Shown piece by piece: positions 1 through 64,000 of a DNA stretch of 64,000 nucleotides. Position 1 is the first letter of the stretch, and every line of letters begins with the position of its first letter. The position numbers and the translations under genes are program-made. The stretch lies in NCBI GenBank assembly GCA_038087015.1, contig JASBNA010000099.1, forward strand, positions 48,249 to 112,248. Direction: 5' to 3'. The stretch comes from Cerrena zonata. Taxonomy: Eukaryota > Basidiomycota > Agaricomycetes > Polyporales > Cerrenaceae. A model generated the notes under the pieces. It was given only the letters and a program-made list of their open reading frames with translations. It was not told the origin of the DNA and did no database searches.

Positions 1-2154
1 CACTAGTTGGGCTTGGCGGATCTGGTTGAAGATTTGGCGGCCAGGGACGAATCCCGCCTGATCGTCGTTGATCAGGGTAGGGGCTACTTCCGCTAGCTTG
101 AGTGCCAGGACCTTGGTCAGGATCTTGTAGTCGGTGTTTAGGAGGGTAATTGGGCGGTAGTTGGCAATTGCTCTCCTGTCTCCTTTACACTTGTAGATGG
201 GGCACATCCATCCCAGGGCGAAGTCTGTCGTGGGGGCAATGCCGAAGGTTTCGACATCCCGGAAGACTTTTGTGAGTATCCAGATAATGTCCATGTCGTT
301 GGCGGCTTCCCTTTCTATGGCGGAGAGGGGTTCCTTTTCAAAGGCGTGTTCCTCTTCGTAGGGCGCGGATAGGGTTTTCCAGAATTCGTAAGGGATTCCG
401 TTTACCCCGGTTGCTTTACCGTTCTCTGATGCCTTCAGTGCTTTGAGTACTTCCTTCTCGTTTATTGGGTCACTGAGGGTGTTCGGTGCGCAGTCGTCAT
501 ATGTGGTTTCCACTGCATTGCATACCGTTGCGATGCTTTGTGCGCGGTGCTGGTCCCCTGGGTTATCGTGTGTTTGCAGATTCTCGTGGTAGTCTCTGGC
601 TAGGTTCGCCATTCGGTCTGACCTCCTTTCGTATGTGGGGGGGAGGGTGTCTGGCTTCGCTAATGAGTATATCAGGTCCCTCGGGGACTTTCCCTTGTTG
701 ATCGATGTCCAGTACTTGCTGATGGTCTCTCCTTCCAGTCTGTATCTGGCTGTCGTTGCTAGCCTTTTCGCCTGGTTGCTCATCATCTGCAGTTGTGTGA
801 TTCTTGTCTCAATTAAGTGCATGGTAAGCTGGAGTGATTCCGAGGAGTGCGATGATGGGTTCTTCTTTAACTCTTCGAGGTCTTTCGTTAACTTTTCGAG
901 TGCCTTTCTGACCTTTGGGACTTTGGTCTTTAGGCGTTCTCTCGCAAGTTCGATTACCTCCCTCTTGTACTTATAGAAGTGAACCTGAGGGTTGTCCGCC
1001 ACTGTTCTAACTTTTAGGGAGTTTCTCACATCGTCCTTCAGTTTGACGGTTCTGGCGGTGGCATTTTTCATGAAGTCTTTGTCTGTTAGCAGGTCCGTGG
1101 GCATTGACCATCGCCCCGGTCCCATGAATGGGGCTTTCGCATTGGTGATCTGCGTTGTTACCATTCGGTGGTCAGTGTTGATCTGGGATATTTCGATCGT
1201 CCACTCTTCAGCCATTTTCAGGATCTTCTTTGTGACGTAGATCCTGTCAATTCTTGACTTGCTGTTTTTTTGCACAACGGGGAAGGAGAAGTCACGCTCG
1301 TTCAGGTTATTTTCCCTCCACCCGTCCCACAGTCTCATGTATTTCATCAGGCGTTGTAAGGCTTCGACCGCATGTAGATCGTCCCTTCGTTGTGGGAGGC
1401 GGTCTATTGGGTCTTCTATTACATTGAAGTCGCCAAGGATCGCATCAGGCCGTGGTGTGTCGTTCTCTCGCCAGTGGTCCTCTATTTTCCCCCAGAAGGT
1501 TGCGTTCTCGAGGGAGTCATTCGGTCCGTATACATTGAGGATTCTTAGCTTTGTGTCTTCATGCCAGGGTATCTCTATTAGGATTGCTCTGCCCGGTATG
1601 ATTTCTGTAGCTTCGATGTCGTTTATATTTACGAGGTCTCTGTTGACTACCAGTGCTACTCCTTGTTTAGTGGTCGCACTGTCGCTATGGGAGGCATATA
1701 TTGCCAGCCTTCGTCCATAGACTTCTGACAGACGTTCGACGTGATCATCGTCTAAGTGTGTCTCCTGCACCGCAAGGATCGCGATTCTCCTTTCCTTAAT
1801 GTACTGGTGGAGGGCGTTCCATTTATTGTTTGGGTGCAGTGGTGAGGACGAGCCTCTCCCTTTCATGTTCAGGGAGGCAAGGGTCAGGGATGCTCTTGTA
1901 CGTTTTTTCCTATCTGCCTTGCCTTTTGTAGCGCTGCCGTTTTCCGCATGATGGTCATCGGGTTTGGGGTCACTACTTCCCCCGGGCTCTCGATCATGCG
2001 GAGCTGTGTGTCCGTTTGCCTTTGAACCGACGGTGTTATTGTTATATTCATCTGTTGTATTGATTGTAGGCGTCGAAATTTCTTGCCAGGCTCGGTGACG
2101 AACCTTACCTGGTGCTTGGAGTTTTACTGTCTCCGACAGATTGTTGGTGGGTTT
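1..2154 (-). CDS. LINE ORF2: APE endonuclease plus reverse transcriptase (partial, 3' end beyond window)
   Basis: An uninterrupted minus-strand frame from just after a TAG at 2155-2157 to position 1. It encodes an N-terminal acidic/basic linker, then an exonuclease-endonuclease-phosphatase domain starting at LASLNMKGRG (about 1875). Motifs in order are AVQETHLDD (about 1770; catalytic Glu), LNVYGPN, ILGDFNVIEDPIDR (about 1430; Asp/Asn), SRIDRIYV and TDHRMV (about 1160; catalytic His). About 200 aa of coiled linker follow, then the start of the RT domain: NGKATGVNGIPYEFWK (about 400) and NYRPITLLNTDYKILTK (about 140). The RT catalytic motif lies outside the window. There is no in-frame ATG upstream of the endonuclease, so the start is unresolved; translation could depend on splicing, reinitiation or frameshifting. 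The frame is intact throughout, suggesting a recent insertion. Confidence 0.9.
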
Positions 2155-2640
2155 CTAATCAGAGAGATTTTCTTCCCTTCGTCAGGGGCGTCCTGCCAGC
2201 CATCCTACGCGTTGGCTATTTCCGTCGCACGTCCTGTCCTGGCGAGCCAGTCAGTATATTCAGTGCGCATCAATTTCTTGCTGTGTTGGGTTTTTTGTTC
2301 CATCGTGTGGGTCTCACGGTGGTCGCTAGGTTCCCTTCCTAGGTACTTTAAGGATCCTTCTTCTTAATTACACCGGTGGTTTTTTCCCTCGAGTGCTGTT
2401 TGTTTCTGTCAGCGAGTGCTTTTGCTTGTCCTTTCCTGGTGTCCTTTTCAGTTCAGGTGGCTCTTTTGCTCGATCACCGTGCCATTCTCGTGGTTTTCGT
2501 GTCGGTTTCTCGTTAGAGGTTTCGCAGTTTCCTACTCATTTTTCGCTTGCGCTACTAGTTTACGGGGAGAGAGGGGTTGTCATTCTGATCAAATCTATCG
2601 AGGTGTACATAGGTGGTACCAGCTACAGGCTTATGGTTCT
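2155..2640 (-). other. Inter-ORF spacer of the LINE with a 32-codon ATG ORF
   Basis: About 490 nt lie between the stop of the gag-like gene and the open frame of ORF2. It holds a short minus-strand ORF beginning at an ATG at 2303 (MEQKTQHSKKLMRTEYTDWL...), which ends at a GCGTAG that doubles as a possible GT donor (GTAGGATGG). An intron-like ...CTCTGATTAG acceptor sits right at the upstream limit of the ORF2 frame. Joining these gives no clean reading frame by eye, so a spliced start for ORF2 is possible but unproven. Confidence 0.35.
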
Positions 2641-5201
2641 CTATCTGGAGTTCTGGCCGTAGCCCCGTCCTCCTCCCCTTCCTTTGCCTTTGCCGCTACC
2701 TCTGCCTCCGCCGCCGCCGCCTTTGCCGCCACGACCGCGTTGAGATTGGCCATTGTTACCGTTGTTGCTGTTGTTACCGTTCTGTTGGTCTGCCCCGTTG
2801 TCAGTTCTAGGGGGGTCCATCTTGTGCCATCCTGCGACGTCGGGGAAGGGGCAGAGCCCGGTGCTGTGGTCTACCCCATGGCATCCCTTGCAGTAGCGCG
2901 TCCGTTCGTACTTTCCAGTCCCGGCGATGTTGCTTTTGAACTGTGCTTCGTGGAATATGCCTTTCCATGAGGACCAGAGGACGGGTCTGCGGGTCGGAGG
3001 GGGGGAGTATACATTGACAACTGGTTTGGAGATGTTCTCTTTGATGAACTCAGGGCGGATTTTGACCCAGAGGGAGTCGATTAGCGTATCGGCAGTGACA
3101 ATCGGTTCTTCGTCGAGGTCGACTTCTGGGTCCAGAGCTTTGTCCTTCATGATATCGGCGGCGATGTCTGTGATCCTGTCGTACCATTCTTCCTCCCGTA
3201 GAGTCGATTGGATGATGTTCAGAATGAACTCCTTGGCCCCTTTGTTTCGGAGGAGAGATGGTATGAAGTGTTCCAGAGTGCATAGGAATTCCGGGAACTC
3301 AGGTTCCAGGGGGTATACGAAGAATTGGTAGAGGGGGGTGGAGAAGACCCTGTACGTGAGGAGTGTGTTAAGGATGTCTTCGCTCATTCCCCATAGCAGA
3401 AATGACTTTGGCTCAACATCGTAGACGGTGTTTTGGACAGGGTACGTGAGGTTGATTCCTTCGGTTTCGAACATATCGCAGATGAGTCGAGGGAGTTGGT
3501 CCATTACCGCATCGTGCTTGGGGTGTGATGGGTGGGGGGACATGTTGTAGACTTGTAGCAGTGCTTTTTTGGTTAGGTAGGTTTTCCAGTCAAACTTAAC
3601 ACCATCTTCGATGTTTTCCCATCTGCTGTACGGCCCATTTCCTTCGGAGGTGGGAAAGCTCTTCCCTGGTGGAGGCGGGGCGAGGTGGAGTCTAGGGTCT
3701 CCGGTGACGTTGTCGTTGTTTGCTTGGAGGGCAGCGAGCCGTTCGTAGTGGCTGTCGGTGATCCGTTTCAACACCGCTGGCTTATTCCCGGCAGGGAGCT
3801 TGGGGAAGGAGCCGGCGACGCCTCCGGGTGTCTGGGCTTGTTGGCGCAGGTTCGCCTGAGCAAGGCGTAGTTGGCTTAGTGGGGCGATCAGGCGTTGGTT
3901 TGGTGTCGGGGTTGAGGGTCCATCCGTCCTCGCTCTTTTGGAGGGAGGGGAGCGTTGGGCTGCTTTGTCTAGGCGGTCAAGGCGGTCAAGCTCCTGCAGA
4001 AGTTCCCTTGTGAGTGGTTCACCGGCGTAAGGGGAGGTGTTATTTGAGCGGAAGTTTTTAGTGGGGTCGCGTAGGTAGAAGTCCTTGCCACCAAGCCAGT
4101 TAGCATTGGGGTCTAGCCTCGGGGCACTTGCTACTCCTAGTGGGCGAGCGGTCTGCCCATGGGGTAGTTCTCTCGCTTTGCCTTTTAGAATTTGGCGTGC
4201 TTCCGCCATGCGTTCACCCAACCCTCCTTCGATGCCTGCTAGGCGTCGTGCATGCTCCTCAACGGTGAGTTTCCTTTTGACTCCTGCGACCGCTGGTGGC
4301 TCGTCGTTTGGGTTGACGGAGCCCGAGTTCGACGGTCCTGCCTCTGCATTTCGCGTCTGCGAGGGTTGTAGGAGTGGCAGCGGGGTCAGTCCGGGTTGTG
4401 GTGGTCTGGTTGTTTCGCTCTCGCTTGCGCGTGGCGTTAGGAAGGGTGATGGAAGATCAGGTTGTCTGGGCAGTCTCGAGGGAAATAGAGTCTCAAGGGA
4501 GAAGGGGTTTGGTGACTTCGTGCCTCGAGTGGGGGTACGCGGATTCCAGTCTGGTGCCTGCTTTTGCGAGGTTTCAGGAGGTTGGGGCAGGAAGGGGGTG
4601 CCTATGTGTTACCGGTGGTTAGATTCTCGGTTTTTTGGAGGGTTTTACGGTGTGCACTGCTTACCATCTCTCGTTGGAGCATTGGAGCCTGGCGGGGCAT
4701 TTTCCCCAGGTAGTCTGAGATAGCGGCTTGCATGCGACGTGGGGGTGTGCTGCCAGTCTTGCGACTCTTCATCCTCGTCTCCATCCGCGTCGGCGATTCC
4801 CGGCTCGGGGGTGGCCGGGACGAGGACGCGTCTCGGGTCTTGGTTTTCAACCGGTGACCCGGATGGGGAGTCCATCTCCTCGTCTCGATCTCCAAACACG
4901 TGGTCGGGTATGATCTATTTGTGGGTGTGAGTGATCGGTTCGTTTGACTCTTATTTACAGGTTTTCTTACCAGGGAGTCGAGGGTCTGGGGTCGACCAGG
5001 GGTTCCCGCGACGCTTGTCTCACGGGAGCTCCCGTGGATTGACAGCTTGTCGAAGAGGTTCTGTGACGTTTGCATGGAGAGATTCTGCGTAGGTGGAGCT
5101 GGTTTGGTTTTCCTGTAGGCGGGGGGAGTAGTTTCCTGGAGTCGCTGTCTCTGTGCCTTTTCCTTTCCTTTCTTTGTACGGTTTTTTGCTCCTGCTGGCA
5201 T
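2641..5201 (-). CDS. LINE ORF1: gag-like zinc-knuckle protein, three exons, 813 aa
   Basis: Exons 5201-4971, 4914-4665 and 4601-2641 (stop). The two introns (56 and 63 nt) start GTAAGA and GTAAGC and end AAATAG and ACATAG. Removing them joins three separate frames exactly (phases 0 and 1), giving one 813-aa protein from MPAGAKNRTKKGKEKAQ. The N-terminus is lysine-rich, followed by an acidic stretch (DRDEEMDSPSG...) and a Pro/Ser-rich region. The C-terminal part has a single zinc knuckle, CKGCHGVDHSTGLC (C-x2-C-x4-H-x4-C), and an Asn/Gly/Arg-rich tail. This matches LINE ORF1/gag-like RNA-binding proteins. Two spliceosomal introns inside a retroelement gene are unusual. An alternative is a host gene that happens to sit beside the LINE. 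Confidence 0.75.
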
Positions 5202-5376
5202 TGGCTTTCGTCTGCTGGGTTTTTTATGTTTTTACTCATGTGATATATTGGAGGTATTTATTATTTCCTTTTCTTTTGGGGTTATTTCCCTACTTCTGCT
5301 TAGTTCCGTTCTTAACATCACGGAGCGGGTGGGTGAAAATATATGTCTATACAGTAGCGGCATACAACGAGTGTGG

Positions 5377-6162
5377 TTAAGCGTAGCTCGGGCTCGCGAA
5401 CGGGTTAGGAGGGTATAGGTGTTTGTAAGGGCCCCGTTCTCCTGGCAGCGGTGCCTTATCTTCCTCCGCGCTCGCCATTGGTACTGACGGAGCATCTGGG
5501 AGTTTGCCGCACATTCGTAGGTAGAGGCGTTTGCATTTGTCGATGCGGCCGAAGTGGAAAGATTTCGTCGCGATCCTCGCTTTTGCGCAGTTGGATTTGG
5601 TATGAACGTGTGGGCCTTCGATGAGGACAACGACATGACTTTCTTCGTTACCAATGATCTCGGAGATCACTCCCGTTCCCCAATTCCCGCCGATGCTTGC
5701 TTCGCCGCCGATGAAGAACTTCTCGTTCTCTCGGCGACATTTCTTGCATTCGACGTAGCTTGCCCTTCCCCCGCAGAGGACTACCGGGTGTTTCCCAGTG
5801 ATGATGTCACATGCCTGATCCCAGGTCAGGTTCCTTATCTGCCTCGACTTTTCCCACCAATGTTTCTCTGCGCCTGTTGACTCGATCGGCGGGGGAGTCC
5901 AGATAGAGATCGGGTAGAATTCTGGTGATGGAGGTGTGAATTTGGTCGCGGAGTTGGGTCCTGGACCATGTGGGTCCAGTTGGTTTGCCCAGGCGAAGAC
6001 AATTTCGTCTTGTTTGTGGTACGGGATTGAGACAAGGTTCGGGTCGTTCTCGGGGTTGGTGATCAAGTTGGATTGTGATTGCACCGGGGTGGAGGGTGGG
6101 GATATGGAGTCAGAGAACTTGCTCTGTGGGATGCTAACGAGGGTGTCGGTGTATGTTTTCAT
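5377..6162 (-). CDS. 261-aa ORF upstream of the LINE gag-like gene, unknown function
   Basis: Single open frame starting MKTYTDTLVSIPQSKFSDS and ending NPFASPSYA. The first third is Pro/Ser-rich. The middle has WEKSRQIRNLTWDQACDIIT and a CKKC pair (YVECKKCRRENEKFF); further Cys and His residues follow (HVHTKSNCAKAR, KCKRLYLRMC), which could bind a metal. The codon use and clean frame argue for real coding sequence, and it lies on the same strand just upstream of the gag-like gene, so it may be a third ORF of the LINE. I do not recognise the family. It is not joined to the downstream exon by an obvious intron. Confidence 0.55.
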   Translation of the reverse strand: MKTYTDTLVSIPQSKFSDSISPPSTPVQSQSNLITNPENDPNLVSIPYHKQDEIVFAWANQLDPHGPGPNSATKFTPPSPEFYPISIWTPPPIESTGAEKHWWEKSRQIRNLTWDQACDIITGKHPVVLCGGRASYVECKKCRRENEKFFIGGEASIGGNWGTGVISEIIGNEESHVVVLIEGPHVHTKSNCAKARIATKSFHFGRIDKCKRLYLRMCGKLPDAPSVPMASAEEDKAPLPGERGPYKHLYPPNPFASPSYA

Positions 6163-6250
6163 ATCTCTAGTTGGCGTAGGGTATTTACTTGGGGTTTTTT
6201 AACGTCTCCTGATGGAAGATGAGGTGCTTTTATCGTTCCCCAGCTGGTTC

Positions 6251-8571
6251 TTGCCGTCGTTGCGAGCTTTCGCATGTCATTTTTGTTTCCATGGGCTTTT
6301 AGGACACTGGTAGTCTGGATGGTACATCTCTGGGGTGGCAGCCGCAGGGATCAGTGATAGCCGAATATTTGCTATTTCTTGTCCCGTTGTTCGGGCTTTG
6401 TGGGTGGGCTACGTGGTGGTGTGTGGATTACGCATCCATCCCCCATTTGCCGTTTTCTCTTACCAGCTCTCTGAGGCTAGCTTGGTATGGCTATTTCCGT
6501 ATTTGCAGGTTGCTTGATCTTATCGACTGCTTGCATCGTTTATCTAATCTTGTGCATGCCTTCCACTTATTCGGTGGTGTGCGGCTCGGATCTCTGCGGT
6601 CCGCTTTTTCCGCTTTTTGGTTGGCGACTTTCTTCCGGGGTTATCCCTTCTTTTGGCGCGCATCGAGCTCGCTGGCGTAGGGCTCGTCGTCGTTGTGCTG
6701 GGGGGAGCTGTCGAGGCTACTGGTTCATTTACGTGGTGTATGTACGGGCATGTACTACAGCCCTTCACTCTTACAGGGAGGGGGTGTCGCCCAGCACTAG
6801 TGTGTATGGGGGGGCGGAGTGGGGCCAATCGTCATTTTTTGTTTGGACGTTGCATGATCGGGGGTGCTCATCGTGCGTGTTTGTGGTTACACAGTTATAT
6901 GCCTACTGTACGGCTACATGAGGATTCACATCTCTTTATTACTGCGGTGACTCAGAGGGGGGACTTTGCAGTCTCAACGACGGTGAGGTCGTGTTGCGTG
7001 TCTTTCGACGTTGCTCGAACTATATGTTCGTTTTCGGGCGTGAGCCTTACTGAGAGCGCGAGCTCTTTTGTGTTTTTTGTGCTCGTTAGTTTCCTCCGTT
7101 TCCGGAGTACTCGTCCCTCAAGCCACGAAGAGGCCAGCACAGTGTTGAGGGAGCCCGTAGTGTTTAGGTATCGGTGCGTTTCCAATGGACAGTAGGGAAA
7201 GTTAGGCGTGAGGCAGTGCAGAAACTTAGCCGAGGGTTGTTGGACCTGGAGACTTGAGGTACGGTTAGCAGTCTATTGTAGAATTGAGATCTCTGTCTCC
7301 TTCAGAATTCTAAGTCTACGTTTGCGCAGCGTTAGCAATGGTAGCTCGGTTGACAAGGCTACTAGTGTATTGTGCGCCTAGTACGACTTTTCCAGATTGA
7401 CCTTTGTTTCAGTGACTCTGAAGATGTGAAATTTTTGAATAGTCACTTGGCGATAAAAACTGTATGATTGGTTAGCCTGCCTCCACACAGTAAGTATGTG
7501 CCATATCTCGGCGCCGTTGGAATACTCATTCTGCATTAGTTCACGATAGTCTACAGGTGGACGGATGAGTGGAAGTCATTGACATTACGGAGGTGAAGTT
7601 CCACGGCACTGCAAAAATAGAGGGTAACTACGCAGTGGCTGCGTTGTCCGCCAAAAAGAAGTTTTCTTACATCCCGACTATCCAGTGAGGCCAACTTTCC
7701 TACAAGGAATCATCAATCGCCATCGGGTATCGCGGAGCGGACAGGTGTCTCGTGCAACACTTCTTTGAAGTCTGTCTTCCGGGACGAAATCGAAGATCAT
7801 GGTAAGATTGGCACTGGCGTTCCATAACGGACCCATATAATGCAGTCAACTCCAAATGTCGAACGGGTAAAGCGATGTTGCGGATGATTGCAAGGTGTGA
7901 TGCTTGCGGGAATGTGTGATTGGAAGGAGTAGTAGGTGCTAGTAATCAGCAGTTTGATGGGACAATAGAGTCCGTTGCCCTGCATCATACTACGATCCCA
8001 ACGGTGTCGAATATATCTCATCGGTAATGACTAGAATGCGATTTCTACCGATTAGCATACCTTCGGTACACTCATCCTCAACTGGGGGCTGTAACCTATT
8101 TTTTCTTTTGCTGGGCAGTCGTCGGTGCATATGTCATGAACTGATGTTGCGATCGCAATCCAATCAGCTACATATTGTATGTCATGCAAATTTAAGGCAG
8201 CCTACCGTATATAATGCTTGGCCTGCTGTGCATGCACGTTTTATACGTAGAGAGAATAGAATTGGAGCGTTAGACGCAGGCAAGTGGAGCCAACTTGACG
8301 AACAGACTGACCTCAAGGGCTCAGGTGTGCTTCGTGTAACGCTGGACGGACGAGCGAGGAAGGAAAACACCACTATCTTTTGTACTACACACCAGTATGC
8401 GATTTGGACAAGAATCCTCCTGTTTTCGTTGTGAAGGTTCCCACTTCACTGGCCGAAGGACGTCCGCTGCGGTATCGGCGCATGTTTCAATACAGAAATG
8501 CACAAATCCAAACGGCATGTTCCAATATCTTGATACGAGTCTTGGACGAGGTTTATAATCTTGGCATATTT
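6251..8571. other. Gene-poor stretch
   Basis: Contains GC-rich sequence (6.2-7.2 kb) possibly belonging to the LINE 5' leader, with a 94-aa minus-strand basic ORF (6544-6828, KRRDNPGRKSPTKKRKKRT) that could be a nuclear-localising peptide or chance. From 7.2 to about 8.3 kb I see nothing convincing. A short plus-strand frame at 8380-8577 might contribute a 5' exon to the GNAT-like gene. Confidence 0.4.
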
Positions 8572-9568
8572 AGATGAAATACTTGACGAGGCAACACGCG
8601 TAGCGATTTCTGCATTTCGCAGTAAGTAGAAGTCTTGAAAGTGTTTTCCGAGATGACTCTACCAAACGCTTCGGGTGATGACGTCATACCTTCCCAATTT
8701 AGATTTAGTCGAAATGGAAACTGAGCTAGACATTGACAAAGACTGGGACTTGAGCTATCTATGGTGTAGGGGAATGATAGAAGAATGCCATAACTCAGGC
8801 GACGGAGGTTTATATTTAGCGAGAACAAACATTTCATTCAACCACAATTCGGACTCGGAAGGAAGGATTGTGGGCTTGAGTGCTTGGATGTCTCCCGGGA
8901 GAGAGAAACCGTAAGTACGCGATGAAGTGCAATTCAATGATATTTTTGAGGAAATATAGTAGGGCTGATACGTTCTCTGAGGGGTGGAAGACTTTCCGGA
9001 AGCGGATGTCGAGCACATTGAACCGATGGTGGGACGAATGTGTTGGTATCTACTATAAGCTCAAAAATTGCGTCCATCATTGACGTTCGCCCTATAGTAT
9101 ATTGTGAAGCGTGAGGAGCTCTTCGCCCAGGCCCTACCGAGATCATCTGAGCTTGACAGTATTCGCGTCTTGGAAATCCTTGGTGTATTACCTGAATTTC
9201 GAGGATGTGGAATTGGTGAAGGGTTAGTGCATGTAGTTGAGGATGAGGTCAGTTATGATACTTCCACAAGAGATATTTACTGATTATCGCACCTAAGATG
9301 GTTGCAGAAGGTGCGAACATGAAAAAGAGGGGTATATATGTGGAAGCTAATTCTGAGTCCAACGTAAGCATCGAATTCAGATAACAAACATCGACTTACG
9401 TTTGACGGTGTGTCACAGGTGGAAATGTACCTCAGATGGGGGTTCGAACTAAAAGCAGAAGGTCACTTTCAGAGCGAGCTCGGGGATTTTGATATGTGGG
9501 GCCTATACAAGGAGCTTCGAGAAAGTGGATTGGAGAAGGAACATGCAACCCTGCAATTCCAGCCATAA
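8572..9568 (+). CDS. GNAT-family N-acetyltransferase-like protein (5' end uncertain)
   Basis: Spliced plus-strand gene. Supported exons are 8572-8621 (LDEILDEATRVAISAFR), 8703-8910, about 8967-9046, about 9101-9247, 9298-9363 and 9419-9568 (stop TAA 9566-9568). The C-terminal half has the GNAT acetyl-CoA-binding signature: a beta strand LEILGVLPEFRGCGIGEGLV, equivalent to motif A (V-x-P-x-x-R-G-x-G-x-G/A), followed by IYVEANSESNVEMYLRWGFE, the usual 'xxLYxxxGF' motif B. It would transfer acetyl from acetyl-CoA to an amine; the substrate is not predictable. The first exon is uncertain: an upstream frame at 8380-8577 may supply the N-terminus, but a clean junction was not found. Introns are about 50-85 nt. 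Confidence 0.75.
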
Positions 9569-9727
9569 AAGAGAGGATATTGAACTTCTTTATTAAACCA
9601 TATATCACAAGCGTCCACGGAATCTAATATATCCATACCACAAAAACCAAACCCAAATCGTCCGAGTCATCATAGATCAAACATCGAAAGCGACGATAGC
9701 AAATCAAAAGCAAAATCAAGAGAAAAA

Positions 9728-10965
9728 TCACCCTCGCGTCCTCCTTCTCCCCCGCTCCTCTTCTACTTCCTCTTCACTGTGACTGGCATATTTTCCTTTG
9801 GAAAGTTGACAAGAACAGTCCGACCCACATACGGAAGCGTCACTCCCATAGTCCGAGTCTGAATCAGGGAGATCATCCCTATCATAGGCATGGTTACGAT
9901 CCTCGTAACTACGACCGAGTTCATGGTCATCAGGGAGCTCCTCGAAATCGACGTCCGAGTCCGAGTCAGGGAATAGGAGTTTTCCTAGTCCAAGGTCGTG
10001 ACACCTCGACATTTTGAGTAACATGCCGAGACTCAGGTCATGGGGAGCATCTTTTCCTGAATTTGGTAGGGCGTCGAGAAGATCCCACGTTTCGTCCGAA
10101 AGATCCTCAGCCATGCGACCAAAGGTTGACGTGATAGCTGAAGGATAATTGAAGGCAGCAAGCACGAAACATATGGGCGAACCTAACAATCCGACAGTAT
10201 GTCAGACTTATTCCAGAAAGATAGTCCCGGTGTTGGCTTACATATGCCGCTGATCTCCTGTTCTTTATAGAGATATGGCGACGTCGGTTTTGCAATTGGT
10301 GGAGGTGAACCATCTTCGCCTGCCGGTAGATGGTCTGGTAGAACATCTCCTAGGCGGTAAAGCCGTTGACATGCAGGACATACGCGGGCAGTCAACCGAC
10401 TCTTATTGTACCATAGTATCTTTTGAAAGTAGTTAGAGTTGATTAACTAAGGTTACAAAAAAGGGTAACTCACAAGTGCCGTCTCTTCAGGAAGCACCTG
10501 ACAGAGCATGTCAATGAGATCCTCCGAAGCGAACTCCGCGCACAAGGGGTCGTCAAGCGATGGCCCTGCAGCGAAGGGAGATGATAGGAATGAGTTCATA
10601 TCCTTGACACGGGGTCCATTTCCTGGGTCGTGGATGTATGGTTCTTTTGGAAGTAGGGGGTTGGGTATGTCGTCATTTTCGTCAGAGTCGTCGAAATTAT
10701 CATTAGTATGGTGGATAGGCGTAGATGGATGAGTAGAAACAGGGTATGGTAGGGTGGGTATCGATGTTGAGTTGTACAGTTTGGCTATGAGTGAGTCCTC
10801 TGACTCTAGCGTTGAGTCATTAGAAGTGTGTGAAGGAGGAGTAAGTCCAGGTGGCGGTGGCAAAACATAGGATTGTGATGAGGTATCAGTCTTTGGAGGA
10901 GTTTTCTTCTTCTCTTTCTTGGCCTGCAATTTCTTCTGTTTCTTCGAGTTTCTTGGGCCTGGCAT
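9728..10965 (-). CDS. Conserved fungal protein with CPACQRLY motif (374 aa), function unknown
   Basis: Exons 10965-10474, 10419-10242 and 10182-9728; phases 0 and 1 join exactly. The protein starts MPGPRNSKKQKKLQAKKEKK, a strongly basic tail. A Pro/Ser/Asp-rich linker follows, then a conserved module beginning ILWYNKSRLTARVCPACQRLYRLGDVL and continuing ISGICSPICFVLAAFNYPSA. It resembles widespread basidiomycete hypothetical proteins with a C-x2-C and a later Cys pair, perhaps a small zinc site. The C-terminus is acidic (DSDSDVDFEELPDDHE) and ends in Arg repeats. An ATG 20 codons further upstream (11025) is possible, but 10965 gives the typical basic start. A nuclear or RNA-related role would be a guess. 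Confidence 0.75.
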
Positions 10966-11855
10966 CGTACAAGTTACAGTGTTGAGAGTAGGAACGCTGA
11001 ACACGCCCGTTCTGGCTTCAAACATATATCGCGTTTGTCCACGTGATCGTGTCCTCTTTTCGCTTAAAGCTTTTGTCCGGGTTTCATTGTTTTCGTAAGA
11101 TCAATGTCTTCAGATGGTATTCTCTCAAACTGCAGGAAGTCCTAACTGATTTTGAGATCCATATCCTTACTATTATCACACTAGAAGTCAACACAAGAGA
11201 ACAATCCGATGTCAATTGGTGGAAAATCGAGAAATAAGTCCATGGTACAACGTGAAAATCCGGGGTATATATGAGCCAGAGTCAGAGTCCATGATACAAT
11301 AATCCAGTCCGAGTCCGAAACGAATCCATGAAAAAGAAAAAGAAAAAGAAACCGTAACCCAAACACGGCCAGACCAGCGTCCCAGTCTAGCCTCCTAACT
11401 CCATCGACATCTCTCCTACGGCTGATTGGGGTGATTGGTGACACTTGTGCACTGACCAGGGTCATTGCAGCTCCTCAACCAATGCAATATAGGGCGCGCT
11501 TTCTACATGCATCAGGCCATCACCGTCATCCAGAACAAGAATCCCCCAGCGCGCATGGGATCATCCTGAACTAGAGTAACTGTCGTGACAGCGGGAGTAC
11601 TCACCCGGCCTTATGTGTGCTGTGTCGGCAATGAAATTAAGTGGTGGGGGAGAGTTCGAATTGCGGATGGTGCGAATGAATATGAGCTCTGTGAGTAGAG
11701 CGATTCTATTCTGCAATGGAGGTAGATCTAAAAGACGAAGGCAAAGTTAATGAAATTCAAACAAGAGCTATAGTAACGATGCTCACCTCCTGGTTGCCGT
11801 CGTTCATCGTTAATTCTATCTCTGCCTTGTCCAACATGTACACCGAGTCATGTTC
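10966..11855. other. Intergenic stretch, possible small spliced minus-strand ORF
   Basis: No recognisable gene. On the minus strand there is an ATG frame at about 11841 (MLDKAEIELTMNDGNQE) followed by a good GTGAGC...TTTTAG intron and further open frames down to about 11470, but the frames do not join cleanly and nothing is recognisable. It could be the 3' UTR or read-through of the membrane protein gene upstream. Confidence 0.3.
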
Positions 11856-12773
11856 TTAGGTGTTTGAAGCTGACAGAGCCTCAGCCTGACGCTTAGCCTT
11901 CTGTTTAGCCCGTCGCTCTGATTTGGTGTTCCGTTTTCGTCTGGGAGAAGTGTCAACAACCTGTGGGATGACAGCCTGAGCCGAAGTCAATATCCGTATG
12001 AAAAGAATTGAGAGAAATTACTCACTTGTACTTGTATGTCCTTCGCTGCAGAATCCGAGGATCCAGGGTCAACTGGTTCATCCGTCTAGAGAGCGAAATA
12101 TGAGAAACTAAGATAAATAGAAAGAAAGAAGAAAACTTACAATCGACTCGACCAAATCGACGACAATAACTGGGACTCTCTCGCTCAGAAAGATCTTCGT
12201 CAGCATCATGATCACCATTCCAACTAGGAAGAGGCCGATCGTAAAGTAGAAGCGCAACGCAGTAGAGGGCGTCGCGCTCCGATGCTTGAGTGTGTGTCGG
12301 ACGAGGATCGGCTCGGAAGAGGACAGAAGAGTGCTGTCCTGAGAGTAGTTGCCGAGCGGAGTGTAGGACGCGCTGTCTGCCTGAATCAAAGACAGCGCAT
12401 GCATGCTCGCATTGAGGAGTTGAAGCTCGCGAGATGGAACATCGATGACTGATGGTGGGAGTACGACAGGTCGGAGGGCGAGGAGGCCGGGGATACCCCA
12501 AGCGCAGGTGTCGATAGTAGACTCGTTGATGACGACAGAGACGGCGGTGGTTTGGTTGACGGTAGAAGATTCGAGGGCCGAGGTGAGGAAGTAAGCAACC
12601 GTGGGGATGTCGAGGATGAGGCCGAATGTCGATTGAGAGTAGGTGGTAAGCGAAGAGTCGAATAGGGAGCTTACAACACTGGCGAGTGCGATGAACGCTT
12701 GGATGATAAGTACTAAGAACATGACCGGCAGTTTCTCTGAGGGTGAATGGGGCGGATATGTGCAAGACATCAT
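11856..12773 (-). CDS. Two-helix membrane protein, 270 aa, function unknown
   Basis: Exons 12773-12141, 12085-12026 and 11975-11856 (stop TAA), all phase 0. The N-terminus carries a hydrophobic segment (VMFLVLIIQAFIALASVVSS, about residues 17-36) that may act as signal anchor. A Thr/Ser-rich luminal or extracellular stretch with several N-x-S/T sites follows, then a second hydrophobic helix near residues 179-196 (FYFTIGLFLVGMVIMMLTKIF). The last exon encodes a short, strongly basic tail (SPRRKRNTKSERRAKQKAKR). Likely a small endomembrane or plasma-membrane protein with a cytosolic basic tail. Family not recognised. Confidence 0.7.
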
Positions 12774-13789
12774 CCAGAGGCGGCCCTATTTATGTCTTGG
12801 AACAAGCTGCACGTGAAGGTTTGTTTATTCGATGCACGTGAGGCGTTTGTTGATTGAGAATTTAGCTTCTTCTGAGAAGCCAGCTGAGATATTTCCTATT
12901 TGGGGTATAGACCTTCCTTATTTGGATATAAGTTTAGCGAGACTCGAGAGGTTAGCCGATGGCGTAGTGGATGCACGCTCGACCTACACCTACTTACCTC
13001 ACTCTATAACATATGCCGTTAGATTCGCATCGATTATACCATCCTGGAGGTACTATATAGGTGTTGCAAGTCGTAGTTCCTTAACAGTTGCTTGAATACA
13101 GTACCTTTTGCATTGAGCGCTTATGGCCAACATGTCAGCGACAAGATCATGAAAATATGCTTGAAGGCTCACACAGTACGATTCTGTCCTGAAGAATGTA
13201 ATCAGAGCCTTCCCTGTTATAACCTATGTATATATGAGGATTAACTCTCAGCTGCCAGTAGCTATGTGTCGGGGATTTATATCGTCAAAATCGGCGCGCG
13301 GTAAAGGTGTTGACGACATTGCGTAGATGTCAAATTGTGCATTAGTAAAGAAGTTAATCATGATACCATACGTCGACAACGTCGAATTGCGACGGTTCTG
13401 TTCCAATCAAGGTGGAAGTCGGAAGCTGAAATGACCAGAGCGCTTATAAGCCTCCTCTAAATATACAAAACACTACGCTAACCGCGCCTTTCCCTTCAAA
13501 TGCATGTCCATCTTCTCGGGCTGGACATACGACTAGCCCGAAAATTGAGGACTGAGTATCGAAATAAACGGCGGATAGTCAGTGGAAAAAGATGTAAACT
13601 AACTCGGGCTTTCATTCGCAGGTCTCCCGATCGGCCGAACCAAATGTTAGCCCCGTTGCGATTCAGACTGGGTTCCCATGTTCGACTTTTAACTTGTCAA
13701 CCTGAGGCCTCACCATTTCTCTCCTCGATTTACTCGATCATTTACTACTTCGTAGCCTTTGAGTTAGAAAGCTCATCGCTGGCACTACT
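12774..13789. other. Intergenic stretch
   Basis: About 1 kb between two divergently transcribed genes (membrane protein on minus, Ser-rich protein on plus). Presumably holds both promoters; no gene or repeat was recognised. Confidence 0.4.
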
Positions 13790-15047
13790 ATGGTTTCCCC
13801 ACTCGGCTGCGGCACTACCTCCAATGCAAAGACACTGCGTTCCACGCGTCCTAAATCAGCTGGCCCCTTAGCCAATTCATGGAACACCAATAGAACTAGT
13901 GTTTCTGTCTCTTGCACCTCTTCGGACTCGGGTAGCCGCAGGAAATCCCTGTTGGTAAGCGACTTCCCGATTCTATTATAATCTTATGACCAACATTAAC
14001 TACACAGGTCGCACGCAAACCATATGTATCCCCTCTGGTAAACAGAAGCTCTCTCAGACCGCTTGGGGCTCCGAGCTCGGATGATGATAACTACGACAGT
14101 GCCAACAGCAGCTCCTCTACTCTAGCTGATTCTATTCCTTTGAAACACCCTGCTGCTACTTCTAAATCTAAATCTACGACCAAGTCAGCCTCCCCTCCGA
14201 TAGCGAAAGTCTACTGTGACAGGGCTGTTCAGACCGAAATGGTGGAGAAAACTCTTATTCCCGCCTCTGTGACGTCTACGTCTATAGCACCTCTGCCTAT
14301 TCTTGCTCCAACCACAGTTGCCGCACTTGGGCGCATTCTTGGCTTGACCTCAACCTTTGTGCCCTCTCCCGTCCTTTCTCCTACCTTGGGTGCTTCTTCG
14401 CATGACAATATCACAACTATCCCAACTGCTAGTATTCGTCCATCGGAAGCTAAAGTCAAAGCTTGGCTATTCCATCAACAAAACGAGTTCTTGGCAACCA
14501 AGCAGCGTGTTATAACAGAGCTGAAATTCGGATCTAATCGCACGGGGGCAAAGAAAATACCAGCAAAAACTATCGAAGAACTCCCAGCTCCGTCCATCAA
14601 AAGACCTAAGGTATGTGTTATGCCGGGCATCAAGTCATGAAAAGGAATTTAATTGCCGCATAGAATAAAAGATATAGTCTTCCCAATATACAAACATCCC
14701 AAGTTCCCAGTCTCCCTTCCAGAGCTAAAACCATCTCATTCCGCACACCCATAACCACTACCAACATGACCACCTTCTTGATAGTGAGGTCAATACCGAC
14801 TCCTGTCCCTACCCAAATATCGACTCCGATTACGACAGGATCCTCCGAAAGCCCTATTCGGAATCTCAATGAACTAACTCAAGCCCGAACCACGGCCGAG
14901 GAAGTTCGAGCTAGACTCAAGCTGGGACTGACGCTATGTCCCTTACCTGAAGAAGAGAAGGAAAGGGTAAGTGAGAAAGGGTGGTACAAAGAACTGCAAA
15001 TGGCAAGGAGGGCTTCGATGAAGTCAAAACGATATTCAATTATTTAA
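13790..15047 (+). CDS. Ser/Thr/Pro-rich low-complexity protein, probably spliced
   Basis: First exon from ATG 13790 (MVSPLGCGTTSNAKTLRST). A GTAAGC...ACACAG intron (13955-14008) joins to a long frame running to about 14609. It contains a phosphorylatable Ser run (DSANSSSSTLADS), CDRAVQTEMVEK and a conserved-looking helix (SEAKVKAWLFHQQNEFLATKQRVITELKFG). After a further GTATGT donor, a second frame at 14766-15047 (RNLNELTQARTTAEEVRARLKLG...) could be the last exon, but its junction phase is unresolved. The helical segment plus disorder suggests a coiled-coil or cytoskeletal/regulatory protein. Function is unknown. Confidence 0.5.
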
Positions 15048-15148
15048 CCTTCTAACACATAGTCGTTCGAACTGCAAGGGCTCGTATATCACTGTCCTAT
15101 TGTACAGATGTAGTATTAGATCTTCATTCATCATCCTACACCGACATT

Positions 15149-17504
15149 CTATTTCTTCTTCTTTGCATGGCTCTGGTCAGAACACTCTATCCATTTCTCA
15201 GGTATGCCTTTTGAAACCAGCAAATTGGTAACGGCTTTAAGCTGTTTTCCTTGCACCATGATTTCTAATTCGTTTGCCTTGCCCGGGAGCGGGGTCACTG
15301 TACACAAGTCAGAATACGAAAGCTTAGTAAGTACACAAGACATACCAGCGGTGGAGCTAGCGCATAGTTTCCGAAGTTCTTCTGCTATCTCCTCTGCCTT
15401 TAAGAAATACGATTCGAAACCTGTGATCAGTGTGGCGGCTTTGCGTCCTTGGCGAAGTTTGACGATGACCGAGATGGGCTTGACGGGGCCTTTCCTATTC
15501 ATTCACACAGAGATATCATTTTGAGTGGACGAGATTGTATGAGTGTAAAACATCCATACTTTCGTACTGGATCTTTCCCATCCACTCTAACCTCGTGCCA
15601 ACTTTGCATATGGTCCTTGATCCTTTTCAAGGTTTCTTCGCGTTTCAGGAATTCAGGTGGATTTCCGTTCTTGCTTGATACAGCGGACAAAAGCGTAGTG
15701 TCTTCACCGACGTTGATATATTGCTGCTCTTGTGTATTAACGAGCTGCTTGGAAGACACATAATCATTGAATATCTCTTTGATATCTTGGGCGGTATACA
15801 TAACGGAAGTACTTCGAACGTGATTGTCAGCACATCTCAGGTGACTATTTCGAGAAGAATGGACATACTCTTTCTCAGCAGCGACAAACCATGGTACGGT
15901 CGTTCCAAAAGGTTTCCAGAGTTCGATAAGTTCAATTTCGCCTTTCTTCTTCTCTTCCGCCTCCTTTTCCTTTCGTTCGCGCTCTTCGGCTTTCTCGCGC
16001 TTGGCCTCTGCATTCTGAACCGTCCCATGGGATTTATGGCCTAAAACAGCTGGATGTGTTGCGTACACAGCTAATAAAAAATAGGGAATCATTCTAGATA
16101 TACTATAAGCCCGAAGGCTAATGAGACTTACCTGTAATGAGAACATCTCCTTTACTTTCCTTGAGCTTCAATAAACCCTCCTTAGCGCTTGCTTTCAGGA
16201 AGTTCTTCACAGATTTGTGAGTCGAATGTTTGATGTCCATTCCACTGGCATCTGCAAATATTTTTAGCCACCAAACTCCTACATAAAATACACCTATAAT
16301 TACCCGCAAGTCCGTTTGTGCCAACTGCAAACGCTGGTCGAGCTGGGAGGACATAGGTAGACCAAAATGTGGATGCGGGTATTGGGAAAGAGGATGGTGG
16401 TAAAGTTGAAAGTGTATCTTGTATCGCTTGAAGAAGTGCATTACGTAGACAGTGCGAGACGTCTGTAGAATACAAAAGAATGAGAACCAGAATGTAGCTT
16501 TCAAAAAGATACCAACCTTCTGGTGTCAAAACTGCCAACGTCGAACTTGACGGCTCAGATCCATCATCGTTTGAGTGTACTTGAGCTCCACTCGAAGAAG
16601 CAGGGGCATTCTCGCTTGTTGCAACATCAGGAGTTCCGGCAGTATCATTATGTGTTTCTTCGACATCGGATGCGGTAATGACTCTCGGTTCGGGAGCGTC
16701 ACCTTTCTTCCCCAGATCCCACAAATGGTCCTTCCACGTGTGCAGAACCACGACAGCTTTCCCTTTGACATCATCTCCTTGATCTGACCTGTCCAGTGCT
16801 TCGCTATTCACAGCCATTCGACCGACTGCAAGAGGAGGTCCAAGTTTAGGGAATTGATGATACTGAGTGATCGAAACCAGCTGGTTCGGTTGGAGATTAG
16901 GAGAGTGTTGAATGACTTCCTTAGTAGGAGTTAATGTCACCCAAGGTCGAATAGGCGAAAGAGGACAGATAGAACTGACCGCCTGGTATCATGAGATCGG
17001 CTCCTCCAACGAGTTTGGGGACGACTGCTGAAGGCGTTGAGAGAAATGGGAGTAGATCTTGGTGTTTCCATAGCGTATAGACTAATGATAATGTTCAGGC
17101 TGGAGGCTCGGGTATGATTCAGAAGGTTCCTACTCACCAGTGGGGATCATATCGTCCGACCCCTTCCCGATGGTAAACCATAATGGGTCACCTTCTGGTG
17201 ATAGATACGCGACCTATCAATATGTTTGGCCATGTTAAATAGCCTTCAAAATACCAGCTCAAACATCACGTACCCCATGCTCATCAACGTGAGTACTGAA
17301 TTTCTGACTCAACAGCCCCTCGGGGACTAAAAGGTCCCCAAGTTCGACCGGCAAAGAGTACGTCTCAATAACTCTTAGCCTGAGTTTTCTTCGCTCTGAA
17401 GTCCTTATGGGAGCTGACAACTGAGATCAATTCCAGGAACTTCGTCGGGTGGGGGAAAAGAGCTTACCTGTCGTCTTTAGATCAGCTAGAGGTTTCTTGA
17501 ACAT
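15149..17504 (-). CDS. TMA64: Translation initiation factor eIF2D (ligatin/Tma64 homologue)
   Basis: Multi-exon minus-strand gene from MFKKPLADLKTT (17504) to HAKKKK (15149), with about ten short introns. Domain order fits eIF2D: N-terminal DUF1947-like region (RKLRLRVIETYSLPVELG) and PUA domain with GGADLMIPGV (join through a GTCAGT...GGAAG intron), LVSITQYHQFPKLGPPLAVG and VVVLHTWKDHLWDLG. A winged-helix/SWIB-like middle follows (MDIKHSTHKSVKNFLKA), and the C-terminal SUI1/eIF1-like domain (VIVKLRQGRKAATLITGFESYF...SKGIPEKWIE). eIF2D binds ribosomes and helps deliver or release tRNA during non-canonical initiation and post-termination recycling. A basic alanine-lysine-glutamate stretch (EAKRE...KEKEAEEKKKGE) is inserted between domains. 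All frames appear intact. Confidence 0.93.
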
Positions 17505-18122
17505 CACGTCTCCAGTAATGTATGTTCAGTTAGGCACAAGCACTAATTTGCCTAAAAGTGGCTCGGGAAAAGATGCTAGTACTAAGTAACAGAGCAGCCA
17601 CGATTGCAGGGCCACCCCCCCGGATGAGTTGATCGATCATATAAATCACTGACATCATGATCATACTTTTATTCAAATGTGATATAGACGGAGCAGTACT
17701 TGGAAATGATCCTTGATACAGCGATAAACTGGTCTTGAACAATTACTGGATGTTCACTGAGAGGTAAGATGACAGTGAATTACAAGTGTGGGTCGGGATG
17801 GTCAAGTTGAGGTTATAGCAGCTCAATTCGTTACTGGATTTCAATTTGTGCCCATTGCACATGAGATTTGACCCATACGGGTCCAGAAATTATCACATAT
17901 TTTCTAACCCAAATAGTAAGAAATAATCACTAACCTATTTCTATTACAAAGTACTGGCAGGTTCTGGTGGGTGGCACTTACGCCTTGAGCACATAATTTA
18001 TAAATGCCGATTTTAATATCAATAATATACTATCAAACAATATTTTGGGAAGATACTACCATAGTCGAGAGTTAAAGCGATTCTGGTTTCAAGAGATACC
18101 TCAAGGATCCAAACGAGGCATT
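17505..18122. other. Intergenic stretch
   Basis: AT-rich sequence between the 5' end of eIF2D and the 3' end of a secreted-protein gene. No gene or repeat recognised. Confidence 0.4.
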
Positions 18123-18963
18123 TTAGGAATGGTTGTTCATATCCCGGGGGTCCGTACCTATTAGAACGAGTCCCTAATGAGTTCAATGTTTGTGAATAAA
18201 TTGGCATGGTGACACTCACCACACGCGGTTTCGTGAGTGTCGAACACTACGTCATCGGTTGGAACTAACTTCGTGACTCTGGTACTGGTAAACCACTACA
18301 AAGACAAGGTGGTCAATAAGATTGGACTACGTGGAGAATTCGAAACCTCTTACGATGTAATGGTCGGAAACTCTCTTGCCGTAGTTCACTTGAACATTGC
18401 CGGCCTCGGAATGATGCATGACGCCAATGGTTTGTACTACTTGGCGTCCGGGGGATACGATGTATGTCGTAGAATTGCTTGTGGTGACCTGTGTAGATTC
18501 CTCTGTGCTGAATCCACCGCCACCGATATCGATACCTTCGATATTGAGATTAAAGGTTGCACTCGCGGTGTAAGAGACTGAGGAGGTCTTTGAGCCCCCG
18601 ACTGTGACCGTGATAGGCTGGGTTCCGCCACCACAGCTAATGACGCCTCATTAATGAAAGAGACCAACACAAAAACTGGGAACGTACTTGAGCTGAGGGT
18701 CGCTTACAACTGACCAAACACGTTCGTCAGGGTTGATGACTGTGTTAATAAGAGTACACTTGTCGGCTCTCCTGATATTCGGAGAACCTGGTGCCAAAGT
18801 GTTAGTTAGAGGGTTTTGAAAGAGGTGGTAGTACCTTACCTGCGGCACCGGGACACGAAAGAAGGAGGTCCTGGTCGTTTACACTGACGTCATCTCGGAG
18901 GAAGTTGGGAAACGCAAAGGATTGGCCAAGAAGAGAGAAGAGAACGAAAGTAGCGGCTAACAT
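18123..18963 (-). CDS. Secreted protein with signal peptide, function unknown
   Basis: Starts MLAATFVLFSLLGQSFAFPN, a clear signal peptide with likely cleavage after SFA. About six short exons follow. Readable pieces, in order, are SVNDQDLLLSCPGAAG, NIRRADKCTLINTVINPDE, a Gly/Ser/Thr-rich beta-like core (VISCGGGTQPITVTVGGSKT, IEGIDIGGGGFSTEESTQ, YIVSPGRQVVQTIGVM) and WFTSTRVTKLVPTDDVVFD, then HETACGTDPRDMNNHS and a stop (18123-18125). The final intron (GTGAGT...TAATAG) gives an exact phase-1 join. Repeated beta strands and few cysteines suggest a small beta-sandwich extracellular protein. An in-frame ATG upstream is possible, but this one gives the best signal peptide. Family not recognised. 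Confidence 0.7.
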
Positions 18964-19594
18964 ATTGAATGCGTTTAAACGAATGGAATGTTTGACAGAG
19001 CGAGAAAGGAAGAAAAGGGGGAATAACAATGTTTGCATTGCTTCACTCATTTTGAAGCCCCTTTATACGCAACTTGAACAGCAGTGCAGATTCATTGTAT
19101 GATTACCGAAACATACCAAATGCTTGTGGCCACAAGGGATACTTATCCTGCTGATCGGTCTATATCCTTCTATAGCGTACTCCAGCTCGGCATAAGATCC
19201 ATCAATGTGGCATTGATGCGTATCCAAGTTATTGAAAAGAGGGTGTACAACTTGTCGAGAAAACTAGAAGATCATTGATGGGTCAATCTTCGTTGTTATG
19301 AAGACATTTGGGTGGCATTGGCTGCTATGTAAGAAGAATCCCGACAAATACTGAAGAACGGTTACGGGGTCTTTGTCAATGAGCACCGTGAATTGAATAG
19401 AAATATACCACTCGCAATGACAGGTTTCGTACGGTCCGACCGCATAATTGAAGTAATAGATGGTATCCATAATACAAGTGCCAAGAGTTCATTATCCAAC
19501 TTCCCCACAATGCGTGACGGTTCTCCATCAACCTTCCTCGAGTGCGCCTCAGCCCGACAGAATGATGAGGAAGACCTCATATATATACCAGAAG

Positions 19595-20164
19595 CTATTC
19601 GTAAAACGTTCCTTGTGGCCTAGGGTCTGGTATTCGATCACCTTGTTTTGTCTTCTGTTCCTTCTCCCAAGCATTGAAATTGGAGAGTGCGATCGAGTCT
19701 ACAGCCTGGAGATCAATCAGATCCCAGAGAATGACCTCAGACCAGAACCTGCATCCCTCTCCATTGCGGTCAAATTCATACTGATATCTTTTCCTATCCT
19801 CAAGGATGAAGTCGAGGATGCGACCAGCCGGGAGAGGAGCACTGAGATTACACTCCCATGAGATGACATGAGGCTCGGTCGGATAGGGAGATGATTCCGA
19901 TTCGACTGCGAGCTGGCCGCGTGTTACAATTGGAGAGTTCTCAAGTAAGTATGGGTTGAGATTCAAGCGAATCGATTTTTGATTGGCAAAGACGAGGGAG
20001 ACGTGAAAGTGATAGACTGAGTCAGGGGGATTACCAGGGATGACAGCAATGCCTATTATCCTCATTTTAACAACAAGACAGGCAAGATCCTTGTCATCGA
20101 GATGGGTTTGGACAATAGAGTCGCGGGCAGGAATTGGTGGCATCTGTGCAGAATGACATGTCAT
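19595..20164 (-). CDS. DUF7770-like fungal protein, 189 aa
   Basis: Single long frame containing LACLVVKMRIIGIAVIPGN, VYHFHVSLVFANQKSIRLNL and the motif GEGCRFWSEVILWDLIDL. The 'GxGCRFW' signature with preceding strands is what I associate with the fungal DUF7770 family, but this assignment is from memory of the pattern. The start is uncertain: ATGs at residues 1 and 8 are both possible, and a TTTCAG acceptor about 30 nt upstream could add an exon. It lies just outside the left copy of the inverted duplication's non-coding transcript. A decayed homologue in inverted orientation occurs at about 45.84-46.32 kb. Confidence 0.6.
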   Translation of the reverse strand: MTCHSAQMPPIPARDSIVQTHLDDKDLACLVVKMRIIGIAVIPGNPPDSVYHFHVSLVFANQKSIRLNLNPYLLENSPIVTRGQLAVESESSPYPTEPHVISWECNLSAPLPAGRILDFILEDRKRYQYEFDRNGEGCRFWSEVILWDLIDLQAVDSIALSNFNAWEKEQKTKQGDRIPDPRPQGTFYE

Positions 20165-20509
20165 GACACAGGACGACGGATGTCTGAAACATGTGCAAAC
20201 ACTTACCAGTATGTCGACAGGTCTAGTCGATCCCTAAAAGAGACAGTACTAGGTCGCACGTCTGAATAGCTGGAAGCAGAAAGATCAGGCTCAAGCTGCC
20301 AAATAAAACTAATGATAGTCGAATACGGGTTCAAGTTGGATCGCACTGCAGTGACTGAGAGTCTAGCATAGTTGGGCGTCTGGGGAAGTCATTGCCATTT
20401 TGAGACACATGATGATAAATCTGGTAATTTGAAGTATCCTGATATTGTATTTTCGTGCTAGGGAACCTGGCCATAGAGGCTCAGATTCATACGGAAGTCA
20501 AGAGACTCT

Positions 20510-20521
20510 GCTTACGTAAGC
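20510..20521. repeat. 12-bp palindrome GCTTACGTAAGC at the end of unit L
   Basis: Perfect palindrome GCTTACGTAAGC. The same 12-mer ends unit R (41237-41248), and a one-base variant GCTTACGTAATC ends unit S (45506-45517), so its position relative to the units is conserved. The TTACGTAA core is a bZIP-type binding site; a regulatory role is inference. Confidence 0.6.
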
Positions 20522-20884
20522 AGCATGTAGCAATAAGAAATAGGTAATCTTCTGGAATGCTTCATCCGCATTAGACAAAGTACAAAGAGGATTTGATTTG
20601 ACCAACCCAAGTCCGAAGGTTCAGATGGAACGAAAAAACAACAAACCAGGACATCCGGTCGCGACTACGGAGCCCCAGCTGTGTGTGTTCCATCATACGA
20701 GGAACCAACCATGCGAATCGGCACATGGTAGACTTGGGAGGTAGGGAGAGGTGGGTATACAACGGAACAAGAGACAAATAGGACCAAAGAGAATTGTGAA
20801 ACATCCGACCGCAACCAAAAAACATATGAACCATAAACCTCAACAGAAAACAGCAAAAACCAACTCCTTCCAACGGGATCCATC

Positions 20885-21275
20885 GAGTTTGGGGTGGGAC
20901 GACGGGGACGGGGAAGGGGACGGGATGCTGGGTAGGGACGAGGGGAGAGCCTACAGTTAAATATTCAAAAGGTTGGAAATATTATCAGCACCGTTGTTTT
21001 AGAATAAGCAAATGAAGATAAAACAAGTAACATCACCAAGTTTACTTCAGGCTCAGGGAGGACGGGGACGGGGACGGGGACGGGGACGGAGATGACGGGT
21101 CGGATAGAAGTGGAAGCCTATAATTAGATGTTCAGGGGGTTGGAACCATTATTAGCACCGTTGTTGTAGAATAAGGGAACGAAGATAAATCAAGCAACAT
21201 CACCAAAATTTCACTAAAGCGATCTTCTCTCGGGTGGGACGGGGACGGGGACGACGGGGAAGGGGGGTTGGGCAG
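20885..21275. repeat. Dispersed GGGGAC hexamer tracts with ~160-nt degenerate units (left arm)
   Basis: Short runs of GGGGAC (about 20905-20925, 21062-21090, 21238-21262) are separated by similar ~160-nt blocks that share ATTATCAGCACCGTTGTT-like and AAATATCAC/AACATCACCAA-like sequence. The same pattern occurs in the right arm on the opposite strand as GTCCCC. Confidence 0.7.
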
Positions 21276-22508
21276 CTACAGAAACTCGGTGTTCAAACAT
21301 TATCAGCACTGCACCACGAAATATCAAAGAAGGAGAGGCTGAATTGTACTCAATAAGACGGCTGATTCTAGAAGACGAAATCCCAGGGTTCTACTCAGCA
21401 GCTCCCAATATCCTCCAGCGAACTTGTATCCTTCGAACTCCGACGAGATGAGATTCAAAGAGGGTGTCGGCAGTGGAGATTGGTGATTGAGTGATCTAAG
21501 AGATAGGACGATGCTCAAGAGATAGTCAGCAAAACTGTATTAATGACAAAAACAGAAGATGACGGATGTATGGCGGAGTCCCAGGATCTTCGGGATCATG
21601 ACTTCCTCCCCTGACACTCTACCGTTCACCCGCCTCGATCAGATGGAAATCACTCGCCTTTTCATTGTGAATTTCGGATTTGGAGAGACGGTTGGTTGAC
21701 CTAAGAAAGTAGCTTAAGATGCGTCAGCAAACTGGTATAGAAAGTGCGGAGACAGTGGCAAAGCATCAACATCGGAGGTCATGACTCCCCTCAGCCGACA
21801 CTCTGCAGGAGTAGAGTAAGGTACTCGCCTTTTATTGTGCCCATCAAATATTGCTGTGGTATAGTGATGACCTAGGAAACATAAAGGGGTATTAGCATGC
21901 TTGAACAAAATAGACGAAACGATAGCCAGCAGGTGATAGACAGAATTCCAACGTCCTCGGGTCATGACTTCCTCCTTCGAGACTCTGCAATACAGCTGCC
22001 TGTCTAATGGAAAAGGACTTGCCTGTGAATTATATTATTATCCTTGTCCTTCAAAGTTGACCTAGGAACTCAAAGACGATATGTCAGCAAACTGATATCG
22101 AAAGCGCCAACAGAGCATCAACGTCGGGGTTCATGACTCCCCTCGGCTGACACTCTGCAGGAATAAAGTGAAGCACTCGCCTTTAGATGCATATCATCAA
22201 AATCCTACTCTAGGTTCGGTGGGACGCGGGAGGGGATCGGACGCCAGTGGCTGGGATCTAGCTCAGAGGGGAGAAATCCTACGGTCAGCCGCAAATAGGT
22301 TCCGAGAGAAGAAGGAAAGAAGAGAAGTGCATGTCCGCAAGACATCTCGCACTATCGTATCCGTAACACAAGAATCCAAATGTCCGAGCATAAGAGTCCG
22401 TATCAAAAGTCCATAATGTCCATAACAGAAGGAAAGAAAGGGGAGAAAGGGAAAAAGTAACAAATTGAGGGACAGTTCGGTCATCGAAAGAAGCAGCCAG
22501 TGAATCAT

Positions 22509-22895
22509 CTAATAGACGTTCCCAGGAAGTTCAGAGTCCAACCGAACAAATTCCCAAATTGCAGCCCACTTGGCTTGAATCGCATTCACCTCCTCGATCT
22601 CAAAGCCCTCATTGCGACGCTTAATGTGATTGGTCTCCTGCGCCTCTTTCAGAGAAACAAGCTTTAGTGACTGCGCCTGTCTGAACTCGACCACCTTATC
22701 CAGCAGCTCCAGGCTGCGATAGACGATCTCGGGCGACTTCTGAGCAACGCCGAGAGGGAGAAGACCGGGTCGCTGGTCGAGGGAAGTGAAGACGAAGGGG
22801 GCAGAGTACTCAGCTTGGGCCGGTACAGAGGGCTTTGGGACGAGCTTAACCTCAGCCTTCTGGACACGGCGAGCTTTGAAGAGGGTGAAAGGCAT
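22509..22895 (-). CDS. 128-aa protein, left copy of the duplicated gene, function unknown
   Basis: Single-exon ORF starting MPFTLFKARRVQKAEVKLVP and ending in SELPGNVY. It has a basic N-terminus, a Pro/Phe-rich middle (APFVFTSLDQRPGLLPLG), then a long helix-forming, charged C-terminal half (LELLDKVVEFRQAQSLKLVS, EIEEVNAIQAKWAAIWEF). There is no signal peptide or membrane segment. The right-arm copy (38898-39284) differs at four residues, all in the first 40. Both copies retain intact frames with a shared promoter and 5' leader, arguing that both are under selection or that the duplication is recent. No family recognised. Confidence 0.75.
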   Translation of the reverse strand: MPFTLFKARRVQKAEVKLVPKPSVPAQAEYSAPFVFTSLDQRPGLLPLGVAQKSPEIVYRSLELLDKVVEFRQAQSLKLVSLKEAQETNHIKRRNEGFEIEEVNAIQAKWAAIWEFVRLDSELPGNVY

Positions 22896-23029
22896 TGTGT
22901 TTGGTGTGTGGTAAGGGGTGGTAGGGTATGGTAGGTGTGTGGTAGGGTGTGGTAGGGTGTGTGGTATATGTGTGAATGTGATGGTAGGAAGGCAAGATGT
23001 TTTCTACCGTTCATGGTCCGCAGGGCGGG

Positions 23030-23035
23030 TTTATA
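23030..23035 (-). promoter_or_regulatory. TATA box of the left 128-aa gene
   Basis: TATAAA on the minus strand about 135 nt upstream of the ATG, in a block conserved with the right arm (TATAAA at 38768-38773). The leader between contains a CCACACACC-type C/A-rich repeat. Confidence 0.55.
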
Positions 23036-24034
23036 TGGTGCTGACAGTCCGCGGATTCCGAGAGAGGCTGACCACCGCAAAGTCTAGATCCCGAGTGCGT
23101 CGTATGGTGTCATTCTGCGGCATTGTACAAGTGAGGAACATACAGCTCGAGAGGCCAGGGATATTTAGACAGCTGGCTATACACGGTTAGAGTCTCTGGC
23201 CGGAGTGACCGAGAATACTGGATAGACAAAAAAAGGGATCGAGATCACTTTATCGACCGCATGGAACGCCGGGACACTAAAGCTATCAAGTTAGAGGTAG
23301 TTGTGTCGAAGTGGCGAATATAAAAGCTCAGAGGCAGTAGATCTGAAACGAAGAGCGATCGAGACCGACTTTGAATGGGTAAAAATAGCGACACGCAGGT
23401 GTAACAGCGTAGCTTACTGGCAGGTATATACGCTGAAGCGCGCGAATACTATATCTCAACTTCATCTGTGATAAAGACTCACCTTGAGTGAAGGAAATCC
23501 AAGTCCTTCCAGTTCTCCCTGTGATCAATCTATGCGGCGAAGGGACACGAAGAGCGGATCCTTTGGTCTGACTGCCAGGCTCGACGGAGTCCGTCCACCC
23601 GGTATGTTGGGCGACCTCTGGCACTCAAGGTAATGTAGTACAGGCCGCTGTTTCAAGCTGAAAGTCCCTGCAATACTAAGTACTGAGCGCGCTGGAGTTT
23701 GCACGATGAAGTTCACCAGTGGAAGTAATAAAACTGAAATTGAAATTGATCAAATCGCGGTAATCGCATCTTATCTTATCTCAGACCGAGCTGTATATCG
23801 TGGCGGTGCCGAATTCAGCATGAACTCATCGGGTCAGAAGTTCACATACCCTGACAGTTGTACTAGTAACAGTTGTAACAACTTCCTTTATGTTATCCGC
23901 GCCGACTCAGGGTCTTACACGATGTATCATGCTCCGGTGTTGCAATTATTCAGCGACAGGGTCCACTTCTTTATATACTGCCCACGGTTCAACCGTGGCG
24001 TATTCGGCGTATTCCCAGTGCACTCCACACCGCC

Positions 24035-26032
24035 ATGTTGTACCTCTGCGCTGTTCTTTCTATTCTCAGCTTTGCAGTATACCAAATAACTTTACACCGT
24101 CGCCGTCATTCACTCCTGCCTCCCGGACCGAAAGGACTACCTGTGGTCGGAAATGTCCTTGATTTCCCTTCGTCCAGCATATGGGAAACCTTTACTGGTT
24201 GGAAATCTCGCTACGGTACGCTGAACATGACTAACGACTCCATTTAAGCTATCTACTAGTAAGGCTTATTTGAGACCATTGATAGGTGACATTGTCTATC
24301 TCTCCCTTCTTGGACAACCTGTTATTATTCTGAATTCCGCAAACGCTACAAATGATCTCCTTCAGAAGCGTGGTGCAAACTATGCAAACCGTCTCGTATT
24401 ACCGTTCAGGGATGAGATGTAGGTGCCTTAGATATCTCTGATTTATATCCTTTGATGAGTCGCCATATAGGATGGGCTGGAGGTGGACAATTACTACCAA
24501 CTCTGGAGAACGACATCGCAAGATGCGATCCTTAGCGCAAAGATATTTTGTTTATCAAGTGAAACAGTATTACAGTATACAAATCGATGAAGCCCGGACG
24601 CTTGCTAGACGTATCTTGACAATACCCGCTAAGTTCGATGAATACATCACAGTGTAAGCCGTCTTCCTCTGTTATGTTTTCCGAAACCTCTGAATTATGT
24701 GTTGAATAGGTATGCTGCAAGTATCATGCTTCGTATCGGATATGGGCATCGTGTGGAGACCATAGATGATGGATTGCTTACAATCATCAACAAAGCATTA
24801 GAAGCTTCTGCAATCAACACTACCGCTGTCGATATCTTCCCTATTCGTAAGTTGTTACCCGATTATGTATTTGCAAGACTCTGATGATGAGATATCAGTA
24901 CGATACTGGCCAGAATGGCTTCCTGGAGGAAACTTCCATCGTATCGCGCGCGAAGGAAAGGCAATGATGGAGAAGATGCGAGACGTACCTTTTGAACAAG
25001 TAAAGAAGAACTGGGTTCGTAGAAACCTAAGCAAATCTCTAATACCGCCCCATAATGACACTGCGTTTACAGGAAGACGGTACTGCTGAACCGTGCTATG
25101 TTACTGTCCTGCTGGAAAACATTGGTAAATCTGCTCCGAAAGAAGAAGAATTGCTGGTCCGCGATAGTGCCGGTACGATGTACATTGCAGGCTCTCACTC
25201 GGTATGTACTCAGATGCATAGTGTGCTCCGCCCTAACCTTGATAATTAGACAACATCCACCATCAGGACATTCATACTGGCGATGATTTTGTTTCCCGAG
25301 GTACAAATTTGTGCTCAGGAGGAGGTAGACCGTGTGACTGGTGGTCAACGACTACCCACAATGGACGACAATAAGTCCATGCCGTATGTCAATGCTCTGA
25401 TTCTTGATGTATTGAGATGGAACTGTGTTGCTCCCACTGGTTTGTCTCGCTCGTCGTATACCATTCAGCTAGTAGTACTAACGCTAGTTTATGTCCAGCT
25501 TTTCCCCACGTGTCTATATCCGACGACGAATACATGGGCTACCATATTCCAGCAGGGAGTCTCGTTTATGGAAATATATGGTAAATCTACCTTTCCATTC
25601 ATTCTTGGCCACACTTCTTGACCGATTTGTAATGCCAGGGCTATCACTCGCGATCCCAAATTATTCCCAAACCCAGAATCCGTTGACCCCACACGCTACC
25701 TGACTCCGGAGGGGAAAGAACTTGCAGACATAGTCAATAGCAACCTGTTTGGATGGGGAAGGAGACTTTGTCCTGGTAAAGAAATGTCCGAGGGATCTAT
25801 TTTCATCGCTGTCACCATGATTCTTGCTACTTTCACAATCGCTAGACCTCGCGACGACTCAGGACAGGTGTACGAGCCTCGTGTTCGCTGGTCGCCCGCC
25901 TTCATTCGGTATGTCACTCGAAGTTCCTACATTAAGGTGGTATTGATTACCTTCCACAGCGAGTTGCTACCATTTGAATGCACCATCACACGTCGGTCTC
26001 CGTTGATGGCGGAACAACTAGCCCTGTACTAA
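24035..26032 (+). CDS. Cytochrome P450 monooxygenase, divergent active-site motifs
   Basis: Multi-exon gene (about nine introns) starting with an N-terminal membrane anchor (MLYLCAVLSILSFAVYQI) and proline-rich hinge PPGPKGLPVVGN. The heme-binding loop FGWGRRLCPG is intact. Other motifs deviate from the usual P450 pattern: the I-helix reads AGSHSTTS (Asp of A-G-x-D-T-T replaced by His), the K-helix ExxR reads DVLR, and the C-helix GERHRKMR lacks the expected Trp. The join TAFPHVSISDDEYMGYHIP through a GTTTGT...GTCCAG intron and GSLVYGNIWAITRD are typical of fungal P450s annotated as O-methylsterigmatocystin oxidoreductase-like. Frames are open, so it may be a specialised or decaying enzyme. 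Substrate unknown. Confidence 0.85.
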
Positions 26033-26085
26033 GAAAGAATGTTATATGTATTGCGACGTGATCTACCCTGGGTCGACATCACTTT

Positions 26086-27308
26086 TTAGGAGAAGCACGA
26101 CAACGTGAGGTTCTGTTGCAACCGGTTCAAAACCACAGCCTGTGTCGCGGCACCAACATCCTTCTTGGTGTTCGCATCAATAACCGTAACACTGACGAAA
26201 CAGCCTCCACTCCTGACGACAGTAGATTCATCGGGAAGATGAGTAGTACCACAAGTCTGAACATCGGTAGCGCTTGAGTCCGAGATGAGTCTGGTGAATA
26301 CGAACTTGAAGTTGTTGGCGTTGGTACATCCACTTCCGGAAGTCGCTGCCAAGTTGACATTCAGGGTGATGTTGGCAGGGAGGATAGGTCGAGCTGCAGG
26401 TGTGAGCAAAGCCCTGGTGAACTTTGCTACGAGTGAAGCGTAAAGACGTGCGGCAACACTTGAAGTGGAGTTGGGGTCGCTATCGAGAGTCGTATAAATG
26501 ACTTGCGAAGCGGTAGCTCCTGAGAATGCTGTTGAAGGAATTCCTTCTTTCGCGGCTTCGCATGCTGCACCTCTATACAAGGACGATTTATCGCATGAGA
26601 TATGTTATCAGGAATTCTCTCAGATATAAACTTACACAGTTCCTGAACCTGTGATTCCAGAGCCAAGATTGGCTGTACGAGATAAGAGAGTTTAGAAAGT
26701 ATTTTTATGACATAAGAGTAATGAACACGTACTGCCCACGTTCGGTCCACTGACAACAAAGTCAGGTGAAGAGTTGAAGAATTTTGGAGCCAATGTTTGA
26801 ATCCCAAATCTCGCGGAATCCACACTGCGGACAACAGATTTAGAGGTCGGTTGCAATAGAAATGCAAATATAAACATATAAAACATACGGGAATGCGTTC
26901 ACGTAATTGAGGCGGGCTAGCATTATCGTAAGAGACTGAACATTATGGGATGATGACTGAGATACTCACGATTCGATGCATTAAAACCTGTAGCAGGTGA
27001 GCCAGACGGGCAAGTGTTAAACTCGCAGGGTTGTGTCAGAGGGACTGGAGTAGCTGTCGAGGATCCCGTGCCCGATTCTTGCAATGCGGGTGCTGATAAT
27101 ACAACCTGGAAAGATAGCAGGTGTAAGCAAAACAGGAATCGGTTCGTGTTTAGTCACAAATACAAACGTTGAAGCCTGCGGCAATTAAGGCGTCGTTTTG
27201 AGCACGAATTTGAGCGACTGCCCAGCCATCATCGTTGGTCAATATGATATTTTGAGAGTATACTTTCTGAAAGGAACCGAGAGCGAGGATGACACTGAGG
27301 AGATGCAT
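26086..27308 (-). CDS. Secreted SurE-like 5'/3'-nucleotidase (paralogue A)
   Basis: Starts MHLLSVILALGSFQKVYS, a signal peptide, then QNIILTNDDGWAVAQIRAQ: the SurE N-terminal NDDG metal-binding motif. Later exons give VVLSAPA (conserved Ser), SPDFVVSGPNVG (conserved Asn) and the exon beginning GAACEAAKEGIPSTAFSG, all hallmarks of SurE acid phosphatase/nucleotidase folds. The C-terminal exon runs to LSCFS (stop at 26086) and carries cysteine pairs suited to secretion. Five or six introns. It lies head-to-head with the upstream region of an MFS transporter gene. A second copy (30991-32182) lies on the other side of that transporter, on the same strand. Confidence 0.88.
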
Positions 27309-28551
27309 TGCGTTTCAAAGGAGCAGGCTTCTTCGCCGTTGATGGTGCAATTTCAATTGGTGTCTTTATACCTCGAAAGAAGATAAAAATACCACTCACT
27401 GGTCCAGGTTTCTTCATACCGCATTACGCACGTTCGATGAATTGTCGGAAGCGAGGAAGGTTTAGAGCATTGCGGCGGTCAGAAGTCCAGGTCTCATATG
27501 GTACAAGACACCTAGAAAACGAATGTGGTTCTGAATTGGGGTAATTGATCATCGCAGCTGCACTAGGCATGTGCAACGATGGTTATAGATACGTCAGTCA
27601 TATGCAAGCCGTGGGTGCATCTCTGTACGGATATAGAGATATCTAGACGAATCGTTGAACGTTCAAACGTTCATGGGCAGGATCTAGAGCAATCATGAAG
27701 GTTTAGAGAGAACAGGGTCCTTGTCTTGGCAGATCATAATGGGACCCAGTCATAGCGAGATCGGTTCGAACTTTGATGCATAATCATGATGATGTCAAAA
27801 ACAAATCGCCAACTTCAAGTTCAACCCAAGTACAATATACTGTACACATGCATGTAATATACCCACTCAAATAATGGCTCAGGTTTCCTTTCGACTTAAA
27901 TACGCACTTGTTGGAAAGTAAGTCAGTTTGCAGTTAGTATGGACCTGTTCTGTAAGGTGTATGTTGTCGAGTTGTTTAGAAGCTTGCATGTATAGATGAC
28001 CGCATCCTGAAGGCCTAACAAGTGGGAATTACCCAAGCTCTAGTCAACTTTACCGTCAGACATTGAAGCTATTGTGATCGACCAAGGAGCTCGTTGCACT
28101 TCTCCCCGGCAAGTATTCAAGATAGAGCTTTGATGCACAGAGGGCTACATGGGCCCGCTATATCCAAATCAGCAGGTGAAATGCATCGCGGGGCTGTATG
28201 CCGACGTCCCGGCTTATGTCCTTATGCATCGTTCTCAGCAAGCACCAGGAACCAGCAGGAAGCTTATCACGCGCACCTCGACATATCAATAACATATTCA
28301 CCCCTCTTTATAGGACCGACCACCACCATACAATGGTGTTTTGAACATGGCAGGCACCTCAGACAGTTTGGAGGAACACTCTCGGGTGAGTCTAGTCAGT
28401 TTCCGCGATCACCGATCGTTCTTGGCTCAATATTCAATCTTCTCCAAACCCTCATGTTGCCCTGACAATTCCCCTCTGCAAGGTTCATCACGTTCTTCGA
28501 CCTGCGGATTGTGACAGCGAACGTGTCTCTTCCTGCGGCCCTCAAGCAGCT
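27309..28551. other. Divergent promoter region between SurE A and the MFS transporter
   Basis: About 1.2 kb of AT-rich sequence without a supported gene; short frames at 28094-28465 have no recognisable content. It presumably holds both promoters. Confidence 0.4.
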
Positions 28552-30728
28552 ATGGAGAGGGATTCCGATGATTCCACCAAAGCGAGTTTAGGAGATTCCA
28601 AAGCGGGATTGATGGTCACTACGGAAGTCTCAAATGACCTAGATGAGACGCAGCACGAGTACCGCCTCTATAAACGTCGGTTTGTGGGGCAAGTAGCACT
28701 GGTGAGATCTCATTCAAATTGATTCCCGAAAATGACTATTGAACCAATATCATGATCGTTAGTTCCTACTTTGTGTAGGGAGTGCTATGCCATGGCCATG
28801 GTTTGGACCCATAGCAAATGATGGTACGTTCATCCCTTTCCTAGACTCTATACCTCACTAGACATGTTCAATAGTCCAGGCTGAATATGGGTTTTCTCTC
28901 GACCAAATTAATTGGCTGGGTACTGTCACGAACGTCGTTCTCTTGCCTGTCTCTCTCTTAGTACCGGGAATCTGTTCACGATATGGGATACAGCGGACGG
29001 TCAGTATTATCGTGGCACAACAACAAACATCTCTTCCTAATTCTATCTGTCTTTAGTGTGAGATCGGAGCAGTCTTCTTGTTGGTTTCGGCGTGGGTACG
29101 ATACGCAGGGACTGCAAACGTCTCTTCAGAAGCGTCGTATGCCCTCATCATTCTTGGACAGGTACGTATTACCCACTTATAACCATTCCACCCAGCTCAT
29201 CATGTTCAGATTATTGGGGGAGCTGCCCAACCGTTCTTCCTCATTCTTGGTCCCAAGTACTCGCAGACTTGGTTCGACCTCAAGGGTCGTATGACTGCCA
29301 CAATGGTCCTCTCTGTGGGTGAGTAACACCACCTTTGTATCTGTGTGCATGTCTTGATGTTCTCGATGCTCAGCGAACCCTGTCGGAGGTATGTCAATAG
29401 TGTGGGTTTATCGGACGAGGCGTAAACATGTTTCTAGGCGCGCTCGCTCAGCTGATCAGTCCAATCCCTGGAAATGTCAAGACATCGGTAAGTAAACAGA
29501 GCACCATGTAACTTTTCATCTCTCTGACTTGTCGTAGATTTTGGTGTTGGGAATTATCAGCACTGTCATCGCACCTCTTTCCCTCTTGGTGGGAAGCGCA
29601 CCACCTACTCCTCCAAGTAAGCAAATCCCTTCCCTCAGAGTGGTCTATTTACAACCTTTTTTCATAGCCTTCTCTGCAACGCATGCAAATCCCGGAAATG
29701 ACTCCCTTCTACGTGCTATGTTGGGCAAGGAGCCTGAAGACTTACCGACTCATATGACCGTTCGTGAGCGGTTCGACTTCGGGGTTATGGTTTTGATTTT
29801 TGGGCTTCTCGTCGGAGTGTGAGTTCTAAACGCATTCTAATTACATATGATTACCAGCATTGACTCACTGACGATTACCTCAGAGTGACCGCTTTCTCCG
29901 TTTTGACAGCTCAAGTCTTCGTATGTGTCTTTAGTCTTGTATATTCACAATTTGTGACTAACGACAATATGAATTACTTGTAGGAACCATATGGCTACTC
30001 AGACACCGTCTCTGGCCTCATGGGGGCCGTGCTGCTTCTCGTTGGCCTCGTCTTTGCCATCATAACATCGCCGTTGTTTGATAGGGTCCTTACTCATCAC
30101 ATGGCACTTGTATGCAAGATTCTGTGCCCAATCCTTGGAGTTCTGTGGTTGAGCCTCATTTGGGCAGGTACGACGTTGTAAATTGAACGATGATACCTGT
30201 GACTGACATCGAGTATGTAGTCAAACGAGATAATACAGGAGGACTTTTTGCCATTATGGCCATCATAGGAGCTACCAGTCTGACATTGCTGCCTGTCGCT
30301 TTGGAACTTGCTGTCGAGTTGACGAGGAACCCAGATGGTAGTGCTGCCATTCTTTGGTTCTCGTGCGTTCAGTCATATTGTCTCGATGGTTTCATTTTTG
30401 CTAATGCGAGTTCTTTAGAGGCAACCTGTTCGGTATCATCTTCGTTCTTGGTACGTCCCCCCTTTTGCTATTTATCGTCTAATACCGACTCACATCCGAA
30501 ATAGTCGAAGGAGCGATGCGAGCATCGGACTCAGCAGACCCGCCTAACAACTTACATAGCGCCTTGATCTTCCAAGGTGCCTTTGTATGTGCACTCGTCA
30601 TCTTTATCTTCTTCCTGCATGGCGAGCAGAAACGGCGACGAACGGACGAGCATCATGCTCAGAAAGCCAAAGAAGCCAAAGAGCAGATTGACTTGAAGGC
30701 AACATCTCCTTCGATCGTTTCTCCTTGA
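28552..30728 (+). CDS. Major facilitator superfamily transporter, FLVCR-like
   Basis: Starts MERDSDDSTKASLGDSKAG; about ten short introns. The first transmembrane region follows YRLYKRRFVGQVAL and includes MPWPWFGPIAND. Next come LDQINWLGTVTNVVLLPVS, the loop PKYSQTWFDLKGRMTATMVL and NPVGGALAQLISPIPGN. A WFD...GR...T-M signature after TM5 with NP-x-G-x-A is typical of FLVCR/DIRC2-type solute carriers. The C-terminal half has six further helices (LMGAVLLLVGLVFAIITSP, LFAIMAIIGATSLTLLPVA), and ends with a charged cytosolic tail (GEQKRRRTDEHHAQKAKEAK). Twelve helices are plausible. Substrate unknown; animal relatives move heme, choline or other organic solutes. Lies between two SurE paralogues. 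Confidence 0.87.
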
Positions 30729-30990
30729 TTTCTTGAACATTGATGCCCCTTTTTAACGTTTATATGCTAACTTGATACACAAGGGGAAACTCTTGTCATG
30801 ATACCTGAACAATGTTGGTTTGGATGTAATTTTTAGTTGCATGTACCTGTAGTTTAGTTCAGATGTTGTTTGTTTGTTTGTTCTTTTGCGACTGTGACAG
30901 GTCGATTTATGCAAATCCGGATCTTGAACGATGTCCACTACTTTTAACAGAAGTAAACATAACATTTGGCATTACTATTAGTCATTAGAA

Positions 30991-32182
30991 TCAAGGAAGG
31001 CAAGTGAAGCCGAGTCCGCTCAAGCTATCGAGTACGCTTTGCTGGTTAGTACTCGAAGCATCCAATTTGGTGTTCATATCAAGCGCAACAACACTCGCGA
31101 AACAACCAGCCTTCTTCACCACAGTATCATCCAAAGGCAGCCTTCCGCCATTATTGCAGGTAACAACATCGAGAGCGAGAATGGGAGGGAACATTCTAGC
31201 CAATACCCATTTGACGTCACTAGTGGTTTGGCATCCGGTTTGACGGGTGGGGTAGTTGACGTTCAATACGACACCCGAGGGGAGTTTAGGGTTGGCGGAA
31301 GAGGTGGAGAGGATAGACATGAAGTGAGTTGTGACGTCGGCGTAGAAGCGAGAGGCGAGGGTTCCGGTGGAGGTGGGGTCCGAATCGAGAGTGGTGTAGG
31401 AGACCGCGCCTTGGTTTGAGCCCGAGAAGGCAATCGAAGGGACACCTTCTTTTGCTCCTTCGCTCGCAGCCCCGCTAAAATTCAAGTTAATTCAAGTAAG
31501 TATGGATGAGATGAGAGATACTTACACAGTTCCGGAGAAGAAGACTGCAAGAGCAGTGTTCACTACGAGAAGTATCATTATGTGAGTATTTAAAATTCAA
31601 CAAAAAATAGCACCATGCTTACATCCGTTGTTGGGACCGCTCACGACGAAATCCGGCTTGGACCCAAATAGCTTGGGCGAAAGCGTTTGGATACCATATT
31701 TAGCACCGTCCGCACTAAGGAAATGTGAGATCACTGTCCGTCAACTCGAACTGAAGGTCAAACTAACGGGAAACCATTAACGTAGTTGAGCAAAGCTAAG
31801 AGGGGAATAAGTCTCTAAGCTTGTATATGTAGTGTATATCTTACGATTGCTGGCATTGAATCCTTGAGCAGGAGAGTTTGCAGGGCAACTGTCGAACTCG
31901 CAGGGATCAGTTCTCGGTCCCGGCGTGCTCGTGCGTGAGCCAGTGCCCGACTTGTTCTCCGCAGGCGCAGATAGCACGACCTAAACAGAGCCCTGATGAG
32001 ATCCAATTTCAAATTTTTGAAGTAAGAAAAGTTGGGCTTACATCGAAGTTGGCGGCATGGAGCGCCTCCCACTGTGCACGAATCTGAGCTATAGCCCATC
32101 CGTCATCGTTTGCGAGCACAATCTTCTGAGCAAGCGCAGAGGAGCCAGAGAGCAGCAAGGACGCGAGAAGGAGCACACGCAT
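30991..32182 (-). CDS. Secreted SurE-like 5'/3'-nucleotidase (paralogue B)
   Basis: Starts MRVLLLASLLLSGSSALA (signal peptide), then QKIVLANDDGWAIAQIRAQ with the NDDG motif. Further exons give SGTGSRTSTPGPRTD, the FDSCPANSPAQGFNASN loop, the Asn motif DFVVSGPN and GAASEGAKEGVPSIAFSG. The final exon includes VTCNNGGRLPLDDTVVKKAG and ends FTCLP (stop 30991-30993). Exon structure and sequence match paralogue A at 26086-27308, so the two arose by duplication around the intervening transporter gene. Expected to be an extracellular metal-dependent phosphatase acting on nucleotides or other phosphomonoesters. Confidence 0.88.
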
Positions 32183-33039
32183 GATGGGGGAGGATGAGAT
32201 GGTTTGAGAGAAGGTACCCCGACACAACCGACTCAAGCGCACTGGTCGGGCAATTTATAGATTTTGAGGGCGGAAGCAGAAACACCCAGCGGAAAGCTAA
32301 AGCCGTTTGAATGTCATGACACGATGCCTGAGTTGTGCTTGTCGGCCCCAGTGTTATTCTTAGAAAGCCCACGTTCTATAGCTACCAAAAGCTGCATATG
32401 AGCTTACTTGGCGACCTTGAGTGACGTACCCAGGAGTTGCCACATGGGTCATGTTCAGCATCAGAGACAGAAAGGTCAGAAGAGATCCAACGTGCGCCTC
32501 GCATGAACTGAATATGGGCGGGTTGTTAGGACCCATGTAGTGTTCAAGGTACAGACAACCAGGAGGCCTATTTCAGTCTATTCAAAAAGAAGAATCACAG
32601 CGTGTAGGGGGCGGGAGTGCGTGGACTTTGAGATCTGAGCATAGAGTAAGAGATCAATAGTTCCTCAGCTGGGATGTATTGTGTGGTTCAAGTATATGGA
32701 AGCGAATACCAGAAACCATACGCGAGGGGTGGCGGGGTAAGCCAAGCAATAAATGCAATTACGTTCCACCTTCCTTCCTGATGATCACTGGGGCGCCGTG
32801 TAACGACTGGGACATTCAAGTTCCTTTACTATGCAACATGACCCAGATTCTAATAGAGTATTCGAGCTGAATCTCTGACTTGGCTAGCCTGCGAACCCAT
32901 TCAGAGGTGGATTCCAGAGGAAGATGATGGAGGTCATGAAGCAAGTTTTTAGAACAATAACAACAATGCATCCACCAAACTCGTGTATCGATCGAATTGT
33001 ATCGCTGCCACTCATAGATCTTTCCTTCTCTACTCCAAT
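32183..33039. other. Intergenic stretch
   Basis: Promoter region of SurE B and the otubain gene (divergent). No supported gene. Confidence 0.4.
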
Positions 33040-34632
33040 ATGAGCAATACCGATCAACTGGAATCGGAGCCATTGCAAGATGAACCTCGTACGTACTACA
33101 GCTTCTTGGCTCAACTACTATGACCGTAACTGCTAGACCCGTTTCACAGCCAAGATTGTGAAGAAAGTCGCTGAACTACCCGAGGATGATACTGAGCCGC
33201 CACTATGGGCACGCGTAGACCAAACTCCAGCTGATAGTACGTGACAATTATCGTAGGCAAACGATCCATGTACATATTCACAGCGCCATACAAGATGAAC
33301 GAGAGCTTACCGGCGGAGCTGAGCCCCCTCCAGGATGGACGATCACCGAGCCGTCCGGTGAGTGCGGTACTTTGGTCTTCTAACTGTACCAGGTACCGAT
33401 GATATTCGTCACGGGCTGCTGCGAGCAGAACTCTCTACTCTGGCTCCTCAGATCTTTTCAATATGAACGAGGTGCGTCAGTTTATGTATGCACAGGACGC
33501 GTTTAACTGTGCGCCTTGTCAGTAGGCCACCATCGAAGATACAATCCCTAAGGATCGCCCTCTCATTGCTCCTCTGGCACCTATGGGAGTCCTCCGTGCT
33601 GAATATGAGAATGGGAACCAGGTCTTTGTACAGCAGATCGATTGGCTTGTCAATAATGGCTACAAGGGCATCCGACGCACTAGAGGAGATGGTACGTTCA
33701 TACTACTTATTCCTAGTGGCCCAAACTGAGCGTTGTTTGATGTAAAGGTGATTGCTTCTATCGTTGTAGGTTCCCCTCTTCATAGAAGATCATATTGAAA
33801 CGTTATAACGTGTTCTGTTGATCAATCACAGCTCTTGCTTTTGCGTATGTCGAAAGGATCATGAATTCGGAAGACGTGGATCTGAACGTCATGCGAGCAA
33901 TTTCCACCCTCGAAGCAACTCCTCAAATGCTCCTAGAGGTTGGATTCCAAGAGTTGGTATTCGAAGACTTTCTGGATATCTTCAAGGATCTTATCACACG
34001 CATTGTACAACCAGAACCCGGACGCTCGAGATTGACGGGACGAGTATTGTTCGATACGTTCAATAATGCTGAAGGTAAACAACACACGTCCGTAATATAT
34101 TGAGTTTCTATTGACTTGGGTACGAAATATAGAAAGCAACTCGATCGTAATGTACCTTCGGCTCCTCACATCTGCCCAGATTCGTCTCGCCCCAGAAGAC
34201 TTTGCCCCTTTCTTGTTCCATCCAGAAATTGGAGAACCTATGGAAACTGTATCTTTCTGCGAGAACTTCGTGGAAGCTGTTGGCAAGGAAGCGGGTGGGT
34301 TTCCCCTTTTTATAGCTTAATTCAATATCTCACTAATACACTCAAAAATAGACCATGTACAGATGACCGCGTTGACTCGTGCACTCAAGATCAACGTCAA
34401 TGTGGCGTACCTCGATGGCCATGCGCGCAGTGACGGAGTGGTCACAGTTGACTTTGTCAAGTTTGATAACGCCACAGAACCAGAAGAACCTATCAGCCTT
34501 CTCTACAGGTATGACACAAACTGGGGATCTACATAGACCATCAATCTAACATCATTCGCTAGGCCTGGTCATTATGATATCCTTGATAGTAAAGATCAAG
34601 AGGATCTCACTAGTTTGGACCCTTTGTGGTAG
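33040..34632 (+). CDS. Otubain (OTU-family deubiquitinase, OTUB1-like), one apparent single-base frame break
   Basis: Starts MSNTDQLESEPLQDEP. Readable pieces are WARVDQTPAD, EPPPGWTITEPSG, LLRAELSTLAPQIF, ATIEDTIPKDRPLIAPLAP, RAEYENGNQVFVQQIDWL and RTRGDGDCFYRSLAFAYVER, which holds the catalytic Asp and Cys. The C-terminal His motif RPGHYDIL is near the end, before a terminal DPLW. Otubains cleave ubiquitin chains (usually Lys48) or block E2s. The catalytic DCFYR is encoded by an 18-nt microexon (33748-33765) between introns of 56 and 66 nt. At about 33455 the frame breaks in a TTTT run; one extra T would restore ...QIF..NMNEATIE, so this is a real mutation or a base-calling error. Confidence 0.88.
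33748..33765 (+). other. 18-nt microexon encoding the otubain catalytic cysteine
   Basis: GTGATTGCTTCTATCGTT is preceded by ...GTAAAG and followed by GTAGGT. The preceding exon ends GGAGATG (33691) and the next begins CTCTTGC (33832); joining them gives G-D-G-D-C-F-Y-R-S-L-A-F, exactly the OTU active-site signature. No longer exon can supply these residues. Confidence 0.85.
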
Positions 34633-34790
34633 TATATATGTACTTCCTTCGATTCAGATTAAGTGTCTAAATGTACAGTAACCTTCTAACAGATGTCTAC
34701 AGCTAGACGAAATGTAAATGTAGTGCACTCTTCATCCTGGCAAGAGGTCCCTAGATCGTTTTGCCTACTCGTCAACATCCGCACTACGAT

Positions 34791-36362
34791 CTAACACCGC
34801 ATCGGTAACAGCAGCATCAGCAGTATTATACTGAGCTTGTTTCTCCACCCTCCTAGCCCATTGTTTCGCCCCCTTCCGACTCTCCACCTTTCATTAACCT
34901 CTTCCGCACTAGCCAATCTTTTCTTCTCCAATACGGGTACGTACTTCGATCCCCGTTTATACGTAGCACCTCCAAGAGGGAAACCAAACGAGCCTCCAGG
35001 AGGTATTGGCACAGACTCCGGTGCACCGATAGGAAGGTACTTCGGCGAAGGTGTGTGGAATTTCGATGTAATGTCGAGGAAATGTGAGTCTAGCGTCGTT
35101 TGAATGAGGGAACGGCTGTAGATGGAATGCATAGTATCGTAAAGTTTTGCGGAGAAGTCTTTCTGGGAAAGACCATCCTTCTCACTATCTTCTGGTTCGA
35201 CTTGCCAGTTGAGTTGACTATCATCGTACGCACAGTCCCATAAGACTAGCGGTAATGGATCAGCCATTTGGTAATCTGGCTTCGTGAGGACAATAGGTGG
35301 TGCAGGTTCGTCAGGACGGAATGGTGGAAGCGGATTATTAGGATCGGCATTCATGAGAGAGTTTATGATAGAGGGGGGTTCCAAGTTCGAACCAACAAGG
35401 AAAAGTAGAGCCATGATATGTCGTACTTGGTTGTACAAGAATGCGGTCCCGATCAAATCGAAAACATGCATATTTGTGCTCGGACTTATACCTTCAGTAA
35501 CGGGAGAGATCGTTGCGCTCTTGATTTTTCGGATGAAGTGAGTCAACTGTTTCCTGGGATCCATCTTGCACATATTTCGGAAATCATGTTCCCCGACTAA
35601 GCGAGAAGCAGCATCTTGCATGGCAGAGATGTCTAGTCCGTCAGCAGTAAAGAAATATTTGTAGTGCCGATGTCGACAGTGGAAACGGGAAGAGAAATCT
35701 GGCGAAACTGGTGACCAGGCAATTATTCGGATGGTGGGTGGTAGGATATTGTTCAAAGTAGAAACGTATCTTAGCTCGGAAGAGTCTTCGGGAAGATGAC
35801 TCCTGCTGTTGTCCGTAGGTGGTTCGTCCCAGTCACCGAAGGCACCAAAATCTCCTTCCAAGCCAGATCCATCCTCGGTTTCTTGAGTAGGCGAGGTTAG
35901 GTTCGAAGATGAGGCTTCTTCAACATCTACCTGGTCATTTTCGGGAGCTGCCTTTTCTCCAATTGCACTCCGTACCCACAAACTGACGACTTGCTGAGCA
36001 GCACTGACTCCTTTGTCCGTCCTCCCACACCTCTCCCATCCACACCCTTCCAGTCCTGCATCAGGGTCGATCAGTCTCGCATACGCAAGCGCACTGAACA
36101 GTGTCCCTTCAACTGTCGGAAGCTGAGTTGGTACCGGCTGGAACTCCATTCCACTATAATGTTGTCCCTGGTAGCAGAACTTTAATGCAATTTTGCGTTT
36201 AGGATGCGCAGCGAAGTTGAAGGAATCAGTGTGTGTCTTGATATGCCATTCGTGGGGTTTGTTTTTACTTCGATATTTGAGGTGTTGTTCGTCAAGATGT
36301 CGGAGGCGAGCAATGAGATCCTCTTTGGACCAAGTCTCATAGGCTGCATTGAGTGCGGACAT
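34791..36362 (-). CDS. PUS3: tRNA pseudouridine synthase, TruA family, PUS3/DEG1 type
   Basis: Single long frame, best start MSALNAAYETWSKEDL (36362); upstream in-frame Met at 36407 is possible. Contains the TruA RNA-binding region (KRKIALKFCYQGQHYSGMEF), the catalytic motif CGRTDKGVSAAQQVV with the Asp nucleophile, NNILPPTIRIIAW, SRFHCRHRHYKYFF and NQVRHIMALLFLVG, all typical of eukaryotic PUS3/Deg1. That enzyme makes pseudouridine at positions 38 and 39 of the tRNA anticodon stem-loop. A low-complexity acidic insertion lies between the first two halves of the domain (residues about 145-190). The frame ends LSIILLMLLLPMRC at 34791, an unusual hydrophobic tail; a +2 frame in the same stretch gives a charged tail ending RSADVDE at 34765, so the true C-terminus may differ. 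Confidence 0.92.
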   Translation of the reverse strand: MSALNAAYETWSKEDLIARLRHLDEQHLKYRSKNKPHEWHIKTHTDSFNFAAHPKRKIALKFCYQGQHYSGMEFQPVPTQLPTVEGTLFSALAYARLIDPDAGLEGCGWERCGRTDKGVSAAQQVVSLWVRSAIGEKAAPENDQVDVEEASSSNLTSPTQETEDGSGLEGDFGAFGDWDEPPTDNSRSHLPEDSSELRYVSTLNNILPPTIRIIAWSPVSPDFSSRFHCRHRHYKYFFTADGLDISAMQDAASRLVGEHDFRNMCKMDPRKQLTHFIRKIKSATISPVTEGISPSTNMHVFDLIGTAFLYNQVRHIMALLFLVGSNLEPPSIINSLMNADPNNPLPPFRPDEPAPPIVLTKPDYQMADPLPLVLWDCAYDDSQLNWQVEPEDSEKDGLSQKDFSAKLYDTMHSIYSRSLIQTTLDSHFLDITSKFHTPSPKYLPIGAPESVPIPPGGSFGFPLGGATYKRGSKYVPVLEKKRLASAEEVNERWRVGRGRNNGLGGWRNKLSIILLMLLLPMRC

Positions 36363-36919
36363 AATTTTGAGTCTGCTGTATATCCTTAGGGATGCACCAC
36401 CTGTCATGTAGACCGAGAGAAGAGAGTGTAAACGACGTACTACAAGGGTAAATAGCCCTCGTCGAGTCACCCAAACCTCGAGTCAGTTCAAAGTTCGAGC
36501 TGGAAAGATGCAACGATGTCTGGATTAGTATAAATCAATGTATGATTAGTGTAGAGCCTCCGGAGTGTTTGTAAACTATGGCTTACCTTGAGGCAGTCAG
36601 GTTAACCCTGACGAGGAGCAGAAGTCCCTCCAATATTTTGATCGATCGGTGTAAAGATACATCTTAATCTGGTAAGTATTGTAATGATTCGACACATCTC
36701 CAAAGCATCACTCCTGGTGTACGAATTCCATTTATTCCTAGATGAGATGCAAATGAATTTTGCCTCATAGATTCTCTCCACACAGAGCACGAACATTGGA
36801 GAAATGATCATATTTTTCAGTATTATGTAGATGACGGTAGCAGAAATAAAGTAAACGCCTCATGTCAAACAGTCGAAGCTCAACCGAAGGATCCAAGTTC
36901 GATAGGAGTATGGAAGGTA

Positions 36920-37846
36920 TCAACCAAGAATGTTGCAAATTATTTCGATAGAGTCGGTAGTTTCTGTTCTTGACATTGGTGGTTTTATCGCATCTTCCAT
37001 GGTGGGCGACGCGTTCTGGCCACTCGATAGTGACTTTGATGCATCTCCGTCAGTATATAGTCTGTCCTTACTAGCATTCTTGGGATGCTTCGTATTTTTT
37101 GGGGCCCGGAAACATGAAAGAGAAGATTCAGTATCTCCAGTTACAAGACTGTTCCAATGAATCAGACACAAAAGACACATGTAAAGTTATCAGTACCTAC
37201 TTGAGTTCTTCTGCGATTCCGGAATTTGTGACACTGTCAACACGACCCGTTTGATTCTCTGTCCCAAGATTTATCGCCTGGAGCTTAAGGACCTGCTGTG
37301 TTCTAGAGCCATTATCTTCATCAGACATGTCATGACGTAGTGTAGAATCTACCTACAATATTCGTTCGGCGTCCGCTTTAGCAGCCTGCTTCAGTTGCGC
37401 CATTGGCAGTACCTGAGCATTCTTCACAATAGGGTGTTTAGCTGCTGCCGCTTGGGCTTTGGCAGCAAATGAGTTGTGAGGTGGGCGGAAACCCAAGAGC
37501 TTATGTTCCTCGGACATGATTCTACGTGCCACATCTATGAAGAGATAAACGACATAACCCTAGTCAGACATCTAGATAACGCACCTCTGCCTATCGTATT
37601 CAGGTCAATGTCAGTCATCCGATTTTCTGCCTCGGTGGCCAAATGAGACCCGTCATCTCGTTCTGTGCATTCAACAGTCTTATCAAGGTGGGAGGAGTTG
37701 GGATCCCGTTTATTCTGATTTGTAGTTGGTGGGGTGGTCAGCGAAGCTACCGTTTTCAGCGGTGAAACACTCTGAGTTTTTGCTACTGAAGATACATTTC
37801 GAACATGTGGGCTTAGAGGGTGTAACATAGGTGTTGAAAAGCACAT
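36920..37846 (-). CDS. Unknown protein with conserved SEEHKLLGFRPP segment, four exons
   Basis: Starts MCFSTPMLHPLSPHVRN. After a GTGCGT...TTCATAG intron comes DVARRIMSEEHKLLGFRPPH and NSFAAKAQAAAAKHPIVKNAQ. A third exon is reached through GTACTG...ATTGTAG (this removes an in-frame TAG), then VDSTLRHDMSDEDNGS... A final exon (GTAGGT...GAACAG) ends EIICNILG. The SEEHKLLGFRPP plus Ala-rich helix occurs in other basidiomycete hypothetical proteins as I recall, but I cannot name the family. The rest is Ser/Thr/Asp-rich and likely disordered. Nothing suggests a membrane or secreted location. Confidence 0.6.
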
Positions 37847-38431
37847 GTTTTAAGTGGTTGGTGGCCGAACGGGGTATTGTAGCAAATTTGGGAGGTTGAT
37901 GTTGAGGTGAATGTAAGATGAAGGGTCATAGAATATATTTATTCTGCTGAGCATCATTGGAGTAGTGATCATGGTGGAGTCCAACGTTAGACTCGGAGTT
38001 GGCAATGGATTTCCACACTGGCGGCGGTGTTAGATAAGATAAGATTTACTTTGAGATTGTGGCACTCACTAATTTGTACGCAGGCTTTTGGTTCTGTCCA
38101 GCATCAGCTCCTTTAAGTTACTATTCATCTCGAGACATATCAATGCTATAGGATAAATGCTACTTTTACCCATGTACTAGTACACTGGTCAATGTATATA
38201 GTACATATCACTTGGAAACTTCGAACCTGCTCCTCGTGTCATGGCTCTCCTCGTCGCTGCGTTAGCTTACGTGAGGAACGTCTAGGAATACCTTCGTTGA
38301 GTTCACTCTGGTGGAATGTGTGGCTGATATTATTTAGATATAATTCTCGTATATTTTAGTATCTCTACTTGTCGGTAAGTCATATGCGTTAGTCCTGATT
38401 TTGATGTCGTTATTCCTAACTATAATTATCC
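37847..38431. other. Intergenic stretch before the right arm
   Basis: AT-rich, no supported gene. Ends at the inner edge of the inverted duplication. Confidence 0.4.
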
Positions 38432-38767
38432 AGAGTCGCTCTTGATCGCTCTTCGCTCCAGATCTACCCCCTCTGAGCTATTATATTCGCCACTTCGACA
38501 CAACTACCTCTAACTTGATAGCTTTAGTATCCAGGCGTTCCACGCGGTCAATAAAGTGATCTCGATCCTTTCTTTGTCTATCCAGTATTCTCGGTCACTC
38601 CGGCCAGAGACTCTAACCGTGTATAGCCAGCTCTCCAAATATCCCTGGCCTCTCGAGCTGTATGTTCCTCACTTGTACAATGCCGCAGAATGACACCATA
38701 CGACGCACTTGGGATCTAGACCTTGCGGTAGTCAGCCTCTCTCGGAATCCGCGGACTGTCAGCACCA

Positions 38768-38773
38768 TATAAA
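38768..38773 (+). promoter_or_regulatory. TATA box of the right 128-aa gene
   Basis: TATAAA 125 nt upstream of the ATG, conserved with the left arm. A C/A-rich CCACACACC-like leader (about 38830-38895) follows before the start codon. Confidence 0.55.
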
Positions 38774-38897
38774 CCCACCCTGCAGACCATGGACGGTAGG
38801 AAACATCTTGCCTTCCTACCATCACATTCACGCACATTCACACACATACCACACACCCTACCACACACCTACCACCCCTTACCACCCACCACACACA

Positions 38898-39284
38898 ATG
38901 CCTTTCACCCTTTTCAAAGCTCGCCGTGTCCAGAAGACTGAGGTTAAGCTCGTCCCAAAGACTTCTGTACCGGTCCAAGCTGAGTACTCTGCCCCCTTCG
39001 TCTTCACTCCCCTCGACCAGCGACCCGGTCTTCTCCCTCTCGGCGTTGCTCAGAAGTCGCCCGAGATTGTCTATCGCAGCCTGGAGCTGCTCGATAAGGT
39101 GGTCGAGTTCAGACAGGCGCAGTCACTAAAGCTTGTTTCACTGAAAGAGGCACAGGAGACCAATCACATTAAGCGTCGCAATGAGGGCTTTGAGATCGAG
39201 GAGGTGAATGCGATTCAAGCCAAGTGGGCTGCAATTTGGGAATTTGTTCGATTGGACTCTGAACTTCCTGGGAACGTCTATTAG
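38898..39284 (+). CDS. 128-aa protein, right copy of the duplicated gene, function unknown
   Basis: Single-exon ORF beginning MPFTLFKARRVQKTEVKLVP. It differs from the left copy at four positions (A/T, P/T, A/V and S/P in the first 40 residues); the remaining 88 residues are identical. Predicted as a small soluble, helical, charged protein. The transcript continues into a spliced, seemingly non-coding region (unit R). Strong sequence conservation extends into its promoter and leader, so expression is probably shared with the left copy. Family not recognised. Confidence 0.75.
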   Translation: MPFTLFKARRVQKTEVKLVPKTSVPVQAEYSAPFVFTPLDQRPGLLPLGVAQKSPEIVYRSLELLDKVVEFRQAQSLKLVSLKEAQETNHIKRRNEGFEIEEVNAIQAKWAAIWEFVRLDSELPGNVY

Positions 39285-41240
39285 ATGATTTACAGGCTGC
39301 TTCTTTCGATGACCGGACTGTCCCTCAATTTGTTACTTTTTCTTTTTTCCCTTTCCCTCCCCCTTCTTTCTGTTACGGACATTATGGACATTGATACGGA
39401 CTCTTATGCTCGGACATTTGGACTCTTGTGTTGCGGATACGGCAGTGCGAGATGTCTTGCGGACATGCACTTCTCTCCTTTCCTTTTTCTCTCGGAACCT
39501 ATTTGCGGCTGACCGTCGAATTTCTCCCCTCTGAGCTAGATCCCAGCCGCCGGCGTCCGATCCCCTCCCGCATCCCACCGAACCTGGAGTAGGAAGGTTT
39601 TATGACATGCATCTGAAGGCGAGTGGTTCATTTCATTCCTACAGAGTGTCAACTGAGGGGAGTCATGAACCCTGACGTTGATGCTCTGTCGGTGCTTTCG
39701 ATATCAGTTTGCTGACCTATCTTCCTTGAGCTACTTTCCTAGGTCAACTTTAAGGGACCAGGATAATAATATAATTCACAGGCAAGTCCTTTTCCATTAC
39801 ACGTATTGCAGAGTCCTGAAGGAGGAAGTCATGACCCGAGGACGTTGGAACTCTGTGTATCACCTGCTGGCTATCGTTTCGTCCGTTTTATTCAAGTATG
39901 CTAATACCCCTTTGCGTTTCCTAGGTCGTCGCTATATCACAGCAATCTTTGATGGGCGCAATGAAAGGCGAGTACTTTATTCTACTCCTGCAGAGTGTCG
40001 GCTGAGGGGAGTCATGACCCCCGACGTTGATGTTCTGCCACTGTCTTCGCAGTTTCAAAATCAGTTTGCTGACATATCTTGAGCTATTTTCTTAGGTCAA
40101 CCAGGTCTCTCTAAATCCAAAATTCACGACGAAAAGGCGAGTGATTTCTCTCTGATAGGAGCGGGTTGAGTGTCAGGGGAGGAAGTCATGACCCCGAAGA
40201 TCCTGGGACTCTGCATAACGCCCGCTACGTTTTGCTTGTGTCATTTATACAGTTTTGCTAACTATCTCTTGAGTATCGTTATGTTTCCTAGGTCTCTCAG
40301 TTATCAATTCCTGTCACCCGCACCCCAAGTTCGTCTCGTTAGAGTCCGAAGGATATTGATCGTAAGATATTGAGAACCCAGGATGTCGTCTTATTGAGTA
40401 CAATCCAGCCTCTTCTTCTCTGATGTTTCGTAGTCCAGTGTTGATGATGTTAGAACACCGAACTCTCTTTAGCTGGCCAATCCTCCTGCCCCGTCGTCCC
40501 CATCCCCGTCCCCGACCTACCCGAAACACGATCGTTTTAGCTTGAAGGATATCCGGTGATGTTACTTATTTTATCTTCATTTGCTTGTTCCACAACAGTA
40601 GTGCTGATGATATTTCCACCCTCAGGATATTTAACCACAGACACCTCCCTCGTCCGACCCATCGTCTCCAACCCCCGTCCCCCGTTCGTCCCACCTGAGA
40701 GAGGATTTTTTAGGCCCGAAAGAAACTTGGTGGTGTTGCTTATTTTATCATTCACTTACTCTACGACAACGGTGCTGATAACATTTCCAACCTTTTGAAT
40801 ACTTAACTGCAGGCTCTCGATTCGTCACCACCCACCATCCCGTCCCCATCCCCGTCCCCGTCCCACTTCGAACTCGATGGATTCCGTTGAGGGAGTTAGT
40901 TTTTGCTGTTTTCCGTTGAGCTTTATGGTTCATGTGTTTTTCTGGTTGCGGTCGGATGTTTCACAATTCTGTTTGATCCTATTTGTCTCTTGTTCCATTG
41001 TATACCCACCCCCTTCCTACCTCCCAAGTCTACCATGTGCCGATTCGCATGGTTGGTTCTTCGTATGATGGAACACACACAGCTGGGGCTCCGTAGTCGC
41101 GACCGGATGTCCTGGTTTGTTTTTTCGTTCCATCTGAACCTTCGGACTTTGGGCTGGTCAATGAAAACCCCTTTAGACTTTGTCTATTACAGATGAAGTA
41201 TTTTAGAGTAGTATATATTTCCTATTGCTGCATGTTGCTT
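39285..41240 (+). ncRNA. Unit R: multi-exon, apparently non-coding transcript region with four GC-AG introns
   Basis: Introns 39619-39742, 39782-39924, 39968-40095 and 40137-40291. Donors are AAG|GCGAGT (three) and CAG|GCAAGT (one); all end in CTAG or CTTAG after a CTGAC/CTAAC/CTAAT branch site. Exons between them are 39, 43 and 41 nt; the last differs in length from unit L (43), so no reading frame is kept. Hairpins lie at 39641-39689, 39808-39856, 39990-40038 and about 40165-40214. It ends with GTCCCC tracts and the GCTTACGTAAGC palindrome. It could be an independent RNA gene or the 3' UTR of the 128-aa gene. Confidence 0.6.
40495..40870. repeat. GTCCCC hexamer tracts and ~160-nt degenerate units (right arm)
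   Basis: Mirror of the GGGGAC tracts in the left arm: runs near 40498-40515, 40662-40695 and 40838-40865, with intervening copies of a GGTGTTGCTTATTTTATC...GTGCTGATAATATTTCC type block. Confidence 0.65.
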
Positions 41241-41978
41241 ACGTAAGCAAGGCCTCTTGACTTGCACAGTTTCTTTGTAATGTAGAATCATTTATTCGAA
41301 TCGCGAGCCTGGCGGAGGGTTGTTTCGACCATTCAAGCCCTCCTATATGTTGAATTATCATGTCTCAGAACTTCTTGAGGCTCTCATATATAGTACATGG
41401 CTCTTGCCGCTTGCAATAAAACTCCTCAGCATCCACCAAATGCAATGTCGGGATCATGATACTTCAAGTTACCGGATTTGTCATTATGCGTCTCGAAATG
41501 GCAATGCCTTCTTTAGACGCCGGGCCTATGGCAGTCGGAGTCGATGAACTTTTTGAAGAAACAACTGTCTTCCACTGAATACTGCTTTGAACTTGGACTT
41601 GAGCTCCACTTCTTTGTTCGTACGAAGAGTGGATCTATGTGTATACCGTGCATATCTTAACTTGATATCCCTCTACGTGGTCTACGTTGGCACGACACCG
41701 ATGTCGGGTAAGCATCTGCCAGTGTTCTAACTTCACATGTCTTTCGTCAAAGTTTTTACACTGATATTCGAGCAAACGTATCTCCAGCTACTATGTCCTG
41801 GCTTTGTCAGTGAACCCTCTGGAGTGCGCTGACCCCTATTCTCTGAAGTTGACACCGTACACCCCATCAAAGAAGCACAAAGTCCGGCCACACATTCCAA
41901 ATAAGGCAAGTGCAGTGGTGTCGAAGCCCGAAAACGAACAGTGTTTGGTTTATCTCGCGGGGATTACCGCAGAGGTAG

Positions 41979-41985
41979 TATAAAA
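41979..41985 (+). promoter_or_regulatory. TATA box of the membrane/acidic protein gene
   Basis: TATAAAA about 137 nt upstream of the ATG at 42116. A CCACCATGTC context matches a good start. Confidence 0.55.
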
Positions 41986-42115
41986 ACCAACATTCAGCAC
42001 GCCCAGTCCTCCACCCTTCTTTCCTTCTCCCCACTCTCATCTTGTTATTGGCACTTCGCCTATAAAGCTTCCCTCACGTTCACGTTACCTTTAAACATAC
42101 CTTCTGTCTTCCACC

Positions 42116-43771
42116 ATGTCCTTCTTGACTGCCTTCACCCCCATCGACCCCAACTCTTGGGTCGCTCTTTACTACCTCAGATGGCTGCCCTTCCTTGCGG
42201 CTACTGTCCGAGTAGACCTCTTGTTAGCAACCCCCGACTGTGTCTTCCCGCCAACCCCCACTACTCCTTATACCGCGCCTTCTCCAGTGGATACGACATG
42301 TCTAGCAGTCGCACTCGTCTTCATATGCCTTTTAATCATGGTCTTGTCTGGTCTTGTGCTCTGCGGCGTGCGTTTTAAGTTGCCTCAACTCGTGCAACGC
42401 CTTGGAGGTTATACCCTGATCGTCTGCTTGGCCGAGGCTTTAATCTTCGTGTTGCTATTAAACACGATCCAGAACATCTACAAATACACTGCACACTCAT
42501 TGTATCGCTTAAGCGTTGCGTTTCTGGACAAAGTGTGTCTTATTTGTTCCTCACATCTGAATCGTACTTATGCGTATGTTTTAGGACTCAGAGTACACCG
42601 TGGGATTGGATCTGGAGTTGATAGGGGACATGGTATGTGTTGTAAATCTATGCATTTCAAATGTCATTCTAACTTGGCCTCTCCAGGATGCTCCAACGGC
42701 AGTTCCCCTAGTGGCCGCTTTGGCACAATCTACAGCTGAATCTATCGCTCCAGTAATCAAATGCACTCCCCCCACCTTCACTCCTGCTGCTCCCGTCCCT
42801 GAGCTCGCTACCTCCGTCGTTGAACCTACTTCCCCCTTGGTTGAACCCACCATCCCCTTGGTTGACTCTACTGCTGAACCTATCTTTGTTCGTGAAGAAC
42901 CTAGCAATATTATCTTCGAAATCGACCCTCTCGATCCAACTCCCTACCTTCCCATCTTCAATGACATCGTTCAACAAATCCAATGTGAATCGGCCGCCTT
43001 CCACAATGTCTCTACTACCCTGGATATCAACGAGCAGCCTGTTATTCCTCCTCGATTTCTTCTTAATCGACGGCTGCTTGATGAGCCAAGTCACGGCCGC
43101 TATCGTTCCAGAGGGACATGGTTGCGGTACAATCCGTCTGCAGCATGGCGGGATGGTTGCTGTAGATATTGTCAATATCGAGATGATCGGAATTGATCCT
43201 CCTTTACCGACGTCTGTGCATGTGCCACAGGTTCCTGGTGGTGGCTCTGGACTGGTTGAATGTGCCGAAGAAGATTTGGTGCTTGACTACAACGATTTCC
43301 TCAATTTCGGCAATGACGACGACGACGACGATCTGGACAGTGAGGTCGAGGTTGAAGTTACACCAATTGCAAGTCCCGAGCCCTCTCACAGTGAGCCGCC
43401 AGTAGTTGAAGATCACATCAACCCGATATTCAGTGTGACAACACCGCCAATTGATAATGACAGTACGTGATCTCTTTTCTTTTCCTGCGTCAATCGACTC
43501 ACTCCTGTTCCCGTCAGACAACAAGGAGACCCTTGATTTTGGTGACCTTGGTGGTTTCTCCTTGAGCGGTGCCGACTACGGTCTCAGCGACGACATGCTT
43601 GCTCAATTGAATGGTGGAGGTTGCGCATATGCCGACGGGAGTCACACTTCTGAAATTGATGACTGGATGTCATACATGGCGTACAGCTCGCCTTCCACAT
43701 CATCGGACGACTCATCGTCTACCTCGTCTGAGACTTCCCTGGACGACTGGACAAGTTCTGTGCCCAACTAA
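42116..43771 (+). CDS. Membrane protein with acidic Pro/Ser-rich tail, function unknown, one frame break
   Basis: Starts MSFLTAFTPIDPNSWVALYY. Two hydrophobic segments occur in the first exon (about residues 62-85, CLAVALVFICLLIMVLSGLV, and 97-117, YTLIVCLAEALIFVLLLNTI). Exon 1 ends LDK (GTGTGT...TTTTAG intron), exon 2 is DSEYTVGLDLELIGDM, and exon 3 begins DAPTAVPLVAALAQ and is Pro/Val/Glu-rich. Near 43065 the frame shifts by one base into IDGCLMSQVTAAIVPEGHGC, then runs into an acidic Asp run. A last intron (GTACGT...CGTCAG) joins to NNKETLDFGDLGGFS and a Ser/Asp-rich end (SSVPN). Two introns are exact. The stop is followed by another GT-AG intron in the 3' UTR (about 43779-43829), leading into unit S. 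Family not recognised. Confidence 0.6.
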
Positions 43772-45510
43772 TTTCATTGTACGTCTCCTCCCTGACTAAC
43801 TCCCCCTCCCACACTAACGTGCTTATAGGGACTTTATCAAGCCTGACTTTGGCCTTCCTCGGAGATCTATATGATGCTTTCTTGGCTGCGCTGTTCGATG
43901 GCGAGATTTCCTCCAATGTTTTCTCTTTTCTTGTTTCTCTCTTCCTCTAATCCTTTCTCTTGTCTTGTTTTTCATTCCCTCTCTCTTTCTGCTTCTCTTC
44001 TCATCTTTGTGCCTTATGGAAAACCCGGGTTTCGCATGCATGCATTTATGGTACCTTATGACATGGTGTAATATGTCTAGCGGACATGCACCTTGTTCTC
44101 ATTCTCATGTTCATTTTCATATTTTTCTGTCTAGCTGTCCCCTGGCGGGATTGGCCCATCCCTCGTGCGGCTGACCATACACTTCTTTCCCCTTTATTCT
44201 AGGGTTACATTCATCCATCCATCCATCCATCCAATCAATCATCTGTCGTGAGGAACACAAATTCAAAATCTAGATTTATAGGCAAGTCATTTCCCATAAT
44301 TCAGGCGGCTGTAACGCGGAATCTCAGTGATGGAGGGAGTCATGAACCCGAGAAAGTTGGAATTCTGTGTATCACCTGCCCGCTCTCGTGTTTTTTGTCC
44401 GCTCGGTCATGCTAATTCCCTTCTAAGTTTCCTAGGTCGGATGTCATCGCTACCCCACGGGTCACAGCAAGCTTGGATGGACGTAAGAAAAGGCGAGTAT
44501 CTCTTTATTTACGGTGTATGGCTTGTAGAATATCGTTGGAGAGGTTTCCATGGGTCTCGAAGATTGCATATTCTGCGAGCCATTCACCCCACTCCACCTT
44601 GCGTCTGAATAGTTGGACACTAACAAATATTCTGCCCAGGACCTTTCCTCCATCTTTGTGGCCAGCCTCTCGAGGACGAAAAAGGCGAGTGTCTGTTTTT
44701 TTTTTGCTTCTTAATGTACGAGGACGTGGCTCGCAGGACGTCTGCTACCGGAGCTCATGACTCCGAGATGTTCTGCTTACTATCCTTCTCGTTCTGTCTC
44801 AAACTTACTCCTAATGACTGACTGCTAACCAATCTTTGAGTTTTTTCTCTCGGAATATCCCTCCGACAGAATGGAAGTGGCATGTTACAAGGTCGTAAAA
44901 AGGCGAGTTTCTTTCTCCCAATCTTATTCTTTAGCAAGCGATCTGCAACATGTCTGCCAACGGAACTCATGACTCCGAGATGTCACGCATTCCCTTTCCA
45001 CTTCGCTGTCGTCCTCCGTCCATCACAATGCTAACAAGATGAAAAGTTCTAGATTCAACTGCTAAATTTTACCTCAAATTCAAGACAAATCAACTCCATC
45101 CCCCGCAAGTGTTCATATGTTCAAACTTTCAAGGCTCATTCTCGTTCCGGTTGTTTTGATGTTGGCCTATTTTTCTCTTGGTAATGTGGTTGTTTCCGGG
45201 TATGTGTCGATTGTGGGTCGTCGGTGTCGTGCGTGTGTAGTGCGTGTCGTGTGTGTCGTTGTATCTCTTCCCCCCATCACCTCCCAAGTACGCCTTGTGA
45301 TTCGTTCACAAGTGTCTCGTTTGAAACGAGCAGGATCATATTATGGACCCATATAGGCATGCTTCACAGTCGCGACCTCTTGCTCAAAAGAGGTGAAGTC
45401 ATTGCCGGGCTCCTTTGATTCCTGGGACTTGGGTTGGTACCCCTCTATACCTTGCCCTCTCTGAGGGCGCAGGAAGAGGGGAAATTTATTTTCACGCAAT
45501 ATATTGCTTA
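43772..45510 (+). ncRNA. Unit S: third, diverged multi-exon non-coding region with four GC-AG introns
   Basis: Introns 44282-44435, 44493-44639, 44685-44869 and 44903-45052. Donors are TAG|GCAAGT and AAG|GCGAGT three times; acceptors CTAG, CCAG, ACAG and CTAG; branch sites GCTAAT/CTAAC. Exons between are 57, 45 and 33 nt and unlike those in L and R. Hairpins lie at 44314-44370, 44520-44581, 44733-44776 and 44945-44988. Upstream it shares a GCGGACATGCAC...TGCGGCTGACC block with unit R and downstream a CTCCCAAGT...AGTCGCGACC block, then the palindrome variant GCTTACGTAATC. The whole architecture is conserved although most sequence is not, which argues for function. Confidence 0.6.
44212..44241. 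repeat. CATC tetranucleotide microsatellite
   Basis: Run of CATC units (CATTCATCCATCCATCCATC and following) inside the first exon of unit S. No equivalent in units L or R. Confidence 0.8.
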
Positions 45511-45839
45511 CGTAATCAGTCTGTATTGAAATACATCCCAATTTGGTAAACACCTTAGTAACCACTGTGATCGAACTTGGACATGAATTTGAACTTGAAT
45601 TGAACTTAGATGTGTATCCCGATTGCCAATGCCATTAGGTTTGTTCGGCGACTCTAACCTTCTGCTTTCAGCTATCCAAATGTGCGTCTTCATTAGAGAA
45701 TCATGATTGACTATATATGCCGACGTACTAGTAAGTGTCTGCACACATTTCAAACTTGGAGTTCCGTCATCTTGTGTCATGACATATTGCCCTGTGTCAT
45801 GACATCGCCCTGTATATATGCTACCAGATCTTTTCCATG

Positions 45840-46320
45840 GCTCTATTGACCATCTCGATAGCGAGAAATTTGCTTGTCTTGGTGTCAAAATGAGGGCAAT
45901 AGGCGTCGTTGACTCGTTGTTATCCCTGGCAATCCTCCTGACTCGGTCTAGCACGTTTATGCCTGCCTCGTTTTTGCCATTCGAAAGTCGATTCGCCCGA
46001 ATCTCAATTCGTGCTTGCTCTACAATTTCCTAATCGCAATATATGGTCAGCTCGCAAGAGAGTCGAGATCTTCTCTCTACCTATGCCGTCTCCTACGGCT
46101 GTAATCTCCGGCTTAATGTTCCTTTCCTGGCTAATCGTATATTCCAATTCATCCTCACAGGAATTTAGGAAACGAGACCGGTATCAACAGTGAAGGATCT
46201 AAGTTCTAGCTCAAGATTATCCTCAAAGATCCGAAACCCCCAGGCTATGGATCACAACGCACTCTTCGAGTTCGATGCTTGGTACCAGTACGAGTAAGGT
46301 ATTCGACTACTGGAATCTGG
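45840..46320 (+). pseudogene. Decayed DUF7770-like relic, inverted relative to 19595-20164
   Basis: Plus-strand frames, broken by frameshifts and stops, still read SIDHLDSEKFACLGVKMRAIG and, in another frame, VIPGNPPDSV, CLVFAIRKSIRPNLN and GQLARES. They match the intact gene on the minus strand (IVQTHLDDKDLACLVVKMRI, VIPGNPPDSVYHFHVSLVFA, GQLAVES). Homology continues at DNA level to about 46320, aligned with the intact gene's C-terminus. Orientation fits the inverted duplication. At least two frame changes and a stop after PPDSV make it non-functional. Confidence 0.75.
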
Positions 46321-46886
46321 GTCACAAATATGATTTCCCCTGTAAACGATACGATTGTGCCACCCTTTTCGAGTCTTAATTCTATGTCTTCTAGTCACCT
46401 ACCATGATTCTAGCAGTATTGTATACAGATTCGGAAATATAAAGATATCAGCATTCTTTCTGCTTTGATTCAATCGATAGAGATAGACTCATTCTTTCGA
46501 GCTAAATACTCAGTGGGTTGATATGCGTGTACTTACGACCATTGAAGTCATGATAATGACAGGTAATTCAATTTATATCAATGTAATAGTAATTATACCA
46601 CACGTTTCGTTCTGACTTGATATTGGGCGTCTACGGTGCTGCTTCATTCCTCTCGCCAAGTCCAACTTGAAGTACGCCATAAGGACTACTCCGACTTCCT
46701 CCCAACTTCAAGGACCGCTTCTTGTGGTATGTAACAACCTCGCGTATAACTTGCGTACTCCTGATGTAATCATATAGCTACTTCATATTGGGTTTGATAC
46801 CCAGTCATCCTTCGGACTCACACTTTACCTCACCAACTTGAATTGTGATCTGACTCTCGTCACTATCCGCCTCTTTCAACTGTATC
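46321..46886. other. Intergenic stretch
   Basis: No supported gene. Upstream region of the kelch-repeat gene. Confidence 0.4.
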
Positions 46887-48614
46887 ATGCCTAGCTCTGC
46901 ACTCAGTGCCGACTCGCCAAGAGTGGGCAATCTCAGCGACGTGCCCGAGGACAGCGTCCTATCACCCAGCCGAGGAAGCACCCGAACTACAGGCAACTCT
47001 CCATACATGCACCCATCGCTGTCAACGTCATCCTCGACTTTCAAATACCCCGCTGCGACAGCTAGCACCAGCAGTCTGGCTTCTGCCGTTGCCCGACAAC
47101 CCATGGGTCCACGGAATCCAGGCAGTATTCGTGCGGCATCTACCGCTTCACTGCATACCCTCGATCCTGGTATTGGAACACCTGTAACACCTACTGTGGG
47201 CTCTTCTGCATCATCCCCAACAGCGAGCGTCGCGAGGAAGAAGAAATCGACCAACTCGGTCAGAGACCCCAAGGGTGATCGGGCAACAGACAGGACGGAC
47301 AGAAGTGAGAGACAGGATAAACGGGATCGAACAGATAAGGGGGATGAGAAGGAGAGTGGTGCAAAGGACAAGAAAGATGGGAAAAAGGATGGGAAAAATG
47401 GAAAACCTCCTCCTGGAGAACGTACGCGAAATACACCTCAATTACCTCACTCGTACACTATCGAACCGGCAGCACCGACACTCATGTACTGGAGCAGAGC
47501 ACCTGTATTCGGTCTACAACTTCCCAAGATTCGTGCACACACTGTGACTCTCATCGACCATATCGCTTGGTTATTCGGTGGATGTGACGAGATGGGCTGC
47601 TTCAAGGAGATGTGGTGGTTTAACACCGGTAAGTAGTCATATACATGAATCCAATTGTGGTGCGTTATCAACGAGATGTAGAAACGATGGAATGGCTGCA
47701 TCCCAAGACCGTCGGAGACATCCCACCACCTTGTCGAGCCCATACAGCCACGCTCATCGATCGGCGACTGGTTGTTTTCGGTGGAGGTGAGGGAGCAGTG
47801 TACAGGAATGACGTCTTCGTTCTGGACACCCTCACCCGTTGTTGGACCAAAGCCGTGTTCCCCGAGGGAGCCCCTCAACCTCCTCCGCGACGTGCACACA
47901 CTGCAGTACTGTACAAGAACAAGGTCTGGGTATTCGGAGGAGGGAATGGTTCGCAGGCCTTAAATGATCTGTGGACATTAGACGTCAGTGTACCAGTGGA
48001 AAGAATGAAGTGGACACAACAGGCAACGAAAGGTAAGGCACCCGTCGCACGAGGGTATCATACGGCAAACCTAGTCGGGAACGTGATGGTGATCATGGGT
48101 GGGAGTGACGGCAAGGAGTGCTTCTCGGATATTTGGTGTTTAAATCTAGGTCCGTTATTTTCTTTCCCTTTCTTGGCTTCCGAAAAGTGTGGTAATGTCA
48201 TTTAGATTCATTGGTATGGAGCATGGTGAAGTTGGATGTCGTCCATCGCAGATTATCACACACAGCTACTCAAGTCGGTTCATACCTATTTATCTGGGGC
48301 GGGCATGACGGCAGCGCGTATACCCCTGATGTTCTGCTTTTCAATCTTGGTAAGCAAACAATTCTACGGATCGCGTTTATTATATTTGCATACCTAAATA
48401 TCTTCCCCCAGTCTCGTTGACCTTCGAAACCCGGACGATAGCTGGAAAGAGACCGGTACCCAGAGGATACCACGCTGCCATCCTAGCCGATAGCAGACTA
48501 TTCATCTTCGGAGGATTCAATGGAAATGAAGTCTTCGATGACGTATTTTTGTTGGACCTGGCAGGAGCCGCATACCTACCTCAAGTGACTAGTTTCAGAA
48601 TAGATGTCGAGTAA
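46887..48614 (+). CDS. Kelch-repeat beta-propeller protein
   Basis: Starts MPSSALSADSPRVGNLSD. A long low-complexity N-terminus (about 180 residues) with Ser/Thr/Pro and a Lys/Asp-rich stretch (DKKDGKKDGKNGKPPPG) is followed by at least five kelch repeats. Typical motifs are AHTVTLIDHIAWLFGGCDE, RAHTATLIDRRLVVFGGGE, RAHTAVLYKNKVWVFGGGN, GYHTANLVGNVMVIMGGSD and SHTATQVGSYLFIWGGHDG, then GYHAAILADSRLFIFGGFNG near the C-terminus. Each has the blade hallmark H-T/A ... GG. Three introns (for example GTAAGT...CGAG, joining T-D-V-E-T-M) give a continuous frame to VTSFRIDVE. Kelch propellers act as protein-interaction scaffolds; this resembles fungal tip-elongation/Ral2-type kelch proteins only in outline. 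Confidence 0.85.
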
Positions 48615-51600
48615 AGCAACCCTCTCTTTCTCTTCATGCACTTCATTATACCTTCTCATCGGTTCTGGTGGTGATCTGTTTTGACAGATATTAATTAAGT
48701 CCGCTCGGGACAAGAACTTCAACAATCCAAGTGGTTTTCACGTCCGTGTTGGATTTCTAGTTCAGGGGAAGGATGCCTGTGTTTTGACCCAACCTCTATT
48801 GCTTCAATACATTTCCTTGCTACTTGTCGTGTTTCCCTCTCCCTCGTTATGACGCTCTGCACACTACCATGCTCTCTTTCAATCCTGATACCTTTCCGAA
48901 TACTGTGTGTAAATCCCGACGTATGTACATCCGTAGTAAAATAGTCCTGTAATCATGTATACCCCCACATACCGTCGATTACCGGCTGAACACATACAAC
49001 CGAACGTCCCGTGCACTTGAAGTCACCTGCTGGAATGTCTGATATGTAAGAATACTGACTGTACATGTGTGGTAACGGTGCATGTTCTTTGCATCATATC
49101 GGGTCGCAATGGGACGTCGTCAGAAGTCCCTTCATTCCTATTTCACCCCCGCTTTATATCTCGCCGGCACACGGTGATTCACCGAGGTTCTCCACTAACC
49201 TCTTCACTTGGCGTATACTGACTATTGTTTGCCAAGCCAACGACCATCTCCCTATTGGCTGATGCTCCACCTCTGTACTGTACTACGACATGAACCCGCT
49301 GCTAACGCTTCCAAATACGGCCAGGGGACGGCTCGGCGGCCTCGATTTGAAGACTCGGTGATCACTACAGGGTGGTTTCTGTGTAACTCTCAGTTGTTGG
49401 GGGTCCGTCTGGTGTCTAGGCCTGACGAGTAACCTATCGCATGCTATAAAATTCATATCGATCGTCAACTTATCGGACCCTGGAACTTTCCTGATAGCGG
49501 TGTACACATGATGTACATTTTGTATCGGAAGTGATGAAGTCTACCATCGAAAAATATACGTCTGGATGCAACGATCATCCTGGATGCGGGTGTAGCTGGC
49601 AAGTCGATATTAAGCTTCACGAAGTAGCCTATTAATATAAGTTGAACAAGACATCCAAGGTCTGTCCAATGATCATGTCCTCGGACGGCTTCCCGTGGTA
49701 GAGTGGCTAGCTGGTGATGATCATTGGAGCACCACAAGGCTTGCATACAGGTGCATACCTACAGTACCCATGCCCATTCCATGGGTTTGGTAGGGGTACC
49801 CGTCGTCTTCCGTCGTATGATGCTCACCCTTACCTACCCTCTTTTCTCATTGGCTTGTCGATTCGGATGGCGTAGACTTATTCCATCAGTGATTCATGTA
49901 TTTAGTAGAGTTGAACAGCCTTCCTTTTTAACAGGTCGTAATGAAGGAGAGGGATCAATTTGCATAGCCGCTCTGTGACTGTCTTGGCTGATGATATGGT
50001 TTCAGAGGGATAGTGAGAACGCTTCCGTATCTGTGAAACATAAAAATACCGCAAAGAATGGAGTGCTACACCATCTTGAGGAGGAAAAATCGGTTTCGCA
50101 AGAAGACAGTATGGATATTGGATAAATTTGATTGTCAACTTCAGATGTTAGTTTGCCGACTTGAGAGTGGCAGCATGTATTTGTAAATCTTCCATTCGAT
50201 TCGGAAGCACTGAGCCGTGAAATGTCGGACGGACGAAATCCGAAGAGCCTTCGGAGACAGGGTGAGAAAGCAGAATGAGAGAGATTACAAAGGTAATACC
50301 TTTCCCCTGGAACCGAAGATATACCATGAGGTCATCGGTATATCGCTTCAAAGGAACATCATTGGGACCTGAGATTACGGCGACAGGAGGCAAGTAAATG
50401 AAATCGCCGTTCAACAGAGGCCCTTAGAAGGCCGTGTCCATCACGTATAGGTAAGGGTCCTCCCGGACATGTTTACAAGGTTTCAGGTAGGGATCAGCCT
50501 GTCAGGGATGGATCAGATTTGCGACGGGCCTGTGGTTTTGAAATTTGACCGTACTGCGATGGACGACGCATCATACATGTGGGTACGCACAAGTACGTAT
50601 CGGTTTCTGCTTGTTCTTGATGAGCTGGCTGTCAGTATTCAGTACTCAGGGACAAGAGCATAGCTACGTAGTTATTAATAGAGTCATCATGCATAATCCA
50701 GAGGGTATATGATGTACCTTGTGTTCCGAGTGCAGAGTAACCGAAGGAAAGGCGACACAGACTGGAAGTCTATAAATACTACCATACTATTCGGCACCGT
50801 AACAATTCGTAACCAGCAGAAAGCGTGTTCGTAAGGATTGACAGAAGCACACAATATCCAAATGCTTGTTGACATTTTATGTCTTGCTTCGCACCACAGA
50901 AGTTCATGAGAAAGGTTAACTTTGCTATTTTCGTCTGTGGTGTCGAGAATCGAGGGAAAGCAAGATCTGGGCTGGCAGATAGCAGGACACATTGCGCCAG
51001 GGGGGATCTATAAATAGATCAGGCCCATGATGATCGGGAAGGTGATGGTTTTCCGTAATGTGCCCTCGTAGCTTGGTACGCCCGCATAAATTCCTCGAGA
51101 ACAAGGCAAGGGTGGTCAAAGTTGATCCATAACGGAGGCATAACATCGCAATACTTATCTATGCATCTGGAACGGTATGCACGGATATATAGTGCAGACC
51201 CAGATTTGTAAAGGACCTCTCTTTCCTCGAGGGCAACAATGCAACGAAAGGATAGGCGTTTGTTGAGCCATTTGTGCCGAGCCTGCCGGTCACCAAGGCA
51301 GTATACACAAAGATCACAATCGTGATATATTCTAAACGTTGCTTTGAACCTTGTAGCAAATGCAATTGGAAAGCAAGGAGACAATGTAGGGGCTCCAACT
51401 CGTTATACAAACATTATAAGCAAGGCTTATGCTTGGCCAAGGATTTTACGAAGTGGAGTGGTCTCCAGAATATAGCAGCCAGGGACACAATCATGGTTGT
51501 TCGGTTGGGCACATAAATGGTGAATATCTCCCAGACAACGAGGTGAATTCGGGGAGGAAAGTCAGTGGGAGGGGATCACCTTAACGACGAACCAGCGCTG

Positions 51601-51976
51601 GTGTCAAGACGAATGATTGGCTGCTGGGAAGGTATTGCGGGCGTGATTGGCCCAATGTGGGATTACTCGTGGTCGTGTTGGAGGAAAACAAATAAGCGAA
51701 GGACTGTTATGGAAGAGTTGTAGTCGGAACGAGACCGAATATAAAAGCCATCATCATACCCACTTGGCGCCTTTCTCTATCTTCCTCCCTTCCCCTTTCC
51801 TCCGTGCTCGATTCGCTCTTGCTCAGGCTGTTGCCTTGTGCTGCTTAGTCCGACCCGGCGTCGTTTACACTCCTTCTCGCGCAAAGTCGCAGATTTTCTT
51901 AACGCTGTTCTAAGCATCTTCATTCTTTAATTCTTCGACTTTCTCTCCGGCCAAGCTCGTTTTTACTACATCAGAG
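48615..51976. other. 3.4-kb gene-poor region
   Basis: No convincing gene. Minus-strand frames at 50148-50414 (VAVISGPNDVPLKRYTDDLM) and 51019-51384 (CIDKYCDVMPPLWINFDHPC) look protein-like and could be exons of a decayed or poorly recognisable gene, but no start, junctions or family were found. The right end holds the promoter of the next gene. Confidence 0.35.
51740..51747 (+). promoter_or_regulatory. TATA box of the Ala-rich secreted protein gene
   Basis: TATAAAAG followed by a pyrimidine-rich leader (CCTTCCCCTTTCCTCC) and an ATG about 235 nt downstream, typical of highly expressed fungal genes. Confidence 0.55.
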
Positions 51977-53673
51977 ATGTTCTCCAAGACTGTCCTCGTC
52001 CTTTTCCTGTCCCTTGCCCTCTCTGGCTTTACGAACGCCGGTCCCGTTTTCAACAAGGATGCTTGTGTAAGTTCAAGAACTTTTGAGAGAGAAGCACTCG
52101 ATTTCAAATGTAGATCAAAATTGACATATTCTGTCATGTTTATTTTAGTCTGCTGTTGCTGCGACCGTCACTGTAACGGTTCCCGCGGCTGCCGCGACTG
52201 GTGGAACTCTCGCGACTGTTGGTGGTGGAAGAAATAACGCCGCTGGTGGTGCTGCTGCTGGTTCGTTGCAACTCATAGGAAATGTTACAAGTTTTGCTGA
52301 TCAAATGCCTTAATTAGGCAACAACAGGGGCGCAACCGCCAACGCTGGCAAGACCGCTGCTGCTAACACTGGCAAGACTGCCAACACTGGCAAGGTCGCC
52401 GCTGCGAATGCTAACGCTGGTAAGGGTGCTACTGCCAACACCGGTAAGGGTAACGCTGGCAAGACCACTACAACCTCATCGGCTGCAGCTGTAAGTTTGG
52501 TCTTCCATATCAGGTAATTTGATCACTCACATTCTGTTGATGAATAGGCCGCTGCTACTACTACTGCTGCTGCTGCTGCTGCTAACACCGGTAAAGGTGC
52601 TGCTGCTGCTGCCAACACTGGCAAGGGCAACGCCGCTGCCAACGCTGGTGGAAATGCCCAGACATCTCTCAGTAAGTTTTGTGCACATAAATTACTTGCG
52701 TTGATGACTAATATTATTTCTGCTAGCTCTTGACCCCAAGGTCATCGCTACTGGTTTCGCTAAGGATGGTCAAGATGTTCCCGCTGCTGGTCAAGTCGCA
52801 TCGGCGACATCGACCAACAACTTCATCAACTTCTGTCTCCTTCACCCTGACAAGGCTATTACCAACGGTCTTCAGGTCAAGGAGGGTTCGTGTAACCCCG
52901 CGCCCATGGGTATCATCGCCGCTCAGACCAACATTCCTTCCGCCAAATTCCAGAACCCCGCTAACTTGGCTACCGTCAAGGCTAACACCGCTTTCACCAT
53001 CTCACTCGCTCTCAAGCATCTCGAAACCGGTCACTTCACTAACGCGCAGGAGACATACTTCTCTGCTCCTCAAGTTGTCAACGCTGCTGGTGATATCCAA
53101 GGCCACTCTCACGTCGTCGTCGAACAGATTGACTCGCTCACAACGACAACCGTCCAGGACCCCACTAAGTTTGCTTTCTTCAAGGGTCTTAACGATGTGG
53201 CCAAGAACGGTGTCCTTACCGCTGATGTCACCAACGGTCTTCCTGCTGGTTCATACCGTGCTTGCACTATCAACTCCGCATCCAACCATCAACCTGCTCT
53301 CGTTGCCGTTGCTCAACACGGTTCTATCGATGACTGTGTTTACGTACGTGTCCTTTTCTGCGATATTGTTTCGAAGTCATACTGACGACTATCTTCTGTC
53401 TAACAGTGGAGTGTGACCGCTGACGGCAAGGCTGCTGGAACAGGTGCCGCCGCTGCTGCTGGAACTGCTGCAGCCGGTACTGGAAACGCCAACAACGGTG
53501 CCGCTGCCGCTGCGGCAGCAGGTACTAAGGCCGCAACTGGCAAGGGTGGTGCCGCTGCTGCTGCAGGAACAGGCAAAACTGCTACCGCTGCTACAGGCAA
53601 GACTGCAACTGCCGGCAAGGCCGCAACTGCTGGCAAAGCTGCAACTGGCAAGGGCAAACGGTGGTTTTTCTAA
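51977..53673 (+). CDS. Secreted Ala-rich fungal protein with TGK/AGK repeats
   Basis: Starts MFSKTVLVLFLSLALSGFTN, a signal peptide. Five or six short exons of low-complexity sequence follow, dominated by Ala, Asn, Thr and repeated N-T-G-K / N-A-G-K tetrapeptides. A conserved central domain of about 200 residues follows (DPKVIATGFAKDGQDVPAAG, STNNFINFCLLHPDKAITNG, SCNPAPMGIIAAQTNIPSAK, GHSHVVVEQIDSLTTTT, SYRACTINSASNHQPALVA). A final Ala/Gly/Lys-rich tail repeats A-T-G-K / A-G-K and ends KGKRWFF. The central domain matches proteins widely annotated in mushrooms (often mislabelled 'ribosomal protein S17'). Secretion and cell-wall association are inferred. Repeat units could vary in number. Confidence 0.8.
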
Positions 53674-54176
53674 ATTCCATCTGTGAACATTTTCCCTTTC
53701 CTCGCTTCATTATAGATTGGTAAAGCTCCTCGCGCATCCACGCCCGCGCGCATCTGTATCATTATTTTGTAGGCGGACTGTCATCTGCATCTTGTCTGTT
53801 CTTTGTCCTCTCTCCTCGCACAAGTCTTTTTCCATCTCTGTTTTCGAGCTTATGATATCCACCCTGATCAGTCTTCGTCGGCCTTTCCCCCCTTTTTCTA
53901 TTTACTTTGCAGCACGCTTCGACGTGTGCGACGCCTATCTTGTAGTACCTAGTGTATTACGTTACGATTTCTTAGTAGCAGAGCGAAATCACAATGGAGT
54001 TCCCGTTGGAAAATGAATCTTAGAGGTGTGATCTTCGTGAATTTGGAGACGTTTGGTGTCCCTGTCCTAGATCTGTATTCCGTCAGTGAGTGTTTGAGAG
54101 GGGTCGAGCTGTGAACAGCTTGAATTTGATTACATGACACATTTGGACAAGTCTTGCACTCTAACTTCAAACCACC
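53674..54176. other. Intergenic stretch
   Basis: 3' UTR of the Ala-rich gene and upstream region of TRAPPC5. Nothing else recognised. Confidence 0.4.
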
Positions 54177-55095
54177 ATGTCCTACGCGCAACCACATCCT
54201 CGATTCTCAGTCCTTTCAGCAGCTTCTCTATCGTCTGGGGAACATCTGTCACCGGCAGCATCAAGTACACGATTCTCGCTTCCCTCCGCACCTTCGATCA
54301 ACACTACACTTCATACGCCCAAACCAGGTCTAAGGCCAAATGTATATGATAGGAATCTCAACAAGACCAAAACGGCTGAAGTATCAGCATCAGCATTCGC
54401 GTTCTTGTTCTCCGAGGTCGTGCAGTATACGCAGAAGAGGGTTACAGGAATAAGTGATTTGGAACGAAGGTAAGTGAGTACCTAATAAGGTCGATTGAGT
54501 TCTGTCGTCAAAGGGCCGGCATTAACTCTCCTGTGTCCTAGACTTAATACTCTGGGTTATCGAGTGGGTACTCGAGCCCTCGAACTTATTACATGGAGGA
54601 ACGAATCATCTTCCAAGAACCCGAAGCGAGAGATCCGGTTCCTGCCTGCTCTGATGTTCATTCACACTCAAGTCTGGAAAGCGACATTCGGGAAGCCTGC
54701 TGATGCTATAGAGAAGAGTGTAGAAAACGCTGATGAATGTACATCCCTCAATTTGTCACCAACTTCTGAACAGAATCTAACTTTGGCGTGATAGACATGA
54801 TCATCGACAATGACCCTTCAATAACCCGCTATGTATCTGTACCAAAGGATATGAGCCAACTGAGTTGCTCGTCGTTTACGGCTGGAATAGTCGAGGCAGT
54901 CTTGGATGGTCTTGGATTCGTGCGTCCCTCCTCTCAGTTTCTTATAAACTGCATTGTTCACAACTTCTGCTATTACAACAGCCTGCTCGTGTAACGGCAC
55001 ACAATACACCGCAGGAACAATACCCAAATCGAACAACGATTCTCATCAAGCTAGAAAAGTCGGTCCTTGAACGAGAAGATGCGTTCAAACCGTAG
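54177..55095 (+). CDS. TRS31: TRAPP complex subunit 5 (Trs31/TRAPPC5, Bet3 family)
   Basis: Four exons. Starts MSYAQPHPRFSVLSAASLSS with a Ser/Pro-rich fungal N-terminal extension. Then AFAFLFSEVVQYTQKRVTGI, LNTLGYRVGTRALELITWRN, LPALMFIHTQVWKATFGKPA and YMIIDNDPSITRYVSVPKDM follow, then LSCSSFTAGIVEAVLDGLGF, PARVTAHNTPQEQYPNRTTI and a C-terminal KLEKSVLEREDAFKP. Junction phases (for example GAA T|GTACAT...GATAG|AC ATG, giving Y-M-I-I-D) support the model. These match the Bet3-type fold of Trs31, a core TRAPP subunit acting in ER-to-Golgi vesicle tethering and Rab (Ypt1) activation. Confidence 0.93.
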
Positions 55096-55829
55096 ACCGT
55101 GTCATGACGACCACTGTTGTTCATGGTCGATACCGATGTGCGCGACGGAGGATGGAACTGAATGATGTTATATTAGTATTACGATATTCTGACGATGCGT
55201 GAGTGGAATGTATCATTATTTCTTCTAATAGTACACGGTACACCGTGCACGACTGGGTTGATCTTATAGTTACTCCATGCGAGGGTACGCGCAGCACCTG
55301 ACTGAATATTCTACTGACCTAAGACCCGGACTGACGTATCTTAGGAACTACTAGGCAATTTCACACCTACGAAATAGTTGGAAGTTCTGCTTATAGGCTA
55401 CATTGTATAAGCCTTCAAAGTGTCTCTAGGCATACCTTCTTGAGATGTTGTAAGTTCCTGACGCGGTTGTAACCAATAGCAATTTCAATACGAGCTCGGG
55501 TAACATTGAGTCCAACAGTACCTTCTATTGCCAAATTCGCAATCCCTCACATGGTCCACCCAGTATCCTCCGTTTGCAGCTAACTCACATGATCTACGTA
55601 CGTTTAGTCGGAGACTGACACCATTAGATAACAGGACTACCTTGTAAGTACAACTGTGGATGCAACTACTCCAAACCACACCAATGACGCCACCTGTTGC
55701 ATCGTACCCCATGGACAGCGCTTGAGTTCCACAAACACCTATAAGTAATCATGAACAAAGTAGTTACTGGAGACATATATTTTCTCGTTCCTAACCAACT
55801 AACTTTGCCACTACTTTGTAACAGACATC
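55096..55829. other. Intergenic stretch
   Basis: No supported gene; a 75-codon minus-strand frame (55485-55712) has no recognisable content. Confidence 0.4.
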
Positions 55830-56664
55830 ATGTCGTACCAACCATCAACTCAACACAATTATCCACCTGCCAACGAATCTATCCCTCATCGGGGTATTCA
55901 TGGAGAATATAATTCTGCCCCTAACGGAACTCAAACAGGTTCATCGCGGCCGACTCGATTCCCCTCTACATAGTCTAATCGTTCTCTCTTGCTTAGATGC
56001 CAATTGGAATTCGGCCGCAGGAGCCGGAAATGACCCAGCCCATCATCATCTTGGGACCGCTACTGGAGCACACTCTGGTAACTTCACTGGCGCTCAAGGG
56101 CACCCGACACATAACAACCAATATCCTCCGAATGCCGACAACATGGGACAGCCCGGGCACAATGAGGCTTTCTATTCAGGTGCACCACAAACTTCCACCT
56201 ACGATCATACTGGCCCACATTCGCAACACCCCACAGGTGAAGTGATGGGTGCTTCGGCCAGTGTCGGACCCAATATGTCTGCAGGTCCTCCTCCTGGTAC
56301 CGGCACAGGAGCACCTGGTCTCGGAACCGGAGCTGGTACTCATCAGGTAGACCCCACCTTATGGTAGTAGCCATACTACGATGGGTGCTGCTTCTGGTGC
56401 ACAACCATCGAAAGTTTCACGCTTCATTGGTGAGTATATGACCGACATTTGGGAGAAGTATACGTTCGTTTGCTAATCACCTTGTGTAACATAGGCGAGG
56501 CCGAAAAGACAGCAGGAGAGCTTACGAATAACCAGAATCTGGTACAGAAGGGAGCGATTAGGAGTGTAAGTACATTACTCGATGTCTGTTGGTTTTTTTA
56601 CTGACTGTGGGTATAGGCGGGAGGTACTAAGGGCAGTTATGGGACGTGGCTCAGCCGGTCCTGA
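55830..56664 (+). CDS. CsbD-like stress protein with Gly/Pro/His-rich region, one frame break
   Basis: Starts MSYQPSTQHNYPPANESIPH. After a GTTCAT...TGCTTAG intron comes DANWNSAAGAGNDPAHHH and a long Gly/Pro/His/Thr-rich stretch. The last exons read KVSRFIGEAEKTAGELTNNQ, NLVQKGAIRS and AGGTKGSYGTWLSRS, which is the CsbD-like module (G-x-A/V-E-K ... G-x-x-T-x-N ... x-x-K-G). Between HQ and SHTTMGAASG the frame changes by one base at about 56345-56370 with no valid intron there, so either a base is missing or the exon is misread. CsbD-like proteins are small, basic, stress-induced proteins of unknown mechanism. Confidence 0.7.
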
Positions 56665-57017
56665 TAGAAATCTCTGAACATTCTAACTTGACTCTGGACG
56701 ATCAATAGTTTTCCACTGTATCATATGCGTTAAGCTTCCGATTAATGTAGGTTAATTGTAACGAATGGTGTTTAATTCGTCATCGTGATATGAGAATAGT
56801 AAACCCGCGCCAGCACTAAACGAGTTCTCTACCATCGATTCGTTACTTTCTATCTTATATAGACATAAGGCATAGAGGGAAGTACAGAAAAACACTGACT
56901 TCCATATGGTACTACAGTATTACTTTGACCATTATTAGAAACCAATCTGGTAGATATCCACGCTCACTCACATATTATACAACACTTCGCCGTTCGATCC
57001 GGTAGCTCCAAGATCCA

Positions 57018-58020
57018 TTATGAAGCATGAACCGGAGGTTCATGGATGGTATCTTCGCCGAGTATCGCTTGCGCTAGAAGATTGCCAGCGGCTGGTTTCG
57101 CTGTTGATGCCTCTACGGTGGTCGAAGCTTTTGTGTTTGATTCCGGAAGTTCGGTGGGATTTTCAGCGGGGGGTTGTGGTACTGCTTGCGACCGAAGGGA
57201 CTGGAATTGGTCTCGAGGCATGAGATACGACTCCTCCTTGCTGGGAAAATCTCTGCTCTTAACAGCGGCGACATAGGACTCGATCGCCGTCTGAGCAGAT
57301 TCGCCGAATTCTGCAAACCGTCGTACGAATTTGGGTGTCTTCGGACTGATCCCTAGAGCATCGTTCACGACCAGTACCTGACCGCCCACTGCACTCCCTG
57401 CCCCGATCCCAATAATTGGGACATTTCGTACATTCTCAGCGATGTGTCTACCAACGACACCAGGAACGGCTTCGAGGAGAAGGGCAAATACACCGGCGTC
57501 CTGAAGACGGAGTGCGGCATCAAGGATAACTGAGGCAGATTTCCCGCTTCTTCCCTGGACAATAAACCCACCTATCGATGAAGAACGCTGGGGCATGAGA
57601 CCGATATGTCCCATCACTGGAATCCCGAAGTCGGTGAGCTTCTTGACAGGTCTCTACAACTTCAAGACCTCCCTCGATTTTGACAGCCTCGACCCCGCCT
57701 TCACGCATTAGTCTGACAGCGTTCCGGAGAGCGTCTTCAGGGGTACAGTAGGTTCCGAATGGCATGTCAGCCATAAAGAAAGGAGACTTGCTTCCTCGTC
57801 CCACTGCTCGACAGTGATGAATCATTTCATCAAGAGTCAGTTGAATAGGAGAGTCGTAGCCGAGACAGACTTGGGCCAACGAATCTCCGACGAGTGTGAT
57901 ATCTACGCTAGTAGTTTCACAGAGCCTCCCCGTAGGGAAATCGTATGCTGTAAGCATCGCGATAGGTTTGCCTTCCTTGTACATATTGTGGATGGCTGGT
58001 AGTGTTATTTTAGGACGCAA
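57018..58020 (-). CDS. ECM31: 3-methyl-2-oxobutanoate hydroxymethyltransferase (PanB/Ecm31), one frame break
   Basis: Starts MRPKITLPAIHNMYKEGKPI. Conserved PanB motifs include PIAMLTAYDFPTGRLCETTS, VDITLVGDSLAQVCLGYDS, MIHHCRAVGRGSKSPFFMAD and GGVEAVKIEGG (active-site Lys region). Past EGGLEVVE the next exon-like stretch must be read in the frame shifted by one base to give PVKKLTDFGIPVMGHIGLMP, LLLEAVPGVVGRHIAENV and PIIGIGAGSAVGGQVLVVND. No intron fits the break (near 57655), so it is either a true disabling indel or an assembly error. Catalyses the first step of pantothenate synthesis: transfer of a hydroxymethyl group to 2-oxoisovalerate from methylene-tetrahydrofolate. The C-terminus has an Ala/Pro/Glu extension (PESNTKASTTVEASTAKPAA). 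Confidence 0.9.
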
Positions 58021-58582
58021 AGATGATTCTGCCTCGGAGTTGAGTAAAATGGCCGGGCATTCAGAAAAAGGGAAAGCCTACTACTTGCTATAGCGTGCGA
58101 GCTCATAAACTTTATGTTGGTTCTCCCGCGAACCAAACGAGCCATCGAACGTGTGTAATGTGGGACGGTTCATAGCCTGTAATTGTAAAACCCCTGAGTC
58201 TTCCCGCCAAGTTGACTTGACAAATAACTTACTGAATTTGAAGTCGAGTGTTGAGTTCAAGTTCAAGAGGCGACTCGGAGTCATTCTCCTTGTATAGTTT
58301 TCTATTATAAACCCTATTCAGTCCTATCGTACGACGTCTGCGCATTACCACAAGGAGTGTCATGTCGGGTTCCGTCTCAATCATATGTTGTCGGAATTCT
58401 ACTCAATCATATGCACGATGTAAAAGTTAGCAGTAAGTGATCCGAGTGATGGAAATCCCACGAGAACACCAAAATTCTCGACCCTCGAACATTTGAAATG
58501 AAGTTATTCTACGGGAAATAAGATTACAGTGTGTATTGGCCTACGAGTACTCATTCTAGCATTGTATTGATCTCCCTAAACG
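58021..58582. other. Intergenic stretch
   Basis: Upstream region of PanB and 3' side of the leucyl-tRNA synthetase gene; no gene recognised. Confidence 0.4.
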
Positions 58583-61500
58583 CTATACATTGCGATATTC
58601 GAAAGCGGGTGAACCAGGTTCAGCAGATTCAATGATGTTCTTTGTGAAGCCAGGTCCCTCTTTTGTGCTCGCATCGTCGACGAAGAAGATCTCAACATCC
58701 ACAAGGTCTAGGGTGCGTTTCAGATATGGTACCAGCTCTTTCAAGACATCGACCTCGGAGAAGGGCACAGTTCGGTTGAATGCTGTTGTTGCACCAAATT
58801 CAGTGATGCGTTTCTAATTGGGAAGTGCACTGTCAGCGGCGGTAATACTAAATACCAACAAAAAACAATACCTTGAAAGCTTGAATGAATGGCATGGCCT
58901 TCTTGTCCTTGATCATGCCCCTTTGGATAAGCAGTTGTCGAACCTGAGCATCATCAACCTTCTCCCTTTCCGCATCATAGGTCTCCTTGACGATCTGTAC
59001 ACAAGCATCCTGCCATTCAGGGAACTTGGTAGCGACGTAGATCCTGACAGCCTTGGGCTTCTTGGGATCATAAGGAGCTTGTCCACCCTTGCCCTTGTTC
59101 ATCTTCTTCAGAAGAGACAACTCGGCATCGCGCAGGGTCTTGGTGGTATCACGCATGTATACACCAGCGTCGATGGTGGTCCTATCAACAGGCTTCGTGA
59201 TTTCTGGCCACAAGGCGAATTGAACAGACTTGGGTTCTTTCAAGACGGTACTCCAGATGTGTTCCGAGAAATGGGGTGCAATAGGCAGGATCATCAAGGT
59301 AGCAACTCGGATCCACCATTGAACGAGGTCGTGGTGCATGCCAACGTCCGCGGTAACTTCACGGTACCAGTCGCGAGCAGATTGCAGTTCGTAGAAACCA
59401 TACTTGAGAGCATCCTTGAAGTTGTAGCTAAATTCGGAGTATAAGCCCACGAGTAACATGAAAACATGAAGAAATGACATCTCACTTGTCGTAGTGCCCC
59501 TTGGTAATATTGATCAAGTTGTTCACCTCAGTCTCGAAGATACCATCGTGGAAGTTCTTCTCCCCCTGCCTCAACTTCGTATCTGGGCCCGCCATCTCCT
59601 CGCACCACGTGATCAAGGTATGGAGTCGCAGAATGTTCGCGTTAGCGGTCTTCTCGTCGAAGTTGGCATCTTCGATACCATCACCAGCATCCGCCAAGCT
59701 CAGTCGAGATGCATCCGTGCCGAACTTCTCGATACTCTCGCGCATAGTCAGGGTGTTACCCTTGCTCTTGCTCATCTTCTGACCGTTCAGCATCAAGTGT
59801 CCGTTGGTACGCATGCTGAGGGGCCATTTCTCTTCAGGGAACATGGCGACGTGGGTGTAGATACAGAAGGTCAAGTGGTTGGGAATCAAATCTTTTCCGG
59901 ATGATCGAATGTCGAAGGGATAGAAGTAGTCAAACTCATGGCGCATCTTGTCCAAGCTGGCCTTGGGGATGGTCGTCGAAGAGGGAAAAGGTCCGTTGCT
60001 GAACAGATATTCCCAAACATCGTCGGTCATCTGCTCGGCAGCGATGTTCAACAAACCAGGCTTGCCACCATCGTATCCGTCTTGCAAGAAGTGAGCAACG
60101 GTGTAGTAGGCCATATACATCGTGGAGTCACTCAAACTCTCGACCAAGAACTGAGAATCCCATGGAATCTTGGTTCCCAGACCGAACGATCGTGCGCAAG
60201 CCCACTTGTTCAGCCACGCGAGAACCGCCTCGAATCCATTCCTGGTCTCTGAGCCGTAGGTATCCATCTTGGCCAACAGCCTATTTATATCCTGTCAGCG
60301 ACTTCATACGTATTTCGAAGGAAGAGACATACTTCTCAGCCTGGGCTCTCCATGTAGGCTCACCGTAATCCAGGTACCACTGATCCATCAGGGCGACGAC
60401 ACACTCGTCTCCACTTCTCGAGATGACCAGACCTTCAGGCTCAGCATACGGGAAAGCGACACCTCCCTTGATCATGCTCTCCCTCACCTTTGGCTTGGCG
60501 TCCTGCACGCTTTCACCCTTGAACTCTCCGATCGACATGGTACCATTGTAGAAACCCTCCTTGTATGCCACTTCCTTCGCCTCAGCCAGTTGCTTCGCGT
60601 CTTTTGCGGATTGAATTTTCAGTTGCTTAACGAGGGCGGGGGCGATCATTTCTCCGTAGGTAGGAGTGGAGATAACTGGAACAGGGTCAAGAGCACACCA
60701 TGACGGGTCGATCTTGTAGTATTCGGGTTTCTTCTTCAAATCGGTAAGGGTGGCAAAATCGTCTGGTGAATCTGAGGGGACGGACGTGACGACACCAGTA
60801 CCCTTGAGAGGAATTAAAATCATTCGTAGGAAAAAATAAAATCAGTAATACGAACTTTGGTCGCCAGAACGCTCTCCATAGGCAAGACGTATACTTCAGG
60901 GTTAATCGACAGGGGCGCCTTGATCTTTGTACCCACGAGATCCTTTCCGGAGAACTCGAACAGCTGGTTTACTTGTCCCTGGACGTCAAATGTACCCTGG
61001 AAAGCCATATTCCTCGCCGCACGCAGAGTGCAGACGAAGGCTTCCTTTTCGTTCACTGCAAATACACCGTACTTCAACTCGGGACCCACGAAGCAATTCG
61101 TTTGACCGTACATGGTCTCCGGACGCAAAGTCGCAGCGACCAGGAATGCCTTCCTACCGGCCAGTTTGCTTTGGATATCTGAAGATTTCGCAGCCTCACT
61201 CCACTGGGTCACCTCCATCTTGAGACCAGTATACTCTTGCGGGTTCAAGGCCTCACCCTCTGCACGGTCGTGGTCCATACACGGCTGACCGTCTTTGGGA
61301 GAGTAGATGGTGTATCGTTCACCGAACTTGATCTTACCCAGAGCGTAGAGTTTGTTGGTTTGCCATCGGACGAACGAGTCGAAGTAGGGGTTGGCATCAG
61401 TAGTGATGAATGAACGACGCCAATCGATACGAGATCCAAAAGCATTGTTATCGCTCTAAGAAATAGTGAGCAAGAGCAAATGTCTTTAAAACTTCATGAG

Positions 61501-62234
61501 TTACATACTATGCACAGAGGTGGGAAGTACGTGAGCCAGTAGTAAGGATCCGCAAACTTTTTGATTTCTTCTTTCGGGACGTTGATAGACTCCATGATCT
61601 GAATTGGTATTTGAGACCAGTTGCTTTGGACGCGACTTTGCCTTTCTTTGCCTTATCAGCGGGTTTCGCAGGAGCAGTTGTGCTTTCCGTTGGTGCAGGT
61701 GCAGACTCGTCTTCGGCATCGGGGTCGAAGCGTTCAAAGTTTTCGCCAAATAGTTCAATTTCACGAACAATTTTATCTGCAGCGGCCTACGCATCTCACA
61801 AGCAAGATAAACATTTGGAAAACATATATTACATGTGGAAACTTACCTTGATAGGCATACCCGTACAATGGAACCCATGAGGGAATAATACCCTCTTGCC
61901 CAACATTCTCTGGTATCCAGCGGCGAATTCGATCTTCGAGATGGTGAAGGCATGACCCAGGTGCAGACTTCCGTTCATGTAGGGGAACGCAAAGTTTCCA
62001 AACCATTTCGGGTATTTTTCTTGTATTTGTGCAGGTGTCAGACCCGCTGTCTCTTCTTGTGTCGGAGCATCTGTCTGGAAGACACGTTGCTCGGCCCACA
62101 GAGCTTGATACTTGCGCTCCAAAGCAATCAGCGAGTCACGTTTGCCTGTCTAGCATTTTCGTTAATATCTCCGCAGAGAAATTGTACAGACAACGTACCT
62201 GCGCAAGTTCTATAGTGTTTCGTGAAGCAGCCAT
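58583..62234 (-). CDS. CDC60: Cytosolic leucyl-tRNA synthetase
   Basis: Starts [20 protein letters not shown]. The class I HIGH-type motif is [20 protein letters not shown]; then [19 protein letters not shown] and [10 protein letters not shown]. The connective-peptide editing domain includes [15 protein letters not shown] and the threonine-rich editing pocket [16 protein letters not shown]. The KMSKS loop is [20 protein letters not shown], followed by [19 protein letters not shown] and the anticodon-binding domain ([20 protein letters not shown]). A C-terminal extension ends FEYRNV. About seven introns, all with intact frames. It charges tRNA-Leu with leucine in the cytosol and, in yeast, senses leucine for TORC1. 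Essential gene. Confidence 0.97.
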
Positions 62235-63028
62235 CGTTCTAGGTGTAGTGGTGGTAGTGATACAGCGTATTATACAAGTTCTCGAGAACCGAGAAGGAAA
62301 AGCGGAACTGACTCGCCACAGAATGGTGGGGAATCAACTCCTCGAAAGCAATCGATGAGTTATGCCTGTCGTTAAGAATAATATTATAGTCGAATCGATG
62401 TAAGAAAGGATGATTTGAATTGACTCGCTCGGGGCGCTTTCCAAAATTCCATAAAAGTGCAGTTTTCGTGACCCAAGTCACGAGGTGACACAGCCCGAGA
62501 CGCGTAGTGTGACAACTGTAGCTCCTCCTAGTCAATCTTGAGATGATAAGATTCTTGGTTTCCATCATTTTTAGTGTATGGGTGATGTATCTCTACTTCA
62601 CTTATTTTTCAATGTCTTGGTTATCATGCATAAAACACTGTAATGTCAAAACGACTGGTTTGATCATCATGATACAGGCTGAAGAGTCTATAGAAGGTTC
62701 AGTTGCGCTAATAGTTATAAAGGCCTTGTGTTTTTTTAATAAAAACCACCTCAATCTCCGATGGAATAACATACTCGGGAAAATGGAGGGACATTTCGTG
62801 ACCGTGCTTTTTCACCATGTAGTACGAACTACCCTTTTACTTTCCTTATCGGTAATCGCACGATCGATTACGTAATCTGATGCTCCTTCAGAGGATACTT
62901 CAAGACTTGTTTGATTCACAAACTGGGAACGATATTTACTGTTAACTATAACTCATGAGACTTTACCATTGCGATTTCTACGATTGCTTTCTGGATATCT
63001 GTTTCATATAAATTCAAGCAACACCAAC
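62235..63028. other. Intergenic stretch
   Basis: Promoter region of leucyl-tRNA synthetase and 3' flank of the DHODH gene. No supported gene. Confidence 0.4.
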
Positions 63029-64000
63029 CTAATGATTTAGAAGCTCGAATCCCGCAACTCCCTTCAATCCCAACAGAGTCGCACACCCAACCACACTAGC
63101 ACCGGCATCATGCATCCGTTTCCTAGCTTGCGAAGAGGTAACACCCCCCACCCCAATCAACTTGATATTCTTCATTGCCGGATCACCATGTGACGATAGG
63201 AGTTGAGTGAATGTGTATACATTGCCCAGTGCCAGGGAGTGTATTGCATCACCGCCCAGCCCACCCAGGCCTGTAGGGAGCGCAAAGGGTGACTGAGGGC
63301 TGAAGGGAGTGACTACTTGGTCAGGAAATAGGAGGGATGACCCTAGCGTGTTCGTGCAAGTGAGGAATGCGAACGGGTTCTTCGAGATGCCTTTGACAGA
63401 CTTGGAGTATTGGGAAAGGCATTCGACGATGTCAGTGAATTGTGTTGAGTAGTTGTATGGCGGGAGTTTCAGGCCTATCGGAAGAGATTCGTCGATCCAG
63501 AATTCTTCGGCGAGTACATCCAAAAGAGGTTTCAGAAGAGACACCTTATACGCTGGAGGTGGCTTATTCTTGATATTTGGACATGAAGTATTGAGTTCCA
63601 CCGCAACAAGGTGAGACAAGTCAAGTTTCTCGTCAGAGTTTGATGATTGTTTCAAGCGATAACGTAACTCTCGTATTTGAACGAGCATCGACTTCAAAAC
63701 ATTAGGGTCGGAATCGGTAATACTGATGATGATGGGTTTGACCGTGGTAGTAGAGTCTGTCAACAACTCTTGTACCCATTGAATGTACGAGGCCAAGGGA
63801 TGTGGTGAGTAACCATAGGAGTTCAACGAAGTGGTTGACGAGCTGGAAAAGACGACCTAGTCCAGATATGAGCTAAGTAACAATCCATGCTGAGGGACAT
63901 GCGCACGGTATGTGTTTCGTCTTGGTCAAAGCCATTGAGTGTAGCAGTACGTGTTGTAATAGCCCCCAGATGCGGACATTGATAGAGTTCGCGTAGTTGT
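63029..64000 (-). CDS. Dihydroorotate dehydrogenase, class 1 (soluble) type, 5' part outside window
   Basis: Reads inward from the right edge: LYQCPHLGAITTRTATLNGF, then QDETHT. A GTGCGC...GACTAG intron joins to VVFSSSSTTSLNSYGYSPHP, which retains the class 1 'T-R-T-x-T' and 'N-S-x-G' motifs of the FMN-binding barrel. Further conserved parts are HLVAVELNTSCPNIKNKPP (active-site N-x-S-C-P-N), ESLPIGLKLPPY, FAFLTCTNTLGSSL, ALPTGLGGLGGDAIHSLALG and IKLIGVGGVTSSQ (phosphate-binding). It ends GVAGFELLNH. The cysteine base and the absence of a membrane helix in the visible part match fumarate-type (class 1A-like) or family 1 enzymes of basidiomycetes; the fungal mitochondrial class 2 type uses Ser. 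Catalyses the fourth step of pyrimidine synthesis. Confidence 0.9.

Follow-up and report, generated by a model that had tools for sequence, protein, structure and literature searches.

Hairpin-Bearing GC-AG Introns in a 3' Module Shared by Six Genes of Cerrena zonata and Their Possible Role in Splicing

Introduction

Why would a fungal gene keep four consecutive introns with weak GC donors, each holding a similar hairpin? The question is raised by unit R of Cerrena zonata, which lies in a 64-kb stretch of DNA (hereafter, the window) together with a related unit, L, and a third gene, T. GC-AG accounts for 1.009% of splice-site pairs in a survey with 130 fungal genomes (PMC7072748, Table 1), whereas 21 of the 22 homologous introns described here keep GC, tied to a hairpin that precedes the branch site. 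If the hairpin controls splicing, these genes would offer a compact natural setting in which to ask why certain genes retain weak donors and whether RNA-RNA pairing can couple neighbouring introns; if the hairpins are released instead, they would form a new fungal RNA family with host genes of its own. The window was analyzed within its own genome (55.5 Mb, 171 contigs), and all statistics below concern related copies within this one genome.

The GC-AG Introns of Unit R

The four predicted introns of unit R lie on the forward strand. Intron 1 (39619-39742) has the donor GCGAGT, the end CTAG and the branch-like site TGCTGAC, with a hairpin at about 39641-39690 and the loop TCATGA at 39663-39668. 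Intron 2 (39782-39924; GCAAGT, CTAG, TGCTAAT) holds its hairpin at about 39807-39857 and the loop TCATGA at 39829-39834, intron 3 (39968-40095; GCGAGT, TTAG, TGCTGAC) at about 39990-40039 and 40012-40017, and intron 4 (40137-40291; GCGAGT, CTAG, TGCTAAC) at about 40164-40215 and 40186-40191, the loop again being TCATGA in both. The boundaries in the original prediction proved exact for all four, each with a GC donor, a branch-like site and an AG end, and the architecture that it described was found in each, namely an outer stem of the CAGAG/CTCTG type enclosing a smaller G/C stem with TCATGA in the loop. We infer from these signals that such introns are spliced.

Four GC-AG introns in a row had also been called extraordinary at a frequency near 1%. 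The frequency agrees with the fungal survey (PMC7072748, Table 1), but the row does not amount to four independent draws at that rate. Introns 1 and 3 are 80% identical over 85 nt, and introns 2 and 4 have an identical 17-nt hairpin core in common, so that the array has probably grown by tandem duplication. The motif GGARGAAGTCATGAYCCNGA, allowing up to three mismatches, has five matches in the window, compared with 0.11 expected.

The Gene Family Carrying the Module

Six genes of this genome carry the module, R, L and T in the window and further copies on C8, C138 and C10, with 22 hairpin introns among them: C10 has two and each of the other five genes four. Units R and L (20495-23376) are inverted copies of each other at 85% identity, and R, L, C8 and C138 form a group of close copies with 81 to 87% similarity along most of the sequence. 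The introns of unit L, likewise GC-AG with a hairpin, lie on the reverse strand at 22062-22180, 21872-22022, 21701-21828 and 21496-21657 (introns 1 to 4). Gene T (about 41960-45520) differs from the ORF1 genes in its coding region yet has a tail of the same kind. By reading of the sequence, its coding region comprises several exons at 42116-43771 on the forward strand and falls outside the ORF1 family. Its four GC-AG introns, on the same strand, lie at 44282-44435, 44493-44639, 44685-44869 and 44903-45052; the hairpin carries CCATGG in intron 2 and TCATGA in the other three. More than one acceptor is possible in T intron 3, with an alternative AG end at 44839-44840, and in C10 intron 2. The C10 gene, with its two hairpin introns, was found by a search with the ORF1 protein, which also gave a distant ORF1 gene on C1 that shows neither hairpin nor terminal motif.

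Across the family the donor is GC[AG]AGT in 21 of the 22 introns, and none has GT. AG precedes 20 of these 21 donors, and CG precedes that of C10 intron 2. The sole non-GC donor, AG/GAATGT, belongs to C138 intron 2 (about 3921 of L007), which has lost the GC donor while keeping the preceding AG and the hairpin; here the script chose a later AG than in the relatives. A YTRAY site followed by YAG is present in 22 of 22 introns, when the best-scoring site after the loop is taken. Against the Rfam families of group I and group II self-splicing introns, neither the window at gathering score nor the R and T tails under relaxed thresholds gave a match. In one type of intron an acceptor-like YAG stands before the donor (acag/GCAAGT, atag/GCAAGT), as at recursive splice sites; examples lie at 39778-39784 and 44278-44284 in the window and at 3384-3390 of L017.

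A Constrained ORF and a Probably Non-Coding Tail

ORF1 of unit R (38898-39284, forward strand) encodes 128 amino acids with no Pfam match and lies behind a TATA-like box (38768-38773, forward strand) that is conserved in the alignment of R, L, C8 and C138. The protein of its counterpart in unit L (22509-22895, reverse strand) is 97% identical. ORF1 changes fall 15/12/58 by codon position, and 56 of 75 single-change codon pairs are synonymous, a share of 0.75 against 0.29 expected; by this measure of its sequence, ORF1 is under purifying selection. Its predicted structure has a mean pLDDT of 57 and a pTM of 0.22.

The tail behaves differently in the stretches tested. One open frame across introns 2-3 runs for at least 77 codons in all four close copies and another near the 3' end for at least 98. 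The synonymous share is 0.31-0.33 in 39755-40082 (0.28-0.29 expected) and 0.24 in the open frame of 40900-41190 (0.29 expected). In the core at 41000-41142 one frame reaches 0.71 (15/21 pairwise changes synonymous) but is interrupted by a stop in all copies, and the open one scores 0/21. Coding sequence was therefore ruled out for 39755-40082 and 40900-41190, the open frame showing no synonymous bias. ORF1 and the tail would form one transcript, with the putative introns well downstream of the stop codon.

Hairpin Structure and the Palindromic Loop

A 17-pair structure, based on the A-type hairpins of introns 1 and 3, was tested on the alignment of all 22 introns. It pairs in 83.2% of cells, a level reached by none of 500 shuffles, which give 77.5%; slid versions attain 45.5% at most. 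This score is favoured by the derivation of the structure from the same sequences. Cells in which both partners changed number 17, against 10.2 in shuffles (1 of 500). Counting instead the pairs that show any two-sided change gives 8, against 6.6 (141 of 500 as high), so this measure lends no support. RNAalifold alone predicted only 9 pairs. When ten hairpins were folded singly (four from R, four from T, two from C10), z ranged from -3.76 to +0.19, with five at or below -2 and three between -0.44 and +0.19.

A covariance model recovers all 22 hairpins at 35.9 to 67.3 bits, and at most 16.4 bits antisense, these 22 being its own training sequences. Genome-wide, the pattern GGNRNTCATGANYCC gave 47 matches, of which 21 fall in the family and 26 outside it, and 6 matches in the control; the best score among the 22 of the 26 non-family matches that the model scored was 15.7 bits, the unscored four lying on C124, C125, C139 and C165. 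The pattern GGCGAGTN{25,55}TCATGANCC gave 16 matches, 12 of them in the family, with 4 control matches, and none of the four outside the family was reported by the model at E up to 10. Because exact patterns overlook some true members (the intron 2 hairpins are an example), the genome may hold further distant ones. Introner-like elements of fungi are likewise similar structured introns present in several copies. This class was considered and set aside: in contrast to its dispersal in unrelated genes, the patterns searched, which as exact patterns miss members, found the hairpin introns within one module only.

The loop is palindromic in 22 of 22 introns, UCAUGA in 21 and CCAUGG in T intron 2, where both changed bases are partners in the self-duplex. 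The computed, not measured, self-duplex energies are -5.0 kcal/mol for UCAUGA and -7.8 kcal/mol for CCAUGG. The palindromic loop suggests that pairing may occur between introns or between transcripts, although a single compensating swap is slight evidence for it. Kissing-loop dimerisation of this kind has a retroviral example. Alternatively, a protein may recognise the stem-borne UCAUGA and, by binding the hairpin, repress or activate splicing with no loop-loop pairing. Such a protein would explain why UCAUGA tops 21 of the 22 stems, divergent as these are, and is invariant in the four close copies, yet the CCAUGG of T intron 2, which keeps the palindrome, would break a sequence-specific site; we consider this explanation unlikely.

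Constraint and Loop-to-Branch Spacing

Variable columns were counted in R, L, C8 and C138, with gapped columns dropped. Hairpins vary in 31/203 columns, the other intron sequence in 83/318 and exons 2-4 in 39/113 (hairpin versus exon, p = 1.2e-4; hairpin versus other intron, p = 0.003; other intron versus exon, p = 0.09). The UCAUGA loops vary in 0/24 columns and the surroundings of the donors in 2/32; the corresponding counts are 27/384 for ORF1, 7/142 for 41000-41142 and 121/395 for 40292-40880. These counts bear on one account of the family, that a recently multiplied gene with ordinary introns passed on hairpins and GC donors without function. Although the close similarity of four of the six genes (81 to 87%) and the apparent tandem duplication of the array are what shared descent alone would give, hairpins and loops change less than the neighbouring exons, and T and C10 have diverged elsewhere yet keep the loop, the donor and, in part, the spacing, which makes descent alone very improbable.

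The spacing in question, counted from the palindrome's first base in the loop up to the branch A, is exactly 75 nt in 11 of the 22 introns: introns 2 and 4 of the four close copies and T intron 1, T intron 2 and C10 intron 1, the last three being diverged. In the eight A-type introns (1 and 3 of the close copies) it is 52 or 60 nt, with the donor-to-loop distance fixed at 45; it is 73 in T intron 3, 67 in T intron 4 and 95 in C10 intron 2. In the 14 introns other than the A type the donor-to-loop position ranges from 32 to 71. The branch call was the best-scoring YTRAY site in a search starting 30 nt past the loop, so the order of loop and then branch is built in, and the constant spacing was a post hoc observation. 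Aligning the four close copies places no indel in the 262 nt between loop and branch, whereas the remaining tail predicts 4.9 to 6.7 (P 0.0075 to 0.0012); the same introns have two indels before the loop and one after the branch.

The low variability of the hairpins also fits another account, in which the 3' module hosts intron-encoded RNAs, each hairpin survives splicing as a small trans-acting RNA and the exons are mere carriers. In snoRNA and miRNA host genes the structured intron parts are reported to be better conserved than the surrounding exons (PMC7719101), and on this point a host gene fits the data as well as a role in cis. The same hairpin in every intron of the array and the lack of coding signal in the exon stretches tested are also as a host would have them. 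The original prediction had compared unit R to such hosts; its structured introns and the lower variation of hairpins than of exons bear this out, but unit R is probably more than a non-coding host, as the constrained 128-aa ORF1 and a conserved region with the TATA-like box lie directly upstream and ORF1 would share the transcript. Released RNAs are further disfavoured by the absence of a box C/D or H/ACA family match in the window and in the R and T tails, and a constant distance to the branch site is unexpected for a free product. In the sequences compared, the spacing favours a role in splicing no less than it favours release of a small RNA, an alternative that we hold to be a close rival, if itself rather doubtful.

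The Terminal Domain

The module of unit R closes with a folded terminal domain (41016-41163, forward strand; z -2.99) with GTCGCGAC at 41096-41103, the helices of which are kept in C10; the counterpart in gene T has z -2.76. A helix of eight pairs and one of seven around GUCGCGACC are complete in R, L, C8, C138 and C10. Between C10 and R, 7 of the 15 pairs differ, all still paired and two changed on both sides. Pairs were counted in these five genes, as the MAFFT alignment with T looks unreliable, and the GUCGCGA of T is unpaired in its predicted fold.

The terminal motif, from GTCGCGAC to TTACGTAA, lies at 20512-20665 (reverse strand) in unit L and at 45369-45515 (forward strand) in gene T. 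Searched in the own genome as GTCGCGAC, 120-150 bases and TTACGTAA, it gave six matches, one per module gene, and no control match. The pattern was written from these six genes, so the new information is that nothing else matches, and hairpin introns and terminal motif thus mark the same set of genes.

The palindrome TGCTTACGTAAGCA at the end of unit R (41236-41249, forward strand; also 20509-20522 in unit L) sits where the similarity of the close copies stops and contains TTACGTAA, which we take to be a bZIP-type site. For the distant ORF1 relative on C1, a 12-base palindrome found in its tail was dropped as a further case because its fold is weak (z -1.54) and because the window has about as many palindromes of that length as chance predicts (21, with 15.6 expected). 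Between the GC-AG array and the terminal domain, units of ~170 bases with runs like CCCCGTCCCC and more GT-AG-like intron signals are seen (40490-40864, 20893-21263).

Relation to Known RNA Families and Systems

No canonical snoRNA boxes had been apparent in the original prediction, and no C/D or H/ACA family matched, either in the window at gathering score or when the R and T tails were scanned with relaxed thresholds. The Rfam search of the whole window returned nothing at gathering score. In the relaxed scan the T tail had no match and the R tail only one, to the drz-agam-1 ribozyme (40644-40716, minus strand), which at 22.9 bits, below the cut-off of 37, was taken as chance. In the titles and abstract openings among the matches listed for GC-AG introns, kissing loops and fungal structured RNA, no hairpin-bearing GC-AG intron element is described. 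The original suggestion of an undescribed RNA family is supported in part: the hairpins recur in six genes, no Rfam family matches the window at gathering score, and the hairpin is apparently an undescribed RNA element.

Partial parallels exist in several systems. As in the snoRNA and miRNA host genes (PMC7719101), the intron payload is more conserved than the exons; unlike those genes as reported, the module follows directly on a constrained ORF, matches no snoRNA family, has GC at all but one donor and keeps its spacing to the branch site. GC donors have been proposed to be regulatory in GC-AG introns of human and mouse lncRNA and coding genes (PMC7242645), a report whose abstract presents no common hairpin, whereas the fungal array here has a common RNA element. 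With the dimerisation elements that act through kissing loops (PMC7357161, PMC11567897), the introns have in common a hairpin with a self-complementary six-base loop, here in 22 of 22; unlike the elements of those reports, the hairpins occur several to a transcript and within introns, and they are known from sequence, with the dimer only computed.

Retained introns with a role in heterochromatin are reported in centromeric non-coding RNA of fission yeast (PMC5322907). The likeness lies in introns of a fungal non-coding RNA that, here by their donors, would be poorly spliced and would have a role of their own; unlike those introns, which serve heterochromatin, the present ones bear hairpins and stand behind a constrained coding gene. 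By analogy with that RNA (PMC5322907), inefficient GC-AG introns of a multicopy gene might hold the spliceosome and channel the transcript into RNAi or heterochromatin. A multicopy family with weak donors suits such a route, which requires neither conservation of the hairpin nor purifying selection on ORF1, and we give it scarcely any weight.

A Possible Mechanism

The distance from hairpin to branch site is maintained, and the hairpin accompanies donors that stay GC. For these reasons the most likely reading, held tentatively and at somewhat less than even confidence, is that the hairpin is an RNA element acting in cis to position or gate the removal of GC-AG introns with weak donors from a 3' UTR, perhaps through pairing between loops. 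A released trans-acting RNA follows closely, and a protein site, an RNAi trigger and shared descent are less likely. Several weak single folds, and C138 intron 2 with its hairpin but no GC donor, speak against a splicing role in cis.

In the mechanism proposed for this cis role, the genes share a non-coding 3' module of up to four putative spliceosomal introns followed by the folded terminal domain. Each intron has a weak GC donor and, between this and the branch site, a hairpin that would set the geometry of the two. The self-complementary UCAUGA loop could base-pair with its counterpart in an adjacent intron or another transcript, and the introns would be removed or retained together. Because they lie well downstream of the stop codon, their removal or retention would decide the fate of the mRNA. 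Hairpin gating, loop pairing and the effect on the mRNA are parts of this proposal. A bolder version, which we think improbable though not negligible, is an undescribed multivalent class of RNA in which an array of palindromic-loop hairpins in register with the branch sites and the terminal palindrome UCGCGA would let transcripts pair with themselves or each other, jointly deciding the removal of the GC-AG introns.

Genomic Surroundings and Relatives

A profile search for relatives elsewhere returned 17 proteins, one being the window's own, one a distant protein of Hermanssonia centrifuga and the rest from environmental sets, and searches of genome contig and viral contig collections found no relative. 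Distant relatives of the T protein are present at C4:1164859 and C22:47554, neither among the six matches of the terminal pattern. The nearest named relative of a neighbouring pseudouridine synthase is found in Somion occarium (73% identity, 97% of the query). Downstream of unit L lies a DUF7770 gene (PF24968, E 1.6e-24; 19595-20164, reverse strand), and DNA similar to this region also lies downstream of T (45660-46187) and of the C8 copy, so that a block larger than the module was probably duplicated.
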